The position numbers were made by a program, and so were the translations under genes. 64,000 bases of DNA from positions 124,001 to 188,000 of the forward strand of contig JAPJBO010000395.1 of NCBI GenBank assembly GCA_030068145.1. The letters run 5' to 3'. The notes beneath the pieces are model-generated. The model searched no databases and was not told the DNA's origin. It saw only the letters and a list, made by a program, of their open reading frames with translations. Source of the stretch: Diplonema papillatum. Lineage: Eukaryota; Euglenozoa; Diplonemea; Diplonemida; Diplonemidae. The stretch's first letter is position 1; every line of letters starts with the position of its first letter. Positions 1 through 64,000 of this stretch are shown piece by piece.

Positions 1-161
1 CGGCGTCTGGTCCCAAACGACGAGCACCGCTCCTGCACCCGAGTTTAGCCTTCGATGATTGGAAGCCGTATCGGAAACAGTGAGTTACCGGAAATCTGAT
101 TTCGTGCACCCGGTTGAAAGGAGTGTCCACTTCGGAGTCCACATTCACTTATGTGTAAAGT

Positions 162-226
162 TGTAGAGTACGGGAGGAACCGGAAATCTCCGGAAAGATG
201 GTACCCGCATTCCAACTCGTCTCGGG
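162..226 (+). repeat. Dispersed repeat family R4, copy 1
   Basis: About 65 bp shares the block 'ccggaaatctccgga.agatggtacccgcattccaactcgtctc' with copies at 9728-9812, 32102-32184 and (weaker) 36930-37008. The other copies carry a CT-rich end; this one has 'gtctcggg' instead. Downstream, 'ggccctgggactgcgaaggcgtgac' (about 267-291) also recurs near 37060-37083, so the family may be longer than the core. No coding capacity is seen. Confidence 0.6.
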
Positions 227-442
227 AAAGGTCAGCCGACGACCGTATGCAGGTGGGTGGAGGCCCTGGGACTGCGAAGGCGTGACCACACCCCATAAGG
301 AGGACTCTCTATCTTGCGTTATCTCTCTGTCCCAGCCGCTATAGCAACCTTATCCTCGGCCAAGCATCATCCTGCAACCCTGCTTTCAGGATTGCCATCG
401 TGCCTCTCATTTTGGTTGGGCCCCTGGTCCTGGTGGTTAGGG

Positions 443-1351
443 TTAGCATGCAAAGAGCCTGCGGCGATAATCTGCATCTGCTCTCTTTTTCTTTTTTTTT
501 TTTGGAACAACATACCACGCTGGACATGTCAGTACAAAAAAGAAAGTTGGCAGCGTTGGAACCTGCCATGTAAAGATACAAAACAGGTCCGTCGCACACA
601 CACTCTTCGTGCTACCTCTCTTCGTCACTGGCACTTTATCTTGCACCGCTGCCCGCCGCGGAGTGCACGTCTCTGTCTTCGATGATGGCGAGTCCTTACG
701 CCGCCGCTTCGTTGCAGCGGCCGTCCTAGTGTCGTCGCCTTCTGCGGCGTTCTCGATGGCGGTGTTGGCGCCAGCATCCGCCGCTTCCCTTGTGGTGCTT
801 TGGGCCGATGGTCGCAGCTTGCGTCTCGACTTCGGTGTCGCTTCGGGCGTCCCCGGGGGCGAAGGCCCGCGCTTCTGTCTCTTCGCCGCCGACTCCGCAC
901 ATCGGCATTTCGTGCTGCAGGCATCCGTGGTAGCGGCCTGGGCACGCCTACCTCCATGCGCTGGGTCTCCGCCGCCCACTAAATTTACCCTCTTCTGCCC
1001 CTTCTTGCCGGAGGTGCCGTCTTCGAAGGCCTCCCACCAGCACGTCCAATCCTACGTCCATCCCCCAGACCTCATCATTGAAGGCGTGCCTGTTCGTCCC
1101 AGCTGCGACTCGAGCACGAGCATCGTCTCTGTACCCGCACGACCTCTGGTGGAACGGTCTGCTCCCCTTGCCGCGGATCCTGTCGCTACCTGTGTCAGAC
1201 CGTGTCCACCTGTACGTCCCAGTCTGTCCTCCTCTATCTTCGTCTTCGGGGCATAGCCAAACACGGGACCGCTTTGCGCAAGGTAGAGCCCGAATAGCGT
1301 ATCCCCCTCCCCGCCTTCGCCAAGGCCGGTTGCAGGGAAAGTGGTCGCCAC
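443..1351 (-). pseudogene. Degenerate GC-rich minus-strand reading frame
   Basis: One minus-strand frame stays open from about 1351 to 443 except for a single stop (complement of about 1049-1051). The product is rich in Ala, Arg, Lys, Thr and Pro with basic stretches, as in the disordered parts of retroelement ORF1 or nuclear proteins. I recognise no domain. GC-rich sequence gives chance open frames, so this may be nothing. A similar basic low-complexity frame occurs at 30873-31121 on the + strand. Confidence 0.2.
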
Positions 1352-1472
1352 AAAGGAAATACCCCGAAACTCCCCGAATTTCCCCGATACTCCCCGATAT
1401 TTCGTCTGGACCAGGTGTCACCCATAACGAAAGCGTGAACTAAATATACAACCCGTAACCATATAGCCCTTT

Positions 1473-1640
1473 CTTGCTCTAAGAGAACCCATTCATGAAC
1501 GGTCACACGGAGCCCCTAAAACCCCGGAATTTCAAGCGAACTTTAACTCTGAAAGCATAGCCACACAAAGATAGCTCGAAAAAGCATCTGCAGAATAACA
1601 CGAAAAAGCCTCCAGGCAAACACCCGTTTTCACCTTTCTT
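1473..1640 (+). repeat. Dispersed repeat family RA, copy upstream of the first gene
   Basis: Contains the RA core: 'agagaacccattcatgaac', then 'ggtcacacgg', a C-run, and 'caagcgaactttaactct'. Related copies lie at 20059-20150, 25407-25492, 36560-36640, 38910-38970 and 39948-39990. The tail 1550-1640 ('cacaaagatagc...gcatctgcagaataacacgaaaa') recurs separately at 23240-23320. It lies 80-250 bp upstream of the ATG at 1720, so it could sit in a 5' UTR intron. Confidence 0.65.
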
Positions 1641-1719
1641 TCGCCAGGGCCTGCCCCAAAGAGAAAAAAGGGCGGGCAGGGAGACAAAAGACTCGCTCGG
1701 AAGGGGGGGGCGCGGCATC

Positions 1720-4700
1720 ATGGCACCTCCCCCTTTCAAGTGGGCGGATGCTTCTCAAGTAGCGCGTGCGCCGGTCACCCTGTTGGACCTCTGCTCCGTG
1801 CATCCGCGGCTGCAAGAGTACTATGCCCGCGCTGACAACGTCGATGAGCGTGAAATGGCGCTGAACCTGTTCATGGACACCACGCCGGAGGCTGTCGCTG
1901 TCAAGGAGCAGGTCATCAACGTGTGGCTGGAGGAAGAGTTGCTGGCCACTAACGCGGCGTGCCCGTGGACCGTCAGCACCGACGAGCCGATGGACCACAC
2001 TCTGCGGCAGACCAGGATTTTGGACCGCGGCTTGGCCGCCCCTACAGACGACTCGTACCTGCAGTCCAAGATGCACATCCAGCGCCAGTATGTTTTTTTT
2101 CGAGCTGAGAGCAACATACATAGTCGTCAACAACGGGGGAAGAAAAAGAAAAGCAGCCCGAATCGCAACAAACCCACAACTTTCCTTGAAACACCTGTTT
2201 TAAAGGAAATACTTGGAGGAAGGCTGTCGGTTGCAAACTCTCTAAAGGCGGAAACTGTGCTGTGGCCCACACGAAACCCAGTTAAATCTGGGTTTAGTGG
2301 CGGGCGTAAGCGTTCAACAAAAAGGACCACTTTGTTGTTGCATTTGCTTCTCCCCCTCGAGCCTCCTTCGTAAAAAAAAGCACAAGGCAGCCCCTCGGGT
2401 ATTTTGAGTACTTTCAATTTTGCGGGATCTTGCGAGTTGCCCCGAATAATAGAGCGTATTGCAACCCAGTACCGCACCCACAACTTTCCCGATGTAGTCA
2501 GAATAGCCACAACATTGTAGAATAGCCACAACATTGTCAGAATAGCCACAACATTGTCAGAATAGCCACAACACTGTCAGAATAGCCACAACATTGTCAG
2601 AATAGCCATTACATTGTCAGAATAGCCACAACATTGTCAGAATAGCCACAACATTGTCAGAATAGCCACAACACTGTCAGAATAGCCACAACATTGTCAG
2701 AATAGCCACAACATTGTCAGAATAGCCACAACATTGTCAGAATAGCCACAACATTGTCAGAATAGCCACAACATTGTCAGAATAGCCACAACATTGTCAG
2801 AATAGCCACAACACTGTCAGAATAGCCACAACATTGTCAGAATAGCCACAACATTGTCAGAATAGCCACAACATTGTCAGAATAGCCACAACATTGTCAG
2901 AATAGCCACAACACTGTCAGAATAGCCACAACATTGTCAGAATAGCCACAACATTGTCAGAATAGCCACAACATTGTCAGAATAGCCACAACACTGTCAG
3001 AATAGCCACAACATTGTCAGAATAGCCACAACATTGTCAGAATAGCCACAACATTGTCAGAATAGCCACAACACTGTCAGAATAGCCACAACATTGTCAG
3101 AATAGCCACAACATTGTCAGAATATAGCCACAATATTGTCAGAATAGCCACAACACTGTCAGCATAGCCACAACATTGTCAGAATAGCCACAACATTGTC
3201 AGAATAACCACAACATTTACCCACAATACGTTGTGGCTAATCTGACCACAGCGTGGGAAAGTTGCTCCTGAGCGCAACACCTCCATCTCCATTCTTCTCC
3301 GCGCCGGGAAGCTCCCGCACCGGCCCAGAGCTCAACCTTTTTTCAAAGGGAGCCGACGGCCAGAACAGGAACTTTGACGCGAAAAAAGATGGCGAGGGGG
3401 TGAGGGCCTGAGAGGGGGTAATATAGCGGGCGAGAGGGCCTGAGAGGGGGTAATATAGCGGGCGAGAGGGCCTGAGAGGGGGTAATATAGCGGGCGAGAG
3501 GGCCTGAGAGGGGGTAATATAGCGGGCGAGGTGAGGGCCTGAGAGGGAGTATTATAGCGGGCGAGAGGGCCTGAGAGGGGGTATTATAGCGGGCGAGAGG
3601 GCCTGAGAGGGGGTAATATAGCGGGCGAGAGGGCCTGAGAGGGGGTAATATAGCGGGCGAGAGGGCCTGAGAGGGGGTAATATAGCGGGCGAGAGGGCCT
3701 GAGAGGGGGTAATATAGCGGGCGAGAGGGCCTGAGAGGGAGTATTATAGCGGGCGAGGTGAGGGCCTGAGAGGGAGTATTATAGCGGGCGAGAGGGCCTG
3801 AGAGGGGGTATTATAGCGGGCGAGAGGGCCTGAGAGGGGGTATTATAGCGGGCGAGGTGAGGGCCTGAGAGGGAGTATTATAGCGGGCGAGAGGGCCTGA
3901 GAGGGGGTATTATAGCGGGCGAGAGGGCCTGAGAGGGGGTATTATAGCGGGCGAGGTGAGGGCCTGAGAGGGAGTATTATAGCGGGCGAGAGGGCCTGAG
4001 AGGGGGTATTATAGCGGGCGAGGTGAGGGCCTGAGAGGGAGTATCATAGCGGGCGAGAGGGCCTGAGAGGGGGTATTATAGCGGGCGAGGTGAGGGCCTG
4101 AGAGGGAGTATCATAGCGGGCGAGAGGGCCTGAGAGGGGGTATTATAGCGGGCGAGAGGGCCTGAGAGGGGGTATTATAGCGGGCGAGGTGAGGGCCTGA
4201 GAGGGAGTATCATAGCGGGCGAGAGGGCCTGAGAGGGGGTATTATAGCGGGCGAGAGGGCCTGAGAGGGGTAATATAGCGGGCGAGGTGAGGGCCTGAGA
4301 GGGAGTATCATAGCGGGCGAGAGGGCCTGAGAGGGGGTATTATAGCGGGCGAGAGGGCCTGAGAGGGAGTATCATAGCGGGCGAGAGGGCCTGAGAGGGG
4401 GTATTATAGCGGGCGAGAGGGCCTGAGAGGGAGTATTATAGCGGGCGAGAGGGCCTGAGAGGGGGTATTATAGCGGGCGAGAGGGCCTGAGAGGGGGTAT
4501 TATAGCGGGCGAGAGGGCCTGAGAGGGGGTAATATAGCGGGCGAGAGGGCCTGAGAGGGGGTAATATAGCGGGCGAGAGGGCCTGAGAGGGGGTATTATA
4601 GCGGGCGAGAGGGCCTGAGAGGGGGTATTATAGCGGGCGAGGTGAGGGCCTGAGAGGGAGTATTATAGCGGGCGAGAGGGCCTGAGAGGGGGTATTATAG

Positions 4701-7700
4701 CGGGCGAGAGGGCCTGAGAGGGGGTATTATAGCGGGCGAGGTGAGGGCCTGAGAGGGAGTATCATAGCGGGCGAGAGGGCCTGAGAGGGGGTATTATAGC
4801 GGGCGAGAGGGCCTGAGAGGGGGTATTATAGCGGGCGAGAGGGCCTGAGAGGGGGTATTATAGCGGGCGAGAGGGCCTGAGAGGGGGTAATATAGCGGGC
4901 GAGGTGAGGGCCTGAGAGGGAGTATCATAGCGGGCGAGAGGGCCTGAGAGGGGGTATTATAGCGGGCGAGAGGGCCTGAGAGGGGGTATTATAGCGGGCG
5001 AGAGGGCCTGAGAGGGGGTAATATAGCGGGCGAGGTGAGGGCCTGAGAGGGAGTATCATAGCGGGCGAGAGGGCCTGAGAGGGGGTATTATAGCGGGCGA
5101 GAGGGCCTGAGAGGGGGTATTATAGCGGGCGAGAGGGCCTGAGAGGGGGTATTATAGCGGGCGAGAGGGCCTGAGAGGGGGTATTATAGCGGGCGAGAGG
5201 GCCTGAGAGGGGGTAATATAGCGGGCGAGGTGAGGGCCTGAGAGGGAGGTATATTATAGCGGGCGAGAGGGCCTGAGAGGGGGTATTATAGCGGGCGAGA
5301 GGGCCTGAGAGGGGGTAATATAGCGGGCGAGGTGAGGGCCTGAGAGGGAGTATCATAGCGGGCGAGAGGGCCTGAGAGGGGGTATTATAGCGGGCGAGAG
5401 GGCCTGAGAGGGGGTATTATAGCGGGCGAGAGGGCCTGAGAGGGGGTATTATAGCGGGCGAGGTGAGGGCCTGAGAGGGAGTATCATAGCGGGCGAGAGG
5501 GCCTGAGAGGGGGTATTATAGCGGGCGAGGTGAGGGCCTGAGAGGGAGTATCATAGCGGGCGAGAGGGCCTGAGAGGGGGTAATATAGCGGGCGAGGTGA
5601 GGGCCTGAGAGGGAGTATCATAGCGGGCGAGAGGGCCTGAGAGGGGGTATTATAGCGGGCGAGAGGGCCTGAGAGGGGGTATTATAGCGGGCGAGGTGAG
5701 GGCCTGAGAGGGAGTATCATAGCGGGCGAGAGGGCCTGAGAGGGGGTATTATAGCGGGCGAGGTGAGGGCCTGAGAGGGAGTATCATAGCGGGCGAGAGG
5801 GCCTGAGAGGGGGTATTATAGCGGGCGAGAGGGCCTGAGAGGGGGTAATATAGCGGGCGAGGTGAGGGCCTGAGAGGGAGTATCATAGCGGGCGAGAGGG
5901 CCTGAGAGGGGGTATTATAGCGGGCGAGAGGGCCTGAGAGGGGGTAATATAGCGGGCGAGGTGAGGGCCTGAGAGGGAGTATTATAGCGGGCGAGAGGGC
6001 CTGAGAGGGGGTATTATAGCGGGCGAGAGGGCCTGAGAGGGGGTAATAGCGGGCGAGAGGGCCTGAGAGGGGGTATTATAGCGGGCGAGAGGGCCTGAGA
6101 GGGGGTAATATAGCGGGCGAGGTGAGGGCCTGAGAGGGAGTATCATAGCGGGCGAGAGGGCCTGAGAGGGGGTATTATAGCGGGCGAGAGGGCCTGAGAG
6201 GGGGTATTATAGCGGGCGAGGTGAGGGCCTGAGAGGGAGTATTATAGCGGGCGAGAGGGCCTGAGAGGGGGTAATATGGTATTATAGCGGGCGAGGTGAG
6301 GGCCTGAGAGGGGGTAATAGCGGGCGAGGTGAGGGCCTGAGAGGGGGTATTATAGCGGGCGAGAGGGCCTGAGAGGGGGTATTATAGCGGGCGAGAGGGC
6401 CTGAGAGGGGGTATTATAGCGGGCGAGAGGGCCTGAGAGGGGGTATTATAGCGGGCGAGGTGAGGGCCTGAGAGGGAGTATCATAGCGGGCGAGAGGGCC
6501 TGAGAGGGGGTATTATAGCGGGCGAGAGGGCCTGAGAGGGGGTATTATAGCGGGCGAGAGGGCCTGAGAGGGGGTATTATAGCGGGCGAGAGGGCCTGAG
6601 AGGGGGTAATATAGCGGGCGAGGTGAGGGCCTGAGAGGGAGTATTATAGCGGGCGAGAGGGCCTGAGAGGGGGTATTATAGCGGGCGAGAGGGCCTGAGA
6701 GGGGGTAATAGCGGGCGAGGTGAGGGCCTGAGAGGGGGTAATATAGCGGGCGAGGTGAGGGCCTGAGAGGGAGTATTATAGCGGGCGAGAGGGCCTGAGA
6801 GGGGGTATTATAGCGGGCGAGAGGGCCTGAGAGGGGGTATTATAGCGGGCGAGAGGGCCTGAGAGGGGGTAATATAGCGGGCGAGAGGGCCTGAGAGGGG
6901 GTATTATAGCGGGCGAGAGGGCCTGAGAGGGGGTATTATAGCGGGCGAGAGGGCCTGAGAGGGGGTATTATAGCGGGCGAGGTGAGGGCCTGAGAGGGGG
7001 TATTATAGCGGGCGAGAGGGCCTGAGAGGGGGTATTATAGCGGGCGAGAGGGCCTGAGAGGGGGTAATATAGCGGGCGAGGTGAGGGCCTGAGAGGGAGT
7101 ATTATAGCGGGCGAGAGGGCCTGAGAGGGGGTAATATAGCGGGCGAGGTGAGGGCCGCGCACATGTCATGCAGCCCGATCCGCGCGTGCATGCGAGTATG
7201 CGGTGTTTTTGTTCCAGTCAGTGCTGTGTAGTGGCAATCGTTGCACACGCATGCGCTTGTCGAAAGTTTTTGGGTTGGGGGAGAGAGCGAGGCAAGCGCG
7301 GAACACAACCCGCAGGAACGCGTTCTCCGTGTGGAAGAAGTCCGAAGTGCAGCGGGAGAAGAAGGACTTCGAGCAGGAGAAGAAGCAGATTCAGCACCGG
7401 CGGAAGGAGGGCCTCTCGCGGGAGCTGCAGATCGGCGCCGAGTTAGAGGGCGTCATCGTGGCGTTGAACGAGGACACCGGCTTCGGCGACGTCTTCGTCC
7501 CGGAGCGGAACGCAACGACCTCGTTCATGATCGACTGGGCGGACTACGGCCTGCGGCAGATCAGGCTGCAGGACAAGGTCAACCTGCGGATAGACGCGCC
7601 GAGGGTCATCCGGGCCGAGGCGAACGCGCCGGCGCGCAGCGTGAGGGAGAGGGCCACCTGCGTCCGGCCGATGGTGGACCGCGAGCTGACGCCGGCCGAC

Positions 7701-10700
7701 GTCGCGGCGTTCTGCGCCGGGTGCAAGGCGACGACGCAGCCTGGGAAGATGGTGCAGAAGATCATCGTCAACCAGGCCGACTGGGCGCAGCTGGTCGGCA
7801 TCCTCGCCGAGAAGCCGGCGACCGTCGGCGGAGGAGGCGGCATCTCGTGGTACGAGTGCGTCATGTCCATCATCGAACTCTGCGCGTACCCCGCTTTGCG
7901 CGAGTCTCGCTTCCGGCCCGTACTTGCCCGTTTCTTCCGAAACGTGCAAGCGACGCTGTTCTTGGACCTGGTCAAGGACCTGACCAAGCTCGTGTGCGAC
8001 AACACACAGCTCCTGCAGGGTCTCGACATCGCGGTCTTCGTCGAAAGCCTCCGCAACTTCTGCTACAAGTCCGGCTCTCCGAAGGACATCCCGCAGTCGT
8101 ACTTCGACTTCATGGTCGGGCTGCTCGAATCGCTCAACAAAGCCTACAGCGAGTCCGCCGTCCGCCCCAACGAGCAGGCGCAGAACCAGCTCCGCGTCTT
8201 GTGCGCCCGAATCCGTTTCGTATGCTCGTTGTCTTTTTGTATAAGCACCCGCTTTGTAGGAAATGCTTCAGGAGACTGCCAGTTGCGAAAGATCAAGGGA
8301 ACTTGTCCCAAGCTACCAGCAGCGGATGCAGCTCGTTTTTTGCCCAGATACCATTTTTTAGGGCCCCCCTAGCCTGAGCAATGCGCGAACCAACACGGAC
8401 TGGCGGACAGTCGTTGCTTGGCTGTTCTACGTTCGGCCTCAACCCCAAATTCCAGGCTCCGTCTCTAAAATCGACACACAACCACACAACGGCGAACAAA
8501 ATGGCGAACCCCAACGTTGCAGTGGACTGTTTGCAGGCGCTGAAATCCTGTAAAATCCTCACCCACGTGCCGCCATCGCGGATGTGCATTGAGTAGAGTA
8601 AAGCAGAAAGTTGGCTAGGAAACGAACCTGCCCTTATTCCTCTCTATCACTCTGGGGGTTATGGCCCAAATACATGAGAACATGCAGCCAACACCACGAA
8701 CGACAGGGTACCGAGAGCCGGAAGGTGTTCCCCTCCATGGAGTGCTTTTTGCACTCACCCGACGATCCTATGCATCCCCTGCACTCCGAGAACCTAGTAT
8801 GCTTTATTTCCTTTCAATTCTTCTTGCTCTCCCGTCTTTTTTTTTAGCACGTACACCCTTGTGGGTTGCCCTCTAAAGTGTTGGAACACCGCATCTTTTG
8901 GTGATTGGGAGGAATCCCGGGCTCGAATGAGAAACAGGGTAGAAATTACTTGGGTGCTAAGAACATACCCGTTGTGCTGGGTGCAGATACAGCAAACTTC
9001 GAGCAAATCTTACCGCGGCGGTGAAAAGAATTTCAACAGTGCACGCTGTGGAGAGATTTCCGGTATAGAATTCCGCCACCGAGGTCAACTACTCTGCGTG
9101 TTTGTTTCTTTGTACCAGACACCCTGTGCCCAATGACCGGATCCTGAAAGAACACGTCAGTACAAGTCGAGGGGTGTGACGCACTAGCAGTCCCAGAACT
9201 GCGGTTGACTGACAGGCTTCTCCTTCTTCCAGTACACCTCAACCACCATGCAGCCGATTGCAACGAAACTCCCGTGGAAGTCAGTCGATGACTACGTCGG
9301 GTGCCACTTCAACCTGCTGCGAGCTGACTGCTTCCACAACGCTGTTCGCAGCATTCAGTGGCGCTTAGGTTGTTCCGGGTTCGAGCCATCCAAGAAGGAA
9401 GAGGTTGATCTGGATCGCAGCACGAAGCAGGTATGCCTGTTTTTTTTTATGAGGGGTTGACATGCTTCGCGGCGGTGGTGCTCGACGGTTCTCGATGGCT
9501 GACGCTTGATGTTTGTATTTACCCGCTGGTGAGTGCAGCGACAAAGCAGATTCCAACCGCACACCGGCATCCTTTGACTTTGCGACACAACGTGTCGACA
9601 CACGCCTGCCAGGCGGTCTCGCCCGTCAGTCAGAACGCCCCCGGCTGCGCCACGATCGGTGCAGTTATCATCTGTGACAGGGGGCTGCGGCTCGCACCGC
9701 GCCTACGACGTAACGACTTACGCCCGCCGTAGTAGTACGGGACAGTAGTGGGGCGACCGGATACTCTTCGGAGAGATGGTCCCTGCACTCTAACTCGTTC
9801 TCTCTCTCTCTCTCCTTTGAAGGTTGCCATCCACAGTATGGGGTGTGATTTAGTTGCAACGCTGAGCACACAACGTCAACAAACGCAGAAACTAGACCAT
9901 CGAGTAGCAGTTGTTGTACGCGTGTACGCAAGCACGGTGCTGGAAGTGGCGCAGCCGTGCGGCCGTGCGCACTTTTGTAGAGTGCAAGCTCGCTTAGGGA
10001 TCCGGGGTTTTAAAGTCTCCGGGTGACCATTGTCGTCTAGGCTCCTTTAAGGTATAGTATGCAAGCGTGGGAAACGTATTAGCTGTGTGGCAGTACGTGT
10101 ACTTTGTGCGTGTATCTTTGTTGCCTATTGCCGACATAACGACTTATTTTAGCGCGCGCTCTTTTTTCCTATGTGCTTTGCCATTTCCGTGGCTCGTGTG
10201 ACCGACACTTTTTTATGGTAACAAGCTTGCTTGTCTATATCAAAAAGTGTTGGATGGCAGCGTGCTGTGTTAAATCACTCAAAACCATTTTTCCCCATCA
10301 TGCGACACCGCCTATGTTGTCGCCAACGGACGACACTGTTCGCGTTGTGGCGGTGTTTGTATCGCCTCATGCCTGCGGTCCCGGCTCAGGGGCAACAATC
10401 TTGCGGGTTGCCCTTCAATGTATTGTGCAGGCTAAAAAGACGTAGGCAGCGTGTTTTGGTGAATATACACAGGGTAAATACAAGTGGAAAAAAACGATCA
10501 ACCGGCACGCAAACAAAACGAAGCGCCTGTCTTTTTTTTGAAAATTGGTGCGCACGCGTGCCACCCATCACTGAGCAGGGTGGCCGGTAGAGGAAACCTG
10601 CCACGAACTGACAGGAATCAACCACCCTCTAAGTGGGCTAGTATGACAGTTGCTGTCATTGGGGCGGGGAACGGAAGAAAGAAAAAGAAAAAAAAAAAGA

Positions 10701-10741
10701 AAAAGGCCGCTCCGGGTCCAGGAACGTGACGGTCAGCCACT

Positions 10742-10774
<33 letters not shown>

Positions 10775-13700
10775 AAAGCTTGAGTCGGAGGCAGCACAGT
10801 GCTACAACCCCGTCCGCTCTGCCCTGTGGCTGACTGTCTCGACGAGCTTGTGTTCAGCGCGAGCGCCAAGCTTCAACGTGCGCCACGCCTTGATGCTTAG
10901 TTTGGGAAATCGGTAGCCACTTGACCCGTAGGTCCGTGGCTCTGCAGTACCGCCGAACACGTGAAGCTTGTCTCTTGTGTGTAGCAGGCTTTCCCTGGCA
11001 CCTAAAGGACCTAGCGGCCTCCCGCGGGGAACGGGAAATAAACCAAGAAGCAAGCCTCACCCTCTCACCTACAGTACCGAGATGTTCGGGTCGTCGGCGA
11101 GGCAGTTGGCAACCGGGGCTTGTGGATGACGTTGCGGTTCGAGAAGCCACCGGCGTTCAACCCGTTCAAGCAGCTGGAGAAGGACACGCTCGTCTGCGTC
11201 ATGACGACATCGAACCTCGACAAAAACAACGCGGCCACGAAGGTAAGCCAAGCCGTTTCCCTCTCTTCTTCCTTCTTGCCGAAGTGTCAAACAGGCAATT
11301 CCACATCACAACGGTTGAACAAAGGACAACGGCCAGGAATTTGACTTTCGAAGGCGAGCTTCATGCAGGGGTCGGACAGACAAACAGCAGGAAGCAGTAC
11401 ATCACCCAGCAGGGTTTCAGCGCATCGAGACTATGAGAAAAATATGCTCTTTGTGCCAACGGTCGCCCATAAGGGCTGCCTGAGGAACATCGCCTCCCCA
11501 AGGGCTGTCCAGAATGTTAGTGCTATAAATCAAATCAATCTGGACAACCATTCAAAACTCGGACAGACAAACGGCAGGAAGCAGTACTTCACCCTGCAGG
11601 GTTTCAGCGCATCGAGGCTATGCGAAAAAGATGCTCTTTGTGTCAAGGTCGCCCATAATGGCTGCCTGAGGAACATCGCCTCCCCAATACATCGACGGGG
11701 GATCCGTATAGTTAGTGCTATAAATCAAACCAATCTGGGCAACCATTGAAAACCCCTTGTTTATTTATTTCAGATGTGGTGGTGCACGGTGCCTTTCAAC
11801 GACATGCACACTACCGACGCCGGGATTGTGGTGCTCGAAGTTCTCGAAGGCGACCCCGACGAGATGCTGCGCAGCCTCCGGCAGAACGAAGCTCTTGGCG
11901 TATCGCAAACGGTGTGTTTTCCACAGCATTATTGAGCAAACACGGCGGGGCCTTTCCACGGACCAACGGTTCGCGGTCTGGGGGGATGTCGAGCAATATG
12001 AACCTCTGGCGCATTGTTTTCCAAACTTTTCTCTCTTCATTGAATCAATTTGATATGTGGATCGATATCTTTCAGAGAAGTTTTATTGTGCTAGAGGTAG
12101 TTGAAATCATGTGTCAGAGGGAATTGGAAGAGGGGGTTTCATACGGGCTTTCATACCACATGCTCGGAAGCCATGGGTGGAACGCAAAATGAATCGGCCA
12201 CGTGTCAACAGAAGTTACTAAAATCTCGGAATCTCAAGCAAACCCCTTAACTCGAAACGCGCACACGCCAAGTTCGTTCCAGCAGGAGTTTAGGAATTCA
12301 CGGTCGGAACTCCGCCCTGCAGAGTGAAGGGCCTCAGGTAGGGTGAACCAAACCCGTCTCACGCCACACTACACCCCGCCAGCAGTCGCCTCGCTGCATA
12401 CCCGATATTCCTCCTAACCCTCCCCTTTACCCTTTACGGACGTAGAAGGGGAGAAGAAGGTGAGTCGCAGAGACTTTTGCAAAATCACTCGAGCAAAATG
12501 CACGATTTTCAGAGCAGCAAACGTTGGTCCTTTTCGAGACCTTTTCAATGTCAGCACCTGTAACCCTTTGTCCACGTTCCAGGACTTTGGGTTCTCAGGG
12601 GGGGGGGTAGTGCGGTGAGCAAAAATCCCCGAACCCGCAGGAGTCGATGTTCTTCGAAACGCAGATTTTTTTCACGGGGTACAAATCGGTGCTCGAAGCG
12701 CTGGACCACCTGCGGCGCGAGAAGGCGCTCCCGTTCAACGAAACGCTGCTGCGCGGAGTGGCGACGAGCGAGGTGAAGCGGCTGCCGGGCTACGTGCCCG
12801 AGTGCTACAAGAAGGCGTTCCTCAACATCGTGAACCGGATGCTCGAGCGGTACGTGTACGAGCCCGGGCAGCACAGGGCCCTCCGGTGGCTGCCGCACCG
12901 GCCGTTGCTGCTGATCCAGGGCCCCCCTGGTACCGGCAAGAGTTTCATCGGCTCGCGCCTGGTCGAGTGCGTCGCGGAGTTCCGCATCCGGATGGCGAAC
13001 GGCGAGCTCAAGAACGAGTACGAGGCTGCCAACGACGACGGCTCCCTGGCGCAAGAAGGCGGGACTCCCGGGCCTATCGTCGTGCTGACGTACAAGAATC
13101 ACTCTCTCGATGAGGTATGAAAACCCCGCCTCTTCTGTCGTAAACCATATTCTTGGATCGTCGACAAGAATCAGTTTCTCGACGGAGAACGAGCTTTCAG
13201 GACTTCTCCCTCGAATAACTCCTTGCTAAGGCGTGCCTGCGTCTACAGCGTACAAGCTCTGTGTGCTGCTTGCCTTCAGGGCCTTCTTCTTCCTGCGATC
13301 ATCTTGCCGTTCTACACTACTACTAGGTCAGTCGGATAGGTGCATTGCCAACCGTAATTACTATTGGGCGGCCACACCGGAATTGAATCATCGTCTGGGG
13401 GGCGGGTTAGAGAATATACACAAATTGTGAGGGGGAAAGTAAAGGGGGGGGGTCGAATAATAACAGTTATTTGACACATGGCTGGTTGTCTAAAAACACT
13501 ACCACTATTTGATCCTGCTACTGTTCGGCTACCCGGAACTTTTTTTATTATTCGACAAATCGAATAACCCCCCTCTACTCCGTAGCGTAAGCAAACAACC
13601 AACACAGTTCCTGCTGGACTGCCTCGACAGCGGAGTGTGGTGCGGAGACCTGCGGGACCCCACGCGTTGCGCGTGCCAGAGTACATCGTTGACGCGGTTC

Positions 13701-16700
13701 TGCTGCAAGAACTGCTGCGACCGCCAAGGCCACGCGAAGAAGCTGGTCCGTATCGGATCCCGAAGCCAGAGCGCACGGCTGCACCGCTACAACATCATGA
13801 ACAACGTCAAAGCGAAATTCGACCACAAGCCGAAGATGAAGAGCCTGCGGCGTGCGACGGACCTCCTCGCTGAGTCCATCCGCACTTTGGACAACGGCAA
13901 AGTGGACGCCGATTTGATCCGCACATTCTACTCCCACTCGCAACTCGAAACCTTCCTGGCCGACGGCACCAGTGACGACAAGCTACTGGAAGCAGGCTGG
14001 TCCAAATGGCTGGACGGAGGTACGCCATTAGAACACCGCACAGAGGAGCTGCAACTGTTTGGACAGTCGGGTGAACACATCATGGAGGTCGCCCTTGACC
14101 CGGATGATGTCGACGAGGCGTTCAACAAGGAGAAGGAGGCTGCTTCCCGCCTGCGCAACCAGTACATGAGCCAGCAGGCGCAGCAGCGAAGCAGCGACGA
14201 CGCGGCGGCCTCGTCGAACTTCAACTCGATGCGCACAGACGGTAAAAACTTCGAGTCCGTCGACCAGGTGTCCTCCCTGTCCTTTCCCCGAGAGTCCCTC
14301 TCCCAGTTTTCCCTCGAAGAATTATTCGCTAGTCTCCCTTCAAGAGCGTCGCTAGTTGTCCCTCGAGAGTGTTCTCTATCAATAGTGGGAGGTTTCGCGG
14401 GTTGGCCGAAGCCTCTGGGCATGGGTAGCAGGTCGCCACTGGCCCCAGACTCGAGAGAGCAAGTACACCTGTGCGACCCGACAGATGGCGTACTATGCGT
14501 GGAGAACTCTGAAAAGGTTCGCAATGATGGTTGCCTTGAAATCGCTCGTCAAAGCTAGGTACAGGAAATACAGAGCGAGGCCTCAACCTGGTACTGGTAC
14601 CCAACAACCGAGGACCTGATCCGCCAATCCTTTCAAAAGTCGTGTGATTCAATATCAACACGCAAACCAGGTACTAAGTTACGACCAGTTTCCCAATTCC
14701 AAAAGCGGCAGTACGCGAAAACCAGCTCTTGCAGAAGAAGAATAAAGCGAGGTTGGAAGTCCCTTCGCTACGCAGCACTAGAAGAAGGCTGGTGGTGGTG
14801 GGTCCCGACGGCAAATAACCAGGAAAAGAGCCGGGAAAACGTTGCTAGCTTTTAACCCTTGAACCAGCCGAAGTTGAAGTAAACTAAAAATCCAGGACTT
14901 CGTGAACAACCTGCGCTCACGGCGGGCGTTCTACAGCTCTCTTGTGCTGCAGGAGCCGGTGAACTCTCGATGCACGCGCAAGGCGACCCCGCAGGACATT
15001 GCGGCCTGCGCAGAAGGCGAGGAGGTGCCAAACTGCCTCAGGACCGGGCCGCTCATCACTCCACCTTTCGCCGACGTCGATGACCTCTGGTCGCTCTCTC
15101 GGGAGCAGCGGTGTGACCTTTTCTGTTCAGTCGTTGAGTGCCTGAAGGGGCTTTCTCCGTGTTCTGTTCAGTCGTTGGGTGCCTGAAGGGGCTTTCTCCG
15201 TGTTCTGTTCAGTCGTGTTGTATAGTTGCTAGAAGCTGGTGTTGCACGAGGCTCGCACGCCACTCCCCTGGAACACTCTGTTCACGAGCCCAACGAGGCT
15301 TACCACCCGACTTGGCAAGCGAGCCTCATTGCTTCAGGTGGATGTACACAACGACGCTGGCACGTTCTAGCGCATTCTTTTGCGTTCTGGCGTCCAATTT
15401 ACGCCCGGGCTCGCAACTGGGGCTGCGCAGGTCACGAAATCACTCCGATGCGTACCTAGCAATGCTGCCCCTAGTTGTACTACACCGATGTCTAGTTCAG
15501 CGAAGAGGGGATTGCACCCCTCGCGACAAAGCCCTGCCCACGGGCTGGCCGCGTAGAACGCGTCCACAACCGAAACCACACGAACCTATAAACAACCGAA
15601 ACCACACGAACCTACAAACAACCGAAACCACACGAACCTATAAACAACCGAAAGCACAACCTACCGCAGGCTGACACTGGCAGCCTACTGGGTGCTGCGG
15701 CACAGGGAAGGGCTGTACGAGCAGTACGAGCGACGGCGGAAGGAGTTTCAGGAACTGCTGGTGATCGACCAGTACCTCTTCGACGAGTCGCGGCTCGAAG
15801 TGCTGAGGAAGGCGGACATCATCGGGTGCACGACGACGGGGGCCGCCATGAGCCAAGCACTGCTGCGCGCGGTCAAACCGAGCGTGCTGATGGTCGAAGA
15901 GGCGGCGGAAATCCTGGAATCGCAAGTTCTCAGCTGTTTCGTCGACTCGGTCGCGCAGGTGATCCTCATCGGCGACCACAAGCAGCTGATGCCTTCGGTG
16001 GACTGCAGGGCATATGCAGAGCACAACCGGATGGAAATGTCGATGTTCCAACGACTCATCGAAACATGCCGGGCGCCCTTCTGCCAACTGACCGAGCAGC
16101 GACGAATGGTCCCCGCCATCTGCGACGTCGTCCGTCCCATCTACGACACACTCACCGACTTCCACACACTGGCCACCCGAACCATGGCATACGGCGGTGG
16201 CAAGGTCCTACGCCTCCCTGGCTTCTCGTCCGAATCCATCTTCTGGGCGCACCAGCACCCGGAAGAGGCGTCGAGTGTCGGTCTTTCGGTGGTCAACCAC
16301 AAAGAAGTGCAGATGGTGCAATGTTTGGTGCGGTTCCTCGTCTGCAAAGAGGGCCTCCGGCCCGACCAACTGACGGTGCTCACCCCATACCTGGGCCAGT
16401 CTCGAGAGCTGAAATCCGCGTTGAAAACCGAGTTCCCGACTCTTTCCGTGCTGACCGTCGACAGATTCCAGGGTGACGAAAACGACATCATCATCGTATC
16501 GTTGACCCGAACAGCGAAGCTGACCTCATTCATGAAGCTCGAGAACCGGATGTGTGTCGCCTGCTCGCGCGCCCGCTTCGGCTTCTTCCTGCTGGGCAAC
16601 CCCGAGTTGTTGACGAGGAGTCCTCACTGGCACAGGACGCTCAACATCATCCGCAACCAGTCTCCGGGTGCAGATGCCATCAGCACCAAACTGACCATGC

Positions 16701-16789
16701 ATCGTAACGGGAAACAGCTGGTCTGCTCTTCAAGCGCTGCATCTCTGCCCGACCCAAGGGACCCTTCTGTCTGGCAAGACAGGAGTTAA
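1720..16789 (+). CDS. ZNFX1: ZNFX1-like superfamily 1 RNA helicase (nine exons)
   Basis: Exons: 1720-2087, 7316-8219, 9233-9430, 11075-11242, 11774-11911, 12641-13114, 13608-14267, 14896-15110, 15670-16789. Together 4245 nt, 1414 codons plus stop; phases match at every junction. Residues about 123-425 resemble the ZNFX1 N-terminal helical region, and about 435-590 match the segment before the helicase ('DDYVGCHFNLLRADCF', 'YRDVRVVGEAVGNRGLW'). The helicase core has Walker A GPPGTGKS (686-693), motif Ia 'VVLTYKNHSLDE', a VEEAAE motif II (1117-1122), 'LIGDHKQL', 'QRRM', motif V 'VDRFQGDENDIII' and motif VI 'NRMCVACSRARFG'. ZNFX1 proteins are RNA helicases of small-RNA and antiviral pathways. 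This copy stops about 50 residues after motif VI and lacks the usual C-terminal NFX1-type zinc fingers. A Cys-rich stretch of about 30 residues is inserted after 'FLLDCLD' in exon 7. Exon 1 is the least certain part. Confidence 0.88.
2190..2410 (+). repeat. Dispersed repeat family R2, copy in helicase intron 1
   Basis: A segment of about 200 bp with landmarks 'tgtgctgtggcccacacg', 'aaatctgggtttagtggcgg', 'cttctccccctcgagcctcc' and 'gcacaaggcagcccctcg'. Near-identical sequence is at 27306-27505 (+), reverse complemented at 20833-21050, and as a 5' fragment at 8233-8300. All copies are inside introns of the helicase or PARP gene. No open frame is conserved among them. Confidence 0.8.
2481..3264. 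repeat. 20-bp minisatellite enclosed by terminal inverted repeats
   Basis: About 36 copies of agaatagccacaacattgtc fill roughly 2500-3220. Most differences are single-base (acattg versus acactg). The array is bounded by imperfect inverted repeats of about 38 bp: 'caactttcccgatgtagtca' begins at 2481, and the reverse complement of about 3222-3264 starts 'caactttcccacgctgtggt'. The inner part of each arm is itself one repeat unit. It lies inside helicase intron 1. Confidence 0.85.
3391..7156. repeat. 32/35-bp G-rich minisatellite, about 3.8 kb
   Basis: Roughly 115 tandem units, of two main lengths. The 32-bp form starts 'gagagggcctgagaggggg'; the 35-bp form has 'gaggtgagggcctgagaggg'. Each ends in 'tagcgggc', with 'taatata', 'tattata' or 'agtatcata' in the middle. 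The 35-bp form recurs after one to several 32-bp units, giving irregular higher-order structure. The whole array lies within helicase intron 1 and is the bulk of that 5228-nt intron. G-runs are all on the transcribed-sense strand. Confidence 0.95.
8845..8912 (+). repeat. Dispersed repeat family R3, short copy
   Basis: Begins after a T-run with 'agcacgtacacccttgtggg' and continues into 'ttgccctctaaagtgttgg' and 'gcatcttttggtgattggg'. This parallels 10395-10545 and 26840-27015, where the matching stretch is 'caatcttgcgggttgccctt'. More diverged than those two. In helicase intron 2. Confidence 0.45.
9728..9812 (+). repeat. Dispersed repeat family R4, copy in helicase intron 3
   Basis: Matches 32102-32184 across 'cggagagatggtccctgcac' and 'tctaactcgt', then ends in a short CT run. 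A reverse-oriented RA-like piece ('gggttttaaagtctccgggt') follows at about 9998-10030. Confidence 0.65.
10395..10545 (+). repeat. Dispersed repeat family R3, copy in helicase intron 3
   Basis: About 150 bp nearly identical to 26840-27015. Shared blocks include 'aatcttgcgggttgccctt', 'gcaggctaaaaagacgtagg', 'acagggtaaatacaagtgg' and 'aaaacgaagcgcctgtcttt'. The later copy has about 20 extra bases ('gttgatcagagttcctcacc') in the middle. Both copies are intronic and in the direction of transcription. Confidence 0.85.
10660..10910 (+). repeat. Dispersed repeat family R5 with poly(T) insert
   Basis: Aligns with 42301-42505: a purine-rich start of aag/aaag repeats, then 'ccgggtccaggaacgtgacg', 'ggcagcacagtgctacaacc' and 'ccgctctgccctgtggctga'. 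This copy carries a run of about 30 T at roughly 10743-10772 that the other lacks. A downstream piece ('tgtagcaggctttccctggc', about 10981) matches 42731-42750, so the family may extend further. Confidence 0.8.
11374..11753 (+). repeat. 187-bp tandem duplication in helicase intron 4
   Basis: Two direct copies, the second starting at 11561. Both contain 'ggacagacaaac.gcaggaagcagta', 'gggtttcagcgcatcgag', 'tgcctgaggaacatcgcctc' and 'gttagtgctataaatcaaa'. They differ by scattered substitutions and a short insertion near 11690. No conserved frame. Confidence 0.8.
15121..15655 (+). repeat. Two short tandem arrays in helicase intron 8
   Basis: At 15121-15215 a 41-bp unit starting 'ttctgttcagtcgttg' is repeated about 2.3 times. 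At 15570-15655 a 26-bp unit, 'ccgaaaccacacgaacctat' plus six bases, is repeated just over three times. The second array runs up to the 3' splice site at 15669 and forms its A/C-rich upstream sequence. Confidence 0.8.
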
Positions 16790-18617
16790 CCACTGTTGAC
16801 ACTGCTGTTGACTACAGGCTATGCCACATCCGATGTTGGCTAGTAGCAGGTTCACTCTCAAGATAGCTAGAACCAAAACAGGAGTGTTACGCCAGGTAAA
16901 GCGAATGATTGGAGGCATTGGGGAAATCGCTCCTTGACCTAGTCTCCAACTTTAAATGGGCGTGAACTCGGGGTTACTCCTACTTCGGATTGTGTGCGTG
17001 ATGTGTGTGGGGACAACATCATCCACCACCTGTTGCTGGAAGCTATCGGCAACAAGTGCATGCACCTTGACGGTAGTTGCAGGCTCTGACTCTCTGCCTA
17101 TTCAAAGGGGCCCTTGGCTTGGCAAGACGAGAGCAAAACTGGGCATATGAAGCTCTATACACCAGCGGCGTTGGAGCTTCTGTTGATGGGCCTGCGCGTT
17201 TATCATCAACCAAACCGAATTTGTCCAACGGATACAACACCGGGGGAGGCCGCAACAATGAAATACCACTACTCTTGTTGTCGCTTTACTTATCCAATGA
17301 TGGGAAGACGGCAGCTGCTCCCTTGTGGGGTTAGGGTCTTCGGATCCGTAGCTTATCCGTTTCCAGCGACAAACGGGCTTCGGCTCGCGAATCCTCGTTT
17401 GGAGACACGAGTCAGGTGGGGAGTTCGCGGCGGCACATCTGTTACACATTAGCGCAGGTGTCCTAAGGCAAGCTCAGCGGGAACAGAAATCTCGCGTAGA
17501 GCATAAGGGTAAAAGCTTGCTCGATACACGATCTTCAGTACCGATCCTCGGTGTGAAAGCATGACCTACGATCCTTTGGTTCTGCTTGTTAAGCGTTTCC
17601 TGCTGGGGAACGTAGCTCTTGACAACGAGCAACGCAACAGGCTGATTGCCCAAAACCAGTCTGCAGATTGTCAATAGTGACAAGCTCATCCAGTCTGCGC
17701 TTACCAACAGGAGATCCATCACAAGCGCCGAGCACGCGATACCTGACTCAAAAGCCCAGAATTGCACTTCGCTGGTCTGACAGCCACCGTCGTTTCCGCT
17801 GCTAGCCTTCGTTTTCATTGCGAATCGTTCATCACCACAGAAAGAAAGCCCTGCTGGTAGCATACATATACCTACTCTTCCTTCGAGTGGTTACCCTAGC
17901 TAGAGGAGATTCCCGGGGACACCTTCTTGTCGGAGAACTCTTGGTGACCCCTGGTGGTGGTACCCACAGGAGATCATTCATCGCCAATCCACTCGCTCTG
18001 CTTTTCTGTTCCCATTCATCAGCGACGGGAGATGATTCTACCCGACCGTCTCGCAACGTTGGTGCGAACAGAGCTTTCCATGCTTCAGAGGTAGCTCGGC
18101 GCAGCAATGCCCCTCGATAATGCACCGGATGGTCTCCGTATGCAGAAGCAATCCGTGTGCTGACACTGGGGTTTGTCTTCCTGCAGACACGGGATGAATG
18201 AAGGCGACAGCTGCTTTAAATGTCCGAGTGATGGCTCGTCGCGCGAAGGGTGTCCGTTCATGTTGGCTGCAGGACGGTGCCCATTGAAGTCAGCATTCGC
18301 TTGTAAAAGGGCGTAGGTACCCGAAAATGGATGGTGCTCAAGTGTTCTTTTCGTCTACGAATTGGTTGACCGGGTACTGGCCTAGCAGCATGGCGCGAGG
18401 AGGCGCCGTTGGGTGAATGTATGAGTGCATGAGTGCGACAAGGAGGCTCATGCGACCCTGTACGACGATTCCCAGCACGCGATGCGACTCACTATCAACA
18501 GAAACAAAGGAGGGGGAAGGGGGGGTCGTTCCACCGTAGTGGGATTAGGTTGCCGCGGCCCGGCCCCTGCACGAAGAGAAGTGCAGGACCACCCTCCTGC
18601 AGGAGGTGCGCGGAGCC
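16790..18617. other. Spacer between helicase and PARP genes
   Basis: No gene recognised. Short open frames (for example 17114-17452 +) match no family I know. At 17504-17562 is a 57-bp repeat ('aagcttgctcgatacacgat', 'cagtaccgatcctcggtg') that recurs at 22060-22117 in PARP intron 2. The helicase 3' UTR and PARP promoter should lie here, but I see no clear polyadenylation or core-promoter motif. Confidence 0.5.
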
Positions 18618-19949
18618 ATGAGCGACTACACGTACCCCTCGGAAGAAGATTCAGGGGAAGAGGAGGTCGACGATGAGATTTACGAAGATGAGGTGTGCAC
18701 GCCATTTTCCTTCTTCCAAGCACAGTCTTTTTCTTTTCGCAGCCGCAACACGGCGCAGGGGGCATTCTTCAGCATTGCAAACATTATTGATTAACTCAAT
18801 TGGCCATGGGCTGCCGAACGTCCAAAAGACGATTCCGCTCGCTGTGCAACCGATACGGAATTGTCCCAAGTGAGGAAGTCCGACCAAGGGTAGTGTTCTT
18901 CAGCATTGCCTAGGGGTCGTCTTCAGCATTGCCTAGGGGTCGTCTTCAGCATTGCCTAGGGGTCGTCTTCAGCATTGCCTAGGGGTCGTCTTCAGCATTG
19001 CCTAGGGGTCGTCTTCAGCATTGCCTAGGGGTCGTCTTCAGCATTGCCTAGGGGTCGTCTTCAGCATTGCCTAGGGGTCGTCTTCAGCATTGCCTAGGGG
19101 TCGTCTTCAGCATTGCCTAGGGGTCGTCTTCAGCATTGCCTAGGGGTCGTCTTCAGCATTGCCTAGGGGTCGTCTTCAGCATTGCCTAGGGGTCGTCTTC
19201 AGCATTGCCTAGGGGTCGTCTTCAGCATTGCCTAGGGGTCGTCTTCAGCATTGCCTAGGGGTCGTCTTCAGCATTGCCTAGGGGTCGTCTTCAGCATTGC
19301 CTAGGGGTCGTCTTCAGCATTGCCTAGGGGTCGTCTTCAGCATTGCCTAGGGGTCGTCTTCAGCATTGCCTAGGGGTCGTCTTCAGCATTGCCTAGGGGT
19401 CGTCTTCAGCATTGCCTAGGGGTCGTCTTCAGCATTGCCTAGGGGTCGTCTTCAGCATTGCCTAGGGGTCGTCTTCAGCATTGCCTAGGGGTCGTCTTCA
19501 GCATTGCCTAGGGGTCGTCTTCAGCATTGCCTAGGGGTCGTCTTCAGCATTGCCTAGGGGTCGTCTTCAGCATTGCCTAGGCGTCGTCTTCAGCATTGCC
19601 TAGGGGTAGTCTTCAGCATTGCACTCCGCAGGACGACAGGTGCCACTTTTCCGTTTGAAACCGTTGCTGAACCTGTCTTCCAGATGGCGACCGCAGAAGA
19701 GCACCTACAGCAGTGTAGCTGTCCAAAGGCATTCGGCTGCGACGGGGCCGAAACTTGTAGCAAACACCGCGAACACGACGAATGAGCTGACTACCAGATG
19801 GAGAAGCTGGCAACCTCCCCCCTGCTCGATCAACCTCCCGAAGGATATTCCTCTCGAGAAAGCGTCGCAGGAGCCAAAAGCGTTGTGCCGTAAACTCAGA
19901 ACAAGACTGGTGAACGCCATAAGGGGGTTACACTTCGCTTCATTAACAA

Positions 19950-19983
<34 letters not shown>

Positions 19984-22900
19984 GAACTTTAACTCTAAAA
20001 GACCACCCATAATGAAAGTGTCTACCAAAGAACCAACCCGCACCCACAAAGCCCTTACCCTTCTTGCACTAGGAGAACCCATCTAACGAAGGTCACACGG
20101 TGACCCTAAATCCCCGGAAACTCAAGCGAACCTTAACTCTAAAAAACACACACCCACACCCACAGATTCACGAAGAAGAAGTTTTCGGTGCATTCAACGA
20201 AACCAGTCTCCTGCAGCTCGAAGTTGAGTACCTGAAGATGAAAGGGTACCGAGCGGGTTACCTCGTGTCCGAGTTGTACGGAGTGACGACCATGGTCGGG
20301 TTCCCCGTCGACGACATGGGCGACGAGCTCATGCTCCGCGCAGCGGGCCTGCACAAGGACCTGTACGTCGTCATCTCCCTCACGTTCCCGTCGTCCCCGC
20401 CGCAGTACCTCGCGAAGTGCCCCGGCCCCAAGAAGGTGACCGTGCGGCAGAGCAGCGACACGTGCCTCAACAACAAGCAGGCGCTCACCGACGCCACCGA
20501 GTTCGGCCTCTGGTGGACCCTCGAGCAGCGGCTTCTCGAGTACCTGCAGCAGAACTGGGACGCCCTCAAAACTGCGTGCCTCGAAGAAATGAGCCGGGCG
20601 CAGGAGCGGGATAGCCAGGCGCCCTGGCGGCAAGTCATGCAGGCCCTCAACCTCGCCGCCGAGACCGGCGTCGCGATGGACCTGCGCCTCGCCACCCTTC
20701 TCGTCAAAAAGTGCTCCGGAAGGTCTGCTCAACACGCTTCCGTGCCTCGTTGCTTTCGTTTCCGGGTTGGCAGCAAAGTGTAGGCGATAACCCCGTTTTC
20801 GTTCAACACTTCTCTCCCCTTTAGTCTCCGTCAAAAAAAAATACTCGAGGGGCTGCCTTGTGCTTACTTCGAAGGAGGCTAGAGGGGGAGAAACAATGCA
20901 ACTACAAAATGGGTCTTTTTTGTTGAACGCCCGCCACTGAACCCAGATTCACCTGTGTTTCGTGTGGGCTACAGCACATTTACCTCCTTTGATCTTTTGC
21001 AGGTGGCAGCCTCCTCAAGTATTTCCTACAAAGCAGGTGCTTATTCAAAGAATAAGCCGATTCACCTACACCCCCCCTGAAAGCGACCTGAGCTCGATTA
21101 CCCAGATGCAGATTATCGCCACAGATTCTCTGCAGTCTAACCTAAACGATTCCGCGGCGATTACACTAGGTCACGCGGCGATTCCACTAGGTTACGCGGC
21201 GATTCCACTAGGTTACGCGGCGATTACACTAGGTTACGCGGCGATTACACTAGGTTACGCGGCGATTACACTAGGTTACGCGGCGATTACACGGCGATTA
21301 CACTAGGTTACGCGGCGATTACACTAGGTTACGCGGCGATTACACTAGGTTACGCGGCGATTACACTAGGTTACGCGGCGATTCCACTAGGTTACGCGGC
21401 TTCCACTAGGTTACGCGGCGATTCCACTAGGTTACGCGGCGATTACACTAGGTTACGCGGCGATTACACTAGGTTACGCGGCGATTACACTAGGTTACGC
21501 GGCGATTCCACTAGGTTACGCGGCGATTCCACTAGGTTACGCGGCGATTCCACTAGGTTACGCGGCGATTCCACTAGGTTACGCGGCGATTACACTAGGT
21601 TACGCGGCGATTCCACTAGGTTACGCGGCGATTACACTAGGTTACGCGGCGATTATACTAGGTTATGTCGATTCATCGTGGGAATGCTAAGCGCGTAACG
21701 AACCACTCTCTAGGAAGGTGTTGGGCACCGGATTCAAAGGAATCGGACAACCGTTGTACGTAGGTTACGCGGCGATTCCACTCGGTTACGCGGCGATTAC
21801 ACTAGGTTACGCGGCGATTACACTAGGTTACGCGGCGATTACACTAGGACGCGGCGATTACACTAGGTTACGCGGCGATTCCACTAGGTTACGCGGCGAT
21901 TACACTAGGTTACGCGGCGATTACACTAGGACGCGGCGATTACACTAGGTTACGCGGCGATTACACTAGGTTACGCGGCGATTACACTAGGTTACGCGGC
22001 GATTCCACTAGGTTACGCGGCGATTCCACTAGGTTACGCGGCGATTCCAATAGGCTACTATAAGGGTAAAGCTTGCTCGATACACGATCTTCTTCAGTAC
22101 CGATCCTCGGTGCAGACAAAAACGAGACACCCTTTTCAACCTCCGTATCCACGCTTAAAAATGACAGGTTTGACGCCGTTCAGGAGTTCCTCTTCGACGA
22201 AGAGCGAATGTCAAAGCTCAGGATCGACGCGGAAAAAGAACGCCTCTACTTCGACAAACCCGACTGGTCATCGTGTGCAATTCTTCTTCTGTTTATTTTT
22301 GTTGTTGAACCGTTGTCACGAAGGCGGCAGTTCTCAAGCGGCGAACTCTCGTCTGATGGCTGCACTTTTCCGAACCGCTTCAGTTGAGACCTCCAACGGT
22401 GAATCTGAAGGCATGGGGGTTTCACGCAGTTTACCCGCACTGGTGCTGTCCAAGGTTTTTAGTTTTTGGCCACATGCAATGTGTGAGGAAACTGAACCGC
22501 CCAAGTAGGACCTTCTGATCATGATCATTTGCCAAATTTGCTACCTGAAACCACGTCCAGGATTTGGTGCGGTCAACGAAAACTCCAGTTTACCTTACAG
22601 TAACCCGTACACTACTCTCGCAGTGTACGGTTTTTAGTGTTTAGTCAAGGACCGCGTCGTCTATGTACAGCAAGTAGTCTCTCTTTCCGTCACGCAAACT
22701 CAACCGCAGCTTCTCTCTTCTCGTCCACGTGACCAAGTATCTCAAACAACGCATTGTGAAATGCACGGAGCAATGCATCGTGTGTGACAAGTCGCATCCT
22801 CTCCCGCTCCTCAAACCTGTCGCCTGTGATGACGCCCTCTGCAATTATCAGGTATTGCTTTACCTCTTTCCTCTTGTCCGTTGGTTGCTCGAGTTCGATT

Positions 22901-25900
22901 TTTTCCCGCCCGGCGAGCAACGAGGGCACAAACCTTTTCCCCCCCCTTTTTTTTTTCCCCCGTCTCCTTTCCATTCTTGCATTTCAGGCCTGCATGCCCC
23001 ATCAAAAGCAATCGAAAAGAAAATAAACGAGCGTTCTACCACCTCGCGCGGTGTCACGGGATGTTTGGCAGCCGCTGCTAAACAACACACAGTTACAGTG
23101 CATGCTAATCCATGTGGTTCATGTACTTAAAAGAACTCAATGCTAAACAAACATAACGTGGGCGGCGCCGAAGCTTTACCAGCTTCGGCTGACACCATTT
23201 GCGCACTTAACCATGGTTAAGAAGACAACTGAAAGCAAAGACACAAAGATAGCCCAAAGCATCTGCAGAATAACACGAAAAGCCTCTAGGCAAAAACCCG
23301 TTTTCACATTTCTTTCATTACTCTCTTCATTGCGTGAGTCCAAGAAGGGTCGCATCCAATTACCCTAAAAGGAAGTACGTGCGCTCGGCAAAGGCCAGCA
23401 CCGACCTTGGCTTCACCCGGACTTTACCACCCTGGCCGAACTTCGCTTCGTGCCCGAACTTTTTTTAGCACCAGCGCTTAGCACCAGAACTTAGCAACGC
23501 CGGAACTTAGCATCACTCGAACTTAGCTTCACCAGAACTTAGCATTGCCCGAACTTAGCTTCGCCCGAACTTTACTGTTCCCCGAACTTTAACTGCTGCC
23601 TCCAGTCTCGCCACGCGCCGTCGTACCCTGGGGGGGACACCCCCCCCGGACACCCCCGACCCACCGAGTACGGGAAAGGTTTGGCGCTGATACCCGGGGG
23701 GGGAACACCCCCTCCGACCCACTGGGCACGGGTAAAGTTTGGCGCTCGTACCCGGGGGGCCGCCGCCCCCCCGGACCCCCCCCGCCGCCCCCCTGGGGCA
23801 GCCTTTTCCCGTCCGTCCCCCCCGTCGGCCCTCTCCCGGGGCCGACGGTGACCCAAATACCGCGGAATACTGAGAAACTCCGCAGAAAACGCAAACTTCG
23901 GGCACATTAGACCCCGAAACGCAACAAACCTCGCAAACAATCCCCGACCGGAAAAATGTCACGGGCGGGGTCCGAACCCGGACCACCATGCCCGCAAGCC
24001 TTCGCCCAACCACTCTGCCACCAGTACGCATATCGGAAGGGGAGGGAAAAAGCTAGCTCTGCACTATAATCCAGTCCAAAAACAATACACTTTTTCACAC
24101 ATTAAAGCCGGGTTGGCTCGAATAGAGGCTATTCACATTGCATGTTCATAGGACCTCCAGTCTCGAAAAATGATGGATAGTAAAAATTATCCATCTGTGC
24201 TGGCTATCCATCATTTTTACCATCCATAATTGTTTGGGGGGTGGGGAGGCCTGTGTGCACTCAGGAGAAAAAAGTGAATGTCAGCCACCTCCACAGCACC
24301 CCAAAAATATGCCCTCTGAGGCCAATTCGACCTTTCAGCATCCCTATGAAGTCAGCTCAACCCAGCAGACTTCTGGTTCGGCTCAAGCAGCTTCACTTTG
24401 ACATGCCACTTCCTACGGCAACAGGAAGCTGTACCACCTTTTTGTCAACTCTTGCCGGCATTGATCGACAAAGGATGGCCGGGATGATCCATGTTATCTC
24501 TTTCATCGTTTCGGGCCGCCGTGAGGAGCTACGTAGATCTTCTTCCTCGGTGTGAGGATGGTGTCTGCCTCTTTTCGGTGGCTTGGGGAAGGGTTCCTTC
24601 GACTGCTTGAAGAATCTCACAGCAGTTGCATCGGTGAGTTGTCGGTTAGACGGATCGCGCTTCCACTACAGCATTCGTTGCATGGACCCAACTTTGTCCA
24701 CCACAATTGGTGATTCGAATTCTGGCATGTCTCCGCAGTCATTGCATGGGTCCAACCATCAAAGCTTGGTCCTGGCATGTCCCAGCATTCGTTGCATGAG
24801 CCGAAAACAGAGGTAAATAAACCGGTGTCCGGCGAGATGAGTGCAGGCCGCCAAGACCTTTGCATTTCGACCAAGAAAGCTAAAAGCCTGGGCTATATTC
24901 CGCAACAGGGGTAACCCATAATTGAATTCCACACCGCCACACGCAACCAAACAGATGGCCAACCTGGGGCTAGGAGTCAACCTCGAGAACGAGGTGCTGC
25001 GCAGCCCCGAGGTCGTCGACTTCTTGATTTGTATCACCTTCGCCGCCGCCACGACGAAGAACAAGTACACGACATTCCCGTTCGACGGCCCGCAAGGCCC
25101 GCACGAGGAGGTTTGCGACTTTTTCCTTCTCGTTGCAGAAGATTATTCTTCGTCCGTCACTGAGAGACGTAAGGGAAATAACGTGCTCTCATCGAATGAC
25201 GAGAGAGAAGAGCTGTTAGGTGAGACGAGAAGCAGCGGTTCATTCTGCCTATTGGACGAAACCACTAACGCAACCCGAGCCCGGGAAAGAGAGAACCTCA
25301 TCTATTGCTGCTCGTTTGCTAGGCACTATCCCAGAAAACACAGGCTGATCGATTAGAAAAATATGTGCCTCAAGACTGTTGCAGAATCGTCTTTTCCCAC
25401 AAAAAGCCCTTTCTTGCTCTAAGAGAACCCATTCATCAACAGTTCCACGGAGACCCTAAACCCCCGGAATTTCAAGCGAACTCTAACTCTATAACCATTC
25501 TGCCATCAACACCAGAGGCTTGCGCCCACAACACGAACCAGTCTAGAAGCACCACCACTTAAGCGTGTCAATAACGCCGACAAACAGGTGTCTCGTGTAT
25601 TGAAGCAGTGCCCTCGGGTGGAGGATATGGCAGCCGTCGTCAAACGAGGCGAAAGCTTGCGCGACTACCTCGAGCGGTTCGATAAAGAGCTGTACAAAAT
25701 TGTGCGATGGATCATTGCGAGCAATACATCGCACATCATCCCTGTCTCCAAGGACAACAAAGTGAAGTCGATGCCCGACATGCAGTTCCTCCTACAGAGC
25801 AGCACACCCGCCGCGGAGGCTCGCTTCCAGGAACTGAAGGCGCAGCATGGTTTGCTCCTGTTTTCTCTACAACCAATCCCGCAAAACGACGAAGACGAAG

Positions 25901-27782
25901 TTTAACTCCAGCTTCTGAGGCTGCACGGTGAGGTTTAGCCTCAGAAGCTGGAGTTAAAGAGGGTGTGCCCGAGACACTGAGCCGGTCCATCCCCTCTTAA
26001 TAGACCGTGATAGACCGAAGATTACAGCACCGGGCAATTCGATGCAGCTCTGGGATGGACCTGATAGACCGTGGTGGACCGTGATTCACTGTGATAAACA
26101 ACGGCAGGCACTTCGATGCAGTTTCAAGAGATAGGGACGGACCGGCTCACACACCCGAAAAGCGGGTGTGCTACAGCCAAAACACGTGCAACTCCACACG
26201 CGAAAAGCGGGAGTGACACCCGTTTTTTGAACTCCAGCTTTAGCTCCAGCTTCTGAGGCTGGACTCCACCGTAGGGGGTTTGCAACAACGTTGATTGAAG
26301 GGCGCGTGCTTAACGCCGTGCCCTGCCTTCACCATGTTCAGGCCGCACTAGCCACAGCCTCATCAGGTGGACCTTGATCACCTGCGGAACCCCGAGTATT
26401 TGCAGACAAAAGACAGTGATACGAGCCTGACACGTAATGTGTTGGTTCGATGCAGTCGCCAACCTTCGCCATCGAACACAGGTGGGTCGTTTTTTGCGTT
26501 CCACGGCTCGGCGCTGGGAAGCTGGCACAACATCCTGCGTGGTGGCCTGAAACAATACGACCTCCGGATTGCTTTCGGCCCTGGGATCTACATGGCGACG
26601 AACGCCAGCACCTCTCTCGGGTACATGTCCAATGCGCATGGCTTCCCCAACAGCATGTTCGGGGCCCCGCTCCGCCTCATGGCGCTCTGCGAGGTATGCT
26701 ATCGAGCCTCTGGTTTCTCTCTCCAATGATGGTCCGCACCCTTCAACAGTCTTGCGGCATTTGCGGACGATGTATATCTTTCAGTTCTTGTTGTGGGTGC
26801 AAGTCTTCTGATGCTTAACCTCAATCGTCCTCTTTTTTTAGTACTAACAATCTTGCGGGTTGCCCTTCAATGTATGGTGCAGGCTAAAAAGACGTAGGCA
26901 GCGTGTTTTGGTGGTTGATCAGAGTTCCTCACCTGAATACACAGGGTAAATACAAGTGGGAAAACGATCAACCGGCACGCACAAACAAAACGAAGCGCCT
27001 GTCTTTTTCCTCCCCAGTGTGGCGGCATTCGGGCTTGCCAGACGGTTCCGTATCTGTGACTGTTCCATTCATTCCGTCCCACAACCTTACGAATTTTAGA
27101 TCAGTTTCGCATTCCCTCCGCAGCAAGGCTCTGATCGATGTTGTGTCGATGATCATCGAATGCGTACTCCGGTCCGTTAGATCCCTGTCCTATCAGACAA
27201 GTGGTTCCAAGGTTCCAACACCTTGACTTCTGTGTCAGTGCGCAAACGCACGCTCTCCTTCTCTCCTCGCTTCGCAGTACCAGCCGGTTCCCTTTTTTTT
27301 TTTTTTGTATAAGCACCTGCTTTGTAGGAAATGCTTGAGGAGACTGCCTGTTGCGATAGATCAAAGGAGGTAAATGTGCTGTAGCCCACACGAAACACAG
27401 GTAAATCTGGGTTTAGTGGCGGGCGTAAGCGTTGTAGTTGTATTGTTTCTCCCCCTCTAGCCTCCTTCGAAGTAAGCACAAGGCAGCCCCTCGAGTATTT
27501 TTGTGCGGAAGCTAGTGACGAAGTACAAAACACCAATCGCTGCAGGTTGTCGCCGAGGGGTCGGACAAGCTGTGCCTAGGCCGAGTCCATCGACCGAAGT
27601 GCGACTGCAACAAGCAGTCGCCACACATCCGTGTCGAGGCTGCAGAGTGTGTCGTGACCCGAGTGCTGTTCCTGTTCACGGAAACCGTCTGCAGCAACGT
27701 CGAAGCGAAGAACATAAAAATCCCGTCGGTGGACCGCATCGGGAAGCCGTTGTCCGTGCAGTCGAAGATGGGGGCCCTCTGA
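18618..27782 (+). CDS. PARP6/PARP8: PARP6/PARP8-like mono-ADP-ribosyltransferase (eight exons)
   Basis: Exons: 18618-18692, 20166-20722, 22168-22272, 22710-22851, 24955-25110, 25588-25849, 26482-26693, 27546-27782. Total 1746 nt, 581 codons plus stop, with consistent phases. The N-terminus is acidic. Residues 268-290 carry the PARP6/8 cysteine motif CIVCD...C...C (C268, C271, C285, C290). Residues about 390-432 match the family segment 'WIIASNTSHI...MQFLLQSSTPAAEARFQE'. The ADP-ribosyltransferase fold begins at 'FFAFHGSALGSWHNILRGGL' (H440) and continues with 'GPGIYM' (Y469). The last strand is 'CVVTRVLFLFTET', with no glutamate at the usual third triad position, consistent with mono- rather than poly-ADP-ribosylation. 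The enzyme transfers ADP-ribose from NAD+ to protein or nucleic acid; its substrate here is unknown. The exon 3 donor is ambiguous (22266 or 22272). Confidence 0.88.
18890..19617. repeat. 23-bp minisatellite in PARP intron 1
   Basis: About 31 nearly identical units of 23 bp containing 'cttcagcattgcctagggg' and 'tcgt'. Very few substitutions, so recent expansion is likely. Single related motifs occur just before it ('cattcttcagcattgc', about 18764) and in the dispersed element at 35955-36410 ('cgtcagcattgcagaatgc'). Confidence 0.95.
19605..20100 (+). repeat. Dispersed element of about 450 bp, copy 1
   Basis: Aligns with 35955-36410 over most of its length. Shared blocks: 'tcagcattgca', 'ggggccgaaa', 'gatggagaagctg.caacctcc', 'ccgaaggat', 'tcgcaggagccaaaagcgt' and 'gactggtgaa'. 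It joins an RA copy at 20059-20150 that ends at the 3' splice site 20165. A short (CT)n lies at 19953-19980. Non-coding. Confidence 0.7.
20059..20165 (+). repeat. RA repeat forming the 3' end of PARP intron 1
   Basis: Carries 'ggagaacccatctaacgaa', 'ggtcacacggtgaccctaaa' and 'caagcgaaccttaactcta', then an A/C-only stretch ending in 'cacag' at 20165. A branch-point-like 'cttaac' lies about 29 nt before the acceptor. Confidence 0.75.
20833..21050 (-). repeat. R2 repeat, inverted copy in PARP intron 2
   Basis: Reverse complement of the R2 family. It begins 'aaaatactcgaggggctgcc' and contains 'cttcgaaggaggctagaggg', 'ttcgtgtgggctacagcaca' and 'tcctacaaagcaggtgctta'. Closest to the copy at 27306-27505. 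Confidence 0.85.
21146..22055. repeat. 21-bp minisatellite in PARP intron 2, two blocks
   Basis: Units of 21 bp containing 'cgcggcgattacactagg' after 'tta'. The main variant is 'attcca' for 'attaca', with a few partial units. Blocks of about 520 and 300 bp are split by about 90 bp of non-repeat sequence (21666-21757). The unit is a multiple of three, so one + frame reads as Gly-Tyr-Ala-Ala-Ile-Thr/Pro-Leu repeats. It lies between exons and is not expected to be coding. Confidence 0.92.
23440..23770. repeat. Degenerate tandem repeats and C/G-rich block in PARP intron 4
   Basis: At 23440-23600 a loose repeat of 'cgaacttagc' plus 8-12 bases recurs about eight times. At 23626-23770 a unit of about 63 bp ('tacccggggggg...cacgggtaaagtttggcgct') is present about 2.3 times, with long C and G runs. 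Strong secondary structure is likely. Nothing coding recognised. Confidence 0.6.
23956..24030 (-). other. tRNA-like sequence, possible tRNA-derived SINE head
   Basis: On the minus strand, 'tggcagagtgg' matches the pol III A box (TRGYNNARNNG). About 30 nt later 'gggttcggacccc' matches the B box / T-arm, with 4 of 5 T-stem pairs. The flanking 7-nt strands pair at 5 of 7 positions. The anticodon stem does not fold, so this is not a convincing functional tRNA. It looks like a tRNA-Ser/Leu-type remnant or a SINE head. No second copy seen in this window. Confidence 0.35.
24166..24218. repeat. 15-bp perfect inverted repeat in PARP intron 4
   Basis: Arms aaaaatgatggatag (24166-24180) and its exact reverse complement (24204-24218) enclose 23 nt. 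Part of that loop ('tatcca') can pair alternatively. Typical of a MITE remnant or cruciform-forming hairpin. Confidence 0.8.
24840..24954 (+). mobile_element. Truncated LINE 3' end (family R7) at the end of PARP intron 4
   Basis: 'aaagcctgggctatattccg', 'caacaggggtaacccataat' and 'tgaattccacac' match the 3' end of the RNase H LINE at 55886-55983. Here the tail is only a short A/C-rich run that ends at the 3' splice site 24954. The insertion therefore lies directly against exon 5. Confidence 0.7.
25407..25492 (+). repeat. RA repeat in PARP intron 5
   Basis: Very close to 1473-1560: 'agccctttcttgctctaaga', 'gaacccattcatcaac' and 'caagcgaactctaactct'. About 95 nt before the 3' splice site at 25587. 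Confidence 0.75.
25901..25958. repeat. 22-bp perfect inverted repeat in PARP intron 6
   Basis: Arms at 25901-25922 and 25937-25958 are exact reverse complements around a 14-nt loop. Each contains 'actccagcttctgaggct'. A third, direct, partial copy lies at about 26230-26262. Perfect arms imply recent origin or maintenance. Confidence 0.9.
26840..27015 (+). repeat. R3 repeat in PARP intron 7
   Basis: Second long R3 copy; see 10395-10545. It lies about 150 nt downstream of the exon 7 donor and is followed by an R2 copy at 27306-27505 within the same 852-nt intron. Confidence 0.85.
27306..27505 (+). repeat. R2 repeat in PARP intron 7
   Basis: Complete R2 copy: 'gtataagcacctgctttgta', 'gtagcccacacgaaacacag', 'ggtttagtggcgggcgtaag', 'cctccttcgaagtaagcaca'. 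It ends about 40 nt before the 3' splice site at 27545. Confidence 0.85.
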
Positions 27783-30700
27783 TGGCCCAACGGCTGGCGG
27801 GTCTTCGACAGCTCCGTGCACAATCTCCGGACTGCGTCGTGACCCCACTGCTGCTCCTGCCCACGCGCGGAAATCGTCCGGTGCAGCGCCGCCGAGTAGA
27901 CGACCATCAAGGTCCTGTTACCGGACCCGTTTTCTTACCCGAGTGACCGAACGGTTCATAATAGAGCTCCCCATGGAACAGGGCCCAATGGGCGAGAAAT
28001 TGCTGAGAAATTGCGCTTATCCTAGGCCTCAGAGTTCTCGCGGTTGGCCTAAGGAATTCTGGAGCTGAAGAAGTGCATTGACCCTATCAGAATTCGACGA
28101 TTCCGAGCAAAGTTAGATGTGAGCGTCGTGTACTTGTCCCCCCACACACAAAACTGTCCGTCCGCGCAGCAACACTGAGGGAGACGAACACGCATCTTGG
28201 TCCGATAGTCCGAGCCGATGAGAATGGATTCCATGATGATCATGTCAGGGTGTTCGTTGACCCGTGTCAAAAGCTGGTTGCGGCGGAATGCATCTCGGCC
28301 AAGAAGGGAGTTTTCTGGTGGTCCATCTGCAGGTGTTTCTTTTGGGTCGCGCAAGTGACCAGCACACTGGGAACCACCTGGACAGGTGAAATGCACCACG
28401 TTGACACCATGGGGCGTGGACACCGTGCTCAGCCCTCGGCTGCTCTCCACTGAGCAGAATATAACACCTTCCCCCATTCCCAGGATGCTCGGAGAGAAAC
28501 AGCAAAGAAACCAATTCGAAGAAGAGAAATGCCTTTTCCCCCGCAATTCGCTAGCTCCACAGGTGCATCAGACAACTCCCCGCAATGCTTCCCGATGTAG
28601 TCGATCGGAAGCAGATCTCCGCAATCATGGGTTTATGGATGTGTGTACATTTTTGCAACTGATTTCATAGGAACGAGGTTGTCCTCAGATCCACTCTCTA
28701 GAGAGGGGCACCTTCTTATGTGTGTCCGTGCAGCATAGAGTTTCTTACCACGAATCGTACTATACTAACCGTGGCCCTTTGGCCCTTTCCCCCCTCAAAG
28801 ATACTCTGCTCGTGGAAAAACTGCGAGGATGTTAGCCCGTAAGGCCAAATGGCTGTCGCAGGGGATCGCACCTGATAAGCGGGTGTCCTTTGTGCGCACG
28901 CTCGTTGTGGCCAACATTGCTTTTAGCTCCTGAGGCGGGAGATGATCTCACTCGCCGCTCCGGTTTTTGGTCAAATTGCGACTCGTTTCTGGTCACTCTG
29001 CTGCGGCTGATGATTTATTGTGTTTTGCACTCTTTTCTCTGTGCGAGAGTTGCAGCACCCATGTGTTATACGGTGTGCGTATCGACAGGAAGGGGGTAGG
29101 GTCTGACGCTCCTGTCGCCTTCTTCTTTTTCCTTCTTTCGCTTTTCTGTTCAATTTCCATCTCCGGCTCTCTCAGGAGTACACTATCCCTCTTGCATCTA
29201 TCTCTCTCTCTCTCTATCTTTGTTTCTCTTTTTTTGATTCTCGCGTTTCTATTACTGTGCGGTGCTTTCATCGCCCTGTGTGTGTGTAGCCATGTTCCGC
29301 TGACCGGTGCTCCGGACTTTCGGTCTTGAGCGCTATGTGCATGCGTCGCGCGAGCGCGCCGTGCTGCCGAACCTTGGTGTCCCGTGTCTTGCAGCCTTTT
29401 GGCTTTTCGTGTCCACCTGTCCTAACTGTGATGAGGCCCATCCTGGGGCTGATCCCTGTGCTCGCAAAGTGCGGTGTTCGCACCCGCACCTGCCAGGTCC
29501 GTTCTGCCAGATGCTGCCCGGCAGCAAACATTCGGGGAGCATAGTAGATACAGTACACACTTGCCCTGCGTGCGCCCACTGACCTTGCCGTGAAGAGCTT
29601 CCCAGAGAGGATCTCTCTTCTTACGAAAAAAGAAGCACAATAAATTGGTCAAAAGCCTGCTATTCGGGCGAGGTTCCACGAGTCAGAGCCAATTCAGGTC
29701 AAGCGGCCATCGGCCTCCCAAACAAAAAAAAAAAAACGCTGAAAAAGCCCATTTGACAAAGGCCACCCGGAGACTGTAAATGCCCGGATTCCGAAGCGCC
29801 TTGATTTTGAAAGAGAACCTTCAAGGCGCGGCGCCTGTGTTGGACACAAGAGCAGCCGTGAACAGCCGGTTTATCGCGCGGCAGAACGGACGGTCGGCCA
29901 TATTGTCCCGGAGCGCACTTCTTCTCATCTTTTTCTTCTCCTAATGTTCTCATTTTCCGCAATCTTCCGACACACCGGTCCCGAAATAACGAAAGAAAGC
30001 GTGGCCAGGCTCTGGCGCCAAGGCCGGTTTGGACAGGTAGGACAGGGTGGGCAATCCACGGGTGTGTGTAGTGGCGTGTTTTGTCGGCGATCATCAATAT
30101 GGCGGGAGTTTTCACGGAACTCCGATCGTACCGACCCACTGCGGGAGGACTAAATAACCCTACCTGGGCATCGCTCCTCCAGAGCTATACACAGAAAATG
30201 AGGCGCGAGCGTGCAAGAATCGGTCGAGAAGTGCAAAAAAACGGATGGAGGGGGGAACCTCGTGTTGGCTCTCTACGCAATACGTATCGTATTGCATCCC
30301 CCCCCCCCGGCACTTGCCCACAACACCGCTTCTCTTTCGTTGTCTTCCTTCGCTATCCCAGGGCTCTTTCTGCCCCCGTTTCCTCTCTCTTAATGCGGCA
30401 AGCTCCATGCGGTGCGGGTGATGCTCGAGCGCAGTGGAAGTCTACTTGTCTTGTCTGCGAAACCTTGATAATCGGTTTCCAGGCAAGTCCACCTTGCTAG
30501 CAAGGAGGATTACATTCATTGCGAATTTTCCCTGGCGTCAAAGTCTGGGGTCACTACAGACCCGCAGCTAGCCAAAAACACGAAGTACATACAAAAATGT
30601 GTAAATGACAAAAAACACAGTGATCACTGCAACCGCTTGCCCTACCCGCTCAACGGTCATCCAGAATTTTAAAAGGTTATGGCTTCTAAAGGCACAAAAC

Positions 30701-31604
30701 CGTCTAGAGTTCACACCCTGAGATTTCGAAGAGTGCATAATCTGAGATGCGGCCCTGTGCAAATAGAAGCTTGGGGGTGCGATATTCCGGCGCGCCTGCT
30801 GCAAGAAGCTGTTGTTCACCTGCTACTGCCACTCATACATAAAGCACGTGACGTCACACACCGCCCGTCGAGGTGCGGTCGGTACGAGAAGCGGCAATCG
30901 CGGATAAGGCAACGAGTACAGGGCAGCCGTCGCGCAGAAAAGCAGTAAAGCGACCCGCGTCGCAGGTGGCACAAACCGTAGAAGCCCGTGCGGCAGGGAG
31001 TGGAGACGAGGTGATGCAAGACGAAGGGGAAGCGCGACGCCCCCAGCCCGGACGGACCAACAAGACGCAAGACCAGGCGACCAAGAGAAGGAGGGGGACG
31101 CGACCCAGAGACCCGGGCTAAGTAGCTTGAAACTAGTGTGATGGACCTTTCTTCGGAGGGGCTCACGCACTCAAAAACTCGACTTATACGCACACCGCCG
31201 GTCGCACGCCGTACCAACAGAGGCACCAGCACACACTGCGGGCGGTCGAAACGTGTTGAAGAACAGTCATTGTCGCGAGTGAACCCCTCACATACGCCTA
31301 GTAGTAGTAGTACCTGCACCGCGTCCCATACACCACATATGGGGTGTGACGTCAAAATGACACTCCCTGAAGGCAGAGAAGTAGCACCCCAACCACAACA
31401 CAAAGCACCTTGGGTGGTGCGAACCCCCTCCCATCCCCTGTGGCGCAACCGCTTTGATGCAGGAGGTCCAGGCTGGACCTGACACAATGTTGGTAACAGA
31501 AACTTGCGATGGACACGAGGAAGCACAACCAAGCGAAGGTGCCGCTCCCCGTGATGCCGTGCTAGCGTCGTCGACGAGCGGCCTGCTTAAGTTCGAACAC
31601 TGCA
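27783..31604. other. Spacer of 3.8 kb after the PARP gene
   Basis: No gene recognised on either strand. The minus frame 28049-28546 and the + frame 29307-29582 are open. The latter reads CPNCDEAHPGADPC, a C-x2-C-x3-H-x5-C pattern like retroelement gag knuckles, but too little to call. An RA-like fragment lies at 29757-29820. A basic low-complexity frame at 30873-31121 resembles LINE tails. Polypyrimidine tracts at 29120-29240 have no clear role. Confidence 0.4.
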
Positions 31605-34600
31605 ATGCGACCCACGAAGGCTTGGTTTGCTTCTCGTGCGGCGCTTACGAAGCTCAATCCTGTTCAACGTATCTGTCTCGTGGGGCTTGGGCCAACAAGT
31701 CAGCAACCCAGCAAGTATGCCTTTTAATCCGGAAGGTGCATGTAACACATCGTTTGAACTTTGATGTGCAGCAACAATCTGTGACGATAGACTGCATACA
31801 CCGCTACAGTCTTTGCACGCGTAGTGTCATGCTCCGGTCGCTTCTTGCGCCGCGTACTGTTTTATCTCCGGTGCCACATCCGCTGTGGTGTCTGCCGAGC
31901 CCGAGTAATCACCAGATAATTCGGCGCACTTCCTTTTCTCCTTCGCGGCCGAGATCTCGACTCTTCTATGATCGTGGCGATCCCCCGCGAGACGAGCTCA
32001 CCCGCCGGCCAGAGCGCCTGCTGCAGCACCAACTCCGGTGCCGCCACTCACTGTAGCAGAGCCGCATCCTGCAGCGCGCCTCCGGAGCGACTTACGCCAG
32101 CCGTAGCAGCACGAAGAGAAGTGAGGAGACCGGAAACTCTCCGGAGAGATGGTCCCTGCACTCTAACTCGTCTCTCTCTCTCTGTTCCTTGCCTTCGTCT
32201 GCTCGTCTTCGCGGCTCCGTACGATAACACATAGCAGCAGGGACCTGCCCCCCTGCTTCCGCTGTCTTAGGCTGCTTCAACCCGGCACCAGCAAGCAAGC
32301 GGTACTGCTCTCAAATCGAAACAGCGCAGCCACCGCAGTCACGCACTTCTCTTCATCTTCTCCCAAAAAGACTTGATGGCAATACTGCGTAAGCACCAAA
32401 CTACGGGTTTCCCCCTCCTTTCGTTCTATTTAGCATCTTCTTCGAAGACGTAGTCGACGAAGTAGAGCTAGCATCAATCATGCATGAGGCAGTTAAACAC
32501 GCTCGCAATAAGTTCTTCTCCCTGAAGCCACCATCTCGTAAAACTCCACAGGCCAAGCTTTTGTCTGCTGACCTGTACGACGGCCGGGTGGCGACGTGGT
32601 GTGCGGACGGCGTCGTCCGCATCCACTCGCCGCACGCGAACGGCGGGCGCGTCACGGAAGTTGAGCTGAGCGGCGCCCTGGCCACCAGCGAGCTGACGCT
32701 CCTTGCCTGCGTCACCCGCAGGAACGAAGCCGTCGTCGCAGCCGGCCGGCGGCTGTACGTCGTGGGGGCGGGGCGCCCGCAGCAGGAGCTGGCCGCAGCC
32801 GAGGTGGAGGACGCGCCGTTCGCGTTCCTCTCCTGCGGGCAGACCAACTTCGCCGCCGCGACGCTGAGGACGGTGCGGGTGTACGCCGCCGACCCGCCGG
32901 CCGCAGCCGGCGACGCTGCGTCTCGGGTCGAGCTGATGCACGAGTTCAGAGTCGACGACGACATCACCGCCCTGGCAGCGCTCTCCTCCGGCTGCCAGTC
33001 GCGCGTGTGCTGCGCCACCGCGGGCGAAGTCTCGTTCACGCATTTTGGAGACGACGCCGGAGGGGAAACCAGCGAAGGCACAAATCCAGCCGTGCACACT
33101 GTCTCCATCTGCGGCGGGATCCACGCGCTGTGGAGCCCAGCCGGTAGGTACTGCGCTGTCGTCAGTGCGACGGCAGAGGTTGTCGAGGCGTACGAGTCCC
33201 GTGCGGCCGGTGCTGGTCCCGGTGGGGGGGGTCGATCGGCGGGGCATTCCCCGCGGTCAGCGTCCGTCTTGCGGTGCTTCGTCGTCCGCGTCGACGGCAG
33301 CACCGAACCTTCCGCGCAAGTCGTCGACGAGGCGACGGTTGCCGTGCGCACCGACGGCACCGACCTGTCCACTTCGGCCGTCGCCATCAGCTTCACCCCC
33401 GACGACCCTTCGTCCGCCCCCTCGCAGTGCACCGACGGCTCGCGCCTCTTCCTGCACGTTTCCACCGAGCACGGAAGCGTCTCTTTATGCCTGCCGTCCC
33501 CCCAGGAGCCCGCTTCGTCCTCGCCACCCGGTGAGGAGGCTGCGTGCGTGCAGTTCGACCGGTCGCTGGTGCCGCCGAACATGCAGGGATCGGAGCCGGT
33601 GTTTTCGAACAAGGCGGGGCCGTCGGTTCGGTCGCTGTGCGCGCGGCCGTTCAGCCTGCACCTGCGGAGCGGGCTGGTGCTGTACGCCGACGGAGCCGTC
33701 GCGGTAGCGCAGGCGCTGCCGCAGCCGGGGAAGGACACTCCGGCGGAGTGGCGCGTCGCCTTCCGGGTGCCGGGCGACAAGGCGTGGCCGGGCTTCGCGG
33801 CGGCCGTCGAGCGGCGGGCAGAAATCACCGTCACGGATCCGTCGCGGTGCGTGTTCACCGTCCGGGCGAACTGCGTCGTTTGCGTCGCGCAGGGCGACGT
33901 CCACCTGGTCATCAGCAGCTACACGGTCTCGGTCGAAACGCAGGGTTTCGCGTGGGCCCCCGCCGCCACCTTCCGCGTGCAAGAATGCGTCGTCGTCCCC
34001 GGAGTGTTGTGGGCGGACGCAGTGGGCGCAGTGGACACCGACGACGCCAGCGGGCGAGTACCCGCGCCTCCGCCGGATAGAACCGGGAAGCCCCGTTCCT
34101 TCGCGCGAGACCTGCTGGATGAAGCGACGGCGGCCAACTTCAACGACCTGCTGGCCCACGTCTGCTCCACCGGCGCGGATGCGCCGCCGCCGCACCGCAA
34201 GCCGGGCGAGACGCACCCCGGCACTCATGCCGCCAGCGAGCCCGCTGCCTGCGCCGTGCGGGTGCACTCCGTCTGGTACCATCCGCGCGACGCTGCCGAT
34301 CGAAACGCGAAGCTGACCTTCTTCGACCTGCACCCGGTGGTGCTACCGTCGCAGACGGAGACCAGCACGCAGCTCCTGCAATCCGCGGCGCGTTGGATAC
34401 GCGGCCGCCTGCGCTCCGCAGAACCCAGCACCGGCGTCGGCGTGTTGAACCTTGTGACCTACCGGGCCGAGATCGACGCGTCGCGGGCTGCTGGCGACCC
34501 GTTCGAAGGATTCCACTGCTTCGCCTTGCGGTCGACGGCTTCGAATAAAGAGGGCGGCGACGGCGTCGTCTGCCGCTTCCCCGCGCGCTGCCTGCTGTAC

Positions 34601-34936
34601 GCCCCTCAACGGGCGTGCGCTGTTTCGAGTGACGGGGTGCTCGACGTGACCGTGTCGTTCTTCGACCCGCCGTCGGCGAGCGTGCAGTCCTGCACCTTCA
34701 GCATCCCGGACGCGAAGGGCGCGTTCCTGCCTGCTCCGTACCAGCTGCTGCCTGCCTTCGCTGCGGCTTACTCGGCCCGGCGCCAGGCTTTCGCGGCCCG
34801 GCAGCTGCCAGGCAACTTCGCGCCTTTGTCCCTCGTTCCGCAGCTCGCGGCGCCGCCTTCTCTGCACGACGAAATCCGGGCAACTGTCGCGAAAGCGACT
34901 TCCTTCCTGAAGGACGGCCCCCTCAGCTGGTTTTAG
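31605..34936 (+). CDS. Unrecognised 870-residue protein, possible beta-propeller
   Basis: Exons 31605-31714 and 32434-34936 give 2613 nt, 870 codons plus stop. The exon 1 donor is GTATGC, the acceptor 'ttctatttag', and the phases (2 to 2) match. Exon 1 encodes 'NPVQRICLVGLGPTSQQPSN', joining 'IFFEDVVDEVELASI'. If the intron were retained, the ATG at 32480 would still open an 818-codon frame. The first half has spaced strands such as 'GRVATWCADGVVRIH', 'VVAAGRRLYVVGAG' and 'GIHALWSPAGRYCAVVS', which look like degenerate WD40 blades; this is inference. The C-terminal third shows no motif I know. No signal peptide or membrane segment seen. Codons are strongly GC3-rich, as in the other genes here. 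A nucleoporin-like or trafficking propeller protein is possible but unsupported. Confidence 0.65.
32102..32184 (+). repeat. R4 repeat inside the intron of the 870-residue gene
   Basis: Best match to 9728-9812: 'ccggaaactctccggagaga', 'tggtccctgcactctaactc' and 'gtctctctctctctg'. Confidence 0.75.
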
Positions 34937-35215
34937 GCCCACCGGGGGTTGCGGAAAGTGTGCAGTCTTGTCACACTCGAAAATACCCGAAGACAACGGC
35001 TGCCTGCAGCTGCGTTAAGGCCCGAAGGATGCGCTCCCTGGGCTGGGTTTCGGCCAACCGGAATTGCGACTGTGCAATCTTGTCACACTCGAAATGGCCC
35101 GAAGACAACGGCTGCCTCAGCTGCGTGTGGGGGTTGGGCCCGAAAGGCCCGAAGGATGCGCTCCCCTGGGCTGTTTTTAGGCCAATCGGGTGTTGCAGGC
35201 GCAGGCTTCCGAAAA
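34921..35215 (+). repeat. Tandem triplication of the gene's 3' end
   Basis: The sequence spanning the last codons and stop of the 870-residue gene ('ctggttttaggcccaccgg') recurs at about 35042 ('ctgggtttcggccaaccgg') and 35170 ('ctgtttttaggccaatcgg'). Spacing is about 114 and 128 bp. Shared blocks between copies: 'tcttgtcacactcgaaa', 'cccgaagacaacggctgcct', 'cccgaaggatgcgctccc'. The first copy contains the true stop, so the duplication arose from coding plus 3' UTR sequence. Confidence 0.8.
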
Positions 35216-36790
35216 AGCCGAAGGTGCCCCTTTCTCTCCCTGGCTCCTTACATCGAGTGTAGAACGTTTAGAGTTGACTTGCTGCGAACCCCGACTCGGG
35301 TGCGGGTGGGTGCAGCAATGGTTCCGATACGCGGGCAGTGGGAGATTTGGTAGGTGGAAAGCCACACTACGACGGCTCATGTTGAAATCCACTCCACGTG
35401 GCCGAGCAGCTGGTCCTAACCCCCTCACCTAACCAGCTGGCTTCGAGGGTCTCATTTTCTTAACGTATTTGTTTTCTGCCGTTTCCCCGACTTACACGCA
35501 AAAAGGAAACGAAAATAAGAGAGAGCAGAAAAGGAAAAGCAAACAAGGGGGAAAAAAGAAAAACGGGCCGGATCCATTCTGGCTCGCCGATTCTTTTGAC
35601 AAAGCTGCGCCCTTTGTGTCCTAACCCTTGAAGAACAGATACGCGTCTCTGCCGCTTGTGCTGAATGGGGTACTTATTGCACTGTTCACGGTGATGCGGT
35701 GGAATGCGTTCCTAAAAGGTGAACGCGGTGGCCTAAGAAGGCCCGAGCAGCCGTCTGGCAGCAAGACCAAGACAACCCAAACGTGCTGCAAACAAAAAAG
35801 AAACGAGGAAAAATAGAAGATAGCCTTACTGGGACCTCTTGCGCCACTTTTCGGTTTCAGGAACAGAAAACCGCGAATGAAGTGCGGGTTTGCGCTGGGG
35901 GGGGGGGCATCGTTCGGGGAAGCCGGTGCCACCCTTCGAAACGAACACGCACACACACATGGGGGTAGCAGTCGTCAGCATTGCAGAATGCTTGGCGACA
36001 AGTAATTCGCGCCACTTCCCCGTGCGAGCGAGTCTCGGAACAGGACTCAAAACTATGACCCAGGTGGCGACTGCCGACCATGACGGGTGCTTGCACCAGG
36101 AGTTTGGAACAACTAGTCAGGCCAAGCTCGTTGCGCAGAGAGAGCTTGCCACATCCTCGGGTGGTGTAAAGACACTCGTCCCACGGGGCCGAAAACCCCG
36201 TGCAGCTAACACCGCAAGATGAAAACAGAAGTCTTGAGCCGAGTGCCGGATGGAGAAGCTGACAGCCTCCACGCCCGACCCGCCCCCCGAAGGATCCCGC
36301 CCCACCCACCCTTCGGAGAGGTGTCACAGGACCCAAAAGCAGCGTGTCGGAAACTCAAAGCCGACTGGTGAAAGTGACAAGTGGGCTATACTTCGATTCA
36401 GACGTTACCCACTCAAAGCCCTGAACTTAAACACACACACATGCATAGTCCAAGTTGGCTGATCAAATTGCCGGAGGAAGGTGATGAACAAAACAACTTG
36501 GCGAGCCGCACGGAAAGTGTACACGAAGGAAACAACACGGCCCCTTGCTAATTATTTGCTTTAGCTTTAAGTTTAAGAGAACTCATTTGCCAACGGTCAC
36601 CCGGAAACCTCAGAATCCCAATCGAATCTCAAGTATACTCCAACCAGTCTAACGCTAGCTCAGGAAAGCAACCTCACAAAGGAACTTGCTAGGGCAAAGG
36701 ATTGAAAACATAAGCTACCCTCGGTGCTCTCTGCGCGTGACCTCGACGGGCTGACCGCGGAGAAGGAGGTGGGAGCGACGGGCGCATAAA
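35216..36790. other. Spacer upstream of the Rab gene
   Basis: No gene recognised. Includes the second copy of the 450-bp dispersed element (35955-36410) and an RA copy (36560-36640). A purine-rich stretch at 35500-35570 and an A-rich stretch near 35790-35820 are simple-sequence-like. Confidence 0.5.
35955..36410 (+). repeat. Dispersed element of about 450 bp, copy 2
   Basis: See 19605-20100. Here the 'tcagcattgcagaatgc' motif is single, whereas in PARP intron 1 the equivalent is next to a 31-unit 23-bp array. An RA copy follows in both places (36560 and 20059), so RA may be the 3' part of a larger composite element. Confidence 0.7.
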
Positions 36791-40086
<3,296 letters not shown>

Positions 40087-40601
40087 GCGTGCCTCACGAC
40101 ACTGATGAGGCTACTGAACTCCGACGGATGCGGTCGCAAAAAAAAAAAAAAAAAAAAGACGACCTGCACGTTTGCAACGCGAAAACGCGTCCAGCGTCGA
40201 TGGCTGCTTTCGTTGCACGTGCATGCGTCCCGTTTCTGTCGGTGCGGGCTTCACTCTTCTGAGATGGAGTTATGACGCGCAGGTCGTCGTGCAGGAATCA
40301 CCATCTTATCTCGGGGGCAGCCCCTTTTCGTGGCGGCAGCTCCTCCTGTCCATATTAACCCGACATTCTCGTCTGTTTTCTTTTGTTCTCCGTTTCGTAA
40401 TTCCAGATTGGGGCGCCGATGTGCTCCTCATCGTCCATCGAGTGACAGTGAAGCACATTTCTCGCTCTTTTTCCCTCACTCCTTGTGTGGGGCCCGCGCC
40501 CTCGATACGGTTATTTCTGGGCACTCACAGTAGGGAGGTCTTGGCTGTGAGTGACACTGCGACCAGGCACTTGTCGAACCCGACTCACAGACGCACATCT
40601 T
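40087..40601. other. Region downstream of Rab23
   Basis: Contains an A18-19 run at 40139-40157, about 55 bp after the Rab23 stop. It could mark a retroposed insertion or simple repeat. Nothing coding recognised. Confidence 0.4.
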
Positions 40602-40820
40602 TCACTTGTCTGCAAACGCGATGGTCCACCAACTTGTGGTTGGTGGACCTTTGCCGTTGGTGACCTCAAACTCGGAGCCCACGCCGAGCGGCAGCTTGAA
40701 CCGTCGCTTCATGCCGCGGTACATGGCGCGCAGGGGGCGCAGGATGCGCGCGTCGAGGCCCATCTCTTCGGCGAGCCGGAGAACGATCCCCTGCGGTACC
40801 CGGTCGAAGCATATTATCGC
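40602..40820 (-). pseudogene. LINE reverse transcriptase fragment
   Basis: On the minus strand from 40808 down, a 69-codon open stretch reads FDRVPQGIVLRLAEEMGL, then 'ILRPLRAMYRGMKRRFK' and 'GVGSEFEVTNG'. This is the conserved region around the F/YD-x-VP block to the T/SNG-x-xQG block of protist LINE reverse transcriptases. After TNG the sequence departs (the expected QG-DPLS is missing) and a stop occurs at 40602-40604. Both ends are cut off, so it is a relic. The break coincides with an 11-bp palindrome at 40623-40649. Confidence 0.75.
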
Positions 40821-42300
40821 ACCGCCGATTATATGCGATACCGTTGTGCGATAATGCGATAATTATTATCGCATGCGAATCAATTGACCACTATGCGGCG
40901 GAAGTTCCCCCCCCCAACATTAAACTAAGTTTTTCCCCCCCCGACTCACACCGCTGTCCTGTCTGCAGGCACTCGCGAGTCCGCGCTGATGGTGGTCCGC
41001 CTTATGTGTCCGTGACTTAAAGGACCGAAGCACGGCGCAGGCGGGACCAGTGCGGGTGTTGAGCATATATCCATTCCAAGCACGTCCTTGCAATCCCCCC
41101 ATCTCCCCTCCTCGTCACTCGCTGGGAGGGCCCAAGCGTTTCCTTTGTACCGGCGAGTCGGATCCCGTTTGCGGCATGGCTCCTCGACACGTGCAGAAGT
41201 GAGACCCGGAGGGGAAACGGCCTCAATTCAAAGAGCTGTTTTTCCACCTTAAGGGCTATTTGCGCCTTACTAACCTGTGTCCCGGTGCAAACCCAGGATG
41301 CATTGAGAAGTAGAGGTTTTGAAAATACATGGACCGAATTCTGAGCCCTTTTTCCGAACTTTCTCAGACAGGTAATCTGCTAGCCAACAATCTGAAGCAG
41401 GATCTGTACAGATCGTAGGAAGACGGTTTCTTGGTCGGTTTATTGCTGCGTCGGCATGCGACCTCCTGTCTTGCACCACCCGTTCTCCGAAGTCTAGGTC
41501 CGGAAAAGATCTGGAACACGGTTCTAGACGGATCCGTGGTGAAGCTCTTAGAAAAGAGCCCTGTTGCGGACGGCAAGGTGCATTGTAGGTGCAGACGATG
41601 GTAGATAGTAAGATAGACTTAGCACGAACAAAGTGCTGTGAACGTCGGTGCCCGCGGTGATAATGGCTCATCACTTGACGGGCAGCCAGTCCCGCAAGGA
41701 GTTTGCTCTTCGTATTGTCTGACGAGAACTGCCTAGAAGAAAGGGAGAAGTAAGAACACGTCTTTGTAACTGATAGCACTAGTGCAACGGAATGTTGGGT
41801 GACTGCCTAAACCCGGGGAAACGAGCTTGGGCGAGGTCACCTTGCCACCAAAACTTGAATTTTTCTTTGAACCAACCACACCCTGAAGGCTGTGTGAAGT
41901 TCTCTAATCGACTTTCGTGGTGCATCAACTCCCTCAGTGAAACTGTGGCAGTTTTTGCAGGCCGAGAGCCACAATCCGTCCTCTCAAGGACGTCATACCG
42001 CCACCGAGGCCAGGAGCCGGAACCTGGGAATACTTTGCAGCAACATCGAATCAGGCTCTGGGGGCAAGAACGAAGCAGGCTGACGAAGAGCCGCTGCAGC
42101 TGGACTGCGGTGGCAAAATAGAGGAGGTAACGTTGTACTGTAGGCTTGTCCAAAATGCTTGCCTTACACATGTGTCGTGCTTGATCTGGCTGTGTTCTCG
42201 CTCGGTGCGTTATCTTGTGTGCTCTGCGAACCTCGGTGTATATTTTTTTGCATCGTTGTCGGAGGGTCCCGTCTATCGCAAGTTAGGCTGATTTGTGGCT
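40821..42300. other. Gene-poor spacer
   Basis: AT-rich palindrome 'tgcgataattattatcgca' at 40855-40873, next to repeats of 'gcgataa'. Open frames at 41270-41779 (-) and 41790-42121 (+) show no recognisable domain. Confidence 0.4.
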
Positions 42301-42505
42301 AACACCACAACGAGAGAAAGAAGGAAAGAAAGAAAAAGGTCGCACCGGGTCCAGAACGTGACGGCCCACCACAGCTTGCAAAGCTTGGGTCGAAGGCAGC
42401 ACAGTGTTACAACCCGTCCGCTCTGCCCTGTGGCTGACTCTCTCGACGCACTTGTGTTCAGCGCAAGCACCAAGCTCCAACGTGCGCCCACGCCTTGATG
42501 CTTCT
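42301..42505 (+). repeat. R5 repeat, copy 2
   Basis: Matches 10660-10910 without the poly(T) run: 'cgcaccgggtccagaacgtg', 'aaggcagcacagtgttacaa', 'cgctctgccctgtggctgac', 'cacgccttgatgctt'. Confidence 0.85.
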
Positions 42506-42917
42506 ATACAGGGTAGTTGCAACACTCATCTGTGGGAGCCCGCAAAAGATGAGGTAGTTGCCCCAGCCACCGTACTTGTGCCCATTCAACAAGCAGAGAA
42601 GAAAGAAATTTCATCGGGCATGCAAATCGCAGCATGCATAAGTCTGAGTTTTGTCCGCCTGTGCTGCCCCTCTGGTGCTTTAAATAGGAAAGTCAATAGA
42701 TGCAGTTGCGCTGAACAAGTGAAGCTGCCGTGTAGCAGGCTTTCCCCGGCACACTTGCTCAGAGCGGAAAGACAAAAAAAACACGGTCCCCACCGACAGC
42801 GATCGAGCAGCAAGCACTCTGGTTTGCGTCAGAAGTTGACTTTGCTGCCTGTCACCTGGCTTTTTTGCATCCTTGTGAGAGCATCCTTCTCTCACACCAC
42901 TTTATCTTTAGCCATAC

Positions 42918-42980
42918 TTTAACCCCAATTGATACGTAAGAGCACCTACAACTCTCTTACATATCAAATGGGGGTTTAGG
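42918..42980. repeat. Imperfect inverted repeat of about 25 bp
   Basis: 'ctttaaccccaattgatacg' + 'taagag' pairs with 'ctcttacatatcaaatgggg' + 'gtttagg' across a loop of about 9 nt, with four or five mismatches. Looks like a small foldback element. Confidence 0.7.
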
Positions 42981-43984
42981 TGCGTTCGTGTGCTATTCAG
43001 ATACAATCGTGTGATAATATGGCACAGCAACAAGCTGTTGGGTTGTCCACCGGTTTGCGCACAAAGGCAGGTCATGCGACAGTAAAGCGATCTTCTTGCC
43101 TTTCGAAGAGCTGATTTCGCGCATTCGGGCTTTCCAGATTGCCACTCTAGTCGGTATGGGCTCTCGTGCCAATGTGGAAAACCCGAATGAACCTTTCGTT
43201 TGGTATAACAACAGCTATCGGATTGTTTCCGCTACCAATGCTGCCCAGGGTCGGTTTTGGTGCAATCAAAATGGTGGCTTGCTGATGACTCCACTACTGC
43301 AACAAGAAGAGCTGATAATCCAGGAGCCCCTCATAATACCACCCAACAGCTGCGACACATTGCAGTGTGCCGAGTTAGCGTCTGGCAAGAGCAAGCATGA
43401 CCCAACCGTATCCAAAAAATGCACCGGAAGAACATTTCTATTGATGCAGCAAGAGCCAACATTCATGTGAAGAAAAGTGTCCGTGCCGGGCAACACCAAA
43501 AAGAGCTGCATTATCAGTCATAGGGTACAACCGGTGTTTCTAACTCGTTTCCTGCAGAACCACTTCCCGGGGAGCGCACTGGCGATGCTTTTTTTCTTCC
43601 AATGCTACAACTAAAAAGGAGTTTGCAACTGGCTTCCGACACACATGTTTTTCGTGTTCCTTTCTGCTAAACTGCTTTCCGTGTCCGCTTTCTTTGCGTT
43701 GCTACGAGCATTAATTTGCGAAGACCAGCAGGACTTCATTCTTCCCCCACTTTCTCTTTATTGTTTGGAGGTATGAACCGAGCCAGACTCACATCGGTCC
43801 CCTGTCTGCACTCTTCAGGGTGGTGTGAACGAACATCACACAAAACGAAGCCGGTTTGCGAGAATGTGGGCTTGCTTTTCTTGCAAAAAGTACCAGCGAC
43901 GAGGCAGGGAGGACACTGCCTCGTCGCTGTTGGCGCTGCAGTAGTACAAATAGTACAAATGAAAAAAGAGGACTAACCGTACGG
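42981..43984. other. Gene-poor spacer
   Basis: A 124-codon frame at 43096-43470 (+) begins 'PFEELISRIRAFQIATLV'. It is not recognised and no splice partners are evident. Nothing else supported. Confidence 0.3.
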
Positions 43985-44118
43985 GACACACTTAAGTCGG
44001 GAAATTACTTATCGGAACGTTACCGATAAACAATTTCCTGTTAGGGCTGACTATTTTTTATTTTTGGCTCGCGCTCGCGCGCGCCAGAATTTTTGCGAAA
44101 CCTCAAAAAAAAAAAAAT
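43985..44118 (-). repeat. AT-rich element, inverted relative to 47350-47500
   Basis: 'cttaagtcgggaaattactt', 'atcgg...ccgat' hairpin, 'gttagggctgactatttttt' and 'ggctcgcgctcgcgcgcgcc' are all present in reverse complement at 47350-47500. The small hairpin ttatcgg/ccgataa is kept in both copies. Possible MITE. Confidence 0.75.
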
Positions 44119-45559
44119 AGTTGGGGAAAAAAAATAGTTTGTGCAGGGTCGACATGACAACTCGGACGACTCCGCCACTTCTGGGTCACCTGGACCACTT
44201 CGGGCACTCGGAAAATTTTGAGTCATCTCGGACGCAAAAGTCCGCCTGGGAGTACCTGCGAACTGCAGACACGACTCCAGGTGCCCAGCCAAAAGGGATC
44301 TCAACCATAGTTGGGGCAGCCCCAGAGCTGGCTGTTTTTGGCATGGCAAGAAAACTATGCCGGGAGTACCTGCGAACTGCAGACACGACTCCAGGTGCCC
44401 AGCCAAAAGGGATCTCAACCATAGTTGGGGCAGCCCCAGGGCTGGCTGTTTTTGGCATGGCAAGAAAACTATGCCTTGAACGATGCACGGTCATGCAAGA
44501 AAATGAGAACCCTTCAAGAAAAGTCGCAAGACTTTCAATTCTGTGGTGCAGACGATGCCCCTTGGAGCACCTGTGCAGCACTACGGCTGCACAGGCGCAA
44601 CACTGCTACGTAGGAAGGAAGGTAGGGAAACGAGAACTGCTTGCAAGCGAGTCGGATGAGCCTGTGCTCTGTTTGTGTGGAAAGCCATCTAACTGCGATT
44701 GACTGAGGCTGAGGGGCGAAGAAGAACCCCTTGTGTTGTGACTGTACCTGGCCCGGAATCTGGGGTCACGGAACGATGGGCCCTACTACTGCTGGCACTG
44801 GGCTCGTGAGCTTGCCCATCCTTTTGGACGCATCTGCCACACTGTGGGCACCTTCTAGGCTGTGGAACTGCTTATTCGCATTGTTTCCTTCCAGTTTCCT
44901 GACATCCGCAATGCTTCACGAAGCCGGGAGCGTCGACACTCGTTGCACATATTCATGCCGCATGTTTCTGTTGAGTACTTCTCCCTGTTGCGAAAGCAGG
45001 ATCCCTACCGACAGCGTAGGAGAGGAATAACCACTGACAGCCACTAGGATGGCAACCACCGGTGGCTGTAGCCACCCATGGTGGTTGCCCAACCATGCTC
45101 CGACTCTTCTTCAAACCCGAGTACTTCCCCTGGAGATGCATCTGTGCGAGGTCCTTCAGCAATCGAGAGGTCCAAGAGCACCCTGCCAAAAGACACAAAC
45201 TGGATCCATCGACGCCAACTTCACATCTATGATCTCTCTCCACGTCCGCTTCTACGTATCATATTGGCTTCATCGGAACCACGGGAAGTCCATGTACTCG
45301 CTGTTCTTTTGCCTGCAAGCAACGGTGTACCATGTGCCTGCTGGTCTTGTCTTTATATAGTTTGTGGACTCTTGTTGGCGTTGTCGGTATGTTTCGGGTT
45401 ATTTTGAGGGGTCGAACTTAAAATGCTTCCGAGAAGGGTGAATGCCAACCCAAGATTGGACTCAGGGCTCGAGTGGCACTGCGGCCAGGTGTCCGTCAAA
45501 CTATTTTTTTTTTTTGTAATTTTTTGCCCAATTATTTCTCGGTTTTGCATTGCTGAGGC
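44119..45559. other. Spacer with an in-frame 114-bp duplication
   Basis: At 44248-44475 two direct 114-bp copies lie within an open + frame (44121-44702), so 38 residues ('YLRTADTTPGAQPKG...') are repeated. I do not recognise the protein and see no start or splice context. A short frame at 44898-45047 follows a plausible acceptor ('ccttccag') but is also unrecognised. Confidence 0.4.
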
Positions 45560-45959
45560 GATGGTCCGGGACATGTCCGAGTGCTTGTGCATTAGAGGGA
45601 AACCCCCCTACGGGACCCCTCCTGACCTCCTGGAGAAGATCCAGAGGCTGATCGGTACGATCTCAATCGAGATGGCGCAGGCGCAGCGAAGCCTTGCGGC
45701 AACACGCCCTTGGGAACTCGCCTCAGGTGCGTCGACGAAATACGACGTACACTTAGCAACGGACAGTCGTAAGTTGCTTACGACCAACATCGGAACCCGC
45801 TTCGCAGCGACGTTGGTCTTCTGGCTGCGGAGTCTATCGTGGGTCAGCTCCAACCCTCTCCCGACGACAGGCGTGGAACTCGCGCTTGATTTTGAGGCAT
45901 TTACGCGTTCGAAGCTCCCGGGGAGAACTTTCGCCGAGAAGGGGCTGCAAATTGGGTAG
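45560..45959 (+). pseudogene. LINE remnant, region before RNase H
   Basis: The open frame ending at 45959 contains 'FWLRSLSWVSSNP' and 'TGVELALDFEAFT'. This parallels 'WWMSRLQWAHIGSE...FMELAVDFELTTG' in the LINE at 54248-55927, just upstream of its RNase H. No RNase H follows here. Called by resemblance within the window; modest confidence. Confidence 0.4.
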
Positions 45960-46837
45960 CCATCAGCGACCTGTGCTGCGCCGACTCAGGAGTCGCCTCC
46001 TTCCCTGAGAAATGGCGGCAGGGGGTCTGTTCCCTCCGCTGTCGTGGTGCGCCGGCTATGCCGGGTTGTACCCATCGCCCACGCTTTGCGGCTGGACGGA
46101 AGACCGAGTGGATGTTGGCGATGACCTCGTCGACACGCAAGAGGCTGAACTTCGGCGGGGGTAGAAATGGGGGTGGAGCCGGAGGAAAAGCCTCCTCCCC
46201 CTGAGCAACCTGGACCTTCGCGACTTCAACCCCCTGACCTGCCGAGGCGAGAAGCCGACGTCGGGCAAGGGTTGTTTCTGTCGTGTCGGGAAACGGCTGT
46301 CGCAAAGGGTAGGATGAGCTGATTCCGAGTGCCCGGGTGCATTCGTGGATGCGCTTCCCGGGTCTTCGTGTTGGGCGGCGTTGTCAGCCGGGGGCGGGAG
46401 TAGAGCCTCCGTCGTACTCCCGCCAGGTCCTTCAAGTCTGCAGTCGGCCGGGGGGGACCAGTCCCCAGACGACCGTTCCATGCCGGTCTTCAGCTCCGAC
46501 CGGCTTTCTCGCCCTTTCCCGCCGGCGAATGGGGGGCCGCCGACTCCCCGGGCTCGCAAGGGTTCCATACCCGCCACTCCCGGGTGGCCTTGTCGGCAGC
46601 CGCCGCCCAGTCAGGATCCATCAGCCGACGGCTGGTCCGTGCGGCCCGGCGGTGCTACCCGTGTGTACCGGCATTTTTCCCCAGGAGGGTAGTGTATGAT
46701 TAGGAGGAGAATGGAAATAAAATGAAAGCGAGAATGTGGTGTAAGCCCTGATTATTACATTCACGGTTAAACGAAGCTAGCGCACAAGGTTTGCCTGATC
46801 TCGCACCTACTTTCCGATACCAAATAGATGCTCTATT

Positions 46838-46841
<4 letters not shown>
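45960..46841. other. GC-rich spacer
   Basis: Several overlapping open frames on both strands, as expected from high GC. No domain recognised. A (CT)n run of about 44 bp follows at 46842-46885. Confidence 0.35.
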
Positions 46842-46891
<50 letters not shown>

Positions 46892-47329
46892 TTTTTTAGC
46901 GCGCGGCAGCATGGGACGCGAAGGTCCAGCGGGTGGAGGAGGCCACCAGGCAGAGAACCGTGCGGCCGCCGCGGAAGACGCGGAAGGCATGAATGCACGT
47001 GGGACCGGATCCGGACGACCCCCGGAAGCGCGTGATCTCGCAGGCTGCGCGGCGCATGCGCAAGGTTAATGCGCTGAAGTACATCGACCAACTCAATTTG
47101 TGCGGCACCGACCTGCCACGTTCAAGCTTGCTCCGACCACTGCACCCTCTGCCGACACTCGCTAGCCGTCGACACTCATGACGGCAGCCCCATCCTGAAG
47201 TGCAAATACTGCCGACGCGTCACTGCTGCTGTGTGCGCTCGGATTGGCGCCGCTCAAGCGGCCACCTTATGTCACTCGTTTATGTGTAAAGATTGCTCCG
47301 TTCTTCTCCCTGACTTGGTCCCGGATTAG
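46842..47329 (+). pseudogene. Broken Cys-rich coding remnant behind a 3' splice-site-like tract
   Basis: A (CT)n and T-run end in 'tttttag' at about 46899. The following frame ('WDAKVQRVEEATRQRT', then an in-frame TGA, then 'HVGPDPDDPRKRVISQ', 'RKVNALKYIDQLN') looks coding. At about 47110 a different frame becomes Cys-rich: C-HVQA-C-SDH-C-TL-C, CKYCRR and LCHSFMCKDC, ending at TAG 47327-47329. At least one stop and one frame change separate the parts, so it is a pseudogene or has an unresolved intron. Family not recognised. Confidence 0.35.
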
Positions 47330-47349
47330 GATGACACATACTACTACTA

Positions 47350-47510
47350 CTACTACTAGCGCGCGCGCCCAGATTTTTTTGAGGTGCCCGAGCGCGAGCC
47401 AAAAATAAAAAAATAGTCAGCCCTAACAAAATAATTACTCATGGATAACAAAAAATTACTTATCGGTAACAGTTTCCGATATCTAATTTCCCGACTTAAG
47501 TGGTCCGATA
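47350..47510 (+). repeat. AT-rich element, second copy
   Basis: See 43985-44118. Preceded by a (CTA)n run at about 47340-47358. With the first copy it brackets 3.2 kb of LINE remnants in inverted orientation. Confidence 0.75.
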
Positions 47511-47568
47511 TGGTTTCTTCCGATGAAAAAAATATTCTGCGGACTTTTTTGGGTCCCACAGAATTCCT

Positions 47569-47705
47569 TTAGGGAATTGCACCGCAGAGGTGATCTTCCC
47601 TCGTTTTCGCAATCCGCGGCAGCCTAAACGAACGTCCGACCACTTTCTTCTGCATTTCCGGACCTAAGTGGTTGGGATTCTTTTCAGTTCTGGGTTTCTG
47701 CCTCG
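47569..47705 (+). repeat. Dispersed monomer related to 56862-57190
   Basis: 'tttagggaattgc', 'gcagcctaaacgaacgtccg' and 'accactttcttctgcatttc' match the two tandem monomers downstream. Confidence 0.55.
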
Positions 47706-47873
47706 GCAAGGCATCAAAAAGACGAAGGTAGGGTCGCAGCAGACCCAAGAAAACTACAGCACTGGGTTGCAGGCACCCTCCCCGTTTAGCTAAACCTTTG
47801 CTTCCGAGCTGTCGGAATCACAGGAGTTGTTGCATGTACGGGTGAGGGGAGCAGAGGTGGGTGGGGGACGGGG

Positions 47874-50800
47874 ATGGCAGAATGGCGCCTTCCGGAGCAG
47901 CCCGAGGCACCACCAGCAGGCGCGGTCCCGCCGCCCGTGTACGATAAATCGATCAAGCTTTCGCAGCTGGAGTTCGAGTGCGACTACTGCGAGCGGGACA
48001 TCACGGCAAACCGGTACCGGTGCGGCCAGTGCGAGGATTTCGACATCTGCGAGCCGTGCTACTTGGCGCGGAAGGGAACGCCCGATGCGCACCCGCACTT
48101 CCTCTGGTTCATGGGAGACTTCACCGAGTTCATCACCAAGATGCTCAGCGCGCAGAAGGAGAAGAAACGCGCCGCGGAAGCCGGCCGTAAGCGCAAGCGA
48201 TCGACGACACCCGACCCGCGAGCGAAGGGAACGAAACCGAAGAAGCTGAGGGGAGGGCCAGCGTCGTCGTCTTCGTCGTCGTCTTCTTCATCGTCGTCAT
48301 CGTCAGACGAGTCGGCCAAACCGCCTTCAACGGGCGGCAAACCGAGCCGGAAAAAGCGAAAACGCGACCCGAAAGCCACCCGTCCTAAAGAGAAAAGCAG
48401 CGCCGAGCCACGGCATCCCACCACCACCCCCAGCGTTTCTCCGCCGCCCCGGCGGCCGGTCGGGAAGCCGCCGAAGAAGAAGGCAACCCCCCGCAGCGAA
48501 GCGAAGGCGCCGAACGTGGAGTCGTCGGCCAGCCCGCGAGCGAAGAAGAAGAAGGACGGGACGCCGCCCGCCGACTGGCCGAAGCTGTCGGAGATGGGCT
48601 TCGTGCCGACCCAAAAGGTCTTCGGCGAGGGCGGCGCCGCGGCCCCGCAGGAGCTCGACAACTCCTTCTGCTTCGACGCCGCGTTCACCGGCGCGTCCCC
48701 CATCGCGCCAGTCGCAGAGTCCCCCACCGGCCAGCCCCAGCAGGAATTGGGCACGCCGCAGGAAGGCGAACCCTCGGATACCCTAAGGACGCGGTCGCAG
48801 CTGAAGCGGCAACCGGAGCTGGCGGCACCGCCGCAGCCGCAGCCACCCAAAGACTCCGAAGACGACGGCCCAGCCGCGCCTCCAAAAAGCCAGCCCGCGC
48901 AGGCTTCGCAACCGCCGCCGAAGCAAGCGGCCGCGCCTCAAGCAGAGGCGCCCCGGCCGCCGGCACCGGCAGAGAAGCCGCGGGAAGAGCCTCCTGCAGC
49001 GAAGGTGCCGCAGCCCGCGCAGGCTTCGCAACCGCCTCAACCAGAGGCGCCCCGGCCGGCAGAGCAAAAAGCGAAGCCGCGGGAAGAGCCTCCTGCAGCG
49101 ATGGTGCAGCAGCCCGCGCCGCCGGAGCAGAAGGTCGCGCCCCTGCAGCAAGGGCGACCGCCGCAGAGTCAACCCGCGCCGCCCCCCGCGCAGCAATCGA
49201 GCAGCTCCGAGCAGCCGCAGAAGCCGCCGCAAACACTACCGAAGCAAAAAGAAAGCCAATCGGTGCCATCCACGAAACAGCATGCAGACCCCAAACCGAA
49301 GCCGAAGCCCCAACAAGAGCACTACCAGGAGCGAAAAGCAGAGCAGCCGCTGAATTCCGTGCCCGAACCGGTCGCAAACCCGCAAACAGAGCAGAAGCCG
49401 GAGCCAGAGCAGCCAAGGATGCTGCCTACACAAAAGGAGGCACCCCGGCAAAACTCTTCGTCAAAGAGCCAGCCAGTGCAGCAACCGGAAGAAACAGAGC
49501 GACCGAACAGTGAATCAGCACTGATTCGAAAGCCGCACGAGCACAAGGACGAGTCGCACCACGAACCATCAAACGACCCGCCGGCACAACCCAAACAACA
49601 TTCACCGGCAGCTTCAAAGCTGCAGACCCAACGAGCAGAACAACAACCGGCTGACCATATGCAGCAGCCAACACAAAATCACAACACAGCTCAACACCAT
49701 GTTTGCAGGGAACCACCACTCGCCTTGAAAAACAGTGCCCCCCCGTCTGAACCGGCGCCTGCAGCTGCTGCTCTCGACCGGCTGCCGTTGGATCCCCGCG
49801 AAAATGGTGCGGACAGTGGCCATAGAGCTGACCGAGATTCAAATGGAGGCTGCCTCAGCGATTCGCCCTTTCCTCGCCCTGCCCAGCCCCAGCTTCTCAG
49901 TGACTTCAGCGGCCGTCGCCTGGCACTAGGTCAAGACATGCGCCAAGACTCGATCACCAGCAGTGAACGCGTCCTGACACAGCTGGAGATTCGGGACGCG
50001 ATAAGCACCCTCCCCTTACACCGGACAAAAGACGAAGAAACCAGGCGCAAGGCCCTTGGGATTCAGGAGGGCAACCTGGCATGGCTAAAGCAGACGTTCC
50101 CTGCGACAGTGCACATGCAGCCTATAGGTTCACTTGGTCTCCATGGCTTGACCAACGATGTTGAGCTGCGCGTGGCTACTCGTGATGGAGACACTTTCGT
50201 GAAGTCGAGAGCAACCGCAAAATACGTCGTGCCCTGCGGCGAAACTGAGAGTCGGTGTCCTGCATTCCTGAATCTGTCTTGGTGGGGGGGCATCACTGAA
50301 GAAGAAGCAATCTCACAAGTCGCATGGGCTCCGTCAAGCGAAGAACCGGCAGCCTTGCTGCTGACGAAAAACAACATCGACCGAGTGAACGGCATACCGG
50401 CTTCGCACTTTGCTCTGTTTCTCAAGGTATGCAGCAGTCAACATTTTCTCCAGCAGTAATGCTTTTCAAAGATAACAACCAGCACCATATTAAAACGCGT
50501 TCGAATTCGATCTTTCCATGGTTGACATGTTGGGTCACCGATCCCGAACATGGACATTTGCCAGGCGACAGTCCAGGTCTTACAAAGTCGGCCAAGGCCA
50601 GACAGCGAGCACTGATGTGGGTATGGGGCGAAAGACCTATCGTAGCTGGTTGACTCCGAAGTTTCCCTCAGGAGCACCAGACGACCATGGGACGTGGCGA
50701 AATCCACCGCGAAGCCCGAAATCTCCACGACCAAGAGTGCTGGCGGGTGCTGGGAAGACAAAAATAAAAAACCCGGACCCCCTCCCCGGTACAAACCCGC

Positions 50801-52892
50801 CACAAACCCGGAAAAACTCCAAGGTGGATCACACCAAAAACGTAAACATTTATCAGCGGTAAACATCCACCATTTTTCCTCAAAAAAGCACATTCATCAC
50901 GAGCAACACAAAAACAGTTCGCACCACCGACACGTGGTGAACCTAGCCGATATGACACCAGCGCAGCTCTTCTTCCTAATCTACCCAAGGTTGGCATCAA
51001 TCGGGGCAGTCTTACAAGGTATTCTTACAAGCTTTGCAGCCCACCCATTCCGATCCGATAGAGCCTCATCGACGCCATCCAAACGAGTCCTTCGGTCACC
51101 GAACACTATCGAAGCAGGTCCTGAGGCTCAACTGCATGAAACCGATTTTTTAAAGGTATCAATTCGGTTGTGAGATAGAAATGAGGTCACCCAACTGCAG
51201 GCACACGACTTCTGATTCTTCATCATTCATTGAAAACTGTTTCGAGGTCACCAACCACCTCAGCCAAACTCAAAAACTCCGGGCCTTTCCGAAGAAGGCC
51301 GCTCTCTAAGGGACGGCGACTTGCCAAGTCGACACGACACCAACAGCAACATGAGGTAAAATGCCTATATCTGTTCTGCTCCTGACCAGGTGCCCACCCA
51401 CACAAACAGTGTTGCGTGGCTGCCCTCCGACATGTCGACAATATCAGGCATAGCAGCGTTTACGATGGTCGATGGCGATTCGAGCTACGTGTGCATGGGT
51501 GTGATTCCACAAGGTAAGCGCGCCTTTACAGGAGAAGGCGTCGAAACGTTTGCACTCGGCAATATTGGCTGCATAGTGAGCGGTGCGATGGACAGCTGCC
51601 AATTTGTCACCACTTCTGATGAATGGCGCCTTATTACAAGCGGAAGATACCAACAGCAGACTCATGTCCACATCACAAGGGCTTCTTGTGCGAAGAAGGA
51701 GCTATTTGTCGATGCTTCCTTCAGCTCACCCTTCCAGGCTGGTGCGCGAACACTTGTGGAAAGCCAGCTTGTTTGTTTGAAAGACAGTATTACACCATTC
51801 TTGATGACTGTTATCATCAGCAGCGGCCCACATCCAGAGGACCAGAGCAAGATGGAGCTTTGGGCTGGAAGCAAAGAAATGCTGAAGCGACAGCAGCGAG
51901 CTCTGCCGTCAGTCAGTGCCGTGACTTGGGCTGGGACAGCAGCCCCTATTATTGGGTATGCACCAAGTTCTTTTCTCTCTACCAACACAACGAGTGCGAT
52001 GCATCAACATCCTGACATCTCTCGGAGGTGGAAACATGACCTCAACAGAAGGCCAAATATGGCGACATATGAAGTCGTGGTGTGCCGGCGGGCTTCGCAA
52101 AGCGCGACCCTGAACGGCAGGTTTTGTCCCCAGAGGCGTGCAAGCAGGCACACACCACACGAGATCAGGCAGGAACAACGAACTGTGCCGAAGAAACACA
52201 ACCCGGGTACCCAGAGAGCATGGTGTTTGGTCTGCTGTAGCTTCTATATAATTCTATACCAAACTTACAGAACGATGTCCGGTGATGTCGCCCTTGTAGC
52301 TAAAGATGGGTTAATTTGGATAGCAGCATCGCCTACCACCTTGGAAAGCAGCCTGGCAGTACAGAGCATACATGCACAAGAGAGCGAAAATGGAGCACTC
52401 CAGGTAACATGGGCACTGGAAGGAGGTGTTGTCCTTACAAGCACACTCCAGACACAGGCGCGAAGTGCTCTATGTACCCTCTGCTCCAGCGCTGACCTGC
52501 AATGGGAGGGTCTTTGCTGTCGGTGCAAATATGCTGAGTATACAGCACAGCTCACAGAACCCGTAGCATGGGTTCAGTGCAAGCCACAGGTGGTCCGTGT
52601 ATGGTTCGGGAACGCTGTCCCGGCTACCTTCCAGAACCACCCACTCAAAAGTGACTTATTTGCAGGTATGTGTTTTGAGGTACATTTGAGCAGAGTAGAA
52701 ACCAAAGCACATTGTGTACAATATTACAATGCGGTATCAACCGGAATACGTTGGAGTACTCCTCCTAGACATGCACCGAAACCTGTTGGTGCCTGTCCTG
52801 AGACTTCTCAAGTAGCAAGTCAGACCACACATCCTATTCTGGCCCAATGCTTACCTGAGGTTTTGGGCTCAAGCAGAGATCTCCTCTTGTAG
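47874..52892 (+). CDS. ZZ zinc-finger protein with novel C-terminal half
   Basis: Exons 47874-50426 and 51390-52892; 4056 nt, 1351 codons plus stop, both junctions phase 0, donor GTATGC, acceptor 'cctgaccag'. A ZZ finger occupies residues 36-75: C36, C39, C50, C53, C59, C62, H73, H75. ZZ domains bind protein N-termini or histone tails. It is followed by a basic stretch with a 14-Ser run (about 131-145), then about 500 residues of Pro/Gln/Glu/Lys-rich disordered sequence with imperfect repeats ('PREEPPAA', 'QPAQASQPP'). From about residue 690 to the end the protein is ordered-looking and beta-rich ('VELRVATRDGDTFVKS', 'VAWAPSSEEPAALLLT', 'YVCMGVIPQG'), with C-x2-C pairs near the end (CTLC, CRCK). 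I recognise no family for this half; two phrases recall WD blades. A nuclear adaptor is plausible from the composition but is inference. The stop lies inside a 152-bp tandem duplication. Confidence 0.75.
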
Positions 52893-53172
52893 ACTGTGGC
52901 CCTTTCGGACTGTGTGTGCATCTCCCAGACAGCCAAAACACAACAGATGGCCACCTCTGTCCCGAATGCGGGCAGTCAGTAGCAAAAACCTCTTGCCCTG
53001 TCTCTGGCTTGCCTCATGGCTCAAGCAGAGATCTCCTCTTGTAGACTGTGGCCCTTCCAGACTGTGTGTGCATCTCCCAGCAGCCAAAACACAACAGATG
53101 GCCACCTCTGTCCCGAATGCGGGCAGTCAGTAGCGAAAACCTTTTGCCCTGTCTCTGGCTTGCCTCATGGCT
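52869..53172 (+). repeat. 152-bp tandem duplication over the stop of the ZZ gene
   Basis: 'tcaagcagagatctcctctt' starts copies at 52869 and 53021. Both include 'cagatggccacctctgtccc', 'gaatgcgggcagtcagtagc' and 'tgtctctggcttgcctcatg'. A 1-nt difference ('cccagacagcc' versus 'cccagcagcc') shifts the frame between copies. The first copy holds the TAG that ends the ZZ protein. Confidence 0.9.
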
Positions 53173-53528
53173 CAAGCGGACAACTGACAGAGAATGAAGC
53201 AAAGCGGCTCGTTGCAAAAGCTCTCGCTGACATCAACTCCATCAGCTGTGGCGATTTTTCGGAAATCAGGACTACTGTCGATGGACTTGCCCTCGGCGAC
53301 GCACTGACACAACAGCTTCAGCACACCGAAAACTTGGGCGGCTTTGAAGTGCAGGCAAATGTTGCAAAGTGGCACAACATGGCCATTTATACAGGTGTGC
53401 GAGCTCTTCTGTTCGTGATGTACAAGCACAGGCAAGCCTTTAGGCTGCAAGCCACGCAGACTGAGAGAGGCACCAACATTCGAAAACCCGAGATCACACA
53501 AACTTTCTCTACAACATTGCCACCTTAG
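53016..53528 (+). CDS. Unrecognised 170-codon frame with zinc-ribbon-like start
   Basis: Open from ATG 53016 to 53528. It reads CPECGQSVAKTFCPVSGLPHG, then an amphipathic segment 'ENEAKRLVAKALADI' and 'AIYTGVRALLFVMYKHRQAF'. It may be the original C-terminus of the ZZ gene, cut off by the duplication and 1-nt shift, or an independent small gene. Composition looks coding; no family recognised. Confidence 0.4.
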   Translation: MAQAEISSCRLWPFQTVCASPSSQNTTDGHLCPECGQSVAKTFCPVSGLPHGSSGQLTENEAKRLVAKALADINSISCGDFSEIRTTVDGLALGDALTQQLQHTENLGGFEVQANVAKWHNMAIYTGVRALLFVMYKHRQAFRLQATQTERGTNIRKPEITQTFSTTLPP

Positions 53529-53888
53529 GCATTCGGGACGAATCCCGCGCAGCAATCACAAGATGAAAACGGTAGTCTTGCATGGTGACATGGAATCTCC
53601 ACACTCTATCTGTCCATTGGACCTTCCTCCGTTCAAAGGAAGTCTGCGGCAGCACCACCACCTGGCAAACAGTATGGTACAAGGTAGCTAGAGACACCGA
53701 TCATCGATGAAACGGTGCCTTGTTGAAAGAACTTCAACATAAACTGAGTTGAGCCTCGACAACACCGGCAACTGCAGGCATGCAACACTTAGCCACCAAG
53801 AGTCTTAGCTTACAAGCCAACATCGGCAGCAAAAACCTAGCATATACTGCAACTCTGTCAGCTTCTGTCCACCCACACATACACTGGC

Positions 53889-57888
<4,000 letters not shown>

Positions 57889-60800
57889 TTGTCTTGCCCA
57901 TTTTTCCCAGTTTGCCTCGAAGGCCCCCTGTACTTGGTGTACTTGGTGTACTTGGCGTGTGCTGACGCCGCCCTGGACCCGAGGAAGGAAGAGAAGCACA
58001 CCGTATCGGGCAGCACGGCAAGAATTCCGGGGGACGTGTCTCTCCCCAGGGGGGTGAACGAGAGAAGACCGAGATGGGTCGACGTGACGGTGATGAACCC
58101 CCAGGCGGCGTCGTATCGGAAGGGCGCAGCGAAGACGGTGGGCTACACCGCGCGCGTGGGCGAGGAGCTGAAACACAGGAAGTACGCGGAAGACACTAAG
58201 GATAACGACCGCCGACTCACAGCCTTCGCCATGGAGTCCTTCGGGGGTATGGGAGCGGAGGCGCGCGGGTTCCTTTTGAACGTGGCCAGCCTGGTGGCGG
58301 AACGAACCAACCAGGACAAGGCGTCGACCTACAGAGGGTATGCGGAGAGAGTGTCGATCAGGGTAGTGAGGGGAGCGGCGGCGGCCATCAACCGCAGAGG
58401 GCTGGTGGCTGACAGGAGGACGGCCGGGGTCGACCCGTCCCTCACAGACCCAGGCATGAGCGGCTTCATCGGGCCGGGGTGCCTGGACGAGGTTCAACGC
58501 AGAGTGGAAGACCTCCATGAGGAACAGGAGCTAGAGCGAGCGGGAGCGCAGACGGCAAAGGACGGCTCTACCCTCTCCGAGGTGGAGGAGGGAGGGGGGG
58601 AGAGCGAGACAGCGAGCGAGGTGGAGGAGTTCCCAGGAGACGCGCCCGGGCAGGAGCGAGGCCGGACACGGTCACCGAGCCCCCCTCCCGCGGGGGTCCA
58701 GGTACGGGCCAAGGGGGGCTGTGGAGGGGGAGGCGCCTCCGATGGGCGAAACGAGGACGAGCACATGGAAGGACAGAGCTTAGACCGTGCGGTGATGCCC
58801 CCCTCAGGGGGGCACGGGGCGGCGACCCACAAAGGGGGGCCAGAGGAGTCGGAGATCAGGGGGAGCCAAGGACACCTCTACGACGCCCTCATGCGGAGAG
58901 ACAGCAGTGGTCTCCCCGAGGGGGCGGAGCCGAAGACACCCGGGGGAGACGTCGACATGGAGGGGCCCAGCCAGGAGACGGAGCCCGCGGCCACGTCGCC
59001 GAACAGGGGGAGTGCACGCGGACCCGGTCCGTCCGGAACCACAGCACCCGCAGCCGAACGGACCCCGGCACCCGAGGAGCCCAAACCTACGCCCGAGGAG
59101 GGCCTGGGCCACGCGCTTGACGCCCCCATGCGGGGCTGCAACAGAGATTCCCCGGTCAGTTTGGAGCCCACGGCGCCCGGACCGGCCGAAGACGACGCCG
59201 GCACGGGGTGGCCTGGCAGGGAATCGACGTCCGCGACACATCGTGCCCCCAGCGACCACACTCGCCCTACCCATCCGACCGGAGCCGAAACACCTGCCAC
59301 CGAGCAAACCCCTGCACTTACCAAACCCATCATAGCAGGGGGGACCCAGGGGGGAGAGTTTCCGGGCCCTGAACGAGAGCAGTCTGGTGCCACCCGCCAC
59401 GCCGAACTTACCCCTGCATTCAGCAAACCCAACACGGCAGGGGGGGCACCGGCAGGCGAGTGGCCCATCACGACAACGCCACCGAGCCAGGGAGCCGAGG
59501 CGACCGAGGGAGGCCAGGGCGACAACCACGCCGGCCCCACGCAAGGCGGAGGCGGAGGTCCCCCGAGAGGGGTGGAACCCGGGACTCCCGGCCCATCCGA
59601 AGAAGTCGCCCGCCCGGAAGGGCTCGACCGGGGGTCGGCGCCCGCAGCCGCCACTACTCCCAGAGAACGAACCCTCCCACCCGGCCCGTCCGATACCGAA
59701 ACACCCGCCGCTGAGCGAACTCCTGCATTAGACAAACCCTACACAGCAGGAGGGACACTCCGGGAGGAGGTTCCGTGCAGCAGGGCGTCCGGGATCGAAA
59801 CGGTACGAGCTCAAGGGCCAGGTCAGCCCACGCACCCAACAGGAGGGCCCCAACCGGCCGAAGGCTCCGCTCTGCACGAGGTGCTCACCCCTGCACTTAC
59901 CATACCCAACTCAGCAGGGGGGGCACCGACACGAGGGGAGCGGCCCCACCCGCCCGGCCTGCCCGCCACCGAAACACCCGCCGCCGAGCAAACTCCGGCA
60001 CTCGACAAACCCGTCACAGCAGGAGGGGCGTTGAGGGAGGAGGCTCCGAGCGACGGGGCACCCGAAGTAGGACCGGCACGAGAGCAAGGGCAGGTCCAGC
60101 CGACGCACACGATCAGCGGGCATCACCCGTCCGTGGGCGCCACCCCCCATGCCGTGCTCCCCCCTGCATTTACCAAACCCAACACAGCAGGAGGGAGACC
60201 GACGGAAGGAGGTGAGCGGCCTCCCGGGGACGCGCCAAGCCGAAGGGCGACGACCGCGGAGGACAACGACTGGCTGCCTGGAGAGAGGGCGGAGGACAAA
60301 AGGATGGAGCCCGGGGAGTACATCGCGAGACGAGAGGAAGCAGCAAAGAGGGAGGCTGCAGACAGGGCCGCGCTCTGGAAGAAACAGAGTGGAAGATTCG
60401 CCAGGGCGTTGGAGGAAGACTCGCTGAGTTCTGTATCGGACGACGCCGACTCCCAGGCGGCGGCAGACAGAAGGAGAAGGAGAAGGAGGGCGGTAGCCCC
60501 GCGGGTCCCGGGAGCCCCCCGTGGGACTAGGGCGAAGCGTGCGAAGCAGAAAGGCGTGATAGAAGCTCCATCCCCAGGGGCAGACGGTGGTGAGGGCGGC
60601 GCCGGGCGCACATCGAACCAGAGTTGCCGGCCACGGGCCAACCCCAGCGGGGAAGGCGCACGCCACGCCCCCCCGGCCTCAGCAGCGGCAGACTCCACAC
60701 ACAATAGCCAGGCCTGGGGGTGGCAGGAGAACCTTTCGACCACCAACTCGTGCTACCTGCAAGCGGCCTTGAACCTGATTGCGGTCACTGACATGGCACA

Positions 60801-62994
60801 GCAGGTTATGGTCTACCAGGGGTGCGGTACGCATGAGAAAGGCGGGCTTACCGCGGCAGTCCACAGGTGGGTGACAGGGGAGCGGTCAGCCGCGGCACTG
60901 CTGTCGGTATTTGCGAACATCTCAGGCCCGTTTGGTGATGGACGACAATGTGATTTGGGAGAGGTCCTGCGAACAGTCGCCACCACAGTCCAGGAAGAGA
61001 ACGCCGCCCACCGGGCCTGCAACACTCGGCAGACAGACCGGATCGCGGGCCTAGGGCACAGGTACACGGTCGATGTCAGGTGCGGGAAGTGCCAGGCTGG
61101 CCACACTGCCCACGAGGACCTTGACACAACCATCCTCCCCGTGAGGGCCGGGACGCTACAGGAGGGCTTAGACGAAGCGTTCTCGTGGTCCTCGGCGGGG
61201 GAGGACTACAGGTGCGTGAGTTGCGGGACCAGGGGGGAGTCCCAGACCAAGCCCTCCTTCAGTCGAGCCGGCACAACGGTGCTTATCCAACTGCAGAGGG
61301 CACGCCCCTTTGGAGGCACAGACAGGAGAGCAGTAGCCGCGGACGTTGCGATAACCCTGCCAGGCCTAGGCAAACGACTGAGACTCGTGGCAGTGGTGAC
61401 GCACACAGGAGAGAACAATGCAGGCCACTACATAGTGCACGCGCACAACGAGCATGCCGAGAGGGGTCAGAGGTGGACAATGCTCGACGGGATGAACACG
61501 AGCTTTTCAACCGCGCCGAGGTATGAAGACACAGACACCTTTCTCTTTGCATACCAGCCGACCCTTGAGCAACCCGAGGCGCTAGGCGACACCAGGGACG
61601 CAGCGCCCCTCGGCTCGGCAAGCCAAGACATACCGGAAGCCGGGGAGGCCGACAATGGCAACAGAGAAGGCGGTGGAGTGGGGGCGCAGGGAGCTACGCG
61701 CCCGCGCCACCCGCAGCCGGAGGCACCGACAGGAGACCCCGAGGTTTACCCAGAACACCCCGGCCGCTCCCCGAGTGACGCGATGAGAAGCCCCGCAGAC
61801 ACGGGGGCGGGGCCAGCAGAGGCAACGGCCAGCGAAGGCCACAGCCCCGTCGTGACCGCGCCAAAGGCCACAACGCAGAGCACACCCCAACGCACGAGCG
61901 AGACCGAGGGTGGGCACGGGCCAGCGAACAGTGGGACCAGCGACGAGGGGCCGAGCTCCGAGGAGTACCTTGCAAGGTTCGAAGAAGCAACAAGGAGATT
62001 GGCGGCGGGCAGAGCCCCGCAGGAGGGGAAGCTCGAAGCTGAGGCCGCCGGGGACGACGAAAAGGACTCGTTGAGCTCAGAGTCAGACGAGCCCAACTCC
62101 CTATCGACAGGCCCGAGGACTGTCACAGCGGCAAGGGGCATGGGAGTAGGGGATGGACAGGGAGGGCAGGCCTTTCACGTGACACCCCCCGACACACCCC
62201 GGACTCCTGAACCCGAAACGGCGCAAGAGTCGGCGGCGAGGCCAGGCACCTCGGGGCCGGATGGCCAGGCCGGCGACCCAGGAGCGGAGCTGTTCCCTGC
62301 GAGGGGAGTTCCTGACATGGATGCAGAGGAGGGCATTGCTTTCCGGCTTGCGGGCGTGCGGAGGAAGAGAGACGCGGACTCGGCATGCGATGAGGGAGGC
62401 GAGGACGAGCCCCCAGGGCCAACCCGGGGAATAACAAAGAAGGCCAGGGGACCGAAGTACGCATGGGACGTGGTGACACCCCCGGAGCTAGAGGACAGGT
62501 TCCCAATCTCGCTACACAGGAAGGCGGGGCAGGGGAGAGTGGCGGACGAGTGGGGATGGGCGGCCCTTAACTGGCTGGCAGTCGCACACGGGCGGCGGAG
62601 GGTGCCCTTCGCCCAGTTGTTCAGGATCCAGATGTGGCTAGCATGGGAGCGCCGCAGGTCCTCGGACTTCGAGACACCCATAGACGAGCAGCTCGCACTG
62701 CGAGGGAGGTGCACAGCGGAAACACTGACGGTGGCGGCTCGCGACCTTCTGGGCATCATCCTCCTCAGGGGGAAACCGCCTCGAAAGTACCCCCCGGGGA
62801 GGTGGTCTGCCCTCCTGGGGACGTTGCAAGACGGGGAGGAGGGCCAATGGAAGTATGCCAGGGCACACCCGAAAGGGAAGGGGATCCTGTTCATGGACAC
62901 CGAGGCAGGAGAAAGCCGCCAGGACCCCGCATGGCACGAGCTCGACGCGGTCTACACGACTTTGTACGCCCAGGTCCCGCTGCCGCTAAAATGA
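57889..62994 (+). CDS. LINE polyprotein: RLE endonuclease end, proline-rich region, USP protease, unknown C-terminal domain
   Basis: One frame, about 1701 codons from 57889; the true start is lost by 5' truncation. Residues about 45-150 match the end of a restriction-like endonuclease: 'IPGDVSLPRG', 'WVDVTVMNPQAASY', 'ELKHRKYAED', 'FAMESFGGMGAEARG'. Residues 225-930 are Pro/Glu/Gly-rich with about seven imperfect 'TPA..TPAL.KP..AGG' repeats, then an acidic SLSSVSDD block and an Arg/Lys run. A USP-type deubiquitinase follows. Its Cys box is NSCYLQAA (C955) and its His box 'ENNAGHYIVHAHNE' (H1180) with 'WTMLDG'. A zinc ribbon of C-x2-C plus C-x2-C lies between them, as in cellular USPs. A second 'EEYLAR...DSLSSESDE' block precedes a last domain ('GWAALNWLAVAHGRRR', 'KGKGILFMD') that I do not recognise. 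The protein presumably processes itself or removes ubiquitin from the retrotransposon or host proteins; that is inference. Confidence 0.85.
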   Translation: MSCPFFPVCLEGPLYLVYLVYLACADAALDPRKEEKHTVSGSTARIPGDVSLPRGVNERRPRWVDVTVMNPQAASYRKGAAKTVGYTARVGEELKHRKYAEDTKDNDRRLTAFAMESFGGMGAEARGFLLNVASLVAERTNQDKASTYRGYAERVSIRVVRGAAAAINRRGLVADRRTAGVDPSLTDPGMSGFIGPGCLDEVQRRVEDLHEEQELERAGAQTAKDGSTLSEVEEGGGESETASEVEEFPGDAPGQERGRTRSPSPPPAGVQVRAKGGCGGGGASDGRNEDEHMEGQSLDRAVMPPSGGHGAATHKGGPEESEIRGSQGHLYDALMRRDSSGLPEGAEPKTPGGDVDMEGPSQETEPAATSPNRGSARGPGPSGTTAPAAERTPAPEEPKPTPEEGLGHALDAPMRGCNRDSPVSLEPTAPGPAEDDAGTGWPGRESTSATHRAPSDHTRPTHPTGAETPATEQTPALTKPIIAGGTQGGEFPGPEREQSGATRHAELTPAFSKPNTAGGAPAGEWPITTTPPSQGAEATEGGQGDNHAGPTQGGGGGPPRGVEPGTPGPSEEVARPEGLDRGSAPAAATTPRERTLPPGPSDTETPAAERTPALDKPYTAGGTLREEVPCSRASGIETVRAQGPGQPTHPTGGPQPAEGSALHEVLTPALTIPNSAGGAPTRGERPHPPGLPATETPAAEQTPALDKPVTAGGALREEAPSDGAPEVGPAREQGQVQPTHTISGHHPSVGATPHAVLPPAFTKPNTAGGRPTEGGERPPGDAPSRRATTAEDNDWLPGERAEDKRMEPGEYIARREEAAKREAADRAALWKKQSGRFARALEEDSLSSVSDDADSQAAADRRRRRRRAVAPRVPGAPRGTRAKRAKQKGVIEAPSPGADGGEGGAGRTSNQSCRPRANPSGEGARHAPPASAAADSTHNSQAWGWQENLSTTNSCYLQAALNLIAVTDMAQQVMVYQGCGTHEKGGLTAAVHRWVTGERSAAALLSVFANISGPFGDGRQCDLGEVLRTVATTVQEENAAHRACNTRQTDRIAGLGHRYTVDVRCGKCQAGHTAHEDLDTTILPVRAGTLQEGLDEAFSWSSAGEDYRCVSCGTRGESQTKPSFSRAGTTVLIQLQRARPFGGTDRRAVAADVAITLPGLGKRLRLVAVVTHTGENNAGHYIVHAHNEHAERGQRWTMLDGMNTSFSTAPRYEDTDTFLFAYQPTLEQPEALGDTRDAAPLGSASQDIPEAGEADNGNREGGGVGAQGATRPRHPQPEAPTGDPEVYPEHPGRSPSDAMRSPADTGAGPAEATASEGHSPVVTAPKATTQSTPQRTSETEGGHGPANSGTSDEGPSSEEYLARFEEATRRLAAGRAPQEGKLEAEAAGDDEKDSLSSESDEPNSLSTGPRTVTAARGMGVGDGQGGQAFHVTPPDTPRTPEPETAQESAARPGTSGPDGQAGDPGAELFPARGVPDMDAEEGIAFRLAGVRRKRDADSACDEGGEDEPPGPTRGITKKARGPKYAWDVVTPPELEDRFPISLHRKAGQGRVADEWGWAALNWLAVAHGRRRVPFAQLFRIQMWLAWERRRSSDFETPIDEQLALRGRCTAETLTVAARDLLGIILLRGKPPRKYPPGRWSALLGTLQDGEEGQWKYARAHPKGKGILFMDTEAGESRQDPAWHELDAVYTTLYAQVPLPLK

Positions 62995-63206
62995 GGCACG
63001 AGCCCCTGAACCAACGGGGGGAGCCCATTGGCCCACCCCCACCCCCAAACCTGGCGCACTCCCCTCCCCATCCCTCGACCCCAAACCCCCCCCGCTCCCT
63101 CTCCCACAAACACAAAACCCAACCCCCCCACCTCCCCACCCCCACCCTACCCCTCACTCTCCCCGCACTCGCCCTTGTCTCTCTCACCCTCCACCGCACA
63201 CACACA

Positions 63207-63284
<78 letters not shown>

Positions 63285-63925
63285 AACACCCTCTCTCCCA
63301 CACTGTCTCACACCCTCCCTCACTCACTTTCACTCTTACTGTCACTCTGTCTCTCTCACAATCTCTCTCCCCCGTTTATTTCTTTTACCGTTCATATTTC
63401 TTTTACCATTCACCCTTCCCATCCCCACCCGTTTCCTTTCAGTTCTCCGTCCCTCCCTTCCGCCCCTACCAGCAAGGTATGCCCTTTCTTGTTTGCCACA
63501 GGGTATGCTGTTTTCTTTTGTTTTCGTGGCCAAGAAGCCACTCAAAGGTTTGCGGTTTTCTCTTGTTCACCCACAACCCCCCTCACCATGCAACCAGCAA
63601 AAACACAAACAGGCCCAAAAAAAAAAAAAGAAACAACAATGCGAGGTGGCTTGCCACCGCGAATCGAAGAGGGCAGGTGGTCCGCCACCAAAGATGATAC
63701 AGCCCTGATAGAATAGAGTGAAACCTGTTTGTGTCTTTGTGGTGAACCGTTTTGCTTCGCTGGGGTGAATAAGAGAAAAGGGGCTTGAGGACGGACGCAA
63801 GCGCGGGGCCCCAGCAACACAGAACACCGTCCTCATCCGCTTGCTTCCCGTTCGCTTCCCATTTGCTTGATTTTTATTTACTTATGGTGTTCTGTGTCCC
63901 TACCTGCCTTGTCTCTCGAGAGCCC

Positions 63926-64000
<75 letters not shown>
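57950..64000 (+). mobile_element. 5'-truncated LINE with poly(A) tail, running off the window
   Basis: The element spans the endonuclease remnant at about 57950, the ORF, a 3' UTR of about 935 nt (62995-63929) with a (CT)n run at 63209-63283, and a poly(A) run from 63930 to the window end (at least 71 nt). A pure long A tail indicates a recent insertion. The 5' break is estimated from where RLE similarity begins; the usual upstream CCHC motif and reverse transcriptase are missing. No target-site duplication can be checked because the 3' flank is outside the window. Confidence 0.8.
62995..64000 (+). other. 3' UTR and poly(A) tail of the USP-bearing LINE
   Basis: C/T-rich, with (CA)5 then (CT)n at 63199-63283 and an A12 run near 63617. 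A 16-nt pair 'gtggcttgccaccgcg'/'ggtggtccgccacc' can form small hairpins at 63644-63692. Poly(A) starts at 63930 after 'gagcccctttaa'. No AATAAA precedes the tail closely. Confidence 0.75.

What the first reader, a model, noticed from the sequence alone, without database searches (positions are those of the whole stretch)
57889..62994. A LINE polyprotein that carries a complete-looking USP deubiquitinase
Seen: the same uninterrupted frame holds the end of a restriction-like endonuclease (WVDVTVMNP, KHRKY) and, about 800 residues later, a USP domain with Cys box NSCYLQAA, zinc-ribbon Cys pairs and His box GHYIVHAH. Known: some non-LTR elements (for example Dualen/RandI) carry OTU-type cysteine proteases. 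I am not aware of a USP-family enzyme in a LINE, though I cannot search. Inference: the element may counter ubiquitin-dependent turnover of its proteins, or cleave its own polyprotein.
Basis: partly seen in the sequence, partly recalled or inferred. Interest (0 to 1): 0.92.

Follow-up and report, generated by a model that had tools for sequence, protein, structure and literature searches.

The report
Jumping gene carries two deubiquitinases
A retrotransposon in the marine flagellate Diplonema encodes, in one giant protein with its copying and cutting enzymes, a complete-looking ubiquitin-removing enzyme that is under selection and shared with a different kind of jumping gene, which suggests that these elements counter or exploit the cell's ubiquitin system.

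The parts
57889..57945 (+). Flanking sequence read in frame (19 codons); not part of the element
   Evidence: Match to the full LINE protein P0002 begins at 57946
57946..62994 (+). Element-derived C-terminal part of the polyprotein ORF (1,682 aa plus stop); 5'-truncated copy
   Evidence: 99.6% identical to P0002 residues 643-2324
57946..58449 (+). End of the restriction-like endonuclease region: PGD-x(15)-D at 58027-58083, KHRKY at 58171-58185
   Evidence: 57.7% identical to P0004 over this stretch; codons read; CCHC followed by the P(x)D...D motif in 32 of 120 relatives, 0 of 120 shuffled
58450..60720 (+). Low-complexity acidic/Pro/Gly-rich linker with six TPAL/F-type repeat motifs
   Evidence: Sequence, motif positions; no significant alignment to P0004 here
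60739..61497 (+). USP/UCH catalytic domain (profile match); modelled as 60706-61605
   Evidence: PF00443, 39.3 bits against cut-off 23.9 on the cut domain; AF2 pLDDT 78.3, pTM 0.78; the 50 PDB entries listed are USPs, Z to 23.9
60751..60753 (+). Catalytic Cys codon
   Evidence: Invariant in 15 of 15 LINE and PLE USPs; codon checked
61081..61092 (+). Zinc-ribbon Cys pair 1 (CxxC)
   Evidence: Both Cys columns invariant in 15 of 15
61213..61224 (+). Zinc-ribbon Cys pair 2 (CxxC here)
   Evidence: Both Cys columns invariant in 15 of 15, but the five rows of the second PLE USP type have CxC, aligned with a gap
61426..61428 (+). Catalytic His codon
   Evidence: Invariant in 15 of 15; codon checked
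61486..61488 (+). Catalytic Asp codon
   Evidence: Invariant in 15 of 15; codon checked
61606..62991 (+). C-terminal tail, function unknown
   Evidence: No Pfam match listed for 61579-62991 at E up to 1
62995..63929 (+). 3' UTR of the element
   Evidence: 63640-63930 has 40 scored matches in the genome, of 152 candidates
63930..64000 (+). Poly(A) tail, 86 A in all, running 15 bases past the window end
   Evidence: contig C395, L051

Best explanation
This is the 3' part of an apparently recently mobile RLE LINE whose single polyprotein carries an active-looking USP deubiquitinase behind the endonuclease. Shown by computation: the domain is a USP with intact catalytic and zinc residues, it is fused in frame behind RT and RLE, it recurs in many dispersed copies, it is kept by purifying selection, and long copies also carry an N-terminal OTU protease and AlkB-like oxygenase. 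Inferred: the polyprotein, or the RNP it forms, uses the USP (and the OTU) in cis to strip ubiquitin from its own RT/RLE and RNA complex, so escaping proteasomal turnover or ubiquitin-triggered restriction; removal of ubiquitin from chromatin or PCNA at the insertion site is the next-best target.
For: USP. Same frame as RT: P0002, L052. OTU and USP in the same open frame at 13 loci, plus one partial; AlkB, OTU and USP at 8 of these. Selection: dN/dS at most 0.28 in 13 of 14 computable pairs, which share sequences and so are not independent. Mobility: 16 distinct 3' flanks among the 20 copies with a readable flank, after poly(A) of 10-86 A. Two unlike deubiquitinase folds in one protein, both with catalytic Cys and His kept, argue that handling ubiquitin is the point. 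A USP Cys box also lies behind RT in a separate LINE clade, 10 of 10.
Against: No activity was measured; ubiquitin rather than a ubiquitin-like modifier is assumed. No substrate is known. Expression was not tested. OTU is below the Pfam cut-off in L076 (20.2 against 23.3), above it in L052 (25.7). One of 14 pairs (L071/L074, very few changes) has dN/dS 0.63, and two further pairs were saturated. In the separate LINE clade a His box was found behind the Cys box in only 7 of 10; some of these proteins end early. Near-identical copies on short contigs may partly be assembly redundancy.
Confidence: 0.55

Rival explanations
1. The USP (with the OTU) processes the polyprotein itself, releasing RT-RLE from the flanking parts, as papain-like viral proteases do.
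For: The frame is very long for one working protein: 3,745 codons from the first Met read to the stop in C2428, up to 4,088 stop to stop; protease domains sit on both sides of RT-RLE.
Against: No ubiquitin domain found by Pfam in L052 or L076; LxGG sites 4 against 3.1 expected in L052, 1 against 1.8 in L076, 0 against 2.0 in P0002. No 2A motif in the USP-bearing loci scanned.
Confidence: 0.12
2. The USP removes ubiquitin from chromatin or replication proteins (H2A/H2B, PCNA) at the nicked target, to open the site or damp repair signalling during integration.
Against: Fold likeness does not give substrate; no direct data.
Confidence: 0.2
3. The USP is a passively captured host domain with no catalytic use, kept as a fold or as a ubiquitin binder.
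For: Host-like USPs are common in this genome; the linkers around the domain are repetitive and do not align between families.
Against: Catalytic Cys, His, Asp and zinc Cys invariant to 22% identity; dN/dS 0.10-0.28 in 13 of 14 pairs.
Confidence: 0.08
4. It is a host USP gene next to, or wrongly fused with, a LINE fragment.
For: P0123 and P0125, two related Penelope-like proteins, are annotated as 'putative ubiquitin carboxyl-terminal hydrolase 16'.
Against: One uninterrupted frame with RT in P0002 and L052; dispersed copies with different 3' flanks; the tree sets these USPs apart from the 16 host USPs used, though weakly (83/92).
Confidence: 0.02

Closest known systems
NeSL and Utopia RLE LINEs of nematodes (Ulp1-like cysteine protease)
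   Same: RLE LINE with a ubiquitin-family cysteine protease in the polyprotein (PMC4640811, passages seen)
   Different: Ulp1/C48 fold at the N-terminus; here a USP/C19 domain C-terminal to the RLE, plus OTU and AlkB in longer copies
Dualen/RandI LINEs and Helentrons with OTU protease
   Different: I know of no USP in those (recall); here OTU and USP are together, and no APE domain was matched in L052 or L076
SLACS/CRE-type RLE LINEs of trypanosomatids
   Same: Annotated name of the closest protein ('Retrotransposable element SLACS 132 kDa protein'); RT-CCHC-RLE order
   Different: Copies of the window's family lie in different flanks; extra AlkB, OTU and USP domains; clade not tested against reference CRE elements
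Penelope-like elements with N-terminal GIY-YIG
   Same: Diplonema elements with this layout (L053, L054, L055, L079 with L064) end in a USP, one group being kin of the LINE's USP
   Different: Different RT and endonuclease; PLE assignment rests on GIY-YIG and recalled RT motifs
Human USP46, USP12, USP1, USP2
   Different: About 17% identity; host enzymes, not part of mobile elements

Membership tests
USP deubiquitinases (peptidase C19, PF00443) | Profile match above curated cut-off | tested here: met
   31.6 bits (whole frame), 39.3 (domain), cut-off 23.9
USP deubiquitinases (peptidase C19, PF00443) | Catalytic Cys, His and Asp/Asn boxes | tested here: met
   C16, H241, D261 invariant in 15 of 15 rows; their catalytic roles by analogy (recalled)
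USP deubiquitinases (peptidase C19, PF00443) | USP fold | tested here: met
USP deubiquitinases (peptidase C19, PF00443) | Hydrolysis of ubiquitin conjugates | not testable with these tools
   needs an assay
RLE-type non-LTR retrotransposon | RT of non-LTR type | tested here: met
   RVT_1 71.9 bits in L052; best PDB sequence matches are R2 proteins, E 1.3e-8
RLE-type non-LTR retrotransposon | CCHC followed by restriction-like endonuclease motif | tested here: met
   Same arrangement in 32 of 120 relatives (near-copies among them), 0 of 120 shuffled; the pattern was written after reading some of the sequences. No curated RLE profile was matched; motif recalled
RLE-type non-LTR retrotransposon | 5' truncation and 3' poly(A) at varied sites | tested here: met
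CRE/SLACS clade | Groups with trypanosomatid SLACS/CRE in an RT tree | not tested
   No reference SLACS/CRE sequence in the tree; the label is the source's annotation
CRE/SLACS clade | Insertion at a fixed site in spliced-leader genes | tested here: not met
   16 distinct 3' flanks among 20 readable; no spliced-leader sequence was compared
OTU proteases (PF02338) | Profile, fold, catalytic Cys and His | tested here: met
AlkB-like 2OG-Fe(II) oxygenases (PF13532) | Profile match above cut-off | tested here: met
   44.1 against 31.2 in L076
Penelope-like elements (L053, L054, L055, L079) | GIY-YIG endonuclease with PLE-type RT | tested here: inconclusive
   GIY-YIG 22.9 in L054 (cut-off 22.6), 22.4 in L053, 16.4 in L055, 15.6 in L079; RT assigned by recalled motifs only

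The most novel reading that the evidence does not exclude
Diplonema retroelements carry an exchangeable counter-defence kit. A USP cassette has passed between RLE LINEs and Penelope-like elements, and an AlkB cassette between RLE LINEs and APE LINEs, so that one LINE protein combines AlkB, OTU and USP, a set that recalls some plant RNA viruses with AlkB and OTU (recalled). This would mean that the host restricts retroelements by ubiquitination and by nucleic-acid methylation, and that the elements answer with deubiquitinases and a demethylase.
Probability: 0.35. Interest if true: 0.93.

Novelty: new variant of a known kind. Interest (0 to 1): 0.82.

Why it matters
Ubiquitin-family proteases in LINEs were known to me as single Ulp1 or OTU domains. 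A USP, together with an OTU in the same chain, and a related USP in a second retroelement type, makes ubiquitin handling look like a recurrent need of retrotransposons and gives a clean catalytic-mutant test of it. [quoted passage not shown] not checked gene by gene).

Tried and rejected
Considered and rejected: separate host gene (single frame, dispersed copies); chance match (135 of 136 scored genomic matches have no stop inside); pseudogene (dN/dS). Self-processing was tested by LxGG counts and not supported.

Direction of the USP exchange: the first tree put the LINE USPs inside the PLE USPs (98/99 for LINE plus L061), but the AU test does not reject the PLE USPs of that type as one clade (p 0.544), so the direction is open. 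Origin of the TE USPs from a particular host USP: no donor found; the split from host USPs has weak support (83/92), with long branches and an unsettled bootstrap.

Rows dropped: 7 near-duplicate TE rows and 10 of 27 host extracts were left out, and L042 was moved from host to PLE by its sequence, its RT not being checked; P0086 was not put in. In one search, 64 of 89 usable RT rows (120 with a match) were used: the USP rows and OTU rows that qualified, and the 45 best others. One search printed '+' flanks in the wrong orientation; one search replaces it. Of the 22 ends looked at, L080 ran off its contig and L085 had no poly(A) at that place. Notebook entry 2 counts about 45 host USPs among the rows and entry 5 counts 12 of 13 dN/dS pairs; the better counts are about 36 rows and 13 of 14 pairs.

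Not answered: a genome count with the high-copy PLE USP. The paper on PLEs with permuted domains could not be read (not held). Pfam and NCBIfam scans of distant PLE relatives gave nothing that names them.

Full report
The frame. The window's frame 57889-62994 (+) is open for 1,701 codons. Its best relative is P0002, a 2,324-residue protein of Diplonema papillatum annotated 'Retrotransposable element SLACS 132 kDa protein', with RT (PF00078) and UCH (PF00443) in one chain and 38 member sequences. The window matches P0002 residues 643-2324 at 99.6% from 57946 on. So the window copy is 5'-truncated inside the polyprotein, the 19 codons before 57946 are flank, and the copy ends in a 3' UTR and 86 A. 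The window is contig C395:124001-188000 of a 271-Mb unnamed assembly; near-identity to D. papillatum entries makes that species the likely source.

Mobility. Of 22 copies looked at, 20 give at least 25 readable flank bases after a poly(A); they show 16 distinct flanks, with tails of 10-86 A. One ran off its contig and one had no poly(A). That is what target-primed insertion at many sites would leave, and it does not fit one fixed target.

A related USP in another retroelement type. L055 and L079 have a GIY-YIG-like stretch (below cut-off) and an RT that Pfam RVT_1 does not match. L055 ends in a USP, and the USP of L079's element is L064; USPs of this type are 45-49% identical to the window's. 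L053 and L054 have the same layout with a more canonical USP (74-82 bits), 22-26% identical to the window's. I call these Penelope-like from GIY-YIG (at cut-off only in L054) and recalled RT motifs. In the PF00443 search of the genome, 112 of 149 scored rows look, by match length and profile range, like these last two families; only L053 and L054 were read in full. LINE USPs form one group next to or within the first PLE type (100/100 for the joint group); direction is unresolved (AU p 0.544). P0129, from an unnamed contig, has a related RT (42% identity over 81% of the query) and a UCH domain of 56.8 bits; Pfam listed no GIY-YIG there.

Wider occurrence. Of 120 listed proteins related to the RT half (122 found), 12 have PF00443. 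In a quick RT tree ten of them (P0056, P0066, P0067, P0070, P0075, P0077, P0079, P0081, P0082, P0086) form one clade, each with a USP Cys box behind the RT. An RLE-like motif lies before that box in 9 of 10, and a His box behind it was found in 7 of 10 (not in P0066, P0082, P0086). The Diplonema rows and P0011 lie elsewhere in that tree. Nine of the ten were in the USP tree and did not come out as one group, so the domain may have been gained or replaced more than once. Of eight long relatives scanned, OTU is above cut-off in P0007 and below it in P0006, P0009, P0017 and P0018; P0008, P0010 and P0013 had none listed.

Literature. [quoted passage not shown] Utopia/NeSL elements carry Ulp1 (PMC4640811, passages), Helentrons OTU (PMC6431247, 12 of 22 places seen). 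For PLEs I saw passages of PMC11167929 and PMC3846280. Nine searches of open-access full text listed no title or abstract start that reports a USP in a LINE or PLE; one search listed 15 of 174 papers, and (retrotransposon, deubiquitin*, restriction-like endonuclease) returned 0. Subscription papers and Repbase were not searched, so a paywalled or database entry is possible.

Mechanism. Shown: domain, fold, catalytic residues, selection, frame, copies. Inferred: that the enzyme acts on ubiquitin, that it acts in cis on the element's own RNP, and that this protects it. Two unlike deubiquitinase folds on either side of RT-RLE in one polyprotein, and such domains in other LINEs, fit counter-defence better than self-processing, for which there is no ubiquitin unit found and no clear excess of LxGG.

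Noticed in passing
L116 (C1887:14701-21400), 157-6132 +: APE-type LINE (Exo_endo_phos 35.2, RVT_1 68.1) with an N-terminal AlkB domain (46.5 bits) followed by a 2A-like GDIEQNPGP motif; its AlkB is 80% identical to that of the RLE LINE although the elements are otherwise different. Frames of about 1,992-2,007 codons recur among the 150 scored AlkB places; only this one was read.
   Followed up: partly
window 59308-60195: Six copies of a TPAL/FxKPxxAGG-type motif in the RLE-USP linker, with varied spacers.
   Followed up: no
L051 after the poly(A) of the window copy (C395 from 188016): By eye, another LINE-type RT fragment follows close behind, so the copy may lie beside or within an older LINE.
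   Followed up: no
P0004 against P0002: RT-RLE 57% identical but a 130-residue USP part 91.5% identical: the 3' part seems to have been exchanged between diverged LINE families; P0004 is a gene model, and L057/L056 show the same USP type.
   Followed up: partly
3' flanks: 15 of 20 flanks (three sets repeat) begin with G right after the poly(A), a possible nick-site preference.
   Followed up: no
window 54293-55927 and 55983-56383: RNase H-like ORF (RVT_3 31.0 bits) of another retroelement, then a (CA)n tract of about 400 bases with an interruption at 56168.
   Followed up: no
window 15692-16789: ORF with an AAA_12 helicase match (111.9 bits), perhaps a UPF1-like host gene or fragment (recalled likeness).
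   Followed up: no
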